Shown: piece by piece, positions 1-64,000 of the stretch | Layout: every line of letters starts with the position of its first letter | Position numbering within the stretch: position 1 is the first letter of the stretch | Assembly: GCA_001914405.1 (NCBI GenBank) | Contig: MSDW01000001.1 | Coordinates: 124,001-188,000, forward strand | Direction of reading: 5' to 3' | Source of the DNA: Candidatus Methanohalarchaeum thermophilum | GTDB taxonomy: Archaea > Halobacteriota > Methanonatronarchaeia > Methanonatronarchaeales > Methanonatronarchaeaceae | Length of the DNA stretch: 64,000 nt | Made by a program: the position numbers and the translations under genes | Notes under the pieces: generated by a model | The model's database searches: none | The model's input: only the letters and a program-made list of their open reading frames with translations | What the model was told of the DNA's origin: nothing

Positions 1-1
1 T

Positions 2-547
2 TCATAGATTAAGTTTTTTAAAGACTTCGAATTTGTTTGTTTCTGTGTCAACGCATCCGTCCTCGGTCAGCAATATTCCTTGGGATGGGATTCCCTCTTT
101 ATCTGCCATTTTTATAGCTTGAGTTAGTTCCTCATAGCAAGCAACTCCAATTACTGCCTCGGGTTCCTTTTCATTTATTATCTTTTTAACTAAGCTTCCT
201 CCAGGAACTATATAAATATCTTCGTAACCCAATTCATCTGCCTTTTCAATTATTTCAGAGATTACGCAGTTACCACATCTCTTACATTCTAATCCTTTTT
301 CCCCATATTCTCCTTGACAGTCTTTTGAATCTCGTAGGCAGTGAGGTAAGAAAATTGAGATATCACTATTTTTTGTTTTCTTGAATTCTTCTTTATCTGT
401 CATGTTTTTAACTTCAATATCCACATATTGGGTCCATTCGTCGGATAAACCTAGCCTATTTAGAACGGTAGTTGTTATTTCATGTAAGTCGGTGTGGACT
501 CCAGAGGTGTATAGGTGACTAATTAATTGTTTTATCTTTCTCTTCAA
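2..547 (-). CDS. DUF116 family cysteine-rich protein
   Basis: The 181-residue protein resembles the DUF116 family of archaea and anaerobic bacteria, which has no firmly assigned reaction. Visible signatures are a cysteine cluster (Cys70, Cys77, then CKRCGNC at about 88-94), followed by IYIVPGGSLVKKII and AVIGVACYEE, the usual DUF116 core. The clustered cysteines could bind a metal or an iron-sulfur cluster, which is inference. It starts at TTG behind GGAGATG and lies 5 bp downstream of the MtnA gene on the same strand, so the two are probably co-transcribed. The stop codon is inside the window, so the gene is complete. The family call is fairly sure; the function is unknown. Confidence 0.7.
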   Translation of the reverse strand: MKRKIKQLISHLYTSGVHTDLHEITTTVLNRLGLSDEWTQYVDIEVKNMTDKEEFKKTKNSDISIFLPHCLRDSKDCQGEYGEKGLECKRCGNCVISEIIEKADELGYEDIYIVPGGSLVKKIINEKEPEAVIGVACYEELTQAIKMADKEGIPSQGILLTEDGCVDTETNKFEVFKKLNL

Positions 548-552
548 CTTAT

Positions 553-1521
553 TTACATCTCCTTTTCAGGATTAATAATTTTTTCTTCATTTATTATTCC
601 GTCTATTAGTTCTAGAGGCGTTACATCAAATGCTGGATTATGTGCTTTTACATTTTTTGGAGTGATCATGCATCCGCATATTTCTTTAATCTCTTTTTCA
701 TCTCTGATCTCTATATCAAGATCCTTTTTAGATTTATCTAAGTCAAAGGTTGATTTAGGAGCAGCTACATAAAAATCTACATCGTGGCGGTCAGCTAAGG
801 TTGCTATCTGGTATGTCCCTATCTTATTAGCAACTCCATCTTTTAAGACTCTATCTGCTCCAACGACGACTTTATCTAGATCGGGCATCACAGATCCTAC
901 TGCATTATCTACTATTAGTCTTGTATTTACTTCAATATCTTCTATTAATTCATAAGCGGTTAGCCTAGCTCCTTGTAAAACTGGCCTAGTTTCTGTGCAA
1001 TAAACAGTTATTTCTTTTTCTTTTTCTTTAGCTCTTTTTATGACTCCTAGAGCGGTTCCGTAAATTCCTGAAGTAGCTAATGCACCAGCATTACAGTGGG
1101 TTAAGACACTATCTCCATCCGAAATAACCTCGGATCCATTCTCACTTATTTTTTCATTGATCTTCCTGTCATTCTTGAATATTTCAATTGCTCTTTCTCT
1201 CACGGCTTTCTCCCATTCGTCTAATTTTTTTGCGTGATCGAGTACTTCGTTAATTGCCCAAAATAGATTAACTGCAGTAGGTCTAGTTTGCTTAAGTTCT
1301 CTTGCGGCTTTTTTTAAGTAAGAAAAATCTCCATTTTTTGAGGCCAAAACCAATCCAAAAGCAGCTGTTACACCTATAGCTGGTGCTCCTCTTACTTTCA
1401 TATTCTTTATTGCTTTAACAACATCTTTGTATGTTTCTAATTCAATAAACTCTTTTTTACTAGGTAATTTAGTTTGGTCAATAATAATTAATTTATCTTT
1501 CTCGAACCTAACTGTCTCCAA
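553..1521 (-). CDS. mtnA: S-methyl-5-thioribose-1-phosphate isomerase (MtnA / aIF2B-like family)
   Basis: This 322-residue protein belongs to the eIF2B-alpha-like isomerases. MtnA converts methylthioribose 1-phosphate to methylthioribulose 1-phosphate in salvage of methylthioadenosine, and in methanogens probably also 5-deoxyadenosine. Family motifs seen are VRGAPAIG (43-50), TRPTAVNLFWA (79-89), HCNAGALAT with the catalytic Cys at about 143, ETRPVLQGARLTAYEL (177-192) and GADRVLKDGVANKIGTY, whose Asp at about 223 is the second catalytic residue. These distinguish it from translation factor subunits; the related ribose-1,5-bisphosphate isomerase is the main alternative. It starts at TTG about 6 nt behind GGAGGCGAT and is followed at 5 bp by the DUF116 gene. 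Confidence 0.85.
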   Translation of the reverse strand: METVRFEKDKLIIIDQTKLPSKKEFIELETYKDVVKAIKNMKVRGAPAIGVTAAFGLVLASKNGDFSYLKKAARELKQTRPTAVNLFWAINEVLDHAKKLDEWEKAVRERAIEIFKNDRKINEKISENGSEVISDGDSVLTHCNAGALATSGIYGTALGVIKRAKEKEKEITVYCTETRPVLQGARLTAYELIEDIEVNTRLIVDNAVGSVMPDLDKVVVGADRVLKDGVANKIGTYQIATLADRHDVDFYVAAPKSTFDLDKSKKDLDIEIRDEKEIKEICGCMITPKNVKAHNPAFDVTPLELIDGIINEEKIINPEKEM

Positions 1522-1551
1522 ATAATCGCCTCCTTTTTTAATTCTAAAAGA

Positions 1552-1959
1552 TTTATAGAGTTGGAGGCAGAAAACCCGTGTCCTTCAAGAGCACGGGATG
1601 AATGCCTTCAACAACACTTAAATGATTTTGGAACCAAGTTAAGCTTTGGCAGTTAGGCGTTCTGCCTCATCAAACAAACTCAGGCCACTTCTCTGTCCAT
1701 TGGCCAAAAAAATCCCTTGGTAAGCCCGAAACACTTGGAGTAGGGGTTCTAGTGGTTGGTGTGGAGCAGCCGCTGAGGAATAAGAGGAACCCTCATTGGG
1801 TTGGTATATGGGCTTTGTGCCCTAATCCAGTTCTTCCCTCAAAGCGCAAGTTCCCTTGCTGACTGGGTGTATGAGACAAGCCCAGTAGATAAGGCAGACT
1901 CCAACTTGGATAAGGCCTCACAAGGAAACTCACTCCCTTTAGGAAGTGAGTTACTTCAC
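1552..1959 (+). mobile_element. Family-1 IS200/IS605-like non-coding element, copy A
   Basis: This 408 bp non-coding element begins after a TTTAT motif with GAGTTGGAGGCAG and a left-end hairpin (ACCCGTGTCC/GAGCACGGGA followed by TGAATGCC). It ends in a right-end hairpin (ACTCACTCC/GGAAGTGAGT) followed by TACTTCAC. The core holds the family-1 conserved blocks: GGCAGTT, AAGCCCGAAAC, GTGTGGAGCAGCCG, GAATAAGAGGAACC, TATATGGG and CCTAATCCAGT. One hairpin has stem CTGGG/CCCAG around the loop TGTATGAGACAAG (1863-1885). It is enclosed by GTTCCCTTG (1850-1858) pairing with CAAGGAAAC (1921-1929). The right end is 43 bp upstream of the ACT-domain gene. An open frame across the element is not conserved in other copies and is not counted as a gene. 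Confidence 0.75.
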
Positions 1960-2002
1960 TTTAATATCACTAAAATAATTGTAAGATTTCCAGGTAATAA
2001 AA

Positions 2003-2668
2003 ATGTCCGCAGAAGCAATTTCAATTATCTCCGAAAATAAGCCAGGAGTTTTGAGAGACATAACCAAATTGATTGCAGACGAAGGAGGAAACATAACCTT
2101 TACTCAAGAGTTTATAATAGAAAACGGAAGACATCTTGGAAAAGCAAATATCTACATGGAGATCTCAGGTTTATCTAATTTTAAGAGAGTAATTGATGAA
2201 ATAGAATCAATGGAAAAGGTTGTATCAGCCTCAAGTTCTCCTAGGTTCAAAGATGTTTACGGTAAACGAGTTATAATCTTTGGAGGAGGAGCTCAAGTAT
2301 CTGAAGTAGCGAAAGGAGCTATCAGCGAAGCTGATAGACACAATATAAGAGGAGAAAAGATATCTATCGATACAATTCCTCTAGTTGGAGAAGAAAGCCT
2401 ATCAAAGGCAGTTAAAGCAGTAAAAAGACTTCATAGAGCTAAGATACTTGTTTTAGCAGGAGCTCTTTTAGGAGGAGAGATTACAAAGGCTGTAAAAGAT
2501 ATTCAATCAGAAGGAGTGCCCGTTATTTCACTAGAAAATGTCGGAAGTGTTAAAAAAGAAGCGGATGTCGTGGTATCAGATCCTACATTAGCAGGTGTTT
2601 TAGCAGTTATGGCTATCTCCAATGAAGGTGAGTTCGATGTATCTAAAGTCAGAGGAAAAAAAATTTAA
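2003..2668 (+). CDS. ACT-domain protein with C-terminal DUF5612-like domain
   Basis: The 221-residue soluble protein has an N-terminal ACT domain (about residues 4-75, beginning AISIISENKPGVLRDITKLI), a ligand-sensing fold usually responsive to amino acids. A second domain (about 88-221) contains VIIFGGGAQVSEVAKGAIS, a segment ending AKILVLAGALLGGEITKAV, and VGSVKKEADVVVSDPTLAGVLAVM. This two-domain arrangement matches the methanogen proteins annotated DUF5612, which are presumed regulators without a defined target. The start ATG has CCAGGTAA upstream. An MFS transporter follows 14 bp downstream and is probably co-transcribed, suggesting the pair senses and moves a small metabolite; that link is inference. 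Confidence 0.65.
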   Translation: MSAEAISIISENKPGVLRDITKLIADEGGNITFTQEFIIENGRHLGKANIYMEISGLSNFKRVIDEIESMEKVVSASSSPRFKDVYGKRVIIFGGGAQVSEVAKGAISEADRHNIRGEKISIDTIPLVGEESLSKAVKAVKRLHRAKILVLAGALLGGEITKAVKDIQSEGVPVISLENVGSVKKEADVVVSDPTLAGVLAVMAISNEGEFDVSKVRGKKI

Positions 2669-2682
2669 TCTAGAGATTTAAT

Positions 2683-3810
2683 ATGGATTTAAATAACCGA
2701 AGAAGAAGACTACTTTTCTCCTGTTGGAGTGCTTGGGCCATAATCTTTATAGTTAGGATGTCAATACCGGTTATCTTACCTGCGCTCCAAAAAGAATTCC
2801 ATTTCAAAAACACCATGGCCGGATTTATTAGAACAGCATTAGTTTTATCCTACGCAGGAACCCAGATACCGAGCGGGTACCTAGGAGACAAAATAGAGAA
2901 GAGAAAGATAATAGTAGCCGGTTTGTTTTTTTCAGCTATCTTCATGTTACTTGCTGGTTTTACAGAAAAATTAATAGCATTTATTCTATCAATAGGTTTA
3001 ATAGGAGCAGGACTAGGAGCATACTACGCTCCAGCTATTTCACTAATCTCAGGATGGTACCAAAAAGAAAAAAGAGGTAAATCCATTGGCTTCCATGAAA
3101 CCGCTTCTAGCTTTGGTTCAGTTGCCGGACCAGTACTAGCAAGTTTTTTCCTAGCTGTTATAGGATGGAGAACAGGTTTCATATGGCTTTCACTATTAAT
3201 ACTAGTTATTTTACCATTCATATGGATCTATGGAACTGAACCACCCAAAAAAAACCACAAAAAATTTGATCTAGACTTTAAGAAACTAATTCCCCTTATA
3301 GTAATTTTTTCTTTAACAGCAATGGCTTGGATGGGGTTCACAAATTTCTTGACAAAATACCTAACATACCAAGGAATAAAAGAAAGCCAAGCCGGTATTT
3401 TATTTTCTATAATGCCTGCCACCGCCATGATATCAATGCCATTAGCCGGTCATTTATCAGACAAAATAGGCCGTAAGAAAATTATAATGATGTTAATCTT
3501 ATTCTCATCACCATTGACTTTTTTAATAACATTAACCGACTCCATACTTTTCTACATCATAATACTTTTTTTAATAGGTGCATCCCTATTTGCGGCATAC
3601 CCAGTAATTATAACCTACATATCAGACCACATACCACAGGATATGAAAAGTAGTGCCTTCGGAGTTGTTAACGCCCTAAGCATGGGTTTAGCTGCTCTAA
3701 CCCCTCCAGTATTAGGATACCTAATAGACAACTACAGTTACCAGTTAGCATTCTCTACAATATCCATATTAATCGTATTATCCGCTATTTCAACTAAACT
3801 TATAGATTAA
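2683..3810 (+). CDS. Major facilitator superfamily transporter
   Basis: This 375-residue integral membrane protein has roughly eleven to twelve hydrophobic segments. The MFS signature loop GYLGDKIEKRK lies between helices 2 and 3, and a second related loop HLSDKIGRKK lies at the equivalent point of the second half, confirming the 6+6 repeat. It most resembles anion or organic-acid type permeases (a motif such as YYAPAISLISGWYQKEKRGKSIG is typical), but the substrate cannot be read from sequence. It sits 14 bp after the ACT-domain gene and shares its strand, so a regulated transport operon is plausible. Confidence 0.85.
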   Translation: MDLNNRRRRLLFSCWSAWAIIFIVRMSIPVILPALQKEFHFKNTMAGFIRTALVLSYAGTQIPSGYLGDKIEKRKIIVAGLFFSAIFMLLAGFTEKLIAFILSIGLIGAGLGAYYAPAISLISGWYQKEKRGKSIGFHETASSFGSVAGPVLASFFLAVIGWRTGFIWLSLLILVILPFIWIYGTEPPKKNHKKFDLDFKKLIPLIVIFSLTAMAWMGFTNFLTKYLTYQGIKESQAGILFSIMPATAMISMPLAGHLSDKIGRKKIIMMLILFSSPLTFLITLTDSILFYIIILFLIGASLFAAYPVIITYISDHIPQDMKSSAFGVVNALSMGLAALTPPVLGYLIDNYSYQLAFSTISILIVLSAISTKLID

Positions 3811-3960
3811 AATAAAAAAACAAGTACCTAAAACAATATAATTTATATATAAAAGTATTCAGAGGCTAAAACTTTTTATCTTGTAATTAACCTCTTTTTC
3901 ATGGATATAACTAAAAATTAGGTAAAAGATATGGTAAACAGAAAACAAAAGTAGAAAGTA

Positions 3961-4941
3961 ATGTCCAACGAAAAAAGCTTCGACCAAATCTGCAAAAGAT
4001 TACGAAAAAAATTAGATGAAACAGTAAAAGAGATTTCTTACGATGGTACAGCTCTTTCAGGAGGATTGGACACAAGTATAGTTAATTACATAGCATCCAA
4101 CCATAAATCAGATCTAGAATCGGTTTCTGTTGGATTCGATGAATCCTCAATGGAAGACCTAGAATATGCTAAAAAAGTTGCTGACGAACTAGATATAGTG
4201 AATCACACCAGGATCTTCAGCTTTGACGAAGCCCTCGAAGTTGCAAAAAAGGTTATAGAAATTCTCGAAACCTTTGATCCCATGGAGATCAGAAACAGTA
4301 TATCAATTTACTTCATGCTAGAAAAAGCCAAACAAGTAGGATTGAATAAAATTCTTACTGGAGACGGTAGCGACGAGCTTTTTGCAGGTTATTCCTTTCT
4401 TTACAAGCTCCCCGAGGAGGAACTTCCTAACAAGTTAGACAGAATTTCAAAGATCATGAAATTTTCTTCTGAGCCAATAGCTAAAGATCTTGGCCTTGAA
4501 GCAAAACTTCCTTTCATAGAAGAGGATTTCAAAAGATTTGCCCAAAATATAGACCCCAATTTTTTAGTCGGAGAAAGAGATGGAAAAAAAATCGGAAAAT
4601 GGATCCTGAGAAAAGCCTACGAAGGCAGATTACCTGATGAACTAATATGGAGAAGAAAAGCCCCAATCGAGGTCGGTTCTGGGACAACAATATTTCCTGA
4701 AAAATTCGATTCGATGATCGGAGATAGAGATTTCGAGGAAAGAAAAAATGAGATCAAAGAGAACGATGGTGTAACAATTAGAAGCAAAGAACAACTACAT
4801 TACTACAAACTCTACAAAACCAAATTCGGAGTTCCAGAAGCCAGCGATTCTAAAAAAAGAATTTGTCCATTTTGTGGTACAAACCTACCCAAAAAAGCTA
4901 ATTTCTGCAGAACATGTGGAAACGGTGTTGAACAAGAGTAA
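3961..4941 (+). CDS. Asparagine synthase-like ATP pyrophosphatase with C-terminal zinc ribbon
   Basis: The 326-residue protein is the C-terminal (synthetase) half of the asparagine synthase family. The PP-loop SGGLDTS is at about 33-39 and the family motif TGDGSDELFAGY about a hundred residues later. It lacks the N-terminal glutaminase domain with its Cys2 nucleophile, so any amidation would need free ammonia or a partner. A four-cysteine zinc ribbon is added at the C-terminus (CPFCG, then CRTCG, about residues 301-320), a feature not found in classical AsnB. Archaea have several such stand-alone proteins, some probably acting in RNA or cofactor modification. Substrate unknown. Confidence 0.75.
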   Translation: MSNEKSFDQICKRLRKKLDETVKEISYDGTALSGGLDTSIVNYIASNHKSDLESVSVGFDESSMEDLEYAKKVADELDIVNHTRIFSFDEALEVAKKVIEILETFDPMEIRNSISIYFMLEKAKQVGLNKILTGDGSDELFAGYSFLYKLPEEELPNKLDRISKIMKFSSEPIAKDLGLEAKLPFIEEDFKRFAQNIDPNFLVGERDGKKIGKWILRKAYEGRLPDELIWRRKAPIEVGSGTTIFPEKFDSMIGDRDFEERKNEIKENDGVTIRSKEQLHYYKLYKTKFGVPEASDSKKRICPFCGTNLPKKANFCRTCGNGVEQE

Positions 4942-4978
4942 ATTAACAGTTTCTAAACCACTAAAGAACATCCTCTCA

Positions 4979-5039
4979 GTGACTTCCTCACCTACCTAAA
5001 ATCAGAGATTTGAGGAAGGGGGTTTCTCACCAAATAAGT
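4979..5039 (-). repeat. Solo left end of an IS200/IS605-like element
   Basis: A single left-end module in minus orientation. Read on the minus strand it is ACTTATTTGGTGAGAAACC, then a hairpin formed by CCTCAAATC / GATTTTAGGTAGG with loop TCT, then GAGGAAGTCAC. It has no core or right end attached and lies head-to-head with element B. It could be a minimal palindrome-only (PATE-like) element or the residue of a deletion. Confidence 0.55.
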
Positions 5040-5042
5040 TAG

Positions 5043-5550
5043 ATTATCTTTTGTGGATTTGTAAGAGAGTAGTACAGACCGGTTTCTTTAGGACGGGGAT
5101 ATACGGACTTCTCTTACACAGAATAATTTAACTCCAGCACTTAAATAGTTCTAAGAGGTATTTAGGGTAACTGGCAGTTGGTTGGATTTGTCTGCCCTAT
5201 CAAAAAGCGATTCCACGGCCTTTGAGGTATTCTGGCTAAGTTAAAGGCCCCGAAACTCTACATCGAATAGGTGTATTTGGGTAAACTCGAAAAATCTAGG
5301 AGTAGGGTCGTAGTGGGTGGTGTAGAAGGTACCGCAGGAGAATAAGCAGGAACCATCCTAAAAGTTAGGTTAATATATGGGTTCTTGTATCTGTCCTAAT
5401 CCAATTCTTTTCCCATGGAGCAAATAGTTCCAGGTGTTGATTTAGGTGCATGAGAAAAGCTCCCGGATGGAAAAAAGCAAACTCCAATCCAGATAAGGCT
5501 CACATGGAAGCTCCTTCTTAAGTCTCTGATTTAGGTAGGGGTCACTTCAC
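5043..5550 (+). mobile_element. Family-1 IS200/IS605-like non-coding element, copy B
   Basis: The element starts at the family left-end motif TTATCTTTTGTGG. Its first hairpin is unusual: a long arm TGTAAGAGA...TCTCTTACA (about 5070-5122) replaces the normal short palindrome. The family core follows (ACTCCAGCACTTAAATAG, GGCAGTTGGTTGG, AAAAAGCGATTCC, TATATGGG, CCTAATCCAATTC). It ends with a CTTAAGTCTCTGATTTAGG hairpin and GGTCACTTCAC. The TGCATGAGAAAAG loop is conserved although its stem is weaker than in other copies. No coding potential is seen. Confidence 0.7.
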
Positions 5551-5686
5551 TAATAAATAAAAGTGATAAAATTAAGTAATATCTATCAAAATGCCACCTA
5601 CTTTTTTATTTCTTCATTGCTTGGTTTCATTTTGTTTTTAAAATAAAAGGAGATTAAAGTATTTTTGTTGGTTTAGTTTAAAGCAT

Positions 5687-6664
5687 TTATCTGGTTCCTA
5701 GCCAAGGGTTGTGTCCGCCTTGGTGGCATGTGTAGCATCTTGGGAATCTATCAGTGTGTGCTGATTGATGGCAGCTTTGGCATGAAGGAGAGTATCCAGT
5801 GTGTATTGCGGTGTGGCATTCTACGCAATTTATTTCAGAGTGAGCCATCCCCTTTTCTTCCAAATTCTTTGATTCTTCACTATGGCAAGTAATGCAGTCT
5901 TGGTTCGTTAATTGAGCGGGCTTTGGATTATGTGCTCCTCTATGGCAGTCATAGCATCTTGCTAGGTTGTTTCCATGTTTATTGCCGTGGCATTCTTGGC
6001 AATTAGGCATATAGGCATGTTTTTCTTCAGTATCATGACAAGCAATGCATTCAAGGTTCTTATGTGCATCTCCCTCTTGTTTTATTAATTTGACTGCTTC
6101 CTCGTTACCATGGCATTCGTTACATTGTTCATTTGTTAGGTTTTGTATATTAGATTCTGAATGGCATCTTGAGCAGCTTTTTGAAGTAGAGTGGCTTGAA
6201 TGTACTATTGTGTAGTTATTAGATTGGTGGCATTTACTGCAATTTGTTACCTCTTCCCTCTTGTGGACACCGACTGCACCTCCATCGTGGCATTGGTAAC
6301 AGTCTTCTAAATGAAATTCACTATGGGCCTCAAGATTACTTTTTTGATGGCATTCCACGCAATCAGCCTCATCTTCTCTGGCCAAATCGTGTACTGGCCC
6401 GGGATTAGGATGGCATTCCCTGCAGTTAATGTCGCCAAATTGTGGGTGATGAAGAGAATCTAGTTCTTCCTTTCGCGGCTTATCAATAAAGGAAAAATAT
6501 TTTTCAAATAAATTTTTTATGTCATCAAAGAAAGTACTGGATCTTACTTCCAATTTTTCTACATTTAATTCGTTTTCAGTATCCTTTGGCTGAGCTATTA
6601 ATGTTGAGGATGCTATAAGCATTAGGGAGATAGTTAAGATTAATGTTAATTCTTTTTTATTCAT
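5687..6664 (-). CDS. Thirteen-heme c-type cytochrome, exported
   Basis: The 325-residue protein has thirteen CxxCH heme-attachment motifs spread from about residue 81 (CRECH) to about 313 (CYTCH). They include CVECH, CYQCH, CSKCH, CSRCH, CNECH, CIACH, CQECH, CYDCH, CITCH, CVECH and CQSCH. Additional free histidines could serve as distal heme ligands. The N-terminus (KKELTLILTISLMLIASSTLIAQ) is a signal peptide or anchor, so the hemes should lie outside the cytoplasmic membrane. Its start overlaps the small membrane protein gene by 4 bp, and that gene overlaps the cytochrome b gene, giving one operon. The arrangement suggests electrons pass from a membrane carrier through cytochrome b to this periplasmic or surface multiheme protein. 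The acceptor is unknown. Confidence 0.9.
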   Translation of the reverse strand: MNKKELTLILTISLMLIASSTLIAQPKDTENELNVEKLEVRSSTFFDDIKNLFEKYFSFIDKPRKEELDSLHHPQFGDINCRECHPNPGPVHDLAREDEADCVECHQKSNLEAHSEFHLEDCYQCHDGGAVGVHKREEVTNCSKCHQSNNYTIVHSSHSTSKSCSRCHSESNIQNLTNEQCNECHGNEEAVKLIKQEGDAHKNLECIACHDTEEKHAYMPNCQECHGNKHGNNLARCYDCHRGAHNPKPAQLTNQDCITCHSEESKNLEEKGMAHSEINCVECHTAIHTGYSPSCQSCHQSAHTDRFPRCYTCHQGGHNPWLGTR

Positions 6665-6849
6665 AATCTTTCCTCCCTCCTTCCCCGTAGATTATAGAAA
6701 GATATTCCTGTTATTATTAAGGCTATGTAAATTAAAGTTAATATTATTGAAGGATTAAATAAGTGGAAACCCATTAAATATAAAACAAACGGGCCATAGA
6801 CAATTAAAGATAATAAAAGTGCTATAACTTGTTTATAGGGGATATTCAT
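6661..6849 (-). CDS. Small two-helix membrane protein of the cytochrome operon
   Basis: This 62-residue protein has two predicted transmembrane helices (about 8-28 and 33-52) and a basic C-terminus (NLRGRREERL). I do not recognise a family. It overlaps the upstream cytochrome b gene and the downstream multiheme cytochrome gene by 4 bp each, so translation is probably coupled. A role as a small subunit or assembly factor of the cytochrome complex is inferred from position only. Confidence 0.6.
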   Translation of the reverse strand: MNIPYKQVIALLLSLIVYGPFVLYLMGFHLFNPSIILTLIYIALIITGISFYNLRGRREERL

Positions 6850-7799
6850 TCATTTTCCTCCTTTATTGACTCAAACCACTTCGGGTGCTCTTTTTTGGCA
6901 TCTTTTTCGGACATTTTCCCATCCATAATTTGGGATCCGTAAGGAAGAGCCTCACTATTGAAGTGAACGTGGTAGAAGTGAAGCATTATCGCTGCAGAAG
7001 CTGCAATTGCATCTATGCTATGTAATACTTCAGCTCCCAGAACCACTCCTAGGGGCATTATCTCCAAAGAAAAGTTGATATTCCACATTATCAAGCCCGT
7101 TATTATTAAGATCGGATAAAAGATTATTGCACCCCAATAATCGAATTTCTCCCTCCATCCATATTTCCCTAGTCTTATTTCATTATCTGTTATCCCTAAT
7201 GCGTATCCAATTTCCTTAAACCCCTGTTTTAGGTCATCTAACTTCGGTAGCATCTCCATAGGGAATTGTTCAACTGCAATATACCAGATTGCATGATATA
7301 TAGAGACAGCTATAACCCCTAAAGCAAATATTTTATGAATTTGCCAGAGGTTAGGTAACCCTCCTACTAGGTCAGGTATCCATGGAAAATAGTGATAAAA
7401 TTTCATTCCCAAACCAGTTATTAATAAAATCCCAGTAGAAACTGCCATCACTCCATGTTCAAATACCTGGGGCAAAGAAAACCTCTCCACATAGCTATCT
7501 TCACTTAATTTTTCGACAGATTCGGATTCGGATTCAGCTCTTTCCTCTCTAAGAAAACTCCTCGCTTTATATAACAGACCAAGTAAAAGGAATAGCCCCA
7601 TAATTGGTATTCCTAAATATTCGATCAGCATAGCCACTTGATAAAAAACATACCTCTGTATTTCTACTTCAGGAGTAAAACCTGGGGATATAGGCAGCGC
7701 CAATAAATTAGATGGACCAACTACTATTTTAATTAACAAAATTACGATTAATAACGAAATCCCCCAACTAACTACGGCAAGTTGGTTTTTCTTATTAAT
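6846..7799 (-). CDS. Diheme cytochrome b membrane subunit (FdnI/PhsC/CbcL-like), probable AUU start
   Basis: The protein resembles the b-type cytochromes that anchor formate dehydrogenases, thiosulfate reductases and CbcL-type quinol oxidases. Candidate heme-ligand histidines are in FEHGVMAVSTGILL, in IHKIFALGVIAVSIYHAIWY and in EVLHSIDAIAA...MLHFYHVHF. The first conventional start (TTG at 7739) has no ribosome binding site. Upstream in the same frame an ATT codon at 7799 sits 5 nt behind AGGAGGT and adds 20 residues that complete a transmembrane helix. I therefore place the start at 7799 (317 residues). It is the first gene of the operon with the small membrane protein and the 13-heme cytochrome, and probably takes electrons from a membrane carrier such as methanophenazine or a quinone. 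Confidence 0.8.
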   Translation of the reverse strand: MNKKNQLAVVSWGISLLIVILLIKIVVGPSNLLALPISPGFTPEVEIQRYVFYQVAMLIEYLGIPIMGLFLLLGLLYKARSFLREERAESESESVEKLSEDSYVERFSLPQVFEHGVMAVSTGILLITGLGMKFYHYFPWIPDLVGGLPNLWQIHKIFALGVIAVSIYHAIWYIAVEQFPMEMLPKLDDLKQGFKEIGYALGITDNEIRLGKYGWREKFDYWGAIIFYPILIITGLIMWNINFSLEIMPLGVVLGAEVLHSIDAIAASAAIMLHFYHVHFNSEALPYGSQIMDGKMSEKDAKKEHPKWFESIKEENE

Positions 7800-7893
7800 A
7801 TTTACCTCCTCCTTAATTCAAAAGACATATTACAGGCGCATACCATCCAGCAAACTCAAATGCTTCATTCAATTTATTTAATTACTAATCTAT

Positions 7894-7957
7894 GTGATTC
7901 ATCCCCTACCTAAAACCAAAGATCTGGGGAAGGGAAGGGGTTCTCACCTATTAAGTT
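7894..7957 (-). repeat. Solo left end of an IS200/IS605-like element
   Basis: A left-end module on the minus strand: TTAATAGGTGAGAACC, then a palindrome around CCCAGATCTTTGGTTTTAGG, then GGGATGAATCAC. No core or right end is attached. It is one of about ten such solo ends in the window. Confidence 0.5.
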
Positions 7958-8401
7958 TAAATGCACCACCAACAATTATTTAAGAAAACTAACCACTTTA
8001 ATTTTAAACCACAATTTCATATATTCACATATACTTTGTTTTCTATTCCTAATAGATGCTTATTAGTTGCCAATAGTTTTAGTTTTGAATTTTAATATCC
8101 TTGATTTAACTTCTAGGCCCTGATCCTAATTTTGTTTTAACTTGATATCGAATATTTGATTAATAACTTGATTTTAATTGCTTTTTCTTATTACATAAGA
8201 TTTTTAAGCTATATAAGTTAAATCTTTTGGTTTTTAAAAAGTGTATATAAAGTTTATTTGATCTACAAAGTTATTTGATCTAATCTATTTCGCTAAAGAG
8301 TGAAGGAAAGTAACTTTTTCTTACAAGATACGAGAAATAAAGGGCTTGGGTAAATTTTTTACTTGAATCGAAGGATTTTTTCATAAAAAAGATTTAACAA
8401 A
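7958..8401. other. AT-rich intergenic region upstream of hef
   Basis: This is 444 bp of very AT-rich sequence with no open frame, tRNA-like fold or recognisable repeat. A TATATAAAG stretch at about 8245-8253 could be a TATA box, but it is some 150 bp from the hef start, which would imply a long leader. Nothing else could be supported. Confidence 0.4.
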
Positions 8402-10657
8402 ATGAACGAATATATTTCGCATCCTTTTATAAAAGAATCTAAATTAGAAAAAAGATTATACCAACTGGATCTAGCAGGAAAAGCTCTTAATGAAGATGCT
8501 TTAATTGTCTTACCTACTGGATTGGGTAAGACCGCTGTCGCTGTTCTAGTTATAGCCTCACGATTAGAAAAGGGGAAATGTCTTTTTCTTTCTCCTACCA
8601 AGCCTCTAGTAGAACAGCATTCAAGATTTTTCAACGATGTTCTTAATCTTTCTGAAGAAGAAATAAAAGTTTACACCGGTGAAAATTCGCCTGATGAAAG
8701 GAAACCTATTTGGGAAGAAGGAAGATTAATAGTAGCTACACCACAGGTAATCAAAAACGATCTGCTCGCAGATAGAATATCACTAGAGAATGTGGCTCAC
8801 TTAACATTTGACGAAGCTCACCGAGGAGTAGGTGATTATGCTTATAACTACATAGCAGATAGATATTTAAAAGAATCAAAAAATATTCGAATACTTGGTA
8901 TAACGGCTTCTCCTGGCTCCAATAAAGAGGAAATAAGAGAAGTATGTGAAAATCTTGGCTTAAATGATGTTGAGATTAAAACAGAAAAGGATCCTGAGGT
9001 AAAAAAGTACAGTTATGAAAAGATAGTCGATTGGAGAAAGGTTGAATTACCTGAGGAGATCAATGAAGCGAAAGAACACCTTGAGGAAATCCTGAAAAAC
9101 CGGATGAAAAATTTGAAAGAGCTAGGTTATTCAAAAACAGCAAGTAAAGACCTTTCTAAAAAGAAATTACTTAATATACAAGAGAAATTACAGAATAAAT
9201 TGAAGAAAAAAAGCCCTAATCCTCCTAAAAAAGTTTATAGGGGATTAAGTATCCAAGCAGAAGCTATAAAATTAAAGCACTTGATCGATGTACTTGAAAC
9301 AGAAGGCGTTGAACCAGCAATTGAATATATAAAGAAGATTAAATCTGAAGCAAACACTAGCAGCGGAAGCAAAGCTTCTAAAAGACTTATTAATGAACTA
9401 AAGTTTAAAAAAGCTTCACATAAACTTATTAACTTAGATAAAAGACATCCAAAGTTAGATGAAGCCGAGGAAATAATTGAAGATCAATTAAGAGATAATC
9501 CAGATTCCAGAGTAATCTTGTTCACAAATTACAGGGACTCCGCTTCAACTTTAGTTGAAGACATAAATGGTAATATAGAATATGCAAATGCAGTGAGATT
9601 TGTTGGACAATCAAATAAAGAAAACGATAAAGGATTAACCCAAAAAGAACAGGTTGAAATCATAGATAAATTCAAGGAAGGAACATATAATGTACTGGTT
9701 GCAACATCAGTTGCCGAAGAAGGACTAGACATACCATCAACAGACCTAGTGATCTTTTACGAACCCGTTCCCTCCGAAATCCGTTACATCCAAAGGAAAG
9801 GAAGAACCGGGAGACAAAAATTAGGTAAAGTAAAAGTTTTAATTAGTAAAGGAACAAAAGATGAAGCCCTATTCTGGGCATCAAAGAAAAAAGAAGAAAA
9901 AATGGAAAACGCAATGGAAGAATTAAAAGACGAAGTAAATGACCTCGACCTAAAGGGACAACAAAAAATCTCAGACTTCGACGAAACCAAAAAAACAGAA
10001 AACAAAATACTCGTCTACGGAGACCATAGAGAATTAAATTCGGGAGTAATCGAAGAACTAAAAAACTACGATGTGGAAGTCGATGTAAAACAACTAGATG
10101 TAGGAGATTACATCCTATCAAAAGATGTATGCGTTGAAAGAAAAACATCAGAAGACTTTGTTTCCTCAATAATTGACAGAGGAAAAAGAGGCCTATTTGA
10201 CCAAGCAAACGACTTAATCCAAAACTATTCCTCGCCATTATTAATAATTGAAGGAGATGGAATATACACCTCTAGAAAAGTACATCCAAACGCAATAAGA
10301 GGAGCAATCTCCACAATCACAGTCGATTTTAAAATACCAATCATCCAAACTAAAAACCAAAAAGAAACCGCCAGTTACCTATTTTCAATATCAAAAAGAG
10401 AACAAGAGAATAGATCAAAAGAACCAAGATTACATGCAAAAAAATCATCAAAAACCCTATCAGAAAAACAAGAATACATAATATCTTCACTACCAATGGT
10501 AGGCCCCAAAACAGCTAAAAACCTACTAAAAGAATTTAAAACTATAAGATCCGTATTTAACGCAGAAAAAAGAGACCTAAAAAAAGTTGAAGGAGTAGGA
10601 GAAAAAAGAGCTAAAAAAATCTGGGAGATCCTAAACGAAAAATACACCTCCAACTAA
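8402..10657 (+). CDS. hef: Hef-type ATP-dependent helicase/nuclease (FANCM/XPF family)
   Basis: Hef processes stalled replication forks in archaea by combining a superfamily-2 helicase with an XPF/ERCC4 endonuclease. Motif I (PTGLGKT, about 38-44), DEAH (in TFDEAHRG, about 138), SAT-like TASPG and the motif VI region RYIQRKGRTGR are present in the N-terminal half. The nuclease half (about 535-680) carries GDYILS followed by the catalytic VERKTSEDF, the GDx(n)ERKx3D signature. Paired helix-hairpin-helix motifs follow near the C-terminus (LPMVGPKTAKNLL and VEGVGEKRAKKI). At 751 residues it has the family length and is intact. The last kilobase uses more A-ending codons and long A runs than the first part. 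Confidence 0.92.
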   Translation: MNEYISHPFIKESKLEKRLYQLDLAGKALNEDALIVLPTGLGKTAVAVLVIASRLEKGKCLFLSPTKPLVEQHSRFFNDVLNLSEEEIKVYTGENSPDERKPIWEEGRLIVATPQVIKNDLLADRISLENVAHLTFDEAHRGVGDYAYNYIADRYLKESKNIRILGITASPGSNKEEIREVCENLGLNDVEIKTEKDPEVKKYSYEKIVDWRKVELPEEINEAKEHLEEILKNRMKNLKELGYSKTASKDLSKKKLLNIQEKLQNKLKKKSPNPPKKVYRGLSIQAEAIKLKHLIDVLETEGVEPAIEYIKKIKSEANTSSGSKASKRLINELKFKKASHKLINLDKRHPKLDEAEEIIEDQLRDNPDSRVILFTNYRDSASTLVEDINGNIEYANAVRFVGQSNKENDKGLTQKEQVEIIDKFKEGTYNVLVATSVAEEGLDIPSTDLVIFYEPVPSEIRYIQRKGRTGRQKLGKVKVLISKGTKDEALFWASKKKEEKMENAMEELKDEVNDLDLKGQQKISDFDETKKTENKILVYGDHRELNSGVIEELKNYDVEVDVKQLDVGDYILSKDVCVERKTSEDFVSSIIDRGKRGLFDQANDLIQNYSSPLLIIEGDGIYTSRKVHPNAIRGAISTITVDFKIPIIQTKNQKETASYLFSISKREQENRSKEPRLHAKKSSKTLSEKQEYIISSLPMVGPKTAKNLLKEFKTIRSVFNAEKRDLKKVEGVGEKRAKKIWEILNEKYTSN

Positions 10658-10739
10658 TAAAATAACCCTACCTCACCCAGCCCCGCCCCTAATCAGCCGC
10701 GCCCACAACGAAAAAAACAAAAATCAAAAGAGAAAAAAA

Positions 10740-10990
10740 CTCCGATGAACTTCTACTAGAGTTTCAGATTAGCCAACTATCAAATAAATATATACTAGCC
10801 TCACGATGGATTCCCTATACTCGATTAGCCGACTCCACACCAACCACCTGACCCTATTCCAAATATTTCGAACCCAATACATCTATTATAACCTTATTCG
10901 ATACAGAATCCAAGATCTAGCTATTTATCAAGAAACTGAAATTGATTTTTGATAAGGCAAAAAAACCCAAACGAATTGCTAACTACTTAT
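10740..10990 (-). mobile_element. Decayed family-1 element
   Basis: Read on the minus strand this stretch aligns loosely with the family-1 core. Recognisable blocks are TTTTTTTGCCTTATCAAAAATCAA, GTATCGAATAAGGT, GGAATAGGGTC, GGTGGTTGGTGTGGAG and GAGGCTAGTATATA, in the same order as in copies A-F. Neither terminus is well preserved and many substitutions are present. The rest of the 10,658-11,309 gap is AT-rich without a recognisable gene. Confidence 0.45.
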
Positions 10991-11252
10991 CAGATATCGT
11001 CAAAATTCTATTATTTAGATTTCTGAATTAGCTCATCTTTTGCCACATCTCACTATCTTCAGCTTAAAAGAGGTCCCCCCCAATTACTAGAATAAAAATA
11101 CATTAATCAATGTGATTAAGGCGTTACAAGAGAAAAAACCACGGTTTTGGCCTTGAAAATTTTTTTAAGCCCATAATATACCATTTTAAAGACACAGAAT
11201 CTAGAGGTAGTAAATTGAAGTAATCGATCAAATCCAAGCCACATCCCCTAAA

Positions 11253-11262
11253 TATATTTATA
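11253..11262 (+). promoter_or_regulatory. Probable TATA box of the ferredoxin gene
   Basis: TATATTTATA lies 48 bp upstream of the ferredoxin ATG, within a short intergenic stretch that otherwise has no features. Archaeal TATA boxes sit about 25 bp before the start site, so transcription would begin near 11,285 and leave a leader with GGAGGG as ribosome binding site. Confidence 0.4.
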
Positions 11263-11309
11263 ATAAAAAATCATGTAGTATAGAACTATTAAAAACATGG
11301 AGGGATTCT

Positions 11310-11480
11310 ATGCCAGCAGAAGTTGATCAAGATAAATGTACAGCATGTGGAGATTGCACAAAAGTCTGCGCTGTAGGGGCTATAGAACTAGGTAGCAAAG
11401 CATCAGTTGACCCCGATAAATGCGTAGACTGCAGAAACTGTGTAACAGCATGCCCCCAAGATGCAATTTCAATGAAATAA
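11310..11480 (+). CDS. 2[4Fe-4S] ferredoxin
   Basis: A 56-residue protein with two classical cluster-binding motifs: CTACGDCTKVC (cysteines 10, 13, 16, 20) and CVDCRNCVTAC (cysteines 38, 41, 44, 48). Each loop is followed by the expected P or A and a hydrophobic residue. It is a small soluble electron carrier for ferredoxin-linked oxidoreductases or hydrogenases. The start ATG lies 7 nt after GGAGGG. It is monocistronic, with the TATA box noted upstream and a T-rich stretch (about 11,519-11,535) downstream that may terminate transcription. Confidence 0.92.
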   Translation: MPAEVDQDKCTACGDCTKVCAVGAIELGSKASVDPDKCVDCRNCVTACPQDAISMK

Positions 11481-11569
11481 ACTTAAAAACCTATTAAAAC
11501 AAAAAAGATCCTAAGAAAACTTTTTATTTTTTTATATATTAAGAACCTAAATTTAGAGAGGATACTCCT

Positions 11570-11849
11570 CTTTGCTTACAGATAGGTTCCCTATCCTTTC
11601 CACTTCATTGACCTAAGTTAAGGTGTTACAGGTAGAAGTAACTCGAATACCACCTAGACCCCCCTATAAATCCACCAAGACCCCTCCCTCTTTCAAAACG
11701 GTTTCAAGCTTATCCCAAACACATTTCGACATGGGGATCTGAGGCCTTTAACCAGATGCCCTCAAGAAAGCGGGATTGCTTTTAGACATATAGAAGCAAA
11801 ACAAGAGCCAAAAAACCTGTCATTTACCCCTTTACCCTATCAGAATTAC
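11570..11849 (-). mobile_element. Decayed family-1 element next to element J
   Basis: On the minus strand the order AAAAGCAATCCCG, GAGGGCATCTGGTTAAAGGCCTCAGA, ATGTCGAAATGTGT and AAGCTTGAAACCG parallels the family-1 core (compare copy D). A large hairpin from TTCTTAAGAACC-like ends is not preserved, and later core blocks are scrambled. I see no coding sequence in the 11,481-11,849 interval. Confidence 0.45.
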
Positions 11850-12250
11850 GTGACCTCCTCACCTACCTAATCAAAGATCTAAGAAGGTGCTTCCACCTAT
11901 TTGGAGTCCTCCAGGTCCAAGGCTCATAGCTCCCTACCAGGGGGTGTATGCCGAGCACGACTCAGCTCTAGTTAGCAGGTTACAAAAACTTAAACTGTTT
12001 TCCCAGAACATCACCTATATCCATCACTATCATATACCCCGGTCACTGGGACCCCATTCCGAGGTCTTCCACGTACCCCTTTGCGGAAGAACCTAAATAC
12101 CCGAGGAACTCGGCTACTCAAACTCAGCCCATAGGCCTCAGAACCCCTCAACAAAAACCTATTCGATTCCCAAATACAAACATCATAGTACCGATTCACC
12201 CTCCCTACCTAAATCAAAGATCTAGGAAAAGGGATTTCTCATCAAATAAT
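11850..12250 (-). mobile_element. Family-2 IS200/IS605-like non-coding element, copy J
   Basis: About 400 bp, bounded on the minus strand by a left-end hairpin (CCTAGATCTTTGATTTAGG, then GGGTGAATCGG) and a right-end hairpin (CTTAGATCTTTGATTAGG, then GAGGAGGTCAC). The core differs from family 1 but is shared with copy K. Blocks include GGGAATCGAATAGG, GAGGCCTATGGGCTGAGTT, CTCGGGTATTTAGG, TTCTTCCGCAAAGGG, GGAAGAC, CCAGTGACCGGGG and GCTCGGCATACACCCCCTGG. Short open frames across it are not conserved as protein. Confidence 0.65.
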
Positions 12251-12265
12251 ATTAAATTTTACATT

Positions 12266-12330
12266 TAACTCATCTTCCTACCTATAATCAGAGATTTGAG
12301 GAAGGAAAGTTCTTAATCACTGAGATAAAG
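12266..12330 (-). repeat. Solo left end of an IS200/IS605-like element
   Basis: Minus-strand left-end module: CTTTATCTCAGTGATTAAG, then a palindrome with CCTCAAATC / GATTATAGGTAGG, then AAGATGAG. It lies between the left end of element J and the right end of element N and has no core of its own. Confidence 0.5.
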
Positions 12331-12360
12331 TCAGGTTATCCACAAAAGAGTTAATATCAT

Positions 12361-12660
12361 GTGATCTCCTCTCTGATCTAGGAGGATGGAGCTTCCACCA
12401 TTCGCATTCTTCTGGTTCAAGGTTGAGATGTTACCGTGGAAGTGACGTGAAGAGGTATCGACTCTTCATAGTCATTTTCATGGGTTCTCCACTGCTTATC
12501 AACTTACATTCAGAATAGGGGGAGGTTGGATCGTAGCTACAGAGTTCAGGGACACTGCCACAAGTACCTCTCCACTGTTCACAGCTAAAGAGGGATTCAA
12601 TCCCAAAACTCCATAATGCCTCTACAATTGGCTGTAAAAACTAGGAGAGGTCTTATCATA
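12361..12660 (-). mobile_element. Family-2-related non-coding element, copy N
   Basis: About 300 bp. On the minus strand the left end starts near TATGATAAGACCTCTCC and the right end is a hairpin (TCCTCCTAGATC...GAGAGGAGA) followed by TCAC. Near the right end, GGTTCTGG-like and TGGAAGC blocks align with the same part of elements J and K, so I class it as a diverged family-2 relative. No protein is encoded. The remaining bases to asd (12,661-12,833) hold only the asd promoter region. Confidence 0.45.
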
Positions 12661-12786
12661 GACTTGCCATAAACTTGTTACTTCTTAGTGATATTAGGAC
12701 TACTTAAAGACTAGATTGAGTGTATACTCGCCCTAAAAGAAGAGGTCTTATCCAACCCCAATAAATAAACTTAAGGGTAAAGCTGA

Positions 12787-12797
12787 GTTTTTATAAT
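12787..12797 (+). promoter_or_regulatory. Probable TATA box of asd
   Basis: TTTTTATAATA lies 37-47 bp upstream of the asd start codon, a suitable distance for an archaeal TATA box with a short leader. The leader contains GGTG as a weak ribosome binding site 5 nt before ATG. Confidence 0.35.
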
Positions 12798-12833
12798 AAT
12801 AGAATTGAATGTAATTTATTATATGGTGAAAAT

Positions 12834-13871
12834 ATGAATATTGATGTGGGAGTTCTTGGTTCTACTGGTATGGTTGGTCAGCGATTTGTTTCGCTTCTTT
12901 CTGACCATCCTTGGTTTAATATTGAATCTTTAGCTGCTTCTGAAAAGAGTGCTGGACATAACTACAAGGATGCAGTTGATTGGGTTTTAGATACTGAAAT
13001 ACCATCAAAGGTTCAGGGTTTAGAGGTTCAGGAAACAAAACCTGGCTTGAATGCAGATATTATATTTAGTGCTTTACCTTCAGATGTGGCTAATAGTGTA
13101 GAACCTGAGTTTGCTGAAGCGGGTTATTTTTTAGCAAGTAATGCTTCTAGTTATAGAATGGAAACTGATGTACCTCTTGTTATCCCGGAGGTTAATCCAG
13201 ATCACATTGAATTGATCGATATTCAAAAGAGGCAGAGGGATTGGGACGGAGCTATCGTAACCAATCCAAATTGTTCTACTATAATTTTAACTATACCAAT
13301 AGATGCGATTAGAAAAAAATTTGATATAAATGAAATCAAGGTTTCAACTCTTCAGGCAGTTAGTGGTGCTGGATACACCGGAGTTCCTTCAATGGCTATT
13401 ATTGACAATGCAATTCCCTATATAGGTGGAGAAGAGGAGAAAATGGAAAATGAAACAAAGAAATTGTTAGGTAAAATTGAAGAAGGAAAAGTAAAAAGGT
13501 CGAATATAGAGTTCAGCGCTCAATGCAACAGGATCCCTACTGTAGATGGTCATCTTGAAAATGTCTGGATAGATCTTGAAGAAGAAATCGATTCCACAGA
13601 TATAAAAGAAGTACTAAGAGATTACTCAAGTGTTCCACAAGATCTAGGTTTACCAACAGCACCTAGCAACCCAATTAAGGTATCCAACCAATCAGATAGG
13701 CCTCAACCCCGATTAGATAGAGATGAAGGAGAAGGAATGACTATTAGTGTTGGACGAGTCAGAGGCAAAAAAGAAATCAAAATGGTTACATTAGGACATA
13801 ATACTGTGAGAGGAGCAGCAGGAGCATCTATATTGAACGCCGAACTATTAGCCAAAAAAGGATATCTATAG
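12834..13871 (+). CDS. asd: Aspartate-semialdehyde dehydrogenase
   Basis: This enzyme reduces aspartyl phosphate with NADPH to aspartate semialdehyde, the branch point to lysine, threonine and methionine. The NADP-binding motif [14 protein letters not shown] is at residues 9-22. The catalytic cysteine is in VTNPNCST (about 142-149), and [13 protein letters not shown] follows, matching the archaeal/fungal-type Asd. The 345-residue length is normal and the C-terminus is intact. It stands alone between blocks of mobile elements. Confidence 0.93.
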
Positions 13872-14041
13872 CCAAAATAAAAGGATCCCTACCTAAATTC
13901 CTCTCTGTTCGTAAAGTAAAGGATTTTTTCGAGGTACATCTCCCTTTCTTCCAAAGAGAGAAGTTTGACTTAACATTAGGGCTTATCCCATCCACATCCA
14001 AATTCAACACGGAAAAACATTTGCTCCTTTTTAGGGAAAGA

Positions 14042-14101
14042 CGTCAACTACCCCTATCTAAATTAAAAGATTTAGGAAAGGGTCTCCAGCCAACTGATAA
14101 G
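14042..14101 (-). repeat. Solo left end of an IS200/IS605-like element
   Basis: On the minus strand: CTTATCAGTTGGCTGGAGACC, then the palindrome CCTAAATC / AATTTAGATAGG, then GGTAGTTGAC. The variant terminal GTAGTT(G/C)AC is shared with the left ends at 47.4 and 58.7 kb. The flanking 13,872-14,041 and 14,102-14,274 stretches hold nothing else I can identify. Confidence 0.5.
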
Positions 14102-14274
14102 ATGGATCAGGACACAAAAGTGTCATACGCTAATTTGAAAATGTTTTACTATGTCTTTCTCTTTATTAAACAACATCAACCACAAAGGATCTACTTAACT
14201 ATCTCTGCTTAGTTAATCAGAGGGTATGGAGGAAGATGACACTGTGGAGGGTTCTTTGAGCAATAGCTTAAGTA

Positions 14275-14638
14275 ATCTATAGTAGAGGGAGGGAGGGAAC
14301 CTCACGGCTTGGCGTGAGGGTGAATCCCGTTAAACTTAAATAATTATATTACTAAGTATCTTTTAATTCCAAAGGTGGGCTTTTTGGGGTGCTTTACATG
14401 TTCCACCTTTCAAGAAATCGAGAGGTTGGGAGGGGGTGGCGTCGGGTAGTGTGAAGCTACAGAGAACTTGTAACAGCACCTAGATATGCAGGGTCGATCA
14501 AATTACCCTGCCAACTATGCAGGATGGTTTCGTCCGAAGCGTAGGTTCTCTGCTGACCGGGGTGAATGAGAGAAGCCCTGTGGGAAGGCAGAATTATTCG
14601 CAGAGAACCCCCACAGCTTTGCTGTGAGGTCACTTCAC
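14275..14638 (+). mobile_element. Family-1 IS200/IS605-like element, copy G (GC-richer subfamily)
   Basis: 364 bp. The left end is TCTATAGTAGAGGGAGG with hairpin CCTCACGGC/GCGTGAGG and then GTGAATCCC; the right end is hairpin CCCACAGC/GCTGTGAGG and then TCACTTCAC. The core is diverged from A-F in sequence but keeps the same helices. GGTTCTCTGC (14544-14553) pairs with GCAGAGAACC (14600-14609), enclosing CGGGG/CCCTG around the loop TGAATGAGAGAAG. An inverted sister copy (H) lies at 59.5 kb. The element ends 45 bp before the HAD-protein start. Confidence 0.75.
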
Positions 14639-14682
14639 AGCTAGATCTATTATTAATGTAAATTTAATTTTGGTGGATAAGT

Positions 14683-15705
14683 ATGGAGAAGATTGTTTGT
14701 TTTGATTTAGAGGGTCCTTTATCTCCTCAGGATAATGCTTTTGAGTTGATGGAAAGTTTAGAGAATGGTAAAGATGTTTTTAAAAAAATAAGTAAATATG
14801 ATGACATTATATCAATGGAAGGTAGAGAAGATTATGAGCCTGGGGATACTCTTTCTTTGATTGTTCCTTTTTTATTGGTTGAAGATATTGATGAAGAGTT
14901 AATTAGAGATGTATCAGCTGAAGCCAAAATAATAGATGGGGTTAAGGAGCTTGTAGATGAATTAAAGGCGGATGATTGGAGGACATTTATTATTTCAACT
15001 AGTTACGAGCAACATGCTCATTCTGTAGGAGAAAGAATAGGCATAGGTTCTGAGAATATTAGATGTACTAAATTAAGTTTTGAAGAGTTAAGGCCTCTTG
15101 TTAAGGATATTCAGGGTGATTTAAAGGATATATTTAGTGAGATAAGGGGTTTAGAGGATGAGGAATTGATTGATGCGTTGGATGATTTTTTCTTTGATTT
15201 CTTACCTCAAACAGATTATGGTAATCCATTGGAAAGGGTGAAGGTGATAGGTGGAAGTAAAAAAGTTGAAGCTGCAGTAGATTTTTCTAAGAGAGAAAAT
15301 GTTGATTTAAGCGATTTAATTGTTGTTGGAGATAGTATAACTGATTATAAGATGCTTAAAGAGATAAGAGAAGAGGGGGGAACAAGTATAGTTTTTAATG
15401 GAAATGAATACGCTGTACCAGAAGCTGAATTCGCGGTTGCCTCTTCAGATATTAGGGTAATAAAACCTCTTTTAGTTGGTGACGCCGAAGAGATTGCTAA
15501 AAGTGTTAATGGGAAACTGATCCCAAGTAATATCAATTTAAGTGATTACTTTAGTCCCGAGTTCATAGAAGAACTCAGTGAAATGAAATATAAGCCCTAT
15601 ATCCATTATTTAGATGACAAAGATGAAAAAGAGCTAAAGGAGGTAATCGATATCCATGAAGATTTTAGACAAAGAGTTCGAGGAGAAGCTGGGGAACTCG
15701 GATAA
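14683..15705 (+). CDS. HAD-superfamily protein, EhaR-like
   Basis: A 340-residue protein opening with a haloacid dehalogenase motif (VCFDLEGPLSPQDNAFEL) and carrying a motif IV-like VVGDSITDYKML near residue 215. It resembles archaeal HAD proteins annotated as energy-converting hydrogenase A subunit R. In those, the first motif also reads DLEGP rather than DxDGT, leaving phosphatase activity uncertain. No other eha genes are in the window, so a hydrogenase role is not supported locally. It has a GGTGGAT ribosome binding site, and its 3' end overlaps the next gene by 50 bp. Confidence 0.6.
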   Translation: MEKIVCFDLEGPLSPQDNAFELMESLENGKDVFKKISKYDDIISMEGREDYEPGDTLSLIVPFLLVEDIDEELIRDVSAEAKIIDGVKELVDELKADDWRTFIISTSYEQHAHSVGERIGIGSENIRCTKLSFEELRPLVKDIQGDLKDIFSEIRGLEDEELIDALDDFFFDFLPQTDYGNPLERVKVIGGSKKVEAAVDFSKRENVDLSDLIVVGDSITDYKMLKEIREEGGTSIVFNGNEYAVPEAEFAVASSDIRVIKPLLVGDAEEIAKSVNGKLIPSNINLSDYFSPEFIEELSEMKYKPYIHYLDDKDEKELKEVIDIHEDFRQRVRGEAGELG

Positions 15706-16573
15706 AGAATTTGATTTAATTGGAATTGGAGGATTAAACTGGGATAGACTTCTTTTTGTAGACAGATTAGCAAATAAAGGTGAAGAAATAGGTATCAAAA
15801 GGATCTGGGAGGGAGTTGGTGGATCCGCTGCAAATACAACGACTTGGTTATCCAAATTCAATAGAAAAATAGGTTATGTAAGCTGCAGAGGAAACGATAA
15901 AGAAGGAAATCTCATAGTTAAGAAATTTAAAAGTTTAAACATAGATAACTCTAATATTAGAGTAAAAGACGAGAGAACAGGGTCTGCATTTGGTATTATA
16001 GACAAAAAAGGAGAAAGAACACTTTACAGTTATGGAGGAGCAAGTTCAAAGCTGAATTTTCAGGATATTGCCCTAGATTATATAAATGACTCAAAGATCA
16101 TTCATTTAACTTCTCTGTTAGGCGAAAAATCGGTTGAAACAATGAAAAAAATTTCTAGTAGAAGTGAACCAATTTTGAGCTTAAGTCCCGGGCTATTATG
16201 TCAAGAGCTTGAAGAAAAAAGTCTACTCAGTTTAATAGAAAACTCTGATATTCTTTTTTTAAATGAATTAGAGCTAGAAGAATTACTTAAGAATATATCA
16301 AACATCAGGGAATTATTTGAAAAAGGAGTAAAAATTATTGTAGTAACTTTAGGTTCAGAAGGATGTCAAATATACTGTAAAGGAACCTCAATAGAGATTC
16401 CTGCTTTAGATGTGGATGTTAAGGATACTACTGGTGCTGGAGATGCTTTTGCAGCTGGTTTTTTAGAAGGAATGTTATCAAACAAAAAAATAACTGAATG
16501 CGGAAAACTAGGTAATAAAACGGCTGCAGAATGTATACAAGCTATTGGAGGAAGTTATGGCCAAAGACCATAA
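15656..16573 (+). CDS. PfkB-family carbohydrate/nucleoside kinase
   Basis: A 305-residue ribokinase-type kinase. The N-terminal substrate-binding glycine motif is IGIGGLNWDRLLFVDRL and the C-terminal PfkB signature DTTGAGDAFAAGF carries the catalytic Asp. The substrate (sugar, nucleoside or sugar phosphate) cannot be assigned. AAGGAGGT about 10 nt upstream supports the ATG at 15656 even though this overlaps the preceding gene by 50 bp. Its 3' end overlaps the convergent SecG gene by 19 bp. Confidence 0.85.
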   Translation: MKILDKEFEEKLGNSDKEFDLIGIGGLNWDRLLFVDRLANKGEEIGIKRIWEGVGGSAANTTTWLSKFNRKIGYVSCRGNDKEGNLIVKKFKSLNIDNSNIRVKDERTGSAFGIIDKKGERTLYSYGGASSKLNFQDIALDYINDSKIIHLTSLLGEKSVETMKKISSRSEPILSLSPGLLCQELEEKSLLSLIENSDILFLNELELEELLKNISNIRELFEKGVKIIVVTLGSEGCQIYCKGTSIEIPALDVDVKDTTGAGDAFAAGFLEGMLSNKKITECGKLGNKTAAECIQAIGGSYGQRP

Positions 16574-16725
16574 TATATGTTTAAACTCAGTATTACTACT
16601 CCTATAAGAGCTCCAAATATAATAACAGACTTAGGACTGAACTTCGGAGTGTCCTGCCCTTCCTCTTCAAAGTAACGCATTAACCCTGCTGAAGAGGTTA
16701 GACCACTACCTTTTTGCTTAGACAT
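16555..16725 (-). CDS. secG: Preprotein translocase subunit Sec61-beta (SecG)
   Basis: A 56-residue single-helix protein of the archaeal Sec61-beta family, the third subunit of the SecYEG channel. The conserved SSAGLMRYFEEE segment and SPKSVIIFGALIGVVILSLN helix, ending in GLWP, match the family throughout. I start at the ATG at 16725 (MSKQKGSG...) rather than 15 bp further upstream, because homologues begin there. The gene is convergent with the PfkB kinase, and the coding ends overlap by 19 bp. Confidence 0.88.
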   Translation of the reverse strand: MSKQKGSGLTSSAGLMRYFEEEGQDTPKFSPKSVIIFGALIGVVILSLNIYYGLWP

Positions 16726-16844
16726 ACCTATCAACCACACTCAATAAATGTTTCCAGAAGTATTTATTTTTATCGATGTGGGCCATTGGTTACATATCAT
16801 TTGATGTCTAATAAGAAATTTTTTATAAAAAAAGGAGAAGAGAA

Positions 16845-17951
16845 ATGGAAATCACCATTGAGGGAAAGATCTACCAAGGGGACTTAACCCCTATTAAAGG
16901 ATTTATTAGGATAAAAGATGGAATAATAAAAGAATTTAGTTCTAATAAACTAAATAAAGACCCGGATTATCAGGGAACCGTTTTTCCGTCTTTTGTTAAC
17001 GCTCATACTCATCTTGGGGACTCAATTTTTGATGTTGATCCGAAAAAGTATAGTTTAGAGGAGTTAGTTGGGCCGGGCGGATATAAAGAGAGAAAACTTG
17101 AAAGTACATCCCATAAAGAAAAAGAAGCAGGAATAATTGAGGCACTACAAAAAGGATTAAGACAAGGAGTGACAGACTTTTGCGATTTCAGGGAAGAAGG
17201 AATCAAAGGAGCTAAATTACTTAAAAGAGCTTCAAGTAAATGTAAGGCTACGGTAAAGATACTTGGAAGACCAAGAGAGGTAACAGAAAAAAGAGTATTA
17301 AATCTATTAGATTACACAGATGGATTAGGTATTAGCAGCGTTAATGACTATCCTAAAAAAGATTTAAATATTTTTAAAAAATTTAGTAAAAAGAGAGACA
17401 TAGATCTAGCATTGCATGCTGCCGAAACTGATAAAGGACAGGACAAGTCAATTAGAGAAACGAACAAAACTGAGGTGGAGAGAGCAATCTCATTGTCGCC
17501 TTATCACATTGTTCACGCAACAAATCCAAGAAAAAGTGATCTAGAAAAAATAGAGAACAACAACATACCCGTTGTGATCTGTCCAAGGTCGAATAAAATA
17601 ACCGAAGTTGGGCTTCCTCCTTACCTAGAGATGATAGAAAGAGATATTCAAGTAGGTATTGGTACCGATAACGCAATGTTATGTGATACCTCCATATTAA
17701 ATGAAATTAAGTTTTTGTACGAGGAAATTAAAGAAAAAAGCGAAGCCCCTGTTGATTTACCTAAAAAACTAATTAGATCATCAACTTTAGATGGAGCAAG
17801 AATAATTGGAAAAGATAATGAGATAAAAGAAGGAAATATCCCAAGTATGATATTAATTGAAGAAAAAAATTTTTCGCCTAAAAGCCTTTTGAAGAATAAA
17901 GATCCGATAGATATCGTATTTAAGGGTTCAGAGGTTATCTCAAATGTATGA
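16845..17951 (+). CDS. Amidohydrolase family metal-dependent hydrolase
   Basis: This 368-residue protein belongs to the cytosine deaminase/chlorohydrolase branch of amidohydrolases. Metal ligands are in NAHTHLGD (about 53-60), LALHAAETD (about 190), HIVHATNP and the final IGIGTDNAML with the catalytic Asp. The substrate is not deducible; a deaminase for a nucleobase or adenosine derivative is plausible given mtnA elsewhere in the window. It has GGAG 6 nt before ATG. The stop overlaps the start of the UspA gene by 8 bp, so the two are translationally coupled. Confidence 0.8.
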   Translation: MEITIEGKIYQGDLTPIKGFIRIKDGIIKEFSSNKLNKDPDYQGTVFPSFVNAHTHLGDSIFDVDPKKYSLEELVGPGGYKERKLESTSHKEKEAGIIEALQKGLRQGVTDFCDFREEGIKGAKLLKRASSKCKATVKILGRPREVTEKRVLNLLDYTDGLGISSVNDYPKKDLNIFKKFSKKRDIDLALHAAETDKGQDKSIRETNKTEVERAISLSPYHIVHATNPRKSDLEKIENNNIPVVICPRSNKITEVGLPPYLEMIERDIQVGIGTDNAMLCDTSILNEIKFLYEEIKEKSEAPVDLPKKLIRSSTLDGARIIGKDNEIKEGNIPSMILIEEKNFSPKSLLKNKDPIDIVFKGSEVISNV

Positions 17952-18384
17952 TAAAATACTTTTACCCACTGATGGCACCAAAAAAACAGATAAAGCTATC
18001 AAAGAAGGTATAAAATTAGCTAAAAATAGTGGTGCAGAAATACATGCAGTTTTTGTGGTTAATACCACGGCCTTCGAATCTATCCCTGAAACAGGAATGT
18101 GGACTCAGACAAAAGACATTTTAAAGAGGGAGGGAGACGAAGCGCTTGAAGAGATTGAAGAAAAATGTGATGAAAATAAAATAGATTGTGAGACTTCAAT
18201 TCGATACGGTAGACCTCATGAAGAAATAATAGAATACGCAACTGAAAATGAAATTGATTTGATAGTAATGGGGACTTCATCAAAAAAAGGTATGGATAGA
18301 TTCCTACTAGGTAGTGTAGCCGAAAAAGTACTCAGATCATCAGAAACCCCTGTTATGATAGTTCGTTCTAGTTGGGAAAAATAA
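17944..18384 (+). CDS. Universal stress protein, UspA family
   Basis: A 146-residue single-domain UspA protein. The N-terminal strand [11 protein letters not shown] and the ATP-binding motif G-2x-G-9x-G(S/T), here in [26 protein letters not shown], are both present, indicating a nucleotide-binding subtype. The exact role is unknown, as for most members. It overlaps the amidohydrolase gene by 8 bp and is followed 13 bp later by a CBS-domain gene, forming a three-gene unit. Confidence 0.9.
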
Positions 18385-18397
18385 AGGAGGTTTTCAA

Positions 18398-19240
18398 ATG
18401 AAAGCTGAAGAAATAATGACAAAGGAAGTTAAAACGACTCAAGTACCAGGTAATGTGGAGAAAATATTCAATGTCTTCAAAGAAGGCAAACATACTGGTC
18501 TTCCAGTTTTAAAAAAAGGAACTAATAAAGTCGTTGGAGTGATAACAAGATCAGATTTACTTAGAAACCCTAACGAAGATCAAATAGCAATGATAATGAC
18601 CAGAAACCCTACAACAATCAGAAAAGACACAGAAATCAATGAAATAGCTAGCTTAATAAATAACAAAGAAATTAGAAGACTACCAGTAGTAGAAGAAAAT
18701 GATGAATTAGCAGGAATAGTCTCGGTAGCCGATTTAGTAGATGTAATATCAAATAAAGGAATTAAAAGAGGGATTTCCAAATTCATGAATGGTAGTTGCA
18801 CTTCAACCTGGACCAAAACTCCCGTACCAGTAGTTGCAGAGGTAATGAGGCTATCGATGAGTGATGCAGTACCAGTTTTGGATGACGATTGTAAGGTTAC
18901 CGGAATAGTATCGGACACTGATTTAGTTAAATCTTTTAAAATAGAAGACGAGTTAGAGAGATCAGATATAGGTTCCGCATCAGACGAGGATGACTGGACA
19001 TGGGACGGCGTGAGAGATACATTAAAATTCTACTATGGAGTCTCAAAGTTCAAATTACCTAATGTAGCCGTTGAAGAAATAATGACGGAAAATGTAGTTT
19101 CAGCATTCATTGGATCCACAGTTGAAGATGTGGCTCAAAAGATGAACAGAAACCAGATAGAACAAATACCTATCTTAGATGAAGAAAACAGATTAGTTGG
19201 ATTAATAAGAGATAGAGACTTAATTAAAGCTCTTATCTAG
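18398..19240 (+). CDS. Four-CBS-domain protein
   Basis: A 280-residue soluble protein made of four CBS repeats. The first begins [12 protein letters not shown], the second [12 protein letters not shown], the third lies in the middle ([16 protein letters not shown]) and the fourth begins [13 protein letters not shown]. Paired CBS domains (Bateman modules) usually bind adenosine nucleotides and regulate partners. No effector domain is attached, so the partner is unknown. It has a strong AAAGGAGGT ribosome binding site and lies between uspA and glyS on the same strand. Confidence 0.88.
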
Positions 19241-19253
19241 GAGGAAATACCTA

Positions 19254-21005
19254 GTGACAGATATCTATGATAAAATAACTGAGATCTCCAAAAGAAGAGG
19301 GTTTTTCTGGCCATCATTTGACATATATGGGTCAGCCTCTGGTTTCTATGACTACGGTCCCCTAGGAACCAAACTAATTAAAAACATAAAGTCAAAATGG
19401 AGAGATTATTACATAAACAAAGAAAGCTTCGATGAGATTATATCCACAACTATTATGTCCGAAGATGTATTCAGGGCATCAGGACATCTTGATGGATTTG
19501 AAGATGCAATGACAGAGTGTAACAATTGTAATAAGTCATTTAGAGCTGATCACTTAGTAGAAGATTTTACAGAAGAACAAGCCGATAGTTTATCCAACCA
19601 AAAAATATACGAATTAATTAAAGAAAATGAAGTTTCCTGCCCTGCATGTGGAGGAGAACTAGGAGAAGTTTATAACTTCAACCTAATGTTTAAAACATCA
19701 ATAGGCCCTGGAACAGGAAGAAACGGTTACTTAAGGCCAGAAACAGCACAAGGAATGTTTGTGGATTTCCCATACCTACAGGACACAAATAGAGGAAAAC
19801 TTCCTTTTGGAGTCGTACAAATCGGAAGAGCTTACAGAAACGAAATATCCCCAAGACAAGGTGTAATAAGATTAAGAGAATTCCTCCAAATGGAAGCCGA
19901 AGTATTTGTAAAACCGGGCGAAAAAAACCATCCTTCCTTTAGTAAAGTAAAAGACGAAAAAGTTAAACTTTATTCCATAGACCAACAGGAAGAAAAAGAA
20001 GGAAAACCTCAAAAGATCAAACTAGAAGAAGCTCTTAAATCAGGATTAATTGGAAGCGAAATCCTAGCTTATTACATTGGGTTAACTAAAAAATTCCTAT
20101 TAGATCTAGGTATTGATCAGAGTAAACTCAGATTCAGACAGCATCTAGACGAAGAAAGAGCTCATTATGCAGAAGATTGCTGGGATGCAGAAGCCAAATC
20201 AGATAGATTTGGTTGGATAGAACTAGCCGGAATCTCAGATAGAACAAACTATGACCTAAAAAAACATGGTAAAAATTCAAATCAAGATCTGAGGGCCTTT
20301 GATAAGTATAAAGAACCCAAAAAGATCGAAAAGAAAGTAATTTCTCCTAATATGGATAAATTAGGCCCTAAGTTCAAAGACAAATCTAAGAAAATTGCCG
20401 AATCATTAAAGGACATAAGACCTGAAAAAATGGAAAAACTTCTAGATAAAGAAAAATTTGAGATAGAAATAGACGGAGAGAAATTTAAATTAGATGACAG
20501 GTATGTTGAAGTGGAAAAAAAGATCGAAAAAAGAAGTGGGGAGAGATTCTATCCTCATGTCATCGAGCCATCTTATGGCTTGGACAGAATAACCTATATC
20601 ACTATTGAACATTCATATGACGAAGATGTTTTAGATGAAGAAAAAAGAAAAGTAATAAGATTCAACAAAATAGTTTCTCCAATTGACGTAGCAGTTTTTC
20701 CTTTAATAGAAGATAAAAAACTATTAAATAAGTCACAAAAAGTAATTGATTCCTTAGATAATGAATTAAATACAGTTTACGATGAATCAGGATCAATAGG
20801 AAGAAGATATCGACGACAAGATGAAATTGGAACACCCTACTGTATAACAATCGATCATCAAACAATTGAAGACAACACCGTAACAATTAGAGAAAGAGAT
20901 TCAACAGACCAAATTAGAGTTAAAATATCCGATATCAACACCACAATAAATAAACTAACTAAAAACAAAGTCAAGTTCAACGAATTGACATCCTCACCTA
21001 CCTAA
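19254..21005 (+). CDS. glyS: Glycyl-tRNA synthetase (alpha2 type)
   Basis: This class II synthetase charges tRNA-Gly. Family features are the N-terminal [14 protein letters not shown] with YDYGPLG, a CNNC...CPAC metal-binding insertion, motif 2 around [22 protein letters not shown] and motif 3 in [13 protein letters not shown]. An anticodon-binding domain completes it. It starts at GTG behind AGGAGG. The last eight residues (NELTSSPT) and the stop codon come from the right end of element K, which has inserted at the gene's 3' end. The anticodon domain itself looks complete. Confidence 0.95.
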
Positions 21006-21404
21006 ATCAGAGATTTAGGGAGGTGCTTCCACCTATTTGGAGTGCTTCTGGTTTCGAGGCTCATAGTTTCTATCAGGGGGTGTATGCCGAGCACGTCTTG
21101 GCTCTAGTTAGCAGGTTCCAAGGACTTAAACTGTTTTCCCAGGACAAGCCCCTATGTCCATCGCTATCATGTGCCCTGGTTACGGGCCCCGGTCCGGTCA
21201 CTGGGACCCCATACCGAGGTCTTCCACATATCCCTTTGCGGAAGAACCTAAATACCCGAGGAATTCGGCTACTCGAACTCAGCCCATAGGCCTCAGAACC
21301 TCTCAACAAAAACCTATTCGATTCCCAAATACAGATATCTAGTGCTGATTCATCCTCCCTACCTAAATCAGAGACTTAGGAAGGGAATTTCTCATCAAAT
21401 AAGT
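20984..21404 (-). mobile_element. Family-2 IS200/IS605-like non-coding element, copy K
   Basis: About 420 bp, closely similar to element J over its whole core. Minus-strand left end: CTTATTTGATGAGAAATTCC, palindrome CTAAGTC/GATTTAGGTAGG, then GAGGATGAATCAGC. The right end is the palindrome CCTAAATCTCTGATTTAGG, then TGAGGATGTCAA, a terminus it shares with the tnpB pseudogene at 45.9 kb. The right end lies inside the last codons of glyS and supplies its stop. Confidence 0.7.
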
Positions 21405-21441
21405 TAAAACATCTATTAAACAAAATAAGGTAACTATTTGG

Positions 21442-25305
<3,864 letters not shown>

Positions 25306-25382
25306 TTTTAATCAAATAAATTTAAACCATTTTAATTAGTTTAGTTATTATAATAAAAATAAATAAAACATTTTTAGTTTCT

Positions 25383-26990
25383 TTAGCTGAAGTTTAATAC
25401 TTTAGGAGTTAATTCATCCATCTTCATTAAAGTGACCTTTCCAGTAACTGGTTCTATTCCTCTTTTGCGCATGAACTTTGTTTGGCCCTGCCATGTACCC
25501 GTATTTAGTAATGTAACATCTCTATAGTTGTTGATTCCAAATTTATGGATATGGCCTGAATGGATTATATCTGGATCATCAACAACCATATAATCTTCTT
25601 TTTCAGGTGAAAGAGGAGTATTCCCACCATATCTTGGAGCTAGATGTCTTCTTCTAACGAATTCCTCCATTATTTTACCAGGTTCATCGTAACTTAATCC
25701 AGGTATAGATGCCACCAAATCGTCTAAAGATCTACCATGATAAACAAGTATTTTTACTCCATCAATTTCTATTTGGGATGGATTACCAACTAATTCAACA
25801 TTCTCTAATTCATTAAAAAATTCTGCGACTTTGTTTTCTAAAGCTGGCTGTGGTTCTGCCTGTCTAACGGCATCATGGTTCCCAGGAGACAATACTATCT
25901 TTACTCTATCAGGTATTCTAGAGAGCTGTTTTGCAGCTTCTTTATACTGTTCTTTTATACTTTTTAGACTTAGTTCCTGTTTTTGATTTGGATATATTCC
26001 TATTCCTTCCACGATGTCTCCTGCTATAACTAAATATTCTACTTCTTTTGATAGCTTTTTTAGGTTTTCCCCACCCAGATCTCCATTTAGCCACTTAATG
26101 AATTTATTCCATGGTTTTTCAAGGAAACATTTGCTCCCGAAATGGATATCCGATACAAAAGCAGTATAAAACTTCCTATCAGCCGTGTTCTGTTCGCTCC
26201 TGATCTGTTTGTCTGGCCAGATTATTTTATTAATTATAACCAAGTCAGAGTCATCAGTTAATCTTCCTTTTATTCCAATAATTTCATCTTTTAATACTTT
26301 TTCAGAGTCTTCAAAAACTTCTTGTTTATTTTTTAATGCTATCGCTGGAACTTCTTCCGTTTCATCTTCAATGATAAGTAACTTATGGTTATTTTTTGTT
26401 TCTCTTACTTCTCTTACTATACCAATAAAAGATATTTCCTCACTTTTAACCCTCTTAAGACTTTCAATTGGCCTAAAATCCCTTAATTCGTTTCTCACTT
26501 TTAGTTTATCCTTTATTTTACTAAATCGATCTCTAAAATAACTTAAAAAATCATCTAGTTCTCCTTCTGATTCTGACTTTCCAGTTATATCTTTTATAAC
26601 TCTAAATTCACTTCCTTGTTTTTCATCCTTATGATCACCTAAATCATCTTTTTTCTTTTTTTTACTAGAATTTTTAACTGATTTAACTTTACTTTCCTCT
26701 TTATCTCGAACTTTGTTATTATCTTCTGTAGATTTTTTAGATTCTTCACTTAAAGACCTTGAATCTGGATTAGGATTTGACCTAGATTGAGAATTAGGGT
26801 TTTTTTGATTTTTACTTTTGGAATTTAAATATTTCTTAATGTGTTTAGGTAAAATTACTGCTTCACTATCTGGTATAAAATTTATAACCTCTTTTAAAAA
26901 TTTATCTGGAGAATTTTTTTCTTTAATCAGTTTTTTGGCTTCTGGGTGAATAAATATGCCTTCAGAAATCAAGCTATCTTGGAAGTCCAT
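25383..26990 (-). CDS. polB: DNA polymerase D small subunit DP1 (3'-5' exonuclease)
   Basis: The proofreading subunit of PolD. The C-terminal calcineurin-like phosphoesterase domain has SDIHFGSK, AGDIVEG, SPGNHD, VYHGRS and HSGHIHKFG, the expected metal-ligand motifs. An OB-fold region precedes it (KVKSEEISFIGIVREVRE...). Residues about 60-150 form a low-complexity, highly charged linker rich in Ser, Asn and Lys, as in other DP1 proteins. I start at the ATG at 26990, one codon inside a GTG. The 5' region is divergent from the signal peptidase gene with 42 bp between start codons. polB and polC form an operon-like pair. Confidence 0.93.
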   Translation of the reverse strand: MDFQDSLISEGIFIHPEAKKLIKEKNSPDKFLKEVINFIPDSEAVILPKHIKKYLNSKSKNQKNPNSQSRSNPNPDSRSLSEESKKSTEDNNKVRDKEESKVKSVKNSSKKKKKDDLGDHKDEKQGSEFRVIKDITGKSESEGELDDFLSYFRDRFSKIKDKLKVRNELRDFRPIESLKRVKSEEISFIGIVREVRETKNNHKLLIIEDETEEVPAIALKNKQEVFEDSEKVLKDEIIGIKGRLTDDSDLVIINKIIWPDKQIRSEQNTADRKFYTAFVSDIHFGSKCFLEKPWNKFIKWLNGDLGGENLKKLSKEVEYLVIAGDIVEGIGIYPNQKQELSLKSIKEQYKEAAKQLSRIPDRVKIVLSPGNHDAVRQAEPQPALENKVAEFFNELENVELVGNPSQIEIDGVKILVYHGRSLDDLVASIPGLSYDEPGKIMEEFVRRRHLAPRYGGNTPLSPEKEDYMVVDDPDIIHSGHIHKFGINNYRDVTLLNTGTWQGQTKFMRKRGIEPVTGKVTLMKMDELTPKVLNFS

Positions 26991-27032
26991 CACCCAATAA
27001 TTTATTCCGATGAAAATATTAAAATTCCCTGC

Positions 27033-27626
27033 ATGTCAAAATTAAGGGAATTTTTTAAAAAAGAGGAACCATGGTATTTTGCCTTTATCCGAGATTTTTT
27101 AATCTCCTTATTAGTTATTGGAGTAATTATAACTGGTCTTTATCTGTATACTGGAATTTGGCCTCCTATGGTTGCAGTTGAAAGTTCCAGTATGAGTCCA
27201 AATATAAAAAAAGGCTCAGTGGTAGTTATAAAACAACCAAATGATATTATTACTTATCAAGAGGGGGAACAGGTTCCATATAAATCTCAAAATCGCTATG
27301 GAGATGTAATAGTCTACGATATCCCAAAAGACAATAAAAGACCAATTATACATAGGGCAATGTATTGGGTTGGGGAAGGAGATCCAATGTGGGAAAATGG
27401 CCCCCCAGCTCCTTATTCCGGTTACATTACTAAAGGAGACAACAATAACTTATATGATCAAGAAACTGAAGTAATAGCCAAAAATATGCCAATTAAACCA
27501 GAATGGATTAAGGGTAAGGCAGTTTTAAAAATTCCTATGTTGGGGTGGCTGAGGCTGAGTCTCGATGATGCTAGATCAGGAATTCATCACTATCAGAAAG
27601 ATTTTCAATATCAGTGTATTCAGTAG
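27033..27626 (+). CDS. Signal peptidase I (archaeal S26B type)
   Basis: A membrane-bound protease that removes signal peptides from exported proteins such as the multiheme cytochrome. A transmembrane helix (about 20-42) is followed by the catalytic serine motif VESSSMSP (Ser53 before Met54) and then IIHRAMYWVG with the catalytic His that archaea use instead of Lys. YITKGDNNNLYDQ completes the active site. I use the ATG at 27033; an in-frame ATG at 26946 would overlap polB and add residues foreign to the family. The 3' end overlaps the convergent NYN gene by 56 bp. Confidence 0.87.
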   Translation: MSKLREFFKKEEPWYFAFIRDFLISLLVIGVIITGLYLYTGIWPPMVAVESSSMSPNIKKGSVVVIKQPNDIITYQEGEQVPYKSQNRYGDVIVYDIPKDNKRPIIHRAMYWVGEGDPMWENGPPAPYSGYITKGDNNNLYDQETEVIAKNMPIKPEWIKGKAVLKIPMLGWLRLSLDDARSGIHHYQKDFQYQCIQ

Positions 27627-28065
27627 CAGTTTCGATTAATTCTTTTGATGTGCTTTTCTCAAAGGATATAACTTCTACTCTGTTTCCCTTTGCCTTTAGA
27701 GTTTCAACAAGTACTGAAAAATCTCCATCACCTGTTACTAAGACTATCGTATCTACTTTGTCTGAAATTGCCATTGCATCTATTGCAATTCCCATATCCC
27801 AGTCTCCTTTCTTTGATCCATCATAGTATACTTTTAGGTCTCTGATTTTAACTTCAAATCCGATGTCTTCGAGTGCATCAAAAAATCTTTCTTCTTCTGG
27901 TGTATCAGCTTTAATTACATATGCAATTGCTCTAATTAATTTTCTATTTCCTAATGCCAATTTAAGTAACTTATCGTAGTCTACATTAGAGTTGAAGAGG
28001 TTCTTAGCTGAATGATAAATATTTTGCGTATCAACCAAAACTGCTATCCTTTGTTTTTCGTACAT
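27571..28065 (-). CDS. NYN-domain (LabA/DUF88-type) putative ribonuclease
   Basis: A 164-residue PIN-like protein. Acidic residues expected at the metal site are in VLVDTQNIYHS, GDWDMGIAIDAM and LVTGDGDFSVLV, the NYN/LabA signature. Members are thought to be RNases, with targets mostly unknown. It lies 38 bp downstream of orc1 on the same strand, so probable co-transcription ties it to the origin region. Its last 56 bp overlap the opposing signal peptidase gene. Confidence 0.85.
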   Translation of the reverse strand: MYEKQRIAVLVDTQNIYHSAKNLFNSNVDYDKLLKLALGNRKLIRAIAYVIKADTPEEERFFDALEDIGFEVKIRDLKVYYDGSKKGDWDMGIAIDAMAISDKVDTIVLVTGDGDFSVLVETLKAKGNRVEVISFEKSTSKELIETATEYTDIENLSDSDEFLI

Positions 28066-28103
28066 TTTATATCACTTTATTATATTTTATCAATTATTTT
28101 TTT

Positions 28104-29333
28104 TTAGAGTTTTGTTTGATTGGAAGAAGAGAGATTGTAGTTTTTTAGATTAGATAATCTATAATCGTCTAAAAGAACCTCCTTGATTTCATCAGCTGAT
28201 ATACTAAGAGATATCTCTTTGGTTCTACCGTATCGGCCTTTACTTACTACGACGGCATTTATTATTCCCAACATATCTAATTCTGAGATTAGGTCCGTCA
28301 CCCTCCTTTGTGTCAGTGTTTCCATATTTGTTCTTTTACATAACTCTTGATATCCTTCATAGACTTCTCCAGTAGTCAGATCATTATCTTTAAATTGTTT
28401 TAGTTTTATAATACATAGTAATACTAGTTTAGATTGAGTTGGAAGTGTTTTTACAACTTCAACGACTCTATCTAATTCTATTTTGTCTTGAGCTTCTCTA
28501 ACATGTTTTTCTTTTATCTTTTCTCCTTCTTTTTCAGCCAATTCTCCTGAAACTCTTAATAGATCTAATGCTCTCCTGGCATCTCCATGTTCTTGAGCTG
28601 CAAAAGCTGCACATAGAGGTATAACTTCATCAGAAATTGCTTCTTCCTTAATTGATGGTTCTGATCTTTGCTTTAATATGTCTCTAAGTTGATCAGCGTT
28701 GTATGGTGGAAATATAATATCTTCTTCACCTAATGAGCTCTTAATCCTTGGATCAAGAATATCTGTAAACTTTAAGTCATTTGATATACCTATTATGCTT
28801 ACTTTTGCTCTTTTTAAATCTTGATTAATTCTTGATAAGTGATATAAAATGTCATCTCCACTTTTACCTATAATTTTGTCTATTTCGTCGAGCATTATTG
28901 TAACCACTCTTTTTTTATTGTCTAATACTTCTCTAAATTCTTGATAAACTTGATCTGTTGGCCATCCGGTAAGTGGTACTTCCTTGTTAAAATGTCTTGC
29001 GAGGTGGGCTAAAACCCTGTACTGTGTGTCAACGACTTTGCAATTGAGATAAATAACTGAACAGTTTACGTTTAGCTCTTCTCCTTTTTTTTCGAGTTCT
29101 CTTCCAATATGCTTAGCTGCAACTGTTTTACCCGTTCCTGTTTTTCCGTATATTAAAATGTTAGACGGAGTTTCTCCTCTTAAAGCAGGAACCAATATTC
29201 TAGCTATATCATTAATTTGATCACTTCTGTGAGGTAGTTTATCAGGAGTGTAAGAAGGTCTTAACATTTCTTTGTTCTTAAAAACCGAGTTCTCGTCTAG
29301 TAGATCATCAAAAATTCCATCAGTATCCATCAT
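28104..29333 (-). CDS. orc1: Orc1/Cdc6 replication initiator
   Basis: The archaeal origin-binding AAA+ initiator that recognises ORB elements and helps load MCM. Walker A is YGKTGTGKTVAAKH (about 63-76), Walker B is TIMLDEIDKIIG (about 145-156), sensor 1 lies in SIIGISND and sensor 2 in GDARRALDLL. A winged-helix domain follows (LPTQSKLVLLCII... RRVTDLISELDMLGI). GAGAGGT precedes two adjacent ATG codons (29333 and 29330); either could be used. The gene reads away from the predicted origin immediately upstream. Confidence 0.94.
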   Translation of the reverse strand: MMDTDGIFDDLLDENSVFKNKEMLRPSYTPDKLPHRSDQINDIARILVPALRGETPSNILIYGKTGTGKTVAAKHIGRELEKKGEELNVNCSVIYLNCKVVDTQYRVLAHLARHFNKEVPLTGWPTDQVYQEFREVLDNKKRVVTIMLDEIDKIIGKSGDDILYHLSRINQDLKRAKVSIIGISNDLKFTDILDPRIKSSLGEEDIIFPPYNADQLRDILKQRSEPSIKEEAISDEVIPLCAAFAAQEHGDARRALDLLRVSGELAEKEGEKIKEKHVREAQDKIELDRVVEVVKTLPTQSKLVLLCIIKLKQFKDNDLTTGEVYEGYQELCKRTNMETLTQRRVTDLISELDMLGIINAVVVSKGRYGRTKEISLSISADEIKEVLLDDYRLSNLKNYNLSSSNQTKL

Positions 29334-29340
29334 TATTACC

Positions 29341-29460
29341 TCTCTATCCCCCTTTCCAATTGAAGTATTCCTTTTCTATATAAATTTTGGAAATCCCCCT
29401 TTATTTCAACTGGAAAAACCCCTTTGTTTCAACTGGAAAGACCGGGACCTATAAAATTTT
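29341..29460. other. oriC: Predicted replication origin with ORB motifs
   Basis: Upstream of orc1 are two tandem origin recognition boxes 24 bp apart: CCCCCTTTATTTCAACTGGA (from 29395) and CCCCTTTGTTTCAACTGGAA (from 29419). Their complements read TTCCAGTTGAAACAAAGGGG, close to the archaeal ORB consensus with its G-tract. A third, inverted half-site TTTCCAATTGAAG lies at 29353-29365. Between them is an AT-rich tract (29366-29394, CTATATAAATTTT) that could be the unwinding element. Position, orientation and adjacency to orc1 and the PolD genes all fit an origin; activity is inferred. Confidence 0.8.
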
Positions 29461-29533
29461 GGAACCATCAACAAAAAACTTTAACAATACTTCATTAACC
29501 AAGGTCGACTAAAGATAAATTTAAGGAACAACT

Positions 29534-30118
29534 ATGGATGTAATCAATAAATTCCAAAAAATTGGAAAAAACCTTGACCGAAAAAGATTTGTTGATGCAA
29601 CTGGTGGAAACCTGAGTTATAGAGATCATGGCCATATATTCATAACGGCATCTGGATCCAACCTAGGTAATCTAGAAAAGAAAGATATCTTAATGATTCC
29701 ACTAGATAAAGAAGCACTCCAGTTGAAACAAAGGGGTGGGGGTGGGAGATCACCGTCGAGCGAACTACCATTACATTACAACATATATAAAAAAACAAAA
29801 GCAAAAGCTATTATTCACTGCCATCCTATATACCCAATCTTAATATCTAATCATACAAATGAAAACACCTTAAAATGTAATACAGAGTCCTCAAAGATAA
29901 TAATAGGAGAACAAATCAAAATAATAGAAAGGATTCAACCCGGAACCAAAAAACTAGCTAAAAAAACATCAAAACAGCTAAAAAAAGAAAAAGGATTGAT
30001 ACTAAAAAACCATGGAGTAGTTAGTAAAGGCCAAAACTTCGATCAAGCAATGAATACTATTGAAGCAATAAACCAAGTATCCAAAAACACCTACCTTTCC
30101 TTAATCCTCAACAGTTAA
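29534..30118 (+). CDS. Class II aldolase (fuculose-phosphate aldolase-like)
   Basis: A 194-residue class II aldolase/adducin-fold protein. The metal-binding histidines are in AIIHCHPIY (about 92-100) and in LILKNHGVVSKG near residue 158. The catalytic acid sits in SSELPLHYNIYK. TGGNLSYRDHGHIFITASG is the usual N-terminal phosphate-binding region. The family includes fuculose-, rhamnulose- and methylthioribulose-phosphate enzymes; with mtnA present, a salvage aldolase acting on 5-deoxyribulose-type phosphates is possible but unproven. Its 3' end overlaps the convergent UPF0147 gene by 18 bp. Confidence 0.8.
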   Translation: MDVINKFQKIGKNLDRKRFVDATGGNLSYRDHGHIFITASGSNLGNLEKKDILMIPLDKEALQLKQRGGGGRSPSSELPLHYNIYKKTKAKAIIHCHPIYPILISNHTNENTLKCNTESSKIIIGEQIKIIERIQPGTKKLAKKTSKQLKKEKGLILKNHGVVSKGQNFDQAMNTIEAINQVSKNTYLSLILNS

Positions 30119-30364
30119 CCCTTCCAAGATGGATATCGCATTCCATATCTCAGTTCTTGCATGAATAGGGATATTAGGGTCATCATTAACCTCATTCAAT
30201 TCAGAAATAGCATTTGTTGCCCTTACCGTTAAATCTCCCTCTCCGCTGAGTAATTCATTCTTTGCATTTTTGGCTGCCCTCCTAATATTCTTAGGAATAG
30301 AATTATCATTGATTATCTTATCTAAAATGTTCGTACACTCCTCAATTTTTTCATCATCACTCAT
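30101..30364 (-). CDS. UPF0147 family protein
   Basis: An 87-residue helical acidic protein matching the archaeal UPF0147 family along its entire length (CTNILDKIINDNSIPKNIRRAAKNAKNEL and PNIPIHARTEIWNAISILE). The family is widespread in Euryarchaeota and has no known function. A GGGAGGT ribosome binding site lies 7 nt before the ATG. It is convergent with, and overlaps by 18 bp, the aldolase gene. Confidence 0.85.
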   Translation of the reverse strand: MSDDEKIEECTNILDKIINDNSIPKNIRRAAKNAKNELLSGEGDLTVRATNAISELNEVNDDPNIPIHARTEIWNAISILEGLTVED

Positions 30365-30517
30365 CCTTTTACCTCCCAGAAAATCAAACTAAAAAATACA
30401 CCAAATTTTAATTCACATTTATATTGTGTAAAACTAAATAATGTTTCACCGAAACTAAAGCTACGGTCCACCACCTAAATAAGTCTTCAGTCCATAAGTT
30501 TGTTTTGTAAACTACAT

Positions 30518-30973
30518 GTTATATGGTTAAAGGCAGGAAACCTGTGTCCTTTAGGGCACGAGATGAATGCTTTTTTTTGGAAGGAAAATAACACTTAATT
30601 GATTTTAGGAACTAGCTAGAGGTAACTGACAGTTGGTTGGCTTGATTTCCCTATCAAAAAGCGAACCCATGTTTCTTAGGTATCTGGCTAATCGCCCTGT
30701 GACCAACCAACATCGAATAGTTGTATTGGATAAGCCTGAAACTTTTGGAATAAGGAGTGTTGGTTGTGTGGAGCAGCTTGTAGGAATAATAAGGGGAGTT
30801 ATTGCATAGCTAATATATGGACTTTTGTTTTGGCCCTAATCCAAGTCTTCCCAGGGAACTCAAGTTCCCTAGTTGATTGGTTGAACAAGAAAAGCCCAAT
30901 AACAAGTCAAACTCTACTCAGATGAATTTCACAGGAAAGCTCAATTCATTTATTTAGGAGGTGAGTCACTTTA
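30518..30973 (+). mobile_element. Family-1 IS200/IS605-like non-coding element, copy C
   Basis: 456 bp. The left end GTTATATGGTTAAAGGCAGG with hairpin ACCTGTGTCC/GGGCACGAGAT then GAATGC resembles copy A. The core keeps GGTAACTGACAGTTGG, AAAAAGCGA, AAGCCTGAAAC, GTGTGGAGCAGC, TAATATATGG and CCCTAATCC. The diagnostic hairpin here is ATTGG/CCAAT around TTGAACAAGAAAAG (30876-30900). It ends with GAGTCACTTTAC, one base different from the usual terminus. Element L begins about 20 bp further on. Confidence 0.7.
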
Positions 30974-30994
30974 CTCCTGTTGATAACAATTTAA

Positions 30995-31313
30995 TTTATC
31001 TTGGTGGTTAAGAAGACCTCTTCCTTATCTTTTGATTAGGGAGGGGATGAATCAACCTATAAGGCTTAAATGACCTCCGTGTCTTAGGTTTTGTGTGTAG
31101 GGCAGGGGTTGTGGCCGAAGGCTAAAGCCCGTGGACAGATTGAGAGTTCTGGTTACCAAGCTCGCTGGCTTGGGCCAGGGAACCTCCCCATAGAAAGCTT
31201 CCTAGATAAGCGCCGCCCAGGACTGAGATTGGATGACAGCAGTAGGAAGAAAACCCCTTTGACTCTGGAAGCCCCCTCCAAAATCCCTTGATTTTGGTAA
31301 GGGAGGAAGTCAC
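30995..31313 (+). mobile_element. Family-3 IS200/IS605-like element, copy L
   Basis: 319 bp, starting TTTATCTTGGTGGTTAAGAAG with the family left-end hairpin and GATGAATCAACC. It ends with palindrome CAAAATCCCTTGATTTTG and GGGAGGAAGTCAC. The GC-rich core is nearly identical to element M but unrelated in primary sequence to families 1 and 2. A 66-codon open frame (31091-31291) runs in the transposon direction and stops in the right-end hairpin, ending LEAPSKIP. Many tnpB genes end this way, so it may be a tnpB 3' remnant overlapping an omega-RNA. This is suggestive only. Confidence 0.65.
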
Positions 31314-31432
31314 TATTGGAATGCTGTGACTGTGTGGAAGGTTTGTTTTCGTAGGTTGAGGAGTATGTTATTCAGGTTTCTTTCGTTTTAGTGATTTAGA
31401 GGTGTGAGTTACTAGGAGAGGATATGAGTGGT

Positions 31433-32872
31433 TCATTGAGTTGAATGATTGTTCGTTTGTTGAAGTATGAATCTTCTAGATTTTATTCCTTGGTAAATTA
31501 TTTTAGGGATGTGATGAGGTTCAACCCATCCGTCTTTTAAGCTATTAAGAAAGCTTTTAATTTGCTTTTTGAAGATTTTTTTGTTCAGGTAGGTTTCCTT
31601 GTAGGCCTGATTGTAGAGTTCCTTTATTTCTTCTATGTCTAAGTATTCGGATTCTAAAACTGGGTTGTATGTGTTATACTTTTCCCAATTTAGTTCTTTA
31701 ATTAAATTTTGTCTTTTTGCTGTTTCATAGAAGTCGGTTCCAGGATAAGGAGTTGGGAGAAAGAATAGAGGGAATTCTGCACCAATATCTTTTGCTAGCT
31801 CAATTGACTCTTTAATATCTTCTTTATCCTCTCCTGGAAATCCTAAAACTATATTTAGTATTCTAACCAAGTCAAATTCTTCGAATCTCTTTAATTCTTC
31901 TTTTGCTTCTTTTAAGGATAGATCTCTATCCATGTTTTCTATTGATTTTTTGCTTCCAGTGTCAAGGTTATAATTGACTACTCTGAATCCTGTTTGTTTC
32001 ATTCTTTTTATTAGTCCTTCATCTACATCGCTGAAACCGCCGCTGGCACATCCCCATGTTATATCTAAATTTCTTTCATCTATTTCATCGCATATGTCCC
32101 AGATTCTATCTTCTTTCAGGGCAAAATTGTCATCTAGAAACATTATTAGATCAGTGTCGTATTTTTTATTTATTTCTTCTATTTCTTCGACTACATTGAA
32201 AGCTGACCGGGTTCTAAGTTCCTTTCCAAATATTGCAGGAGTTGTACAGTAATTGCAACAGAATGGACAACCTCTACTAGATATTATACTAGATACAGTC
32301 ATAGAATTCATTAATCTGTAGTTTTTAGGTTTTATATGTCTTCGATCAGGAAATGGAATACTATCTAAATCTTTAATTAGGTTTTCAGCATCGTTTTCGA
32401 CTATTTCATCACTGTTTTTAAAGGTTATTCCCTCAATGTCGTGCAAATCTTCATTTTCTTCAAGACATTTCACTAGTTTTGGAAAAGATCTTTCTCCCTC
32501 ACCAAAAACCACAAAATCTACATAACTTTTTTTAATAATTTCTTTAGACTTTAAGCTGGAGTGAGGTCCTCCACATACCGTTTTGATCTCTTTATCGTGT
32601 TTTTTGATTTTTTTAAGTATATTTAACCCTGATTTGGCCTTATATGTTGCCAAATATATTCCAACAATATCCACTTCTTTCTCATTTGTAGTTTTAATCA
32701 GCTCTTTTTCTGAGATTGAATCAGTTCTTAAATCAATTATATCTATCTCGTGTTTTTCACTGTCTAAAGATGCCGCAATGTATTCTAGTCCTATCGGCTC
32801 GGTAACTAATCCAAGTATTTTTCTAAAGTAAAGTTCCTCGTTAGTTGATGGATGTATTAAGAGTATGTTCAT
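31433..32872 (-). CDS. B12-binding-domain radical SAM protein
   Basis: A 479-residue class B-like radical SAM protein. The N-terminal Rossmann-like cobalamin-binding domain (about 1-140, IDLRTDS..., VDIVGIYLATYKAKSGLNIL, VCGGPHSSLKSKEII) precedes the radical SAM CxxxCxxC motif in SSRGCPFCCNYCTTP (about 200). FLDDNFA and a TIM-barrel region follow. Reaction unknown; relatives perform methylations or tetrapyrrole and lipid chemistry. The start overlaps cofC by 4 bp (ATGA), so it is the third gene of the mer-cofC unit. Confidence 0.85.
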   Translation of the reverse strand: MNILLIHPSTNEELYFRKILGLVTEPIGLEYIAASLDSEKHEIDIIDLRTDSISEKELIKTTNEKEVDIVGIYLATYKAKSGLNILKKIKKHDKEIKTVCGGPHSSLKSKEIIKKSYVDFVVFGEGERSFPKLVKCLEENEDLHDIEGITFKNSDEIVENDAENLIKDLDSIPFPDRRHIKPKNYRLMNSMTVSSIISSRGCPFCCNYCTTPAIFGKELRTRSAFNVVEEIEEINKKYDTDLIMFLDDNFALKEDRIWDICDEIDERNLDITWGCASGGFSDVDEGLIKRMKQTGFRVVNYNLDTGSKKSIENMDRDLSLKEAKEELKRFEEFDLVRILNIVLGFPGEDKEDIKESIELAKDIGAEFPLFFLPTPYPGTDFYETAKRQNLIKELNWEKYNTYNPVLESEYLDIEEIKELYNQAYKETYLNKKIFKKQIKSFLNSLKDGWVEPHHIPKIIYQGIKSRRFILQQTNNHSTQ

Positions 32873-33456
32873 TTTATCTCTTCACCTACTTTATTTTTTA
32901 AAAAACTCTCTAATTTTCCATTAGCTAAGGATTTTGCTTTTTTTAGGTCACTTAATTCATCTATGTCAAATCTAATTCTTTCATTATCTAAGATAGTATA
33001 AGAATAATCTTTCTCTTTGATATCTTTTAGATGGTTATTGAAGCTGTTGTTATCGTAATTTAGATCTATTTTTTTCCTTAGAAACAAAGCATTGGTACCT
33101 CCTCGATTGCCAGGGCATAGGATTACATCTTTATCTTTTTTTAATACTTTTTTAATATCTTTTTTTTCTATAAATGGTATATCGCTTGGTAATATTAATA
33201 CGGGTAATTTAAGTTTATCTATTGCAAAATTTAAAGAAGGATTTAGTTTTTTAGGGCTTTTAATGATTTTTGCATTTCCATTATATCGCTTAAGGTCTGG
33301 AGATACAATGAATACATCAGTTAGATCGGAAATGGTTCTTATAACTTCATCTAGCATGATTTGAGATAACCTTCTTCTTTCTGATAAACTTAAATGAGGA
33401 AATAAGCTAGATTTGGTGTTTTCTAATCTAAAAGGAATTAATGTTTTTATAGGCAT
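32869..33456 (-). CDS. cofC: 2-phospho-L-lactate guanylyltransferase (F420 biosynthesis)
   Basis: CofC activates 2-phospholactate (or a related phospho-acid) with GTP so that CofD can attach it to Fo, forming the F420 side chain. The 195-residue protein has the CofC nucleotidyltransferase pattern: KTLIPFRLENTKSSLFPHLSLSERRRL at the start, VFIVSPDL, LPVLILPSDIPFI and the GNRGGTNALFL loop. It lies 2 bp after mer and overlaps the radical SAM gene by 4 bp. With cofG and cofH divergently placed 1 kb away, this is an F420 locus. Confidence 0.88.
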   Translation of the reverse strand: MPIKTLIPFRLENTKSSLFPHLSLSERRRLSQIMLDEVIRTISDLTDVFIVSPDLKRYNGNAKIIKSPKKLNPSLNFAIDKLKLPVLILPSDIPFIEKKDIKKVLKKDKDVILCPGNRGGTNALFLRKKIDLNYDNNSFNNHLKDIKEKDYSYTILDNERIRFDIDELSDLKKAKSLANGKLESFLKNKVGEEIK

Positions 33457-33458
33457 TT

Positions 33459-34418
33459 TTATTTGAAAGAGGGGATCAATCCTTCTTCGATTAACTTTAA
33501 GCTTTCTTTGTAATTTGGACCAAGTGGAGAACCTAGGACGATATGATCTATTTCTAGGTCATTTAAGTTACTGATCTTATTTATGCAATCGTCTAGTGTA
33601 CCTGAGATAGAAAAGACATCTATCATTTTACTTGAAACATGATTAATGGCTTTTTTGGTATCTCCCTTTTTAATGCAGTCGGAGATCTTATTGACTCTTT
33701 TTTTACTTAATCCATGTTTTTCTATAACTTTTTCAGGAATATTTGAAACCACATAAGAAACCACTGGTTTCGTTTTTTTCCTTGCTCTTTCACGGTTCTC
33801 TGCAATTGAAAAACAGGTGTGAGGGGCTATATCTGTATCTTTATTACCTATCTTATCGATGGCAAATTCAAGATCTTTTTTATGAGAAGCATTTACCAAA
33901 ACCCCCTCCCCAATTTCTCCTCCAAGAGACAGCATCTTCGGGCCTTGTCCTCCAACATAGATAGGTACCTCGCTCTTATGGAAACTTAACTTGCCGGAAT
34001 CCATCTCATAAAATTCGCCCCCACATTCGAGATTATTGTTCTTCGTTAATTCCCTTATAATGTAAACTGATTCTTTAACTCTTTGAAGAGGTTTGTCCCA
34101 ATCTAATCCTATTTTATTTAATGTAAATTTATCTCCAGCTCCTATACCCAACTTTGCTCTACCATCTGATGCTTCATTTATCGTTTGAATTGCTGAGGCT
34201 GTTTCAGCTGGATGAATCACATAGGGATTGGTTATTCCTGTTCCTAAAGAAACACTAGATGTATTTGCAGCTAAAATAGATAAAACACAATATATGTTCC
34301 TATGGTTAAAGTGATCGGCAACCCATATCTCATCTAAACCTGCTTTTTCTAATTGAATTCCTTTTCTCTTTAACTTATCCAAAGATTCATTTGGAAGTAA
34401 TTCAACGCCGAAATCCAT
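33459..34418 (-). CDS. mer: F420-dependent 5,10-methylenetetrahydromethanopterin reductase
   Basis: Mer reduces methylene-H4MPT to methyl-H4MPT with reduced F420, a central C1 step in methanogens. The 319-residue luciferase-like TIM-barrel protein has the Mer N-terminus (MDFGVELLPNE), GLDEIWVADHFNHRN, GTGITNPYVIHPAETASAI and LGIGAGDKFTLNKIGLDW, close to canonical Mer enzymes. Other F420-dependent LLM oxidoreductases are the alternative. It heads a mer-cofC-radical SAM operon and is divergent from cofG with 121 bp between starts, a likely shared promoter region. Confidence 0.87.
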   Translation of the reverse strand: MDFGVELLPNESLDKLKRKGIQLEKAGLDEIWVADHFNHRNIYCVLSILAANTSSVSLGTGITNPYVIHPAETASAIQTINEASDGRAKLGIGAGDKFTLNKIGLDWDKPLQRVKESVYIIRELTKNNNLECGGEFYEMDSGKLSFHKSEVPIYVGGQGPKMLSLGGEIGEGVLVNASHKKDLEFAIDKIGNKDTDIAPHTCFSIAENRERARKKTKPVVSYVVSNIPEKVIEKHGLSKKRVNKISDCIKKGDTKKAINHVSSKMIDVFSISGTLDDCINKISNLNDLEIDHIVLGSPLGPNYKESLKLIEEGLIPSFK

Positions 34419-34539
34419 CTATATCCCTGCAAGAAATTGATAAACAAACTTGAACGATAATTGTCCCTCATCTTACAAAATATTTTTCTTAAAAAAACCT
34501 TAAGAAATGACAAAACCCTCCAATTAAAGAAGGATTTCA

Positions 34540-35535
34540 ATGGAAGATAAATATATTTTTCCAAATAAAGAACAGAAGATAATAACATACAGCAAGAATG
34601 TCTTTATTCCCGTAACAAACTACTGTAGAAATAACTGTCTATACTGTGGGTTTAACAGAGGTAATAGATATTTACTTGAATTAGATGAAATTGAAAAATT
34701 ACTTGATAAAGCTAAGAAGAGAAATGCAAAGGAAGTTTTACTATGTTGTGGTGAAAGACCGGAACAAAGCAGGGAATTCATGGGAAAAATCAAGGAGATA
34801 GGCTACGATTCTCATTTAGAGTATTTAATAGATATATGTAAGTTGGCATTGGATAAGAACTTGCTTCCTCATACGAATACAGGTTTATTGGATTATAATG
34901 AATTAAAGAAATTAAAGAGGTACAATGCAAGCATGGGACTTATGCTGGAAACGACAGCTAAAGTAAAATCACATCAGAACAGTCCAGGTAAAAAACCCTC
35001 TAAAAGGATTAAGATGATAAAAGAAGCTGGAAAGCTACAAATACCTTTTACTACTGGTATTCTTTTAGGAATTGGTGAAAGTAAACAGGATAGAATAAAT
35101 TCTTTAAGAAAGATAGATGAAATTAACCAGAGGTATGGGCATATTCAAGAAGTAATAATCCAAAGATATGAACCAAATAAATATTCTAAATTAAAAGATA
35201 CTGCGTCTTATGAAGAACTATTAGATAATATTAGATTATCTAATGAGATATTGAAAGATATTAGTATACAATCACCACCAAATCTGGTAAGAAATCTTGA
35301 TAAATTAGTTAAAGCTGGAATAGATGATTTAGGTGGTATATCAGAGGTGACTAGTGACTACATAAACCCAAAAAAAAGCTGGCCAGATCTCAAGAAAATT
35401 AAGTTGGAACTCGATGAATTTAGAGTAAAAGAGAGACTCCCAATCTACCCTAGGTACATCAAGGAGAAGTGGTTCTCTGACGAATTAGAAGAAACGATTA
35501 AAAATTTATCTGATGAAGATGGCTACGCTAAGTAA
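34540..35535 (+). CDS. cofG: FO synthase subunit 1 (7,8-didemethyl-8-hydroxy-5-deazariboflavin synthase)
   Basis: CofG is one of two radical SAM subunits that build the deazaflavin chromophore of F420. The 331-residue protein has the cluster motif NYCRNNCLYCGF (CxxxCxxC, about 26-37), NAKEVLLCCGERPE, and LPHTNTGLLDYNELKKL, characteristic of CofG. The end overlaps cofH by 23 bp. It is transcribed away from mer and cofC, so F420 synthesis genes flank a common regulatory gap. Confidence 0.92.
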   Translation: MEDKYIFPNKEQKIITYSKNVFIPVTNYCRNNCLYCGFNRGNRYLLELDEIEKLLDKAKKRNAKEVLLCCGERPEQSREFMGKIKEIGYDSHLEYLIDICKLALDKNLLPHTNTGLLDYNELKKLKRYNASMGLMLETTAKVKSHQNSPGKKPSKRIKMIKEAGKLQIPFTTGILLGIGESKQDRINSLRKIDEINQRYGHIQEVIIQRYEPNKYSKLKDTASYEELLDNIRLSNEILKDISIQSPPNLVRNLDKLVKAGIDDLGGISEVTSDYINPKKSWPDLKKIKLELDEFRVKERLPIYPRYIKEKWFSDELEETIKNLSDEDGYAK

Positions 35536-36532
35536 AATAGAAAAAAAAGCTTTGAAACTTGTTAAAAAAAAGGAATTCAAGTTATTTTCCCTTGCAGATG
35601 AAATTAGAGAAAAAAATAAGGGAAAAGAAGTTACCTATGTTGTAAATAGAAACATTAATTACACAAATAAATGTGGACTCAATTGTTCTTTCTGTTCTTT
35701 TTCTAAAGAAAAAAATTATATACTTTCTACAGATGAAATACTGGAAAAAGTGGAGGAAGCTAAGGAAAAGAATGCATCCGAAGTATGTCTGCAAGGAGGA
35801 ATAAACAAGGATCTGAAAAGAGACTACTACTTCGAACTAGTTGAAAAAATAAAGGAAAACTATAATATACATTTACATGCTTTTTCTCCACAGGAAATAA
35901 ACCATATTGCAGAAGATTCAATTAAGGAAACTTTAGTTAAATTAAAGCGAAAAGGACTAGATTCAATTCCAGGTACAGCTGCTGAAATGCTTGTAGAAGA
36001 TGTTAGGCAAGAGATCTGTCCCAACAAGATTTCAAGTAAAAAGTGGGTCGAGATAATAAAGACAGCACACAAACTGGGAATCCCTACTACAGCAACAATG
36101 CTTTATGGACATGAAGAAAGTTGGATGGACAGAATCAGACATATCTTAAAGATAAAGAAGATTCAAGAAGAAACAGGGGGTTTTACGGAGTTTATTCCTT
36201 TGCCATTCTTACCTGGTAATAATAAACTAGGTAAACAGAACAATGGTACTTTATCTATAGAGGATTTTAAGGTTATTGCATTGTCAAGAGTTCTTTTGAA
36301 GGATCAGATAGATAATATACAAGCTTCTTGGTTGAAACTGGGTAAGGAAGATGCGAAGAAATCACTTTATTTTGGAGCAAATGATCTAGGTGGAACATTA
36401 ATGGAAGAAAATATCTCTAAAAGCACGGGTTTGGTTGAGGAAATTCCTTCAAAAAACGACATGCACCAATTAATTAGGGAAGCGGACAGAAAACCAGTGG
36501 AGAGAACTACACTATATGATAAAATAGGGTAA
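35513..36532 (+). CDS. cofH: FO synthase subunit 2
   Basis: CofH joins tyrosine-derived material to the flavin precursor as the partner of CofG. The 339-residue protein shows the radical SAM motif NKCGLNCSFCSF, EVCLQGGIN, LHAFSPQEI and DSIPGTAAEML, all standard for CofH. Its ATG at 35513 overlaps cofG by 23 bp, suggesting translational coupling; a second in-frame ATG lies two codons later. The last nine codons with the stop are repeated once in tandem just downstream. Confidence 0.92.
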   Translation: MKMATLSKIEKKALKLVKKKEFKLFSLADEIREKNKGKEVTYVVNRNINYTNKCGLNCSFCSFSKEKNYILSTDEILEKVEEAKEKNASEVCLQGGINKDLKRDYYFELVEKIKENYNIHLHAFSPQEINHIAEDSIKETLVKLKRKGLDSIPGTAAEMLVEDVRQEICPNKISSKKWVEIIKTAHKLGIPTTATMLYGHEESWMDRIRHILKIKKIQEETGGFTEFIPLPFLPGNNKLGKQNNGTLSIEDFKVIALSRVLLKDQIDNIQASWLKLGKEDAKKSLYFGANDLGGTLMEENISKSTGLVEEIPSKNDMHQLIREADRKPVERTTLYDKIG

Positions 36533-36558
36533 ACTACACTATATGATAAAATAGGGTA
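36505..36558 (+). repeat. 27-bp tandem duplication at the cofH 3' end
   Basis: A 27 bp unit (beginning AACTACACTATATGATAAAA) occurs twice without a gap at 36505-36531 and 36532-36558. The first copy encodes the final TTLYDKIG and the stop of cofH. The second keeps the same frame after the stop, so read-through would add the same eight residues before a second stop. Confidence 0.9.
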
Positions 36559-36580
36559 AAATAGAAAGGAGAGGATTAAA

Positions 36581-36832
36581 ATTAAGTATGAGGTAACTGT
36601 TGATATTCATCTTAAAGAAGATATGCTTGATCCAGAAGGAAAGGCTATTAAAAAATCCCTACAGAAGGTAGGTTTTGAGGATGTTGAAGATGCCAGAGTT
36701 GGTAAACAGATAAAATTAAGATTAAAAGCTGAAAGCAAAGAAGAAGTTAGGTCTGAAGTCGATAAGATGTGTAAGAAGATATTGGCAAACCCAGTTATCC
36801 ATCAATATAACATAAAAGTTGAAGGGATTTGA
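36581..36832 (+). CDS. purS: Phosphoribosylformylglycinamidine synthase subunit PurS, probable AUU start
   Basis: PurS bridges PurL and PurQ in the fourth step of purine synthesis. From the first ATG (36623) the protein would lack its N-terminal beta strand. The upstream in-frame codons read (I)KYEVTVDIHLKED, exactly the PurS N-terminus, and no ATG, GTG or TTG exists between the in-frame TAA at 36557 and 36623. AAGGAGAGG (36566-36574) lies 6 nt before an ATT at 36581, which I take as the start (83 residues). A second ATT at 36575 is too close to the Shine-Dalgarno. The stop is followed 2 bp later by purQ. Confidence 0.88.
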   Translation: MKYEVTVDIHLKEDMLDPEGKAIKKSLQKVGFEDVEDARVGKQIKLRLKAESKEEVRSEVDKMCKKILANPVIHQYNIKVEGI

Positions 36833-36834
36833 AA

Positions 36835-37527
36835 ATGCCAAAGATCAGTGTTATACAGTTCCCTGGATCTAACTGCGATAGGGACACGAAGCATGTGATA
36901 GAAGATGTTATTGGATGTAGAGCTGACTTAAATTGGTACGAAAGTGCAGACCTCTCTAACTATGATGGAATAGTCTTGCCAGGAGGTTTTTCTTACGGCG
37001 ACTACCTTAGAGCTGGAGCAATTGCTGCTCAAACTAAGATAGGGAATTCACTAAAAAGAGCTGCGAGAGAAGGTAAACCAATTCTAGGTATATGTAACGG
37101 CTTTCAGATATTAACCGAACTGGGGCTTCTAAAAGGTGCTTTAACAACCAATTCATATCCAAAATTTAGATGCGAACATGTTTACTTAAAAGTTAATAAC
37201 ACTGAATCTATTTTCACTAGAAAATTTGATAAAAATGAGGTAATAAACCTACCTATAGCTCATAAGGAAGGTAGATACTACAATCAAGATCCAGAGCTCT
37301 CGGAACTGAAGAATTCAAACCAAATAGCTTTTAAATATTCAAACAAAGAAGGAGAAGTAACCAAGGCCTCAAATCCGAACGGTTCATGTGAAAACATAGC
37401 TGGGTTAATTAACGAGAAAGGTAATGTACTAGGAATGATGCCTCACCCTGAAAGAGCTAGTGAAGATATATTAGGTAGTACTGATGGAAAAAAGATACTA
37501 AAAGGGATGATTGAGTCAATCAATTGA
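36835..37527 (+). CDS. purQ: Phosphoribosylformylglycinamidine synthase subunit PurQ (glutaminase)
   Basis: PurQ supplies ammonia from glutamine to PurL. The 230-residue class I amidotransferase has the oxyanion motif LPGGFSYGDYLRAGA, the nucleophile cysteine in ILGICNGFQIL and the catalytic His in MMPHPERA. I start at ATG 36835 (PKISVIQFPGSNCD), which fits homologues, rather than an overlapping TTG two codons upstream. It directly follows purS; purL is not in the window, so the complex is split across loci. Confidence 0.93.
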   Translation: MPKISVIQFPGSNCDRDTKHVIEDVIGCRADLNWYESADLSNYDGIVLPGGFSYGDYLRAGAIAAQTKIGNSLKRAAREGKPILGICNGFQILTELGLLKGALTTNSYPKFRCEHVYLKVNNTESIFTRKFDKNEVINLPIAHKEGRYYNQDPELSELKNSNQIAFKYSNKEGEVTKASNPNGSCENIAGLINEKGNVLGMMPHPERASEDILGSTDGKKILKGMIESIN

Positions 37528-37701
37528 TTTTCACGATTTATCTATCTGTAGTTCATCAAAAATAGAAAATTTAAAATTAAATAGAGTAATTAATTTAAAT
37601 TAATTTAAAATTTAATAGTTGAGGGAATGGTTTTAGATGACTTTTCCTGGTTAATAAGTCATAAGAGTTAAATCTATGAGAGTTAATTTTGGATGGTACT
37701 T

Positions 37702-38715
37702 ATGTCTTCAATTATCGTTATTGGTGGATTTTTTGGTGATGAGGGAAAAGGAAAGATTGTTTCTCATCTCGTTAGAGAAGACGAACCAGCGATCGTAGCA
37801 AGAGGTGGAGTAGGGCCTAATGCAGGACACACAGTTAAAGTTGATGGCCAAGAGTTTGGAACGAGGATCACTCCTTCAGGGTTCTTTGACGAGAAGGTAG
37901 AGCTTTTAGTGGGTGCAGGTACCTTGGTGGATCCAGAGGTCTTGAAAAAGGAAATAAACGAACTAGGGACAGAGGACAGGCTAAAGGTAGATAATAGATG
38001 TGCAATAATTGAGGAAAAGCACATCAAAAAGGATAATGAAGATAAGAACTTGTCAGAGGATATTGAAACTACTGGAACTGGATGTGGGCCAGCTAATGCA
38101 GAGAGAGCTATGAGAACAATTAAACAAGCAGAAGATATCTCTGAACTAAGTGAATATACTACGGATGTTCCTGAAGAGATTAATAATGCTTTAAATAAAG
38201 ACAAGGATGTTATAATTGAAGGAGCTCAAGGATTTGGGCTTTCTCTTTTTTATGGGACATATCCCTATGTTACATCCAAGGATACTGGGGCTTCACAGGT
38301 TGCTGCTGATGTTGGTATAGGGCCTACTAAGGTTGATGATGTATTGGTTGTATTCAAGGCTTTCCCAACTAGAGTCGGTGCAGGGCCTTTTCCCACTGAA
38401 CTTGATGAAGAAGAAACCGAAGAACTAGGTATAGAAGAATATGGGACTGTTACGGGAAGAGAACGACGGGTAGGCCGATGGATGTCGGACTGGGCTAAAT
38501 ACACAGTTGATGTAAACGGAGCTACTCAAGTAGCTATAACCTGTATTGATAAGCTTGATAAAAGATGTAAGGGAGTAAAAGAATATAATAACTTAACACA
38601 AGAAGCTAGAGACTTTATTGAAGAAAAAGAAGAAGAATTAGGAGTTCCAGTTACTATAATATCTACAGGACCAGAAAATGACGAAACTATAGACCTGAGG
38701 GAGGAAAAGCTGTGA
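37702..38715 (+). CDS. purA: Adenylosuccinate synthetase
   Basis: PurA condenses IMP and aspartate with GTP as the first step to AMP. The GTP-binding motif [10 protein letters not shown] is at the N-terminus (about 8-17), with GPNAGHTV and [13 protein letters not shown] further on. At 337 residues it is of the short archaeal type rather than the approximately 430-residue bacterial one. I use the ATG at 37702; GGATGGT upstream is a plausible ribosome binding site, and an in-frame ATG at 37693 would overlap it. The end overlaps the Trm112-like gene by 4 bp. Confidence 0.93.
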
Positions 38716-38894
38716 AAAAAGAACTTAAGGAAAAATTAGCATGCCCCATATGTAAATCGGAATTAGAGTTAAGAATAGATGAGGAAGAAGATGATGAAGT
38801 GAAGGAAGGAGAGTTACATTGCCCTAATTGTGACAACGATTATCCAATAGAGGATGGTATACCAAACCTATTACCCCCAGACTTTGAATCCTGA
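38712..38894 (+). CDS. Trm112-like zinc-ribbon protein
   Basis: A 60-residue acidic protein with two cysteine pairs (CPIC at about 11-14 and CPNC at about 37-40) and the tail [16 protein letters not shown], the Trm112/UPF0434 signature. In archaea and eukaryotes Trm112 stabilises and activates several methyltransferases acting on tRNA, rRNA and release factor. It starts at GTG overlapping the purA stop (GTGA). A solo transposon left end begins immediately after its stop. Confidence 0.85.
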
Positions 38895-38898
38895 CTTA

Positions 38899-38965
38899 AC
38901 TTATTAGCTGAGAACTCTTCTTCCTCAATATCGGAGATCGAAGATCGAAGAGGGGAGTAAGTCAA
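38899..38965 (+). repeat. Solo left end of an IS200/IS605-like element
   Basis: Beginning 5 bp after the Trm112-like stop: CTTATTAGCTGAGAACTC, then an imperfect palindrome (CTTCTTCCTCAATATC... GATCGAAGAGG), then GGAGTAAGTC. This is a diverged version of the left-end module without core or right end. Confidence 0.4.
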
Positions 38966-39078
38966 TGGATATGGTTAATTCTCTCTAAGTTGCTTAAAGA
39001 AGGGAGAAAAGTATTGAGATGTGATGTAAAAAAAAGTTAATTATTATTGAACCTAGTGCCTCATGGAGCGTAAAAAGA

Positions 39079-40704
39079 ATGAAGTATGTAGTTGTAACGG
39101 GCGGAGTGATGAGTGGATTAGGTAAAGGAATAACAGCAGCTTCTCTAGGCCGTATATTAAAATCTAGAGGTTTTGATGTAACTGCGATAAAAATAGATCC
39201 CTACTTGAATGTAGATGCTGGAACTATGAACCCGTTCCAGCATGGAGAAGTATTCGTTTTGAAGGATGGAGGAGAAGTAGATCTGGACCTAGGTAACTAC
39301 GAAAGGTTTCTAAACAAAGAATTAACCAGCGAACACAATATAACTACTGGAAAGGTTTATAGAAGTGTTATAGAGAAGGAAAGAAGTGGAGAGTATTTAG
39401 GTAAAACGGTTCAAATAATTCCACATATAACCGATGAAATAAAAAACAGGATCAGAGAGGTATCTGATAAAAGCGAATCAGATATCTGTATTATAGAGAT
39501 AGGTGGAACTGTTGGAGATATCGAAGGTATGCCTTTTTTGGAATCAATTAGACAACTTCATAACGAAGAAGGAGAAAACAATGTAATCTTAATTCATGTT
39601 ACGCTGGTTCCAATATTAGATGTAGTGGGTGAACAGAAGACTAAGCCAACACAGCATAGCGTCAAGGAACTAAGAGAACTAGGATTACATCCAGATATGA
39701 TCGTGGGAAGATGTGAAGAACCTTTGAATAATAAGACTAGAGAGAAGATATCTCTTTTCTGTGACATACCTAAAGAAGCAGTTTTTTCAGCTCACGATGC
39801 AAGAGATATCTATGAGGTACCTCTCTACTTGGAAAAAGAAAATATAACGGATATTTTAGTAAATCACCTAGATCTAAGTAATCCAGAAAGAAATCTCGAA
39901 GATTGGCAAAAAAAAGTTGATAACATCCTAGAACCTGATAAAAAGATATCGGTCAGCTTAGTAGGCAAATATACTGAGCTTGAAGATGCTTATATGAGTG
40001 TTATAGAAGCTCTTAAACATGCAGCAGCAGAAAAAAACTGTGGCTACGAAATAATATGGACAGATGCCGAGAACCTAGAGAATAATCCAGAAAAAGTAAA
40101 AAAACTCGAAAAAGCGGATGGAATATTAGTTCCAGGGGGATTTGGAGAGAGAGGAGCTGAAGGAAAAATAAGAGCTATTAAATATGCCCGTGAAAATCAA
40201 TTACCTTTTTTAGGTCTTTGCTTTGGATTTCAGTTAGCTGTAATAGAATTTGCAAGAAATGTATTAGGATTGGAAGGAGCAAATAGCACTGAACTTGAGG
40301 AAGAAACTCCTCATCCAGTAATAGATCTACTTCCTGAGCAGAAAGAAGTAGACGACATGGGTGGAACGATGAGGCTTGGAAATCAGATAACCGTATTGGA
40401 GGAAGGTACATTAGTTCATAGACTTTACGGCAAAGATAAGGTCAAGGAAAGACACAGACATAGATACGAGGTAAATCCAAATTACATAGAAGAAATAAAA
40501 GATTCTGGACTAAACTTCAGTGGTAGAGATCTAGAGGGCAGAAGGATGGAATGTTTGGAGATCCCCTCTCATAACTTCTTTATTGGAACCCAATTTCATC
40601 CAGAGTTTAGATCCAGATTGGAAGAGCCTTCCCCTCCTTTTTTAGGTTTCGTAAATGCTATGCTAGATGAAGAAAATTTAGATAAAAAGACGGGTGAGAT
40701 ATGA
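39079..40704 (+). CDS. pyrG: CTP synthase
   Basis: PyrG aminates UTP to CTP. The 541-residue protein has the full two-domain layout. The synthetase domain begins [23 protein letters not shown] and has [23 protein letters not shown]. The glutaminase domain carries [10 protein letters not shown], the nucleophile in [12 protein letters not shown] and the His of FIGTQFHPE. Its stop overlaps a possible GTG start of guaA subunit B, placing both in one nucleotide-synthesis operon. Confidence 0.96.
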
Positions 40705-40705
40705 G

Positions 40706-41620
40706 ATGGTTAATCCTGAAGAGTTCATAGAAAAAGCAGTTGAGGAAATAAAGAACCAGATCGATGGAAAAGCTATGATAGCATTATCTGGGGGCGTTGA
40801 CAGCTCAGTTTGCACTAAATTAGCGTACAAAGCTATTGGAGATAAACTAAATCCGATTTTTGTTGATACTGGACTAATGAGGAAAAATGAAGTTCAACAG
40901 ATCAAAGAGACATTTAGTGACATGAATCTTGAGGTTATAGATGCTAGAGATCAGTTTATTGATGAACTATCAGGGGTCACGGATCCAGAGGAAAAACGCA
41001 TGATCGTCGGGAGAAAGTTTATCAGGATATTCGAAGAAACTGCAAAGGAACTAGATGTCGATTACTTGATCCAGGGCACTATATACCCAGATAGAATTGA
41101 AAGCGAAGGAGGAATAAAAAGCCATCATAATGTAGGAGGGCTACCTGAAAATATTGACTTTGAGGGGATAGTTGAGCCAGTGAGAGACCTCTATAAGGAC
41201 GAAGTTAGAGAAGTAGCTAGAGAACTTGGACTGCCAGAAGAAATAAGTGAAAGAATGCCTTTCCCTGGTCCAGGCTTAGCAGTTCGAATTATAGGTGAAG
41301 TAACTCGAGATAAATTAAATGTCCTAAAAGAAGCAAATGCTATAGTAGAAGAGGAATTAGAAGAAGAAGAAGATCCATGGCAGGCATTTGCAGCTCTGTT
41401 AACAAAAGGGACGGGAGTAAAGGGAGATCAAAGGGTTCACGGATGGATAGTTTCCATTAGGTCTGTTGCTTCTCGAGATGGTATGACGGCTAAGGCAATG
41501 GAAATCGACTGGGATAAACTCAAGAGAATAGGAAATAGAGTTGCAAGTGAGTTAGACGAGGTTTCCCGAGTTGTATATGATATAACAGATAAACCTCCAG
41601 CAACAATTGAATATGAATAA
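40706..41620 (+). CDS. guaAB: GMP synthase subunit B (ATP pyrophosphatase)
   Basis: The PP-ATPase subunit of the two-chain archaeal GMP synthase, which aminates XMP using ammonia from a separate glutaminase subunit. The P-loop-like [10 protein letters not shown] is at about 28-37, the [11 protein letters not shown] stretch and [17 protein letters not shown] follow, and the C-terminal dimerisation domain is complete (ending PPATIEYE). I place the start at ATG 40706, two bases after the pyrG stop. The glutaminase subunit is not in the window. Confidence 0.93.
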
Positions 41621-41654
41621 CTATATGTATTTATGTTAAAGGAGGAGGATTTTG

Positions 41655-42815
41655 ATGGATAAAAAAGAAATCAAAGAACTAACTGAAGAAAATTTGATTA
41701 ATGTGTACAATAGATTGGATCTAGCTCCAGTTGAAGCAGAGGGGTCTAGGTTAGTTGATAGTGAGGGAAACGAATACATTGATTTTGTGGGAGGAATAGC
41801 AGTGAACTCGGTCGGTCACTGCCATCCAAAAGTAGCTAAGGCAATAAAGGATCAAAGCGAAAATCTAATCCATTGCTCAAATCTGTATTATATTGAAAAA
41901 CAAGCAAAATTAGGTAAAAAGTTATCTGAAATAAGCTGCTTTGATAAATTCTTTTTCGTTAATTCTGGAACAGAGGCAGTTGAATCTGCACTAAAACTAG
42001 CTAGAAAAGCTTCAGATGGAACTGAGATTTTAGCAGCTGAAAACTCCTTCCACGGCAGGACCTTTGGTTCTCTAAGCGGTACTTGGAAAGAAAGATACAG
42101 AAATCCGTTTAAGCCATTGGTACCGGATTTCAGGTTCATCGAATATGATAATAGATCAGATTTAAATAAAGAAATAACTGAAGAAACAGCAGCTGTTATA
42201 TTAGAGCCAATACAAGGAGAAGGAGGAATTAATGTCCCCTCCAAAGATTACATCAAACATGTAAGGAAGAAATGTAACGAAACCTCGACCTATCTCATCT
42301 TTGATGAAGTACAGGCTGGAATGGGTAGAACTGGGAAGTTATTTGGATACGAACATTACGATGTGGAACCAGATATGATTTCTCTAGCCAAATCACTTGG
42401 AGGAGGATTCCCCATAGGAGCGATGGGAGCTAAGAAGGAGATTGCAGAAGAATTTGAACCAGGTGACCATGCTTCAACATTTGGAGGAAATCCCTTAGCA
42501 TGTAGTGCGTCATTGGCATCAATTAATGTATTAGTTGAAAATAATTTACCAGAAAGAGCTCGTAAGTTAGGTAAATACATGAAATCTGAGATTAAGGAAA
42601 AAATAGTTGTAAAAAAAGATTGGGCTAAAGAAATAAGAGGTAAGGGCCTAATGTTAGCTCTTGAAACAGATGGTAAAGCAAAAGAAATAGTTGAAAAGGG
42701 AATAGAAGAAGGATTCTTGTTGAATAACTTGGGAGATAACACTATTAGATTTGTTCCTCCAATAATAATAGGAAAAGAAGAAATAGACAAGGTGGTTTCT
42801 TTCCTTGCTAGATGA
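41655..42815 (+). CDS. argD: Acetylornithine aminotransferase (class III)
   Basis: A PLP enzyme of arginine biosynthesis. Typical features are NVYNRLDLAPVEAEGSRLVDSEGNEYIDF, NSGTEAVESALKLARKA, SFHGRTFGSLS, the Asp of FDEVQAGMGRTG and the PLP lysine in SLAKSLGGGFPIGA. AcuO-like or LysW-dependent transaminases are alternatives within the same subfamily. GGAGGAGG 7 nt upstream supports the ATG at 41655. It overlaps hisC by 11 bp. Confidence 0.87.
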   Translation: MDKKEIKELTEENLINVYNRLDLAPVEAEGSRLVDSEGNEYIDFVGGIAVNSVGHCHPKVAKAIKDQSENLIHCSNLYYIEKQAKLGKKLSEISCFDKFFFVNSGTEAVESALKLARKASDGTEILAAENSFHGRTFGSLSGTWKERYRNPFKPLVPDFRFIEYDNRSDLNKEITEETAAVILEPIQGEGGINVPSKDYIKHVRKKCNETSTYLIFDEVQAGMGRTGKLFGYEHYDVEPDMISLAKSLGGGFPIGAMGAKKEIAEEFEPGDHASTFGGNPLACSASLASINVLVENNLPERARKLGKYMKSEIKEKIVVKKDWAKEIRGKGLMLALETDGKAKEIVEKGIEEGFLLNNLGDNTIRFVPPIIIGKEEIDKVVSFLAR

Positions 42816-43881
42816 TCTATTCTCTAAAAGACTCGATTCAATGGAAGAATATGTAGCTGGTAAGACAGTTGACGAGATAGCTGAAAAGTACTCCCTCGAT
42901 CCAGATCAGATCATATCTCTTTCTTCAAACCAAAACCCATTTTCTTTACCCAACCAGGTTAAAAGATCGATAAAAGATTCTTCTGAAGATGTCAGCAGTT
43001 ATCCATCCCCAAAGGATTTTTATTCGCTAAAAAAATCTGTATCCGATTATATTGGTTTTTCTCCAAGTAATATAGCATTAGGAGCTGGAATAGACGGGGT
43101 TCTTGAGACATTAATGAAGGTATTTTTAGAAAAAGATGATGAGACTCTAATACCTGTTCCTACCTTTAGTTACTATAAAATACTTTCAAAGGTCTTTGAT
43201 GCATCACCAGCATATATAGAAAGAGGAAAGAGATTTGAAATAGATCCCGAAAAAATAAAATCTAATGTAAAGGAGGACACTAAGCTAATCTTTTTATGCT
43301 CTCCAAATAACCCAACTGGGAACTTAGTTCAGGAAGAAACATTAAAAACGGCTTTAGATACGGGGAAGATCGTGTTGCTGGATGAAGCTTATGCTGAGTT
43401 TTCTAGCAGAGATTATGTAGATTGGGTAAGTAATTACGATAACTTGGTCGTATTGAGAACATTCTCTAAGGCTTTTGGGTTGGCTGGTTTAAGAGTTGGT
43501 TACGCTGTTATGTCGGAAGAGATCGTAGAAAAATATCGTTCTATATCTCCTCCATTTCCACTTACAGTACCCTCCATAAATGCAGCAAAAACTTCATTAA
43601 ACAACCTAAATCACTTAAATGAAATAATAAATAAAATAAAAACAGGAAGAGATTTTCTTACTGAAGAAATTAAATTTAAGACATTTAAAACTGAAGCTAA
43701 CTTCGTTTTAACCGATGTAAGTCCTCATAACTCGGAAGAAGTCTGCGAGAAATTAATGAAACAAGGAATAATCTTAAGAGATTGCTCACATATGTCTATA
43801 AAAGATAGAAATCTTGTTAGAATTACTGTAGGAAAAGAAAAAGAGAATAAAAAGGTTGTAACAGCGTTGAACCAGATATAA
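42805..43881 (+). CDS. hisC: Histidinol-phosphate aminotransferase
   Basis: HisC makes histidinol phosphate in histidine synthesis. The 358-residue fold-type I aminotransferase has the typical opening (YVAGKTVDEIAEKYSLD), SSNQNPF, LCSPNNPTGN, LLDEAYAEF and the PLP lysine in RTFSKAFGLAGLRVGYA. The start used is TTG at 42805 overlapping argD; an ATG at 42841 would cut into the conserved N-terminus. hisH is at 56.6 kb, so his genes are scattered. Confidence 0.9.
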   Translation: MLDDLFSKRLDSMEEYVAGKTVDEIAEKYSLDPDQIISLSSNQNPFSLPNQVKRSIKDSSEDVSSYPSPKDFYSLKKSVSDYIGFSPSNIALGAGIDGVLETLMKVFLEKDDETLIPVPTFSYYKILSKVFDASPAYIERGKRFEIDPEKIKSNVKEDTKLIFLCSPNNPTGNLVQEETLKTALDTGKIVLLDEAYAEFSSRDYVDWVSNYDNLVVLRTFSKAFGLAGLRVGYAVMSEEIVEKYRSISPPFPLTVPSINAAKTSLNNLNHLNEIINKIKTGRDFLTEEIKFKTFKTEANFVLTDVSPHNSEEVCEKLMKQGIILRDCSHMSIKDRNLVRITVGKEKENKKVVTALNQI

Positions 43882-43910
43882 ACAAATAAAAAAACATAAA
43901 GAAAAATGAA

Positions 43911-44408
43911 ATGATGTTAGCAGTTACAGGTACTCCTGGAACGGGAAAAACCTCTTCAACTAAATTATTAGAAGATGAGATAGAGGTCCTACACCTAAAT
44001 GAAATGGCAAAAAGATTAGAACTATTTGAGGGATACGACGAAGATAGAAATTCTTGGATAGTAGATATTGACAAAATTAGAGATAAGCTACCTAATAAAG
44101 GAATAATAGAATCTCATTTTTCTCATTTATTGCCCGTTGACGAGGTTATTGTTTTAAGATGCCATCCCAATGAATTAAAAAAGAGATTAAATTCTTCAAA
44201 AACTGAAATTAAAGAGAACATAGAATCTGAAGCCCTTGATTACATTCTAATGGAAGCCATAGCAAAAAATAATAAAGTCCATGAAATCGATACCACTGAT
44301 AAAGATCTAAATGAGGTTTCAGATTTAATAAAACAAATATACGAGGGTAAAATAGAAGAAGAACCAGGTAAAGTTGATTGGAGTGAATGGTTGATGGAGA
44401 ACGGTTAA
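43911..44408 (+). CDS. AK6/Fap7-type adenylate kinase family protein
   Basis: A 165-residue small P-loop NTPase (AVTGTPGTGKTSSTKLL near the N-terminus) of the COG1936 family, related to human AK6 and yeast Fap7, which act in small-subunit rRNA maturation and show adenylate kinase activity. The motif SHFSHLLPVDEVIVLRCHPNELKKRL is characteristic. The final WSEWLMENG resembles the conserved C-terminus. It is 30 bp after hisC and is followed 1 bp later by the phosphatidyltransferase. Confidence 0.85.
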   Translation: MMLAVTGTPGTGKTSSTKLLEDEIEVLHLNEMAKRLELFEGYDEDRNSWIVDIDKIRDKLPNKGIIESHFSHLLPVDEVIVLRCHPNELKKRLNSSKTEIKENIESEALDYILMEAIAKNNKVHEIDTTDKDLNEVSDLIKQIYEGKIEEEPGKVDWSEWLMENG

Positions 44409-44409
44409 T

Positions 44410-45003
44410 ATGCTAAACAAGTTTAGAGGAATAGAAGAAAAGCTATTATCCCCTCTAATAGGCCTTTTAGTTAAATACGAATTAAATCCTAATTACCTTA
44501 GTTTACTATCCCTCATATTTTCCATTACAGCATTTTTTTCTTTAATTTACAATAAACTGCTTTTATCCATTATACTTGTATTATTAAATGCTCTAATGGA
44601 TCTAATGGACGGAAAGGTAGCTAGGAAACTGGATAGAGACGACAAGGAAGGAGATTTTCTGGACCATTTGATCGACAGATACGCCGATGTATTCATAGTT
44701 TCAGGCCTAATATTCTCTCGATATGGTGTCTTTTGGATAGGAGTTTTTGCAATCCTAGGGACCTTGCTAACTAGCTATGTTGGAACTCAAGCTCAAGCAG
44801 TAGGCATAGGCAGAGTCTACTCAGGTTTATTAGGTAGAGCTGATAGATTAGTACTGATAATATCTGGAATTGGATTAAATGCTTTGTTTAAAGGAAAGAT
44901 ACTGGGTTTCCATTTCATAACATGGGTGCTTATTTTGTTATCAATCCTAGGTATATGCACTTTCTTACAAAGAACAAACTGGGTTCTAAGACAATTAAAT
45001 TAG
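44410..45003 (+). CDS. CDP-alcohol phosphatidyltransferase (archaetidyl-inositol-phosphate synthase-like)
   Basis: A 197-residue membrane enzyme with about five or six helices and the CDP-alcohol signature, DG-x2-AR-x8-G-x3-D-x3-D, seen as DGKVARKLDRDDKEGDFLDHLIDRYAD (about 76-102). The enzyme would transfer a polar headgroup onto CDP-archaeol; similarity to archaetidylinositol phosphate synthases is the best guess, with other headgroups possible. Its ATG is 1 bp after the AK6 stop. A transposon left end begins right at its stop codon. Confidence 0.83.
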   Translation: MLNKFRGIEEKLLSPLIGLLVKYELNPNYLSLLSLIFSITAFFSLIYNKLLLSIILVLLNALMDLMDGKVARKLDRDDKEGDFLDHLIDRYADVFIVSGLIFSRYGVFWIGVFAILGTLLTSYVGTQAQAVGIGRVYSGLLGRADRLVLIISGIGLNALFKGKILGFHFITWVLILLSILGICTFLQRTNWVLRQLN

Positions 45004-45065
45004 TGACTTCATACTCCTACCCAAATCAAAGATTGGAAGAGGTCTTCTCGAAAATAAAAAGATAA
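45002..45065 (-). repeat. Left end of an IS200/IS605-like element, minus orientation
   Basis: On the minus strand: CTTTATCTTTTTATTTTCGAG, AAGACCTC, a palindrome (CCAATCTTTGATTTGGG), then AGTATGAAGTCAC. It abuts the stop codon of the phosphatidyltransferase gene. It faces away from the adjacent tnpB pseudogene, so it is not obviously its left end. Confidence 0.5.
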
Positions 45066-45144
45066 AGGATTCAAGTGTAGCTAGAGATAAAAGAGTTTTT
45101 TTCTTCATCTCACGGTAGAACTCTTCGAGGGAACCTATAGTTCT

Positions 45145-45884
45145 AGGGGCGTGTTGGGTATTGACCTAGGAAGTAGGTGACTTGGTGTTGGAGTCTGTGG
45201 CTCCGACAACAAACCACTCTTTATGGGAAAAAGATACGAAAAGTGAGTGGAATATACCAATACTTTGAAAACATGTCCAAGAAAAAGAAAAAGGAAGAGG
45301 AGAGGGTATTGCTGTAGTGTTTGGGAAAAGAGAGAGCAATAAGGTAGATGACTTGGTTCATAAGGTAACTAAGTGGGTAGCGAGATATGCAAAGGAGAAT
45401 AGGTTAGCGGTTTTAGGGGGAGATATCAAAGAGATTAGCAGAGACACGGGGGAAGGGCAAGGAGTTCAATCGAGAGTCAACACAATGCCAATCTACAGGC
45501 TCAAGAAGTACCTAGAGTACAAATAGCGTGGTGTTCCATTTTTGCTCGTTGATGAGGCTTGCACCACACAGACTTGTAGCAGGTGTGGTGAGAGGGTTGG
45601 AAGACCAAGTAATAAAGGTTTGGGGTGTCCAGAGTGTGGTCTAGTGATGCATGCTAATCATATTAGTGCTATAAATATTAAGAAGCGAGGATTGGACAAG
45701 CTCGATATAGATCCTATGTCTGAGTCAGAGGCGTCCTTGGCAACGCCCAAAATCCCTGAACCCATCATCAACTACGCTAAAGCAACCCAATAATTGGGCC
45801 CAATGTAATGCGTTTCTAGTAAGGGGAACCTTGGACTTTCTTGTAGGGAATCCCTTGGTCTCTTAGACCAGTGAGAGGATGTCA
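45145..45884 (+). pseudogene. Degenerate tnpB (IS200/IS605 accessory nuclease) with right end
   Basis: Remains of a TnpB protein in several frames. A first fragment reads VLGIDLGSR (catalytic Asp motif) then a stop. The second (about 45317-45526) reads through EENRLAVLGGDIKEIS-like sequence to YRLKKYLEYK. The third (45542-45793) has the zinc ribbon CSRCG...CPECG followed by a degraded ANHISAINI, where the third RuvC Asp is lost. The element ends in a hairpin (AATCCCTTGGTCTCTTAGACC) and GAGGATGTCA. Those last three bases form the stop codon of the opposing pan gene. TnpB is an RNA-guided nuclease, so this copy must be inactive. Confidence 0.85.
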
Positions 45885-47117
45885 GGCAAACATTAGGCCT
45901 TCAGATGAAGCCTCGCCGAATTGTTCAGCTGGATTGCTTTCTTTTACCTTTTCAACAGCTTTTAGGAAATCTTCCATTTTTACTTTGTTTCTATCGTTTC
46001 TTATGGCAAGCATCCCTGCTTCAGTAGTAATAGCTTTTATATCTGCTCCTGAATGCTCTTCTGTCATTGAAGAGATTTTTTCTAGTGAGATATCGTCTTC
46101 AAGATTCATATTTCTTGTATGTATATCGAATATCTGTTGTCTTGCGTCTTTGTCTGGCATTGGTACTTTGATTATTCTGTCGAATCTTCCTGGTCTTAAA
46201 AGAGCTTTATCTAGTATGTCAGGCCTATTTGTAGCTCCTATTAGTTTTACCTCTCCTCTTGCGTCAAAACCATCCATCTCTGAAAGTAGCTGCATTAAGG
46301 TTCTTTGTACTTCTCTATCCCCTGAAGTTGATGATTTTTGTCTTCTTGCTCCTATTGCATCTAATTCATCTATAAAGATTATACTTGGGCTCTTCTCCTC
46401 AGCTAGCTTGAAGACCTCTCTAACCAACCTTGCGCCCTCTCCTATGTATTTTTGTACTAATTCTGAGCCAACCACTTTAATAAAGCTTGCTTCTGTTTTA
46501 TTAGCCACTGCTTTTGCCATTAGTGTTTTACCTGTTCCAGGTGGCCCATAGAGTAAGATTCCCTTGGGTGGTTCTATTCCAATCTCTTTAAATTTATCTG
46601 GCTTGGTAAGTGGCAGCTCTACGGTTTCCTTTAGTTCTGTGATTTGCTTGTTTAATCCTCCAATATCAGTGTAATCAGTTGTTGGCGAGTTAATAACCTC
46701 CATCCCATACACGCTAGGATCTTTTGGAGAAGGAATTGCTTCAACTACCCCTAGAGACTGTTGATTTAGGGCAACCCTAGTTCCTGATTTAATATCTTTG
46801 TCTTCAAATGAATCAGGAGTCTTTACTATAAATTTAGGGCCTGTGGTACTTTTAATAACCAACCGGTCATCATCTAATACATCTAAAACGGTTCCAACAA
46901 CTAGAGGAGGTTTCTTTAATCTATCAACTTCACTTTTTAGTTTTCTAGCTTCTCTTTTGAATTTAATTTTTTTGTCTTCTTCATCTCTCATTTTATTCTC
47001 AATGTCCTGCTTTGTGTCCTTAAGTTCCTTGCATCTATCTTCAAGCTGTTTAACACGATCCAATAGATATTTAGAGAAGTTATCCTCGTCCTCCTCGCAG
47101 TCTTCTTCTTTATCCAT
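45882..47117 (-). CDS. pan: Proteasome-activating nucleotidase
   Basis: PAN is the hexameric AAA+ unfoldase that feeds the archaeal 20S proteasome. The 411-residue protein has an N-terminal coiled coil (about 13-75), an OB domain (VGTVLDVLDDDRLVIKSTTGPKF), Walker A GPPGTGKT, Walker B IIFIDELDAIG and the second-region GATNRPDILDKALLRPGRFDR. The C-terminus is GLMFA, a variant of the HbYX gate-opening motif with Phe for Tyr. The stop codon coincides with the end of the tnpB element, so the last residues may have been altered by insertion. Confidence 0.94.
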   Translation of the reverse strand: MDKEEDCEEDEDNFSKYLLDRVKQLEDRCKELKDTKQDIENKMRDEEDKKIKFKREARKLKSEVDRLKKPPLVVGTVLDVLDDDRLVIKSTTGPKFIVKTPDSFEDKDIKSGTRVALNQQSLGVVEAIPSPKDPSVYGMEVINSPTTDYTDIGGLNKQITELKETVELPLTKPDKFKEIGIEPPKGILLYGPPGTGKTLMAKAVANKTEASFIKVVGSELVQKYIGEGARLVREVFKLAEEKSPSIIFIDELDAIGARRQKSSTSGDREVQRTLMQLLSEMDGFDARGEVKLIGATNRPDILDKALLRPGRFDRIIKVPMPDKDARQQIFDIHTRNMNLEDDISLEKISSMTEEHSGADIKAITTEAGMLAIRNDRNKVKMEDFLKAVEKVKESNPAEQFGEASSEGLMFA

Positions 47118-47374
47118 TTTTTTCCCAACGATTATATTAGGCTTTAACCATATATTTTTTGCCGAATATTAGGTTTGGAATAAATAACTAGATTAACTTT
47201 CGTGAGAGTTTGAGGGCGCAGTAAGTTTTCTTTCCTTTAGGTGAGGGATGTATGGGCTTTTTCAAGTGTTTATTATTAATGAGACGAATATGCTATTGTT
47301 GGGTTTATGGTAGGCTCTGAGGTCATTGGGCTGGGTAGTGGTGTTAGGGGTATGAAGGAATTATTTTTTTTTAA

Positions 47375-47671
47375 TTTATTTGGTGAGAGATTCTCTTCCT
47401 AAGTCTCTGATTAGGGAGAGGTAGTTCACGCTTTCTACTTTCCTACTGTGAATAGGAGTGCTTGTGGTAGGGCTTGAAGCCACCACCAGTTGACCTAATC
47501 CCTGTATTGGTATTCCAGTAAGAAGTTGTTGAGGTAGGTACGTAGGTTACCGTCAACAATGGCTATGGAGAGGACGTTCCTCTTCACGCTACTTCCCACC
47601 AGTACTCTGGAACCAGATGGTACGGGTGAATGGATGGAAGTTCCGTCCTCTTAGATCGGAGATGACATCAC
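47375..47671 (+). mobile_element. Unassigned IS200/IS605-like non-coding element, copy P
   Basis: About 297 bp. The left end TTTATTTGGTGAGAGATTC with palindrome CCTAAGTC/GATTAGG and GTAGTTCACG matches the family left ends. The right side closes with a CCTCTTAGATCGGAG hairpin and ATGACATCAC. The core is not clearly related to families 1-3, so this may be a fourth family or a decayed one. The preceding 47,118-47,374 interval has no gene. Confidence 0.4.
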
Positions 47672-47715
47672 TTTTAACCTTATATCTTTTTTCTAGATCT
47701 AGATTTCTGTTTTGT

Positions 47716-48189
47716 TTTATCTATTCATTGGAGAAGGCCCTCTTCTTTTCTTTGATAGGTAGGGGATGAATTCGATGTTTTTTAAAATAAAAAACTAATA
47801 TTGTGTTAATGGCAGTTGGTTGGTTTGTCTGCCTCTTGAACAAAAAGCAATCCCATGCCCTTAAGGCAATGGCTAAATCCTCAGACTCTACATCGAATAG
47901 GTGTATTAGGTAAGTAAGTAAGTATTGGGATAGGTGGGTAAGCCCGAAACAGCTTGGGAGTAGGGAGTCTAGTGGTAGGTGTGGAGCAACCATTGAGAAA
48001 TAAGAGGAGCCATTGTGTAGCTAATATATGGCGTAGTTGCCTAATCCAGTTCTTCCTCAAAGCAATAGTTCCCTGTTGATCAAGTGTATGAGAGAAGCTT
48101 GGTGAAAAACAAACTCCATTCAGGATAAGGTCACAGGGAAGCCCTCTTCCTCACCGAACGGATGTGAGGTTAGGCAGGGGTCACTTCAC
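47716..48189 (+). mobile_element. Family-1 IS200/IS605-like non-coding element, copy D
   Basis: 474 bp, nearly identical (a handful of differences) to copy E 3.4 kb away, which fixes the boundaries. Upstream identity stops at TTTATCTATTCATTGG, and downstream it stops after GGTCACTTCAC. The core has all conserved blocks. CAAG/CTTG pairs around TGTATGAGAGAAG (48081-48101), inside TTCCCTGT (48069-48076) paired with ACAGGGAA (48133-48140). The right-end hairpin is CCTCACC/GTGAGG with loop GAACGGAT. An IS5-type element follows 33 bp later. Confidence 0.8.
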
Positions 48190-48222
48190 TTAGATTAATA
48201 GGGATTTAGATAATTATTTTTA

Positions 48223-49089
48223 GAAGTCATTTCAAAACTCTCCATAGTATGAGGATGCATGCTATGTTGATGAATGCTTTGAAGGTTTTGACAAGTCTTT
48301 CATGTCTCAATGCTATCCGTTTAAAGCTTCTTAGCCAGGCGAAAAATCTCTCAACCGATCTTCTGTCCTTATAGGAATTTGAGTCGAACCTTGTTGGCCT
48401 GCCTCTACTTCTATCCTCCATGTTCCTTCTGTTCTTGGGAATGTTGCTCTCTTATGCCTCTTTTTCTCAAATAATCTCTTATTTCTTTTGTATCGTATGC
48501 GGAGTCGGCTAACATTTCTCTAGGTCTGGTTTTTGGTCTAGCTCCTGTTTTGATCCTTATCTCCTCAACTGTCTCCTCAAACAGCTTTGAATCATGACTG
48601 TTCCCTCTGGACACCTTTATGGATAGAGGTAATCCATTCTTTGTAGTTGCAGCATGAATTTTAGATCCTTTTTTGTTCTTGTAGCCATCATACCCTACTT
48701 TTTATCTCCTTTTTTTGCCTCAACCGTAGTTGAATCAACTACTGCTTTGTCCAGTTCCATTTCTTCTTCTCTGTATGCTTTCTCTTGAAGCTTTTCGATT
48801 ATTTCTTGCCATACGCCCTCTTCTTGCCATTTTTTTAAGCGTCTCCATGCTGTAACATAAGATCCTTACTTTTCAGGCACATTCGCTCCACTTACAACCA
48901 GTTACTAGAACATATAGTATTCCGTTGATTGTTCTTCTGTCATCGGCTCTCGGCCTACCAGTTTCAGGCTGGTCAGGGAGTACATGCTCTATGAACTTCC
49001 ATTGTTCGTCGTTAACTCTTCAAACTCCAAATCCATCCCCTTCCATAAACCTAAAAGCAGAAGCCACTTAACACTTTTGAAATGACTTC
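48223..49089 (-). mobile_element. IS5-family (IS1031-like) insertion sequence, defective
   Basis: 867 bp bounded by perfect 15 bp inverted repeats GAAGTCATTTCAAAA (48223-48237) and TTTTGAAATGACTTC (49075-49089). A TTA trinucleotide flanks each side (48220-48222 and 49090-49092), fitting the TNA target duplication of the IS1031 subgroup. The transposase inside is broken by stops and frameshifts, yet the ends are perfect, so it could still be moved by a related transposase supplied elsewhere. Confidence 0.88.
48227..49046 (-). pseudogene. IS5-family DDE transposase, frameshifted
   Basis: Pieces in different minus-strand frames rebuild an IS5-type transposase. They include DEQWKFIEHVLPDQPETGRPRADDRRTINGILYVL, AWRRLKKWQEEGVWQEIIEKL, ELDKAVVDSTTVEAKKGDKK with the first catalytic Asp, SRGNSHDSKLFEETVEEI, ADSAYDTKEIRDYLRKRG with the second Asp, and RSVERFFAWLRSFKRIALRHE with the final Glu region. 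Stops occur near the start (after DGFGV), after WSECA and after GDKK, with shifts near 48,415 and 48,640. It is inactive. Confidence 0.88.
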
Positions 49090-49270
49090 TTAATTAAAAA
49101 GGGTTTTTGGGGTATTTTTTGAGCTTAATTGGTTTAATTGGTTTTACACGAAAATGGGGGTTGGTTGATTTTTATTATTTTTTATTTTTTTTTATTCGAA
49201 GATTTTTTGTTTTAACGCGCCAAATTTAAATTAAGTCTAATAAAATGGTTTCCTTTTAATTTGGTGGAAA

Positions 49271-49684
49271 ATGATGCACTGTGAAATTTGCGGAAAAAAG
49301 ATAGATAATGCTGTAAGAGTGGAGATTGATGGCTCTGAGATGAATGTGTGCCAGCAATGTAAAAGTCTTGGAACAAGAGTTAAAAGTGAAAAGGAAAAAA
49401 AAGCTGAACAGAAAAAGAAACAGAGAACAACTGTTGCTAAAAAGAAGACTTCAAAGAGTAAATCTAGAGAAAGTATTTACGATGAAATGGAAGAATTATC
49501 GGGAGATTATTCTCAGAAAATTAGAGCAGCAAGAGAAGAAAGTGATTTGACTCAAGAAAAACTAGCTAAGGAGATAAATGTAAAAAAATCTTTAATAGGC
49601 AAATTTGAGAGAGGAGAAAAGCTACCGGAAGAAGAAGTAGTCAAGAAATTGGAAGACTACTTTGATATAGACTTAAAAGATTAG
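49271..49684 (+). CDS. mbf1: Archaeal MBF1-like transcription factor
   Basis: A 137-residue multiprotein bridging factor homologue. The N-terminal zinc ribbon (CEICG and CQQC, about 4-36) and a basic linker rich in Lys lead to a Cro-type helix-turn-helix domain (IRAAREESDLTQEKLAKEINVKKSLIGKFERGEKLP). In archaea MBF1 associates with small ribosomal subunits and its role in transcription is uncertain. Two ATG codons start the gene (49271, 49274). It stands alone behind an AT-rich promoter region. Confidence 0.92.
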   Translation: MMHCEICGKKIDNAVRVEIDGSEMNVCQQCKSLGTRVKSEKEKKAEQKKKQRTTVAKKKTSKSKSRESIYDEMEELSGDYSQKIRAAREESDLTQEKLAKEINVKKSLIGKFERGEKLPEEEVVKKLEDYFDIDLKD

Positions 49685-49689
49685 ATGGA

Positions 49690-50025
49690 TCAAAGATTCA
49701 GTTCCCTGAGTTTATTATAGGAATTTCTTACTTGATCGTATACATCGTGCTTTTGAGATAATATTATAATATGTGCTGGAGGCCGAGTATCTTGGATTAT
49801 ATTAATGGCTCTAGAGGCTTTTTCGTTGATTTTACATAAGGCAGCATATTCACATTCATTTTTTAGTGGCGAATCCAATACTTTGGTCAATATATCGTCA
49901 GCCCTGCTAGCATTAAATCTTTTTGGCCCCTTATCTAGATCTACGTCTATCTCCCTATCTAGACTATCGATTGCTTTCTTTAATTTTTCACTATCATCCG
50001 CTCTAATTAATCCAAAGCAAACCAT
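49690..50025 (-). CDS. DUF356 family protein
   Basis: A 111-residue protein resembling the methanogen family DUF356. Supporting features are FGLIRADDSEKLKKAID, CEYAALCKINEKASRAINIIQDTRPPAHIIILS and the final leucine-rich turn. The family is largely confined to methanogens and has no known function. The gene converges on mbf1 with only 5 bp between stop codons and is divergent from tsaC with 42 bp between starts, so the latter pair may share a promoter region. Confidence 0.65.
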   Translation of the reverse strand: MVCFGLIRADDSEKLKKAIDSLDREIDVDLDKGPKRFNASRADDILTKVLDSPLKNECEYAALCKINEKASRAINIIQDTRPPAHIIILSQKHDVYDQVRNSYNKLRELNL

Positions 50026-50067
50026 CCTAAATTTAATTTAATTTCCAATCTATAATCAATATTTGGA

Positions 50068-50637
50068 ATGTTTAAAAAAGCAGTGAATGCACTGAAAAAT
50101 AAAGAAGTTATAGTTTACCCAACTGAAACTGTTTATGGCTTAGGAGCAGATGCTAAATCTAGTCAAGCAATTAAAAAGGTTTTCGAAGTCAAAAAAAGAC
50201 CATTAAATAAACCAATTTCTATTGCAGTTTCTTCTATGGATATGATTGAAGAAGTAGCTAAACTAAATTATTTTAAAAGAGAAATAATAAAAAAAATTTT
50301 GCCCGGTCCAGTAACATTGCTTTTAGATAGTAAAAACAATCTTCCAGATAACTTAACTGCAGGATCCAATAAGATAGGCATACGTATGCCCGACAATGAA
50401 TTAGCTTTAAAGATAATAAAGAGATTTGGCGGCCCAATAACGTCTACTAGCGCAAATATTAGTGGAACGAATCCTCCAAATACACCAAGAGAAGTTAATT
50501 TAGATGTCGATGTAGTAGTTGATAATGGAAGAACAATTCTCCAGCTTCCTTCAACAATAATAGACCTGGAAGAAGGAAAAATTAAAAGAAGAGGGCCTTT
50601 AACTAAATCCAGTTTTATCAAGATCTTTTGGAACTGA
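50068..50637 (+). CDS. tsaC: Threonylcarbamoyl-AMP synthase (Sua5/YrdC)
   Basis: TsaC makes threonylcarbamoyl-AMP, the donor for t6A37 of ANN-decoding tRNAs. The 189-residue YrdC-domain protein has VIVYPTETVYGLGADAKS, IKKVFEVKKRPLNKPISI with the conserved KRP/KP, PGPVTLLLDSK and GGPITSTSANISG. It lacks the C-terminal Sua5 domain, which is the short YrdC form. After the stop begins a long gene-free stretch with a decayed element. Confidence 0.9.
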   Translation: MFKKAVNALKNKEVIVYPTETVYGLGADAKSSQAIKKVFEVKKRPLNKPISIAVSSMDMIEEVAKLNYFKREIIKKILPGPVTLLLDSKNNLPDNLTAGSNKIGIRMPDNELALKIIKRFGGPITSTSANISGTNPPNTPREVNLDVDVVVDNGRTILQLPSTIIDLEEGKIKRRGPLTKSSFIKIFWN

Positions 50638-50649
50638 GCAAAGTGACCG

Positions 50650-50860
50650 CTATTTTACTTATGCCCATTGGTAGGGGGCTTAGAAGTTTAAAATGAGATC
50701 CCTTAAAATAGGTCTAGTTTGAATCAAATTGCAACCTAGAGTGATCCCTATTCTCCTTGATGTGTTTTAGCTAGCCCCTAAACCTATTATATCTCAGATG
50801 CTTCAGGCGTACATATCCTGCTCTATCTATTGTTACATAACTTCATCATACAGCTCTTTG
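50650..50860 (-). mobile_element. Decayed family-1-like remnant
   Basis: On the minus strand, CGCCTGAAGCATCTGAG, TAGGTTTAGGGGCTAG, ACACATCAAGGAGAATAGGG and a terminal GGTCACTTTGC follow the order of family-1 blocks (AAGCCCGAAAC, TAGGGGTCTAG, GAGAATAAGAGG, GGTCACTTCAC). The match is weak and could be chance in part. The 50,861-51,108 interval contains no other feature I can support. Confidence 0.3.
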
Positions 50861-51108
50861 ATGCAAGTTCAATAATCTACTTCATGTCGTCAATATATAT
50901 TTTTTGTCTAAAAAAAGGCAAATTCTATCAACTGCAAGTTTCTACCGAGAACCATATTCTTTCTTATACCTCTAAATTTTTTATTAAGTATTATTCTCTC
51001 CATTGCCCTAAGAAACATAGTTTTTTCTGTTTCATTACTTCTACTGGGTTTTTAGTTCTATAGTAGGATAAAAAGTAGGATGACTCTACGATTCAGCTGT
51101 TTGGGTAG

Positions 51109-51580
51109 TTTATCTATTCATTGGAGAAGGCCCTCTTCTTTTCTTTGATAGGTAGGGGATGAATTCGATGTTTTTTAAAATAAAAAACTAATATTGTGTT
51201 AATGGCAGTTGGTTGGTTTGTCTGCCTCTTGAACAAAAAGCAATCCCATGCCCTTAAGGCAATGGCTAAAGCCTCAGACTCTACATCGAGAGGTGTATAG
51301 GTAAGTAAGTAAGTATTGGGATAGGTGGGTAAGCCCGAAACAGCTTGGGAGTAGGGAGTCTAGTGATAGGTGTGGAGCAACCATTGAGAAATAAGAGGAG
51401 CCATTGTGTAGCTAATATATGGCGTAGTTGCCTAATCCAGTTCTTCCTCAAAGCAATAGTTCCCTGTTGATCAAGTGTATGAGAGAAGCTTGGTGAAAAA
51501 CAAACTCCATTCAGGATAAGGTCACAGGGAAGCCCTCTTCCTCACCGAACGGATGTGAGGTTAGGCAGGGGTCACTTCAC
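51109..51580 (+). mobile_element. Family-1 IS200/IS605-like non-coding element, copy E
   Basis: 472 bp, the near-identical sister of copy D in direct orientation. The same left end (TTTATCTATTCATTGGAG), core helices and right end (CCTCACC/GTGAGG hairpin then GGTCACTTCAC) are present. Differences include loss of a few bases around CATCGA(ATA)GGTGTA. The right terminus overlaps the 3' end of thiDN: the gene's TGA stop is the complement of TCA within TTCAC, so the element defines where that protein ends. Confidence 0.8.
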
Positions 51581-52887
51581 AATATGTTGATTAATTTTTT
51601 TATTTTTTTAATTATTTCTATTGGTGAGGAGCCAAATACTCTTATCATGGGTTCTTTTCCTATTCCGCCTTTATCGTATATTAAGTCAGGTTTTTTATCG
51701 GAACCGGATAGAGCTTCTTCTACTCCGTATGTCATTGTGTTGTTTTTAGGTACTTTTTCTCGATCAAATTTTTTGATATTAAGTTTTAGTTCTTTACATG
51801 CAGATAGGATCTCTTTACTATATTTTATGTTCAAGCAGCTTTTAATCTGGTTGTAGTAGCTGTTTGCGGCTAATATTAGTCTACTGATATGGCTTGAGGC
51901 ACCAAATTTTGGGCAACCAACTATTTCAAATTCATCTGATGTAGAAACTATTCTTCCAGGTACTGCAACTATGTCTTTAGGGGTTTTTGGGTTTTCGATG
52001 GCTACTCCGAAGTTTGAACCTACCTCGGGTACCAGGGGCGAGAAATCTAGATTCTCTAGTTCCTTTAGAGAGGATGTTAGTTCTTGGAGAGCACTATATC
52101 TTTCTTTTTGTTCTCTTAATGTGTAAATTGAATTGACGGGATAATTTCCTTTCCCTAATTGATGAGAGTTTTTTATTGATTCTTCGGTGAGTTTTTTGGC
52201 TTTATCTATTGCAGTTTCTAGTGTTAGGCCCTTAGCTAGGTATCCTGCTATTGCTGATGAAAATGTACAACCCGATCCATGTGTTTTTTTATCGAATTTT
52301 TTTCCTTGGTATTTTTTTATCCCGTTTTTATTGATTAAAAAATCGTTTCCGTTTAAGTTTCCACCGGTTATTACTACATTCTGGGCTCCTAGGTTAAGGA
52401 TCCTTTTTCCAGCTTTATGTACATCTTCCTCGTTTTTGATTTCAATGCTGGATAGTGATTCTGCTTCACTTTTATTTGGAGTTAATACGTCTACTTTTTT
52501 AATTAAATTTTTTTTTATTTCTTCTACAGTTTTTTCTTCAATTAAACTGTATCCGGATTCTGCTATCATAACTGGGTCTAGTACTGTAGGTTTATTTATT
52601 TCTTCTATAGTCTTTGAAACGGCTAGGGCGTTTTCTTTTGTATGTAACATACCTATTTTTATTGATTTTATATCGAAATCGTTTAAGTTGGATTTTATTT
52701 GGTTTTTAACGGTTTCATTAGGTATATTATATATTTCGTCTAATGAATAGGTATTTTGTGCAGTTATGGCAGTAATAACGGTGCATCCGTACACTCCGGT
52801 GGCTTCAAATGCTTTGAGGTCTGCTTGAATACCTGCTCCTGCACTGGAGTCTGATCCAGCTATGGACATGGCTACTCTTTCTTTCAT
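51577..52887 (-). CDS. thiDN: Bifunctional HMP-phosphate kinase / thiamine-phosphate synthase (ThiD-ThiN)
   Basis: The 436-residue fusion phosphorylates hydroxymethylpyrimidine (ThiD) and joins it to the thiazole phosphate (ThiN, the archaeal thiamine-phosphate synthase). ThiD features are SIAGSDSSAGAGIQADLKAFEA, VLDPVMIAESGYSL, LTPNKSEAESLS and GSGCTFSSAIAGYLAKG. The ThiN part (about 265-436) has PEVGSNFGVAIENPKTPKDIVAVPGRI and DLIYDKGGIGKEPMIRVFG. The stop codon is contributed by element E. The start ATG at 52887 lacks a clear ribosome binding site; ATG 52869 is an alternative. Confidence 0.92.
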   Translation of the reverse strand: MKERVAMSIAGSDSSAGAGIQADLKAFEATGVYGCTVITAITAQNTYSLDEIYNIPNETVKNQIKSNLNDFDIKSIKIGMLHTKENALAVSKTIEEINKPTVLDPVMIAESGYSLIEEKTVEEIKKNLIKKVDVLTPNKSEAESLSSIEIKNEEDVHKAGKRILNLGAQNVVITGGNLNGNDFLINKNGIKKYQGKKFDKKTHGSGCTFSSAIAGYLAKGLTLETAIDKAKKLTEESIKNSHQLGKGNYPVNSIYTLREQKERYSALQELTSSLKELENLDFSPLVPEVGSNFGVAIENPKTPKDIVAVPGRIVSTSDEFEIVGCPKFGASSHISRLILAANSYYNQIKSCLNIKYSKEILSACKELKLNIKKFDREKVPKNNTMTYGVEEALSGSDKKPDLIYDKGGIGKEPMIRVFGSSPIEIIKKIKKLINIL

Positions 52888-53004
52888 CTTGTTGATAACC
52901 CCACAATTTTTTCCACATATGTTTCCTAATATTCTTTAGCTTCTTAGTGGCAAAAAGATTTTTAATTATTATTTATTAAAAAAATGTGTTCTTGAGGTGA
53001 AAAA

Positions 53005-55029
53005 ATGGGAAAAAATGTAGGTAAAGATAGTGAAGATTACGGAAAAAAATGGGTTAAAAAGGATGAAGAGAGAGAAAATGTTTATTGGCCGACGGATAGG
53101 CTAAAAGAGAAATGCCATATTAGCGATAAAGAAATTTACGAAAAGGCTAAAAAAGATCCTCACAACTTCTGGTCCAAAAAGGCCAAAGATATGTTTGATT
53201 GGTTTGAAGACTGGGACGAAGTAATGGAATGGAACCCTCCTTATTTCAACTGGTTTTTAGATAGTAAAACCAATCTATCATATAATTGCTTAGATAGACA
53301 TCTAAAAGATAAAAGAAATAAAGCTGCAATAATATGGGAACCTGAACCCTTAGAAGAAGAAAAAAGAATATTAACTTACCAAGATCTCTATAGAAAGGTA
53401 AATAAGTTTGCAAATAAACTAAAAGAGCTTGGAGTAGAAAAGGACGATCCCGTCACATTCTGGATGCCAATGATCCCTGAAACGGCGATTGCTGCGCTAG
53501 CATGTCAAAGAATAGGAGCGTGGCACTCAATAGTGTTCACAGCTTTCAGTCCTAAGGCCGTTAAACAAAGAATGGAGGATGCTGGCTCTGAAATACTAAT
53601 CACAGTCGATGGCTTTTACAGAAGAGGGAAAACTATAGAACTAAAGGAGCAAATTAACGAAACCTTAGATGAAATAGAAGCCGAAAACTGCATTGTGGTA
53701 CAAAGAGCTGAAACAAATCCTTCAATGGATCAAGAAAGGGACCACTTCTATGACGAACTAATGAACAAATCTGAAGAATACTGCGAACCTGAACCAATAG
53801 ATGCAGAAGATACGGGTTTTTTACTATATACATCAGGAACAACAGGAAAGCCCAAAGGAATAAAGCATTCTTGTGGAGCCTACGGCGTACAAGCTGCTTT
53901 AACAATGAAATGGATCTTTGATATCCATGAAAACGATGTATTTTTCTCTACTGCAGATATAGGCTGGATCACTGGCCACAGTTATTCATTATATGGTCCT
54001 CTAGCACTAGGAGCAACTCAGATATGGTATGAGGGATCACCAGATTATCCAAAGCCGGACAGGCTATGGAAAATAATAGAAGAAAATGGAGTCACTCAAT
54101 TTTACACGGCACCCACTGCAATAAGAGCTCTAAGAAAAGAAGGAGATGGATGGGTAGAAAAACACGATCTAAAATCCCTTAGAATCCTTGGATCCGTTGG
54201 AGAACCTATCGACACATCAACCTGGAAGTGGTACTTTGAAAAAGTAGGAGGAGGAAGATGTCCGATAGTCGATACCTATTGGCAAACAGAAACTGGTGGT
54301 ATATTACTAACTTCTCTACCAGGAGTAGGACCCTTCGTTCCCGGTGTAGCAGGACCTCCACTACCAGGAATAGGATATGATGTACTTGATGCCACTGGTG
54401 AACCAGTTAAAGAAGAAGAAAGTGGAGAGATAGTAATAGATGGACCCTACTTTGGCCCAGGTATGTTAAGAGGAATATATAAAAACCCAGAAAAATACGA
54501 GGAAGAGTACTTCAGTGAATTCGGAGAAGAAGTCTACTTTTCTGGAGACGGGGGCGTAAAAAGAGAACTAGAGATCGGTGGACAAAACCTTATAGAAGTT
54601 ACTGGAAGAATAGATGATGTTCTCGAAGTTGCAGGCCATAGATTGGGTTCTGCAGAAATAGAAGATGCTATAGATAATTTAGATGAAATCATGGAATCAG
54701 CAGTTGTAGGGAAACCACACGATGTAAAAGGAGAAGTTCCAGCAGTATTCGCAGTGCTAAAGCAAGGTGAAACTGGATCAGACGAACTTAGAGATAAAAT
54801 AGTAAAAATCGTTAGAGAAGAAGTAGGTCCCGTAGCCACTCCATATGCAGCATACTTTGTAACTGATTTACCTAAAACTGAGTCAGGAAAAATAATAAGA
54901 AGATTTTTAAAAGGACTGGTCAGAGACGAAGAACTAGGAGATATGACAACAGCCAGCAATCCAAGCTGTCTGTCGGAACTAGCGGAAAAAGTGGGCTACA
55001 ATGGTCCACAGGAAATTCCAGACCAATAA
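53005..55029 (+). CDS. acs: Acetyl-CoA synthetase (AMP-forming)
   Basis: This 674-residue adenylate-forming enzyme activates acetate to acetyl-CoA. The order of motifs is standard: YTSGTTGKPKGI (P-loop), WITGHSYSLYGPL, DTYWQTETGGI (motif A5), FSGDGG and the C-terminal PKTESGKIIRRFL whose Lys is the catalytic, potentially acetylated residue. The N-terminal ACAS_N region (WFEDWDEVMEWNPPYFNWF) is close to the archaeal acyl-CoA synthetase group, so propionate or other short acids are possible. It is followed 40 bp later by a gamma-carbonic anhydrase-like gene. Confidence 0.9.
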   Translation: MGKNVGKDSEDYGKKWVKKDEERENVYWPTDRLKEKCHISDKEIYEKAKKDPHNFWSKKAKDMFDWFEDWDEVMEWNPPYFNWFLDSKTNLSYNCLDRHLKDKRNKAAIIWEPEPLEEEKRILTYQDLYRKVNKFANKLKELGVEKDDPVTFWMPMIPETAIAALACQRIGAWHSIVFTAFSPKAVKQRMEDAGSEILITVDGFYRRGKTIELKEQINETLDEIEAENCIVVQRAETNPSMDQERDHFYDELMNKSEEYCEPEPIDAEDTGFLLYTSGTTGKPKGIKHSCGAYGVQAALTMKWIFDIHENDVFFSTADIGWITGHSYSLYGPLALGATQIWYEGSPDYPKPDRLWKIIEENGVTQFYTAPTAIRALRKEGDGWVEKHDLKSLRILGSVGEPIDTSTWKWYFEKVGGGRCPIVDTYWQTETGGILLTSLPGVGPFVPGVAGPPLPGIGYDVLDATGEPVKEEESGEIVIDGPYFGPGMLRGIYKNPEKYEEEYFSEFGEEVYFSGDGGVKRELEIGGQNLIEVTGRIDDVLEVAGHRLGSAEIEDAIDNLDEIMESAVVGKPHDVKGEVPAVFAVLKQGETGSDELRDKIVKIVREEVGPVATPYAAYFVTDLPKTESGKIIRRFLKGLVRDEELGDMTTASNPSCLSELAEKVGYNGPQEIPDQ

Positions 55030-55069
55030 ATTCCACTATTTTTCTTTTTTTTACATAAGGTTGATAAAA

Positions 55070-55555
55070 ATGGAAAAACACGAAACCGCATATATAGCCC
55101 CCTCAGCTGTAGTATTAGGAAATGTTAAAATAGGTAAAGGCTCTAGCATATGGCCAAATGCAACAATCAGAGGAGATTCGAAAATAGAGATAGGAAAAGA
55201 AACTAATATACAAGATAACTGCGTAATACACTCACAAGGAAAAGAAGAAACATATATCGGAGATAAAGTAACAGTTGGTCATTCAGCAGTGGTTCATGCA
55301 GCTGAAGTAAAAAATGAATCATTAATCGGAATGAAAAGCAACATCTTGAATGACGCACAAATCGGTAAAAACTGTATAGTAGGAGCATCAGCCCTAGTCC
55401 CAGAAGGAAAAAATATGCCCTCAGGCACCCTTGCAATAGGAATCCCAGCTGAAGTAGAGAGGAAACTAACTCAAAAGGAAATAGATGAAATTAAAGAAAG
55501 ATCAAGAGAATACAAGAGATTAATGGAAGAATACAAAAAAAGATGCGATATCTGA
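55070..55555 (+). CDS. Gamma-carbonic anhydrase-like hexapeptide-repeat protein
   Basis: A 161-residue left-handed beta-helix protein of the YrdA/PaaY/gamma-CA group. It shows hexapeptide repeats (AVVLGNVKIGKGSSIWPNATIRGD...) and metal-ligand histidines in VIHSQ and GHSAVVHAAEV, in line with a zinc or iron site, but carbonic anhydrase activity is not assured in this group. I start at ATG 55070 behind AAGGTTGAT; an upstream in-frame start would overlap acs and add unrelated residues. Proximity to acs suggests co-transcription. Confidence 0.85.
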   Translation: MEKHETAYIAPSAVVLGNVKIGKGSSIWPNATIRGDSKIEIGKETNIQDNCVIHSQGKEETYIGDKVTVGHSAVVHAAEVKNESLIGMKSNILNDAQIGKNCIVGASALVPEGKNMPSGTLAIGIPAEVERKLTQKEIDEIKERSREYKRLMEEYKKRCDI

Positions 55556-55763
55556 AACACCATTCTACTTAAATAACTAAAAAATAGAAAACCTCTCTTT
55601 AGATCCCTCTTATATCTTATTAAATCGACGAATTTGTTCTATTTAATAAAATAATTGCTTCATAGACTAGTTCCAGAGTCTTTGAAGTTAAGTATTTACT
55701 TGAATAGATTACGTTGTATCTTAGTTAAACCAATTCTCTCTTGGTGATTTCGTGGTCAAATGG

Positions 55764-56087
55764 GTGGCTTCCTCCCTTACCAAAATCAAGGGATTTTGGA
55801 GGGGGCTTCCAGAGTCAAAGGGGTTTTCTTCCTACTGCTGTCATCCAATCTCAGTCCTGGGCGGCGCTTATCTAGGAAGCTTTCTATGGGGAGGTTCCCT
55901 GGCCCAAGCCAGCGAGCTTGGTAACCAGAATTCTCAATCTGTCCACGGGCTTTTGGCTTCGGCCACAAACCCTGCCTAGCTTACACCAAAACCTAAGACA
56001 CGGAGGTCATTTAAGCCTTATAGGTTGATTCATCTCGCTACCAAAATCAAGAGATTAGGAGGGGGTCTTCTCAACCACCAAGATAAA
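55764..56087 (-). mobile_element. Family-3 IS200/IS605-like element, copy M
   Basis: 324 bp, inverted and nearly identical to element L at 31 kb. The minus-strand left end is TTTATCTTGGTGGTTGAG with palindrome CTAATCTCTTGATTTTGG and GATGAATCAACC. The right end is CAAAATCCCTTGATTTTG then GGGAGGAAGCCAC. The open frame seen in L is also present here (ending LEAPSKIP) with two early substitutions. The preceding 55,556-55,763 stretch is AT-rich with nothing identifiable. Confidence 0.65.
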
Positions 56088-56122
56088 AATTTAATGGTTT
56101 TGCAAATCATTTAAATGTTAAT

Positions 56123-56629
56123 ATGAAAGCAATTGTAGTCGCTGCTAATGGGTTTGAAGATATTGAATTAAGTTATCCCTACTATAGATTAATTGAAGAA
56201 GGTATTGAGGCATATATAGCAACTCCTGGATCCAAAGAAATAGTTGGAAAAAATAATTCTACTTACGAGCCTGACTTAGGTATAAATGAAATAGAAACAG
56301 AAGAATATGCTTTAATGGTTCTACCAGGAGGTAAATCACCTGAACATCTAAGAATAGAATCTAAAGACCTTATTAGGTATATTAAAGAATTTAATGAAAA
56401 CAATAAATTGATTTCAGCTATATGCCATGGACCACAGCTATTGATTAGTGCCGATATACTAGAAGACCGTAATGCCACCTGTTATTGGTCAATCAAAGAT
56501 GACTTAGAAAATGCTGGGGCTAATTTTTTGGATAAGAGAGTCGTAGTCGACAAGAATATCATAACATCAAGATACCCTGATGATTTACCTAAATTTATGG
56601 AAAAAACTATCGATAAATTGGTAGATTAA
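56123..56629 (+). CDS. DJ-1/PfpI family protein
   Basis: A 168-residue class I amidotransferase-like fold. The nucleophile elbow is SAICHGPQLL with Cys at about 98, and MVLPGGKSPEHLR precedes it, both typical of PfpI. The family comprises proteases, chaperones and glyoxalase/deglycase-like enzymes; which activity applies here cannot be told. A close upstream element (M) leaves 35 bp for the leader. hisH follows 12 bp downstream on the same strand. Confidence 0.87.
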   Translation: MKAIVVAANGFEDIELSYPYYRLIEEGIEAYIATPGSKEIVGKNNSTYEPDLGINEIETEEYALMVLPGGKSPEHLRIESKDLIRYIKEFNENNKLISAICHGPQLLISADILEDRNATCYWSIKDDLENAGANFLDKRVVVDKNIITSRYPDDLPKFMEKTIDKLVD

Positions 56630-56641
56630 ATTGAGGAAATA

Positions 56642-57256
56642 ATGTCTCCTGAAATCTCAATAATTGATTACGGTTTAGGTAACATAAAAAGCATAAGGAA
56701 GGGGCTGGAGGAAGTTGGAGCAACTACGGTAGTTACAGAAAATAAAAAAGATTTAAACCAGTCTGATGGGATAGTAATACCAGGAGTTGGAGCTTTTGAA
56801 GATGGTATGAAGGAGATAGAGTCACTAAAATACACTATCTACGATAATATAGAGAGTGGAAAACCTATACTAGGTATATGTTTAGGTATGCAGATGTTTT
56901 TAACAAAAAGCCAAGAAGGAAAACAAACTATTAAAGGATTAGACCTAATCAGAGGAGAAGCTAAAAAACTACCTGATAAAGTAAAAGTTCCTCATATAGG
57001 ATGGAATTCAATCAATTTAAATAAAGAACATTGGATCTTTAATGAAATACCCGGAAAAGCATATTTTTACTTCGTACACTCATATTATAGTGACCTAAAA
57101 TACAAAAAGGATATATTATCGACCACAGACTATGGAATAAGATTTCCATCAGCTATATCCAGAAAAAATGTAACCGGCCTACAATTCCATCCTGAAAAGT
57201 CAGGAGAAAATGGCCTGAAAATACTCGAAAATTACGTTAAATATGTAAAAAGATAG
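56642..57256 (+). CDS. hisH: Imidazole glycerol phosphate synthase glutaminase subunit
   Basis: HisH provides ammonia to HisF in histidine synthesis. The 204-residue amidotransferase has ISIIDYGLGNIKSIRKGLEEVGA, IPGVGAFEDGM, the nucleophile in PILGICLGMQMFL, PHIGWN and the His-Glu pair in GLQFHPEKSG. It is intact and in the normal size range. hisC lies at 42.8 kb and other his genes are outside the window. Confidence 0.93.
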   Translation: MSPEISIIDYGLGNIKSIRKGLEEVGATTVVTENKKDLNQSDGIVIPGVGAFEDGMKEIESLKYTIYDNIESGKPILGICLGMQMFLTKSQEGKQTIKGLDLIRGEAKKLPDKVKVPHIGWNSINLNKEHWIFNEIPGKAYFYFVHSYYSDLKYKKDILSTTDYGIRFPSAISRKNVTGLQFHPEKSGENGLKILENYVKYVKR

Positions 57257-57615
57257 GAACGAAAACACCTAATTTAAAATTAATATCCATCTTAGTTGAA
57301 TTAAATAAAAAAATAAAAAAGATATCTGCATTCTATAAAGAAGATAATTATTTATTTTAAACCTTGACTTGGGTTTTTAAGTAGAATCGATCTCTAGTAA
57401 ATGGCTGTGGATCAGTAATACTATTCTTTTAGGATAAGAGAATCAGATTCGTTTGACTCCTTTTTTCCAATGACTATCGCCAGAAATCCTACCAGCTTCT
57501 AGGTGCTTGAATGATTGGTGAACTATCATTAGCAATGAAAAATTTCAATTTAGGAGTCTGGGGCAATATCAAAGACTGGGGGAAGAGGTGTTTTTTTAGA
57601 TATAAGATAAAATTA
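57257..57615. other. Intergenic region after hisH, no gene recognised
   Basis: About 360 bp between hisH and a microsatellite. The first 100 bp are A/T-rich. The remainder (57,390-57,590) has more complex sequence with mirrored motifs such as CTCCTTTTTTCC and AATTTAGGAGTCTGG, possibly an old insertion remnant, but I could not align it with the element families or with tnpB. Confidence 0.3.
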
Positions 57616-57645
57616 TTATATTATATTATATTATATTATATTATA
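57616..57645. repeat. Pentanucleotide microsatellite (TTATA)6
   Basis: Six perfect copies of TTATA end directly at the stop codon of the SWIM-domain gene on the opposite strand. Each unit also reads TATAA on that strand, so the TAA stop merges into the repeat. Slippage could change the downstream untranslated region but not the protein. Confidence 0.9.
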
Positions 57646-57987
57646 TTAATGTAAATTCATGTATTTAAAATAGAATTCATTTATTTTTGAATACATATTA
57701 AAAATATCGGCTAATTTAACTGCTATAGAATGCCAACAATACTTTTCAGATCCTTCCCTTGATGATATATTATATAGGTAATCTTCGCAGTCGCAGAAGC
57801 ATTTATTTATAACGATATGATCCTTTTCTCCTATTACAATCCAAAAGTCATTGTACTTTTTAATTTTGTCTTCTTCTAATCCGTTTATGGCTCTTTCTCC
57901 TCTTTTACCAAACTTCTCTAATATCAATTTCTTTGCTTCTTCGTTAAATTTATCTTCGTTTCTAATAGATAAAAATATATCTTCCAT
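57646..57987 (-). CDS. Small SWIM zinc-finger protein
   Basis: A 113-residue protein with a SWIM-type zinc signature: CFCDC then YCWH (CxC-x(n)-CxH, about 69-93), preceded by a domain with DFWIVIGEKDHIVIN. SWIM proteins occur in archaea as stand-alone chaperone or recombination accessory proteins (Sws1-like) and with helicases. The partner here is unknown. The gene is monocistronic, flanked by a microsatellite downstream and transposon debris upstream. Confidence 0.65.
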   Translation of the reverse strand: MEDIFLSIRNEDKFNEEAKKLILEKFGKRGERAINGLEEDKIKKYNDFWIVIGEKDHIVINKCFCDCEDYLYNISSREGSEKYCWHSIAVKLADIFNMYSKINEFYFKYMNLH

Positions 57988-58158
57988 TTATGTTCACCAA
58001 AAAATCAAATTTAGAGGCATAAAACTCCTTTATAGGTAATTAACTACATTAGATGTTTTTATATATTTAAAATTTTATTAATCGATCAAAAATTATTTTT
58101 AATATAATTAAATTGTTTAGATAATCACTTTTCATCAAATGATGGAGTTAATGCTGTA

Positions 58159-58607
58159 GTGAAGTGAGCTCCACCTAAATCAAAGATTAGGAGTTCTCTG
58201 TGGCCCTTATCTCGGGTGAGAGTTTGCTTTATTCGTTGAGCTTGTCTCATTCACTCAATCAACAGGGAACTATTGCTCTGAGTGAAGATTGGATTAGGGC
58301 AAAAACAGAACCAATGTATTAACTCTTAGGGTGGTTCCGCTTATTCTTCTCTTGTAACTCCATGCTACCACTAGCCCCTACTTCAGAGCTGTTTCGGACT
58401 TACATCATACATTTTATTCGATATTAGAGTCTGAGGCTTCAGCCAGTTCTCTCAAAAATAATGAGATTGCTTTTTGTTGAGTCAGACTCCCAATCAACTG
58501 CCAATTAAATTCTAATTGTTATTGAAAATCACTTAACTATTGTGGTTGATTCATCATCCTATCTAATCAGAGACTTAGGAGGAGCTCTTCTCAACCTAAA
58601 ATATAAA
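58159..58607 (-). mobile_element. Family-1 IS200/IS605-like non-coding element, copy I
   Basis: 449 bp on the minus strand. The left end is TTTATATTTTAGGTTGAGAAG with palindrome CCTAAGTCTCTGATTAGATAGG and GATGAATCAACC; the right end is palindrome CCTAATCTTTGATTTAGG then CTCACTTCAC. The core hairpin is TTGAG/CTCAA around TGAATGAGACAAG (58236-58258), enclosed by GTTCCCTGT pairing with ACAGAGAAC. The same block order as in A-F is clear on the reverse strand (GGCAGTTGATTGG, AAGTCCGAAAC, GTAGTATGGAG-like, CCCTAATCCAATC). Confidence 0.75.
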
Positions 58608-58685
58608 ATTTATGGCTTCAAAAGACATTTTAACTTAAAAACATATAAGACGATAATTATGGATAGAGATCTAGGAATCCTTTAA

Positions 58686-58760
58686 ACTTATTTGGTGAGA
58701 CAACCTCTCTTTCTACATGATCGAAAAGCAAGTAATGGTGGTGGGAGGGAGGTAGTTCAC
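58686..58760 (+). repeat. Solo left end of an IS200/IS605-like element
   Basis: ACTTATTTGGTGAGACAACC, an arm CCTCTCTTTCTAC with a distant GGGAGGGAGGTAG, and the terminal GTAGTTCAC, as in the variants at 14.0 and 47.4 kb. It lies 41 bp upstream of the COG2426 gene, so it may form part of that gene's leader. Confidence 0.45.
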
Positions 58761-58800
58761 ACTTATATCTAAGTGTTCTAATTAATTTAAGGAGATAATG

Positions 58801-59451
58801 ATGGATTTTAAGTTAAATGAAAGATCCCAAGAGGTGAAATCCTTACTTACCTTAAAGTTACTTTTTCCATTTTTACTTGCAGGCATTTACATTTTAATTA
58901 TCTATATATTTTTGCCTTGGAGGACCTTAATTCCGCTAATGGGAGTTTATTTTGTCCCACCACTAGGAAAGGAGTCTGTAATCCCTACAGGAGTGGCCTT
59001 AGGATTAAATCCTACCTTGATAGCGTTTTCAATAGCATTTGTGGATATAGTTGTTGGCTTGTTTCTGGTATGGAACTTTGATCTCCTTAAAAAGATCCCC
59101 TTTATGGGAGATTACATAAATTTCGCTGAAAAAAAAGGAAAAAGGTTAATTAAGGAAAAATCTTGGTTCAGAAGTTTCACCTTGATAGGACTAGTTTTCC
59201 TAGTTATGGTTCCTTTTCAAGGTTCAGGTGCCGTGACAGCATCTATAATAGGAAGAATGATAGGTATTAAGCCATATCAAACCTGGATGTCAATAATAAC
59301 AGGATCAATATTAGGTTGCTTTTTAATAGCTTACTTTACCGATACTGTACTATATCTATTCCAAAAAGACATATTTTTAGGACTTATATTTGGTTTTATA
59401 GGTATTCTTCTGTTTTTGTTTATTTATTTCGCTTTCTGGAAAAAATCATAA
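58801..59451 (+). CDS. COG2426 putative small multidrug export membrane protein
   Basis: A 216-residue integral membrane protein with five or six helices, resembling PF06695 (COG2426) proteins annotated as small multidrug exporters. The conserved amphipathic stretch PPLGKESVIPTGVALGLNP (about 53-71) and the MVPFQGSGAVTASIIGRMIG segment (about 138-157) mark the family. True substrates are not known. AAGGAGATA lies 7 nt before the chosen ATG at 58801; another ATG precedes it by one codon. Element H ends 29 bp after the stop. Confidence 0.75.
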   Translation: MDFKLNERSQEVKSLLTLKLLFPFLLAGIYILIIYIFLPWRTLIPLMGVYFVPPLGKESVIPTGVALGLNPTLIAFSIAFVDIVVGLFLVWNFDLLKKIPFMGDYINFAEKKGKRLIKEKSWFRSFTLIGLVFLVMVPFQGSGAVTASIIGRMIGIKPYQTWMSIITGSILGCFLIAYFTDTVLYLFQKDIFLGLIFGFIGILLFLFIYFAFWKKS

Positions 59452-59479
59452 AAACTATTCTAGGGTTGAGAAAACATCC

Positions 59480-59843
59480 GTGAAGTGACCCCATAGCAAG
59501 CTGTGGGGTTTCTCTGCGGGCGATTCTGCCTTCCCATTGGGCTTCCTCATTCACCCCGGTCAGCAGGGAACTTACGCTTCGGACGGAACCATCCTGCATA
59601 GGTGGTAGGTTAGTTTTGGTTGCCCCTGCATATCTAGGGGCTGTTATAGATCCTCTGTAGCTTCACACTACTCGACGCCACCTCATCTCAACCTAACGGT
59701 TTCTTGAGAGGTGGAACATGTAAAGCACCCCAAAAAGGGTCACTTTTGGAATTAAAAGATACTTAGTAGTAGTATTATTTAAGTCTAACGGAATTCACCC
59801 CCACAGCAAGCCGTGAGGTTCTCTCCCTCACTCTACTATAGAT
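59480..59843 (-). mobile_element. Family-1 IS200/IS605-like element, copy H (sister of G)
   Basis: 364 bp, the same subfamily as copy G but in opposite orientation. The minus-strand left end is TCTATAGTAGAGTGAGGGAG with hairpin CTCACGGC/GCTGTGGG and GTGAATTCC; the right end is hairpin CCCACAGC/GCTATGGGG and then TCACTTCAC. The core keeps the CGGGG...CCC hairpin around a slightly shortened TGAATGAGGAAG loop. At its left end it joins the tnpB start relic, so it has landed in or replaced the body of a tnpB element. Confidence 0.75.
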
Positions 59844-59850
59844 CCTTGCT

Positions 59851-59937
59851 TCAGTGAGTCATTCGCTCAAGTACCTCATACTCTTCACTGGCTAAGTTTC
59901 GTAGGTTCTGCCTCAAAGTCTTCTTCATCTTTACCAT
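59851..59937 (-). pseudogene. tnpB N-terminal relic
   Basis: A 28-codon fragment (VKMKKTLRQNLRNLASEEYE, then VLERMTH) that matches the usual N-terminus of a TnpB subgroup, ending at a stop where element H begins. It lies about 50 bp downstream of a complete left end (59971-60032), at the normal distance for tnpB in an IS1341-type element. The rest of the gene is missing. Confidence 0.6.
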
Positions 59938-59970
59938 AATCTATAAAGATATTAACTATTTAAGTGTTGG

Positions 59971-60032
59971 AGTTAATTCATCCTCTACCTAATCAGAGAC
60001 TAGGAAGAGGGTCTTCTCAACCTGAGATATAA
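59971..60032 (-). repeat. Left end of a tnpB-bearing IS200/IS605-like element
   Basis: On the minus strand: CTTATATCTCAGGTTGAG, AAGACC, palindrome CTAGTCTCTGATTAGG, then GAGGATGAATTAACTCCAAC and ACTTAAATAG, leading to the tnpB relic. ACTCCAgCACTTAAATAG also occurs at the start of the family-1 core (copy B), which links the non-coding family to a tnpB-coding parent. Confidence 0.65.
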
Positions 60033-60360
60033 GATCCATAACCTGGGTATATAGAGAAATGGTAAGTGGGATCTGTTAGGCTAGTGGACAGTGTTTGTGT
60101 TCTGAGGATGTTTAGGTAGTTTAGTTATCTAATTCTAGATTTGTCTATGGTAGGGTGAAGAAATCCTGCTTACACCTGGTTTGGTGGGGGAAGGGTTCTT
60201 TTAGTTTTGGCCTATGAATTTAGTGTAATCTGAATCTTGGGATTTTTTCTGAGTGCAGTATTTTGATGCTTGATCTAGGCTTTGATGACGGATCCTTTGT
60301 TAAAAATATCGGGGGTTCTTAATATAAAAGAAATTTTCTTTGGTCTGTGTTAGATGTATT
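60033..60360. other. Gene-free interval before the LigD phosphoesterase gene
   Basis: About 330 bp with moderately G-rich top strand (for example GGTTTGGTGGGGGAAGGG). I found no open frame with a family match, no tRNA-like cloverleaf and no element ends. It may hold the decayed body of an insertion. Confidence 0.3.
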
Positions 60361-60735
60361 TTACTCTATTTTAATTAGTAAGAATTGGTTTTTTCCGTTT
60401 TCTTTTTTGAATTTAACTAAGACGAAGTTAGAATTTACTTTGTCTCCGTTTAATTTAAATTTAATTTCTTTATCTGTTTTCTTCTTTAACTCGTATTGGC
60501 CTTTGTCCCAGATTTCTACTTTGCCGGCTCCATATTCGTCTTCGGGTATCTCCCCCTCGAAATTGATATAACTTAGGTCATGGTCTTCGGTCTGTATAGC
60601 AAGGTTTTTTTCTCCTTTTTTCTCTGGTAATCCTTTTGGCACAGCCCAACTTTTTAGGACTCCTTCTATTTCTAGTCGAAGGTCGTAATGTAGTGTTGTG
60701 GCATCATGTTTTTGGATAACAAATCTATTTCCCAT
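60361..60735 (-). CDS. Stand-alone LigD-type 3'-phosphoesterase domain
   Basis: A 124-residue protein equal to the phosphoesterase module of bacterial DNA ligase D, which removes 3'-terminal phosphates or ribonucleotides before end joining. RFVIQKHDATTLHYDLRLE, WAVPKGLPE, TEDHDLSYINFEGEIPEDEYGAGKV and WDKGQYEL are all present, including the conserved His, Asp and Arg residues. The polymerase and ligase modules are absent nearby. I start at ATG 60735 (GGTG upstream) rather than a GTG three codons earlier. The htrA gene precedes it on the same strand with a 17 bp gap. Confidence 0.87.
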   Translation of the reverse strand: MGNRFVIQKHDATTLHYDLRLEIEGVLKSWAVPKGLPEKKGEKNLAIQTEDHDLSYINFEGEIPEDEYGAGKVEIWDKGQYELKKKTDKEIKFKLNGDKVNSNFVLVKFKKENGKNQFLLIKIE

Positions 60736-60752
60736 TTTCTGCACCTATTAAT

Positions 60753-61907
60753 TTAATCATTTGGTCTTTTTTCCAGTTCTACGGTAACATCTATGAACTC
60801 TTGATTTCTATATATCTTTAAAGTGACTTCATCTCCAGGGGATTCCTTGCTCAATTCAGATATTAAATCACCTGTAGAAGTTATTTCGTGGCCATTAACC
60901 TCGGTTATTATGTCTCCATTGATCCAAACGGGTTTTTCATCTACTGAAATTTTTTCACCCTCTTTTAGTCCGGCTTCTTCAGCTGGACTGTCTTCGATTA
61001 CTTCAATTACCATAATGCCTTTTTTAGCTTCATCACTTAGATTCATTTCCTCTGCTGATTCCATGGTTACTGGAAGCATTCTTATACCAAGCCAAGCATG
61101 ATCATATTCTCCTTTTTCGATAATAGAAGAAGCTACTTTCTCTGCTTTATTTGAAGGAATAGCGAAACCAATGTTGTCACCTTGTTTTGCTCTTACTACT
61201 CCAACTACATCCCCTGATAGATCTAGGAGAGGGCCACCAGAGTTCCCAGGGTTAACAGCGCAATCGGTTTGTATAACATTAGGAATAGAGAAATCTCCCT
61301 CAGTTGGAAGTGTTCTGCCCGTTGCACTGATTATTCCATGAGTAATGGTTCCAGACAAACCGAAAGGATTTCCTATAGCTATAACCATCTCACCCGGTTC
61401 AACTTTAGATGAATTGGCAAGTTTTAGGGGGGTAGGGTCAATCCCCTCAGTAGGATATGAATCAACCTTTAAAACTGCAATATCTGAATATATATCTGTA
61501 CCAACTAAACTAGCTTTTTTTTGGATACCATTTGAAAAAATAACTCTAAAACTGTCTCCTCCGTCAACGACATGTTGATTGGTTATTATGTGGCCATTGT
61601 TGTCGTAAATGAATCCAGATCCTTGGCTTAAAATGGCTTCCCCATTCGAGATACTGGAAACTCTTATCGAAACAACTGAATCAGATAGATTATTGTATAA
61701 TGCTTGATAGATTTCTTCCTGATAACTGTTGGTTCCGTTTATGTTTATTGTGATATTCTTGTTAGTGACGTAACGATCGCTATCTCCTGGTTCGGAAAAA
61801 ACATAAAGAGAACCTATTCCAATTAATAAACCAATTAATAGAAAAACAAATGCGATGTAAATTAATCTTTTTTTGGAATTTCCTCTACTTGAACCAATTT
61901 TTTCCAT
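60753..61907 (-). CDS. htrA: HtrA/DegP-type serine protease with PDZ domain
   Basis: A 384-residue membrane-anchored protein-quality protease. A single helix (about 13-34) anchors it with the catalytic part outside. The triad is His in IITNQHVVDGG (about 112-116), Asp in YSDIAVLKVD and Ser in NPGNSGGPLLDLSGDVVG. A PDZ domain fills the C-terminus (IMVIEVIEDSPAEEAGLKEGEK, ITEVNGHEITSTGDLISEL). AGGAGAG precedes the ATG. It probably shares a transcript with the phosphoesterase gene. Confidence 0.92.
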   Translation of the reverse strand: MEKIGSSRGNSKKRLIYIAFVFLLIGLLIGIGSLYVFSEPGDSDRYVTNKNITININGTNSYQEEIYQALYNNLSDSVVSIRVSSISNGEAILSQGSGFIYDNNGHIITNQHVVDGGDSFRVIFSNGIQKKASLVGTDIYSDIAVLKVDSYPTEGIDPTPLKLANSSKVEPGEMVIAIGNPFGLSGTITHGIISATGRTLPTEGDFSIPNVIQTDCAVNPGNSGGPLLDLSGDVVGVVRAKQGDNIGFAIPSNKAEKVASSIIEKGEYDHAWLGIRMLPVTMESAEEMNLSDEAKKGIMVIEVIEDSPAEEAGLKEGEKISVDEKPVWINGDIITEVNGHEITSTGDLISELSKESPGDEVTLKIYRNQEFIDVTVELEKRPND

Positions 61908-61980
61908 AAAACTCTCCTCAGCTTACATATAGATTAATTATCTATAATTAATAAAACAACCTTGCTCTCATTAAATCTGA

Positions 61981-62045
61981 TTTATCTTAGTGGTTGAGAA
62001 GACCTTTTCCAAACGAGCGAAGAGCGAATAAGGTGGGGGGAGTTT
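61981..62045 (+). repeat. Solo left end of an IS200/IS605-like element
   Basis: TTTATCTTAGTGGTTGAGAAG, ACC, then a palindrome CTTTTCCAAACGAGCGAAGAG...AATAAGG. This is the standard left-end start (as in L and M) but with a changed hairpin loop, located between htrA and marR. Confidence 0.5.
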
Positions 62046-62082
62046 TTTCGATCGTTTTAGCTGTTATACATCTTATTTCAAA

Positions 62083-62538
62083 TTAATCTCTTTTTATATC
62101 TTGGTTGGGGTTATTGTCTTCTAAGTTTGAGTTTAATCTATTTAAGTAACCTATTAGCTCTTTTTTTTCATTTTTACTGAATCCCTTGGATATGGCTTTT
62201 TCTATCTCTGTATTGATTTCTTTAAGCGATTCCTTGATTTCTTCTGATTCTTGTGTTAAGTAAATAAGGGTAGCTCGCTTATCTTCTGGTTTCTTCTTTT
62301 TCCTTATGTAATTTTTCTTTTCCAACCGATCGATGGTCTTTGATAAAGTTGATTTTGAAATTAATAGTTTTTCTTTTAGGTTTTTTTGTGTTAAACCATC
62401 TCCTTCTTTTAGTAATTTTACTAGAACGGGTAATTCTCCTCTAGTTAAATTAAGGGGCTTGGTTTGTTCTCTGATTTCCCTCATTAACTTCTTATTTATT
62501 TTTTTAAATAATTCTAATAGATGTTCATTTTTATTCAT
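62083..62538 (-). CDS. MarR-family transcriptional regulator
   Basis: A 151-residue winged-helix protein. The MarR fold is visible: helices flanking LTRGELPVLVKLLKEGDGLTQKNLKEKLLISKSTLSKTIDRLEKKNYI (DNA-binding part) and the wing RKKKKPEDKRATLIYLT. The ligand is unknown. It lies beside the ABC-2 permease across an element-rich 0.9 kb gap and may regulate that exporter, a common arrangement, but the distance makes this uncertain. Confidence 0.88.
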   Translation of the reverse strand: MNKNEHLLELFKKINKKLMREIREQTKPLNLTRGELPVLVKLLKEGDGLTQKNLKEKLLISKSTLSKTIDRLEKKNYIRKKKKPEDKRATLIYLTQESEEIKESLKEINTEIEKAISKGFSKNEKKELIGYLNRLNSNLEDNNPNQDIKRD

Positions 62539-62544
62539 CTTCTC

Positions 62545-62595
62545 GCCTCAAGGAGACCTTTTTTAATCTCTGATTAGGTATGGAGGAAGTTACTC
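62545..62595 (+). repeat. Degenerate left end upstream of marR
   Basis: AAGGAGACC, palindrome TTTTAATCTCTGATTAGG, TATGGAGGAAGTTAC. This truncated left-end module starts 7 bp upstream of the marR start codon, so it overlaps the region where the marR promoter should be. Confidence 0.4.
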
Positions 62596-62997
62596 TATCA
62601 TTTTGTGTTGGTGGTTGTAAGGGTTAAGTTATGTGGTCAGGGATTTGGTTCTTTGCCTATAGAGCTTTCTTTATCTTTTTATAGGATTAAAGAAACATGA
62701 TATAACCTCATAATCTCGTAGTAGTTTCTAAGTGTAATTATAAGATTTAATGGGTTTACAAGATGTAATGAATTGTTTTTTCTTTTTTTATATTTTATTG
62801 GTTTAATGCTTTTTTAAATTATTTTTTAGGGGTGTAGGATATAATCCCTGGAGTTTAATTGATAAGGATGTGGTTGATAGGGAGAACTCTTTGGGATCTG
62901 GTTGGAGTATTTATATTTTTTGTTTCAAGCTGTAGAGAGATTAATGGCCTAATAGGGGAAATAAGGTTTTTTCCTTTTTTTAGTTCTATTTAGTTTT
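62596..62997. other. Gene-free interval between marR and element F
   Basis: About 400 bp of T-rich sequence on the top strand. No gene, tRNA or element end was recognised. It contains long T runs (for example near 62,780-62,830) that would act as transcription terminators for anything reading rightward. Confidence 0.3.
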
Positions 62998-63414
62998 TTT
63001 ATCTAAATGGTTGGGAAGACTCCTTTCTAAATCTGTGGTTTAGGTAGGTGATGAATCAGCTGTAACACTTTACTTAGCTCCAGTATTAACTAGGGGTAAT
63101 GGGCAGTTGGTTGGGGGTCTGCCTTGAACAAAAAGCGATCCTATCTATAAAAATCTCTGGGTAAGCCTGAAACGGTTCTGGAGTAGGGGGGTCTAGCGGT
63201 AGGTGTGGAGCAACCGAAAGTGAATAAGAGGAACCATCTAGGGTTAGTATATGGGAACTGTTCCCTAAGTCCAGACTTCACTTGGAGCAATAGTTCCCTG
63301 TTGACGGTGTGGATGAGACAAGCACCGTGGAAAACAAACTCCTCTTTGGATAAGGTCACAGGGAAGCCCTCTTCCTCACCGAACGGATGTGAGGTTAGGC
63401 AGGGGTCACTTCAC
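62998..63414 (+). mobile_element. Family-1 IS200/IS605-like non-coding element, copy F
   Basis: 417 bp and the cleanest single copy. Left end: TTTATCTAAATGGTTGGGAAG, palindrome CTAAATCTGTGGTTTAGG, TGATGAATCAGC. The core follows with ACTCCAG-like TAGCTCCAG, GGGCAGTTGGTTGG, AAAAAGCGATCC, AAGCCTGAAAC, GTGTGGAGCAACCG, GAATAAGAGGAACC and TATATGGG. The right end is CCTCACC/GTGAGG, then GGTCACTTCAC, 41 bp before the ABC-2 permease stop. Confidence 0.8.
63095..63414 (+). ncRNA. Candidate structured RNA core of family-1 elements (best copy)
   Basis: Core helices in this copy: TTCCCTGT (63294-63301) pairs with ACAGGGAA (63358-63365). Inside, CGGTG/CACCG closes the loop TGGATGAGACAAG (63305-63327). The terminal hairpin is CCTCACC/GTGAGG. 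In other copies both strands of these stems change together while the loop stays TGNATGAGANAAG, which is evidence of selection on RNA structure. Whether it is transcribed is unknown. Confidence 0.55.
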
Positions 63415-63455
63415 GGTTTCTATGTTATGCTGGGGTTTTTGAGGAAAGAGATTGT

Positions 63456-64000
63456 TTACTTGACTTCGGAAGTCGTTTCTTTTTTGATGGTATATATAGC
63501 TATTGAACCGATGATTGTGATGTAAACTAATAGTACTATAATTGCTGGGATTATTGTATTCCACATTCCGGTAAATGCGTTTACTTCTAGGACTGTTGAA
63601 ACATCTTTACCTAATATTAGGGCTCTTGAAGCATCAACTCCGTAAGTAACTGGATTAAACCTAGCGATATTTTGTATCCATCCTGGTACGATATCAAGTG
63701 GCAGGAATGCGCTTGATAAGAAAAGCAAAGGAAACATTATTGGCATCATAATTGACATCATTGCTTCTTGGTCTTTTGTTTTCATTGCGATAGCTGTTGT
63801 TAGTGATATAAAGATTATTGAAAATAGCATACCTACTAAAATAATTCCTATAACTCCTAAGAATCCAGTTGATATGTTTGCGCCTAATACTATTCCTAGT
63901 CCGAGTATTATGAGTATTTGAACTGCTATTCGTGATATTTCTGAAAATGTTTTTCCTAAAAAAACGGCTGCTTTGTTCATAGGTGAAACCATTACTTTTT
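63456..64000 (-). CDS. ABC-2 type transporter permease, C-terminal part
   Basis: The gene runs off the right edge, so only the C-terminal 180 or so residues are visible. They hold at least four hydrophobic helices and the ABC-2 pattern SPMNKAAVFLGKTFSEI, MFPLLFLSSAFLPLDIVPGWIQNIARFNPVTYGVDASRALI. Such permeases pair with an ATPase (expected upstream, outside the window) to export drugs, lipids or polysaccharides. The protein ends TTSEVK shortly after element F. Confidence 0.85.
   Translation of the reverse strand, partial: KVMVSPMNKAAVFLGKTFSEISRIAVQILIILGLGIVLGANISTGFLGVIGIILVGMLFSIIFISLTTAIAMKTKDQEAMMSIMMPIMFPLLFLSSAFLPLDIVPGWIQNIARFNPVTYGVDASRALILGKDVSTVLEVNAFTGMWNTIIPAIIVLLVYITIIGSIAIYTIKKETTSEVK

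Follow-up and report, generated by a model that had tools for sequence, protein, structure and literature searches.

Three genes lie on the minus strand at positions 5687-7799 of a 64,000-base stretch of DNA (hereafter the window), which corresponds to bases 124001-188000 of contig C1 in a 2.14 Mb genome of four contigs, estimated to be ~95% complete. By inspection of the open reading frames they run in the order cytochrome b gene (6846-7799, 317 aa), a gene for a 62-aa protein (6661-6849) and a gene for a 325-aa multihaem cytochrome c (5687-6664). Adjacent genes share four bases (ATGA) at each junction, which confirms the three overlapping genes of the original prediction, and all three starts follow a Shine-Dalgarno site of the GGAGG type. 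Codon use in the operon resembles that of the neighbouring genes, so composition gives no sign of a recent transfer.

The cytochrome b frame probably begins with an ATT codon at 7799, for which inspection of the sequence finds the Shine-Dalgarno site GGAGGAGGT (7804-7812, minus strand). No ATG, GTG or well-placed TTG was found in the start region. The next standard codon is a TTG at 7739. Starting there would cost the protein part of its first helix, and no Shine-Dalgarno site precedes it, so I consider ATT the better call; with no conventional codon in place, annotation pipelines may shorten the protein to 7739.

This first protein belongs to Pfam family PF01292 (E=6e-16; 59.2 bits against a gathering score of 30.1), and an alignment of 40 sequences shows its candidate haem ligands, H115, H155, H260 and H274, to be invariant. 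At intervals of 40 and 14 residues, they are presumably spaced nearly as in the FdnI ligand pairs. The nearest solved chain by sequence is Escherichia coli FdnI (1kqf_C, E=4e-12), which is also the best fold match of the predicted structure (mean pLDDT 71; E=3e-6, TM 0.75 on the target), while residues ~1-100 form an N-terminal extension of two extra helices. Judged by the four histidines and the predicted fold, the protein is a member of the FdnI-type dihaem superfamily, in agreement with the membrane dihaem cytochrome b originally proposed. It does not qualify as a formate dehydrogenase gamma subunit: its score of 70.9 bits against the equivalog model TIGR01583 is below the cut-off of 115.85, the operon contains no fdh gene, and the formate dehydrogenase cluster of this genome lies elsewhere.

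The 325-aa protein carries 13 CxxCH motifs (window 5723-6424) and 16 further histidines. In 2000 shuffles of its sequence the mean number of CxxCH motifs was 0.16 and the maximum 3. Elsewhere in the window, none of the stop-to-stop frames of at least 60 aa contains even one. PF14537 and PF14522 both score above cut-off, and the N-terminus, on which alone I judge export, is signal-peptide-like; the protein thus classifies as a multihaem cytochrome c (at least three CxxCH, exported), and the exported cytochrome with 13 haem sites stands as predicted. Its AlphaFold model (pLDDT 38) is too poor to use, and the matches of residues 175-204 to RSV fusion glycoprotein entries in the PDB (best E 8e-5) are short and unrelated. 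The 62-aa protein between the two cytochromes has the two hydrophobic segments that were claimed for it and no family match, which makes it a candidate membrane partner; its similarity to the small transmembrane proteins of comparable clusters is not significant, and the likeness is one of position only. Taken as a unit, the operon is well supported as a real and intact b-c electron-transfer module.

A copy of a dispersed repeat sits directly downstream of the 13-haem gene. Such repeats, ~200-470 bases long and of several families, fill intergenic spaces of the window (1552-1959, 4979-5555, 11850-12257, 14275-14638, 20986-21402, 30592-31313, 47716-48189, 51109-51580, 55764-56099, 58157-58610, 59480-59843 and 62997-63414) and have more copies elsewhere in the genome. 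One pair is 98.9% identical, the others 66-93%, and none has a match in Rfam. Separately, the gene for the large subunit of DNA polymerase D (21442-25305) looks split by an in-frame intein-like insert that runs approximately from CFHPDTKIVV to ILANNIFVGQC.

The host genome

I examined the host genome family by family. It encodes McrA (E=5e-64), and the mcr cluster is followed by hdrE and hdrD; these genes, together with those for Mer, CofC, CofG and CofH in the window, bear out the view that the host is a probable methanogen. The original prediction also drew on the F420/Mer neighbourhood of the operon. Those genes are real, but they lie 26 kb away and say nothing about the operon itself; it is the mcr genes of the genome that do. 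The host is probably a methane-producing archaeon of salt lakes. Its mcr and hdrDE genes, the lack of Mtr and published work on the class point to 'Ca. Methanohalarchaeum' (Methanonatronarchaeaceae) as its probable identity. The window gives no usable reading on whether the proteome is acidic, as in salt-in halophiles: the median pI of its open reading frames is 5.8, a value that is uninformative because overlapping non-genes are included.

The membrane chain is completed by a hydrogenase that has a cytochrome b subunit, by a formate dehydrogenase to which a separate FdnI-like cytochrome b belongs, and by two aldehyde-oxidoreductase-like clusters that also include cytochromes b. No match to RnfD/E (PF03116) and no MtrA were found in it, in searches in which the positive controls, Methanosarcina acetivorans and the archaeal genome G191, both scored. 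Lacking MtrA, the host cannot use the usual route for methyl-group oxidation.

Absence of cytochrome maturation genes had been named as grounds for giving up the prediction, and that ground falls away. The genome holds CcmB with an adjacent CcmA-type ABC ATPase, CcmC, CcmE and a CcmF split into separate N- and C-terminal genes, which lie on opposite strands ~1 kb apart (split CcmF and CcmE at L005:5352-6278, L005:7326-8408 and L006:7369-7749). CcmE has the CxxxY motif and ends in CKENY. This near-complete set corresponds to the archaeal variant of system I for cytochrome c maturation, which comprises CcmA, CcmB, CcmC, CcmF and a CxxxY-bearing CcmE, and it is adjoined by genes of haem-biosynthesis type, identified by reading of their sequences only.

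A scan of the host genome for CxxCH found two multihaem cytochromes among the 100 of 102 places listed. The second is a 493-aa protein (L004:9264-10745; ~479.3-480.7 kb of C1) with six CxxCH motifs and a C-terminal hydrophobic tail that starts with PGF, and it is possible that this is a surface-anchored partner, the next station after the 13-haem protein. A Tat-signal protein of the C_GCAxxG_C_C family (L007:7627-8469) has two CxxCH near its C-terminus.

G001, a genome from the same family and another genus, contains no match to McrA or MtrA (it is 93% complete) and no close copy of the window cytochrome b, its best match being a paralogue of the aldehyde-oxidoreductase type. The same 66 bases, lying within a multihaem gene, occur at two of its contig ends (L083:1-1503 and L082:1-567); joined, these ends suggest a ~25-haem cytochrome preceded by a 69-aa two-helix protein.

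Relatives of the module

In a scan of named genomes, which may leave out records near the host's own genome, relatives of the window cytochrome b were all bacterial (Chloroflexota/Dehalococcoidia and Deferribacterota, 24-32% identity), and they adjoin 6- or 7-haem cytochromes. The closest relative comes from G191 and G241, two Mcr-bearing genomes of Halobacteriota family f30 that I infer to be ANME-2a/b-like. There, a 133-aa two-helix protein is followed by a 228-aa cytochrome b, and, taken in series, the two match the window protein over its full length (30% identity, 54% positives). Since parts that are separate genes in G191 and G241 form one chain in the window, the window gene looks like a fusion. 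G191 also has a 13-haem cytochrome, 4.4 kb upstream on the same contig with ileS and another gene between, whereas in the window the 13-haem gene belongs to the operon. The two 13-haem proteins are 30% identical over 244 aa; this is the weaker part of the comparison, because Cys- and His-rich cytochromes inflate scores. In the comparison with methanotrophic archaea that had been proposed, the closest set is that of the ANME-2-like G191 and G241, with a homologous 13-haem cytochrome.

A tree of 40 cytochromes b places the window protein outside the formate dehydrogenase and aldehyde-oxidoreductase paralogues of its own genome and outside the clade linked to Rnf. A branch with support of 92/86 joins it with the orphan pair of family f30, multihaem-linked clades (including the 6-haem-linked cytochromes b of Methanoperedenaceae), an archaeal hydrogenase-linked clade and one formate-dehydrogenase-linked sequence. 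The window protein has a long branch and the tree does not fix its exact place within this group, also after the other long branch is dropped; nor does the tree back a pairing with just the f30 orphans (59/0).

Of the described systems, that of Methanoperedenaceae comes near in layout. Like the window, it has an FdnI-like cytochrome b directly beside a multihaem cytochrome, and such pairs were read as putative menaquinone:cytochrome c oxidoreductases (PMC7327174). I find the same arrangement in Methanoperedens-like genomes (family f36) and in G389, where a 6-haem cytochrome lies directly upstream of the related cytochrome b. The Methanoperedenaceae cytochrome, however, has six haems and two transmembrane segments and is encoded upstream, whereas that of the window has 13 haems, is encoded downstream and comes with a separate small transmembrane protein. 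Mco of ANME-2a/b resembles the window in placing a multihaem cytochrome after a membrane cytochrome b, and in its proposed job, but combines a VhtC-type cytochrome b with 7-11 haems (PMC9012536) where the window has an FdnI-type protein and 13. The adjacency of the two genes that marks Mco is found here too, with the 62-aa gene between them. Model scores exclude an Mco/VhtC identity: the window cytochrome b reaches 12.3 bits with the hydrogenase cytochrome b model TIGR02125, as against its score with the formate dehydrogenase gamma model.

Nearly the same gene order (two-helix part and cytochrome b, small transmembrane protein, multihaem cytochrome) occurs in the Rnf-associated module of ANME (PMC9012536), which has a cytochrome b of a different clade from that of the window and an MmcA-family cytochrome, a type that the window module lacks; the missing RnfD/E match in the host rules out an Rnf-linked identity. 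In family f30, Rnf operons (L131:6047-9141, L143:5829-8566 and L144:4336-7108) are preceded by a two-helix part with cytochrome b, a small transmembrane protein and a cytochrome with 6-8 CxxCH; the two-helix part is fused to cytochrome b in some of these genomes and split from it in others. G191 itself carries Rnf with an MmcA-family cytochrome. MmcA of Methanosarcina is, like the window protein, a multihaem cytochrome outside a methanogen membrane, but it has seven haems and is linked to Rnf. The 13-haem protein is not an MmcA, as it has no match to TIGR04314 at E<=1, against 393 bits for an f30 Rnf-linked cytochrome.

CbcL of Geobacter sulfurreducens, the model for the original prediction, is a single fused b-c chain. 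Here b and c are separate genes, which by description sets the window module apart from CbcL. What holds of that comparison is the b-c module itself, for which CbcL is a fair functional analogy, since there too a cytochrome b in the membrane is connected with a multihaem c (PMC9012536). What does not hold is the family, given the FdnI-type cytochrome b and nearest relatives that are split-chain modules of archaea and bacteria.

Direction of electron flow

What might this operon do? I consider it somewhat probable that it encodes an oxidoreductase between a membrane carrier, probably methanophenazine, and a multihaem cytochrome c, with export of electrons somewhat favoured because of the roles proposed for its relatives. 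The FdnI-type cytochrome b would trade electrons with a methanophenazine pool common to the hydrogenase, the formate dehydrogenase and HdrDE. Through its two haems the electrons would reach the outer face, where the 13-haem cytochrome c, possibly held in a complex by the 62-aa two-helix protein, would act as a short wire toward the cell surface, continued perhaps by the membrane-anchored six-CxxCH cytochrome encoded elsewhere. In the somewhat favoured direction, electrons from H2 or formate would reach an acceptor or partner outside the cell. Some points weigh on the other side. Besides the long branch of the window cytochrome b, its tree group also contains hydrogenase-linked cytochromes b and one linked to formate dehydrogenase, so a multihaem partner is not the sole option for the clade; and export in particular would call for an outside acceptor, in a host that lacks Mtr.

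The same conduit could also run inward, the 13-haem cytochrome taking electrons from a partner cell, a mineral or a reduced shuttle, and cytochrome b reducing methanophenazine to feed HdrDE and hence methyl reduction, as a substitute for H2 or formate. FdnI-type subunits of formate dehydrogenase do supply the carrier with electrons that come from the outer face, and because the host lacks MtrA, and with it the usual route to electrons from methyl groups, I treat uptake as a serious alternative, though an unlikely one. In the sister genus the donor has to be H2 or formate (PMC5852551). M. acetivorans depends on MmcA to take up electrons in DIET (PMC8546582), and MmcA is also able to reduce a phenazine (PMC11024163), so traffic through multihaem cytochromes can go either way. 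Against uptake, related modules of ANME, of Methanoperedens-like archaea and of metal reducers are read as serving export (PMC9012536, PMC7327174), and some Methanosarcinales take up electrons without multihaem cytochromes, according to PMC6962339.

Both directions assume exchange with the outside. The pair might instead tie the carrier pool to an unlinked extramembrane enzyme, or store charge, with nothing leaving or entering the cell. Most FdnI-type cytochromes b do serve enzymes, and two multihaem cytochromes (among the 100 of 102 places listed) are few for a lifestyle built on extracellular electrons. Yet the operon has no enzyme gene, the other FdnI-like proteins of the host are already paired with enzymes of their own, and 13 haems exceed what an enzyme relay usually needs, which leaves this a rather improbable account. 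That the operon is a relic, or so seldom used that it has no present function, strikes me as very improbable: the ATT start is unusual and the sister-genus genome G001 lacks a close copy of the cytochrome b, but reading frames, haem sites, ligand residues and ribosome-binding sites are all intact, codon use is that of the neighbours, and the maturation system has been kept.

Significance for methanogens

Separate-chain sets of cytochrome b and multihaem cytochrome have been described in ANME, Methanoperedens and metal-reducing lineages, so the module is of a known kind, and what is unusual is its host. The operon may already be mentioned in the original description of the genome or of the class. 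Within methanogens, b- and c-type cytochromes were said to be limited to Methanosarcinales (PMC4429474), and clustered genes of the Mco type for cytochrome b and multihaem cytochrome were not found in any methanogenic archaeon (PMC9012536). One Methanonatronarchaeales genome was reported to have CcmCF and no haem c motif (PMC8351635). For a 'Ca. Methanohalarchaeum thermophilum' cytochrome b, possibly but not necessarily the window protein, the closest counterpart was reported from a Methanoperedenaceae genome (PMC7327174). The locus is a counter-example to these published limits, in an mcr-bearing genome of what is apparently another lineage, and it adds a set of cytochrome b, small membrane protein and secreted multihaem cytochrome rarely described in methanogens outside the Methanosarcina group.

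For extracellular electron exchange in methyl-reducing methanogens the module offers a concrete candidate that can be tested, and beside the ANME conduits it stands as a minimal relative that does without Rnf. More tentatively, and with the balance still tipped against it, a methyl-reducing methanogen of the Methanonatronarchaeia that has neither Mtr nor Rnf might be electrically wired, its b/13-haem conduit taking up or dumping electrons at the methanophenazine pool. If so, a partner cell or an electrode could drive methyl reduction in place of H2.

Follow-up and report, generated by a model that had tools for sequence, protein, structure and literature searches.

We found that family-1, a set of non-coding repeats in Candidatus Methanohalarchaeum thermophilum (2.14 Mb, four contigs), is probably a gene-less, PATE-like IS200/IS605 element whose omega-RNA is used by a TnpB acting in trans and which is moved by TnpA. 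Omega-RNA is commonly regarded as a product of the tnpB message that serves the protein of its own element. If about 150 gene-less copies are selected for guide-RNA structure, this would mean that TnpB serves them or is parasitised by them, and family-1 would offer a ready-made test of the trans use of omega-RNA.

The window, i.e., the whole stretch of 64,000 nucleotides analysed here (C1:124001-188000), holds nine family-1 copies, all comparable and lying where a sequence-only reading had placed them. We aligned 29 full elements (alignment A1), and a covariance model of the 176-nt core (R1) recovered exactly these nine copies, at 1752, 5317, 14443, 30759, 47972, 51363 and 63196 on the + strand and at 58191 and 59507 on the - strand. 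All nine are intergenic relative to recognised genes. Element E reaches the last four bases of the ORF at 51577-52887, the only ORF overlapping element F is a mechanical one of 106 aa, and no family-1 copy has an intact ORF of its own coupled to the RNA.

Table 1. Family-1 copies in the window and anatomy of element F (positions of the window).
Feature	Positions	Strand	Remarks
Element A	1557-1959	+	TTTAT at 1552-1556
Element B	5048-5550	+	TTAT at 5044-5047; divergent subfamily with longer left end
Element G	14281-14638	+	Divergent subfamily; R1 43.5 bits
Element C	30523-30974	+	R1 match
Element D	47721-48189	+	Left end 90% identical over 77 nt (from TTTAT) to tnpB locus L204
Element E	51114-51580	+	99% identical to D
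Element I	58159-58602	-	R1 match
Element H	59480-59837	-	Divergent subfamily; weakest R1 match, 30.9 bits
TTTAT, left flank of F	62998-63002	+	Target pentanucleotide, predicted TAM
Element F, 412 bp, non-coding, IS200/605-type	63003-63414	+	Alignment A1, model R1
Left end of F: hairpin, then GATGAAT	63003-63059	+	blastn to left ends of tnpB loci
5' domain hairpin, GGCAG...CTGCC	63102-63123	+	Alignment A1; not found in TnpB-encoded omega-RNA
Omega-RNA core	63160-63283	+	Homologous to tnpB 3' end (codons GKPETSGVGSSG...RIRKP in parent)
Core hairpin 1, GGT...ACC	63198-63215	+	GGTTG/CAACC in other copies; GGCGT/ACGCC and GGCGG/CCGCC in tnpB
Core stem 2, AAGTGAA (63218-63224)/TTCACTT (63277-63283)	63218-63283	+	Covarying helix
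Extra 3' domain, enclosing helix TTCCCTGT (63294-63301)/ACAGGGAA (63358-63365)	63294-63365	+	Paired in the structure counted on 104 copies; absent from the TnpB omega-RNAs examined
Hairpin of the sequence-only reading, CGGTG - TGGATGAGACAAG - CACCG	63305-63327	+	5/5 pairs double-changed
Right end: hairpin + TCACTTCAC (63406-63414)	63366-63414	+	Alignment A1
Predicted guide, 16 nt of flanking DNA 3' of the right end	63415-63430	+	By analogy to ISDra2 TnpB reRNA (PMC8612924)

Genome-wide, R1 gave at least 146 matches at E<0.001, a count that is a lower bound. Six further copies are present in the sister genus (Archaeon SCG-AAA382B04), while R1 found none in the 392 other genomes of the phylum (394 in all). 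A pattern scan of public genomes gave real matches only in SCG-AAA382B04, with four other matches at chance score or unscored, and the viral contigs searched contained no family-1 copies. In some regions of C1, the copies show a strand bias (9 plus and 1 minus at 200-300 kb; 6 plus and 0 minus at 900-1000 kb), possibly linked to replication direction as expected of single-strand transposition.

The sequence-only reading had described a hairpin with a constant loop and a stem that changes on both sides. The loop TGNATGAGANAAG is exact in seven copies (A, B, D, E, F, G and I), while in H one base of it is missing (TGAATGAGGAAG) and C has several differences (TTGAACAAGAAAAG). The pattern TGNATGAGANAAGC occurs 27 times in the genome compared to 0 for the same pattern read backwards. 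The stem pairs quoted earlier for A, C, D, F, G and I are correct, and the enclosing helix is part of the structure counted on 104 distinct copies; the enclosing pair given for A (GTTCCCTTG/CAAGGAAAC) has one mismatch.

Overall, the compensatory changes proposed by that reading are borne out, with covariation of pairs well above both shuffled and slid controls. Among 15 hand-picked copies 92.4% of cells are paired and the covariation score is 0.218, compared to 0.03-0.07 for slid versions. Among the 104 distinct copies the corresponding values are 88.4% (34-53% in slid controls) and 0.314 (0.04-0.08); 23 of 29 pairs are double-changed, and there are 321 double-changed cells compared to 113 ± 15 in shuffles. 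The most strongly covarying helix is the hairpin noted earlier, with 4/5 pairs double-changed among the 15 copies and 5/5 among the 104. In an alignment-free count over 85 copies, core stem 2 scores above every one of 300 shuffles. The folding energy of element F is not unusual (z = +0.80) and lends no support.

Among 40 tnpB loci of this genome whose 3' ends we compared with family-1, one clade, ending in ...GKPETSGVGSSGVVDTPRRIRKP..., has DNA (GGTAAGCCTGAAACTTCGGGAGTAGGGTCCAGTGG...GAATAAGG in locus L203) close to the family-1 core. R1 matched the tnpB 3' ends of 8/8 loci of this clade (E 1e-6 to 5e-3) and 0/32 other loci; outside this genome it matched the TnpB of the sister genus (E 7.5e-8) and gave a weak match to one archaeal relative (E 0.01). 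Independently of any model, blastn joined family-1 to the same tnpB loci at both the left end and the core. The left end of F, from TTTAT onward, matches L210 (82% over 62 nt), L209 (79%) and L203 (75%), and the left end of the L026 element matches tnpB locus L206 (92% over 61 nt). The core of F matches L203 at 1936-2032 (72.6% over 106 nt, E 1.4e-9), that of L040 matches L208 (78% over 78 nt), and core matches to the clade as a whole are 73-78% over about 80-106 nt, with E down to 6e-13. The proposed IS200/IS605 derivation is thereby upheld, in that ends and core are tied to a tnpB clade of the same genome. With both matches falling on one set of tnpB loci, family-1 is best read as an internally deleted tnpB element.

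We asked whether the shared core also shares its structure, using a combined alignment of 16 family-1 cores with ten tnpB 3' ends, seven of them from this family and three from other archaea. In this alignment 86.7% of cells are paired (35-52% in slid versions), the same helices being formed by different pairs, and 52 cells are double-changed compared to 21 ± 4 in shuffles; the two measures based on numbers of pairs or of types separate less clearly, 41/500 and 440/500 shuffles reaching them. Core stem 2 has 5/7 pairs double-changed, its variants being GAGTGAA/TTCACTC in other family-1 copies and AGGAGAA/TTCTCCT and GTGAGGA/TCCTCAC in tnpB. Because the core overlies the 3' end of tnpB, which is the site of omega-RNA production, the omega-RNA idea is supported. 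The + strand of family-1 is the sense strand of tnpB, as an omega-RNA requires.

The sequence-only reading had left the choice between an omega-RNA-like and a new transposon RNA, and our data indicate that each suggestion fits a different part of the molecule. While the core is homologous to the tnpB 3' end, the noted hairpin and its enclosing helix form an extra 3' domain that is not found in the TnpB-encoded omega-RNAs examined. That reading had named an exact match to a known RNA family or to coding sequence as evidence against it. Rfam gave no match, whereas the middle of the RNA does match coding DNA, namely the tnpB 3' end, and a coding match at this site is what an omega-RNA predicts.

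The extra 3' domain comprises about 80 nt between core and right end, with the enclosing helix and the TGNATGAGANAAG hairpin, and when R1 is placed on tnpB RNAs most positions of this domain are deleted. A model of this domain alone (R2) found nothing significant beside 49 tnpB loci. Across 394 genomes R2 gave three matches outside the family, at about chance level (E 0.003-0.009) and with no TnpB motif adjoining. Nor was a counterpart seen in the parent tnpB for the 5' part, which has hairpins of its own, GGCAG/CTGCC among them. These comparisons support the assignment of the hairpin and enclosing helix to what would be an enlarged, stand-alone omega-RNA. Since this 3' domain, so well conserved in family-1, is missing from TnpB-encoded omega-RNAs, family-1 RNA could have some other cognate protein. 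Its partner might even be a protein of a different kind, for which the added 5' and 3' domains would be the binding site and the tnpB core merely ancestral; conservation of the 3' domain in two genera, beside none of the 49 tnpB loci and, apart from chance-level matches, in no other genus, would be consistent with this. We regard it as quite improbable, given that on the 104 distinct copies conservation of the tnpB-like core equals that of the added domains, as one would not expect of a useless remnant.

A use in trans by TnpB remains our preferred reading, and the insertion pattern agrees with an IS200/605-type element. Among 76 copies the left flank is TTTAT in 52 and TTAT in 11 (63/76 together), and the elements end in TTCAC. 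One copy (C1:414229-414697) lies inside tnpA, and its joined flanks (TTTAT|AAATGC) give a continuous frame, LKTNMVGFINALKGATSR. Since joining the flanks restores the tnpA frame, insertion took place 3' of TTTAT without target duplication. Locus L103, considered as a tnpA-tnpB-core unit, was ruled out as such: it is a family-1 copy that has received a tnpAB element at TTAC.

PATEs are non-coding IS605 derivatives, one of which, HqIRS71, contains C-terminal coding sequence (PMC3119063). Like the PATEs of Haloquadratum walsbyi, family-1 has near-terminal palindromes, high copy number and no target duplication (PMC3119063); it is too short for a transposase, and its ends are related to IS605-type transposons (at most 92% identity to left ends of tnpB loci). 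It differs in its covariation and added RNA domains, and the portion of the source at hand does not describe PATEs as guide-RNA carriers (PMC3119063). In Halanaerobium, a PATE-like sequence of 271 nt has been described that retains the final 58 nt of tnpB (PMC7290912). We found no PATE family with a covarying, domain-enlarged omega-RNA at such copy number in the open literature searched. Family-1 suggests that haloarchaeal PATEs merit re-reading as possible guide-RNA carriers.

In ISDra2, the RNA bound by TnpB extends over the tnpB 3' end and the right end and takes in roughly 16 nt of flank, while the TAM is identical to the target of the transposase (PMC8612924). Family-1 is alike in that its RNA would cover the tnpB 3' end and right end, with a flank guide and a TAM identical to the target being predicted; it is unlike ISDra2 in that the gene is absent and the RNA, with extra 5' and 3' domains, would be about 300 nt. 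Element F has the corresponding layout of core, right-end hairpin, TTCAC and flank. A TATA-like signal about 33 nt before the GGCAG hairpin is weakly enriched among 74 copies, and is a hint, no more, of an own promoter.

We hypothesize that the two ends of a tnpB transposon gave rise to family-1, with left end, omega-RNA-encoding tnpB 3' end and right end kept, the protein gene lost and structured domains gained on both sides of the omega-RNA core. Transcription would proceed from the + strand, and the RNA would continue past the right end, taking in some 16 nt of flank as its guide, which in copy F would begin at 63415. A TnpB encoded elsewhere would bind this RNA and be directed to TTTAT followed by the guide. 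The likely target would be the empty donor site after excision, where cutting would lead to the element being restored by repair, while a Y1 transposase (TnpA) encoded elsewhere would move family-1. Expression, TnpB binding and guided cutting of the family-1 RNA are what we infer from sequence. More tentatively, the enlarged stand-alone omega-RNA might itself be the selected unit, with about 150 RNAs and their different guides using few TnpBs in trans and lineage-specific domains adapting the RNA to gene-less life; we offer this as a possibility that we would not favour as yet.

The helices might instead be kept for single-stranded-DNA movement, with a folded top strand that aids TnpA recognition or circle formation and RNA function unneeded. 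We also counted wobble pairs as a test of strand. At paired positions, the 41 best-preserved copies have 46 G-U and 15 A-C, although the model itself supplied the ranking of copies, so that the test has some circularity; two more decayed copy groups have about equal numbers (72:73 and 67:62), and all copies together give a weak strand signal (G-U 174, A-C 135). This pattern fits + strand selection in young copies followed by decay, although G-T wobble in DNA would equally yield a G-U excess. IS200/605 elements do transpose as single strands (PMC8612924), and hairpins stand at the left and right ends of family-1. The core helices, however, lie far from the ends and in the same register as the RNA-encoding tnpB 3' end. 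Moreover, because PATEs of 52 bp with terminal sequences only appear mobile (PMC3119063), internal folding is not needed for movement, and we consider the DNA explanation unlikely.

IS200/605 material abounds in the genome, with 89 matches to the TnpB zinc-ribbon domain, 24 to Y1 transposase (of which many are broken) and remains of iscB with HEARO RNA. The one intact gene of the parent clade (C2:143846-145183; L203, 747-2084) encodes a 445-aa TnpB with Pfam OrfB_IS605 and TNB and NCBIfam guided_TnpB domains. In RuvC-II (near residue 296) this protein and L216, the relative closest to it, carry GDGKGWK in place of the GELK of more distant relatives, and their zinc ribbon is degenerate, with cysteines largely missing. 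Since Asp stands where relatives have the RuvC-II Glu, the L203 TnpB, the likely partner of family-1 RNA, may, judging from these residues, bind without cutting. The RNA could then guide a non-cutting, TldR-like TnpB that blocks transcription or occupies sites, as opposed to a homing nuclease. We reasoned that this is improbable, since Asp may substitute for Glu, or Glu may be supplied from elsewhere, the two other RuvC Asp (D204 and D383) are kept, and besides the parent candidate the genome has more than 20 TnpB-like frames of at least 300 aa.

Two other identities of the family-1 RNA were rejected. The IscB omega-RNA (HEARO, RF02033) is, as we suppose for family-1, an IS200/605 guide RNA, and accompanies degraded iscB genes in this genome, but it lies 5' of iscB, unlike family-1; RF02033 matches lie at other places of the genome and not in family-1, and a search of F and D gave none with E up to 10. 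A group I intron or IStron, suggested by a motif resemblance in D, has no Rfam support, and the window copies lie between genes. No other Rfam family matched at gathering score.

The window also contains two stand-alone structured elements of another family, family-2, at 30995-31330 (+) and 55756-56088 (-). Family-2 has the same left-end type as family-1 and a 3' end for which blastn gives a match just 3' of another tnpB, L008 (E 2e-4), and differs in its RNA, its right end (AAGTCAC) and its L008-type parent TnpB. Given this 3' match, family-2 appears to be an orphan omega-RNA that stems from another TnpB clade.

Degraded iscB genes are found at C2:305500-308300 (L052), C2:121400-123800 (L053) and C1:95200-97300 (L054), two of them with an upstream HEARO RNA (40-42 bits, below the Rfam cut-off), and a HEARO-like match without iscB lies at C1:289715-290003. 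The iscB genes are interrupted by non-coding repeats of other types whose palindromic ends are similar (L053 at 1180-1600; L052 at 1490-1920), and the repeats recur in the window at 11843-12256 and 21005-21409; these look like further gene-less element families.
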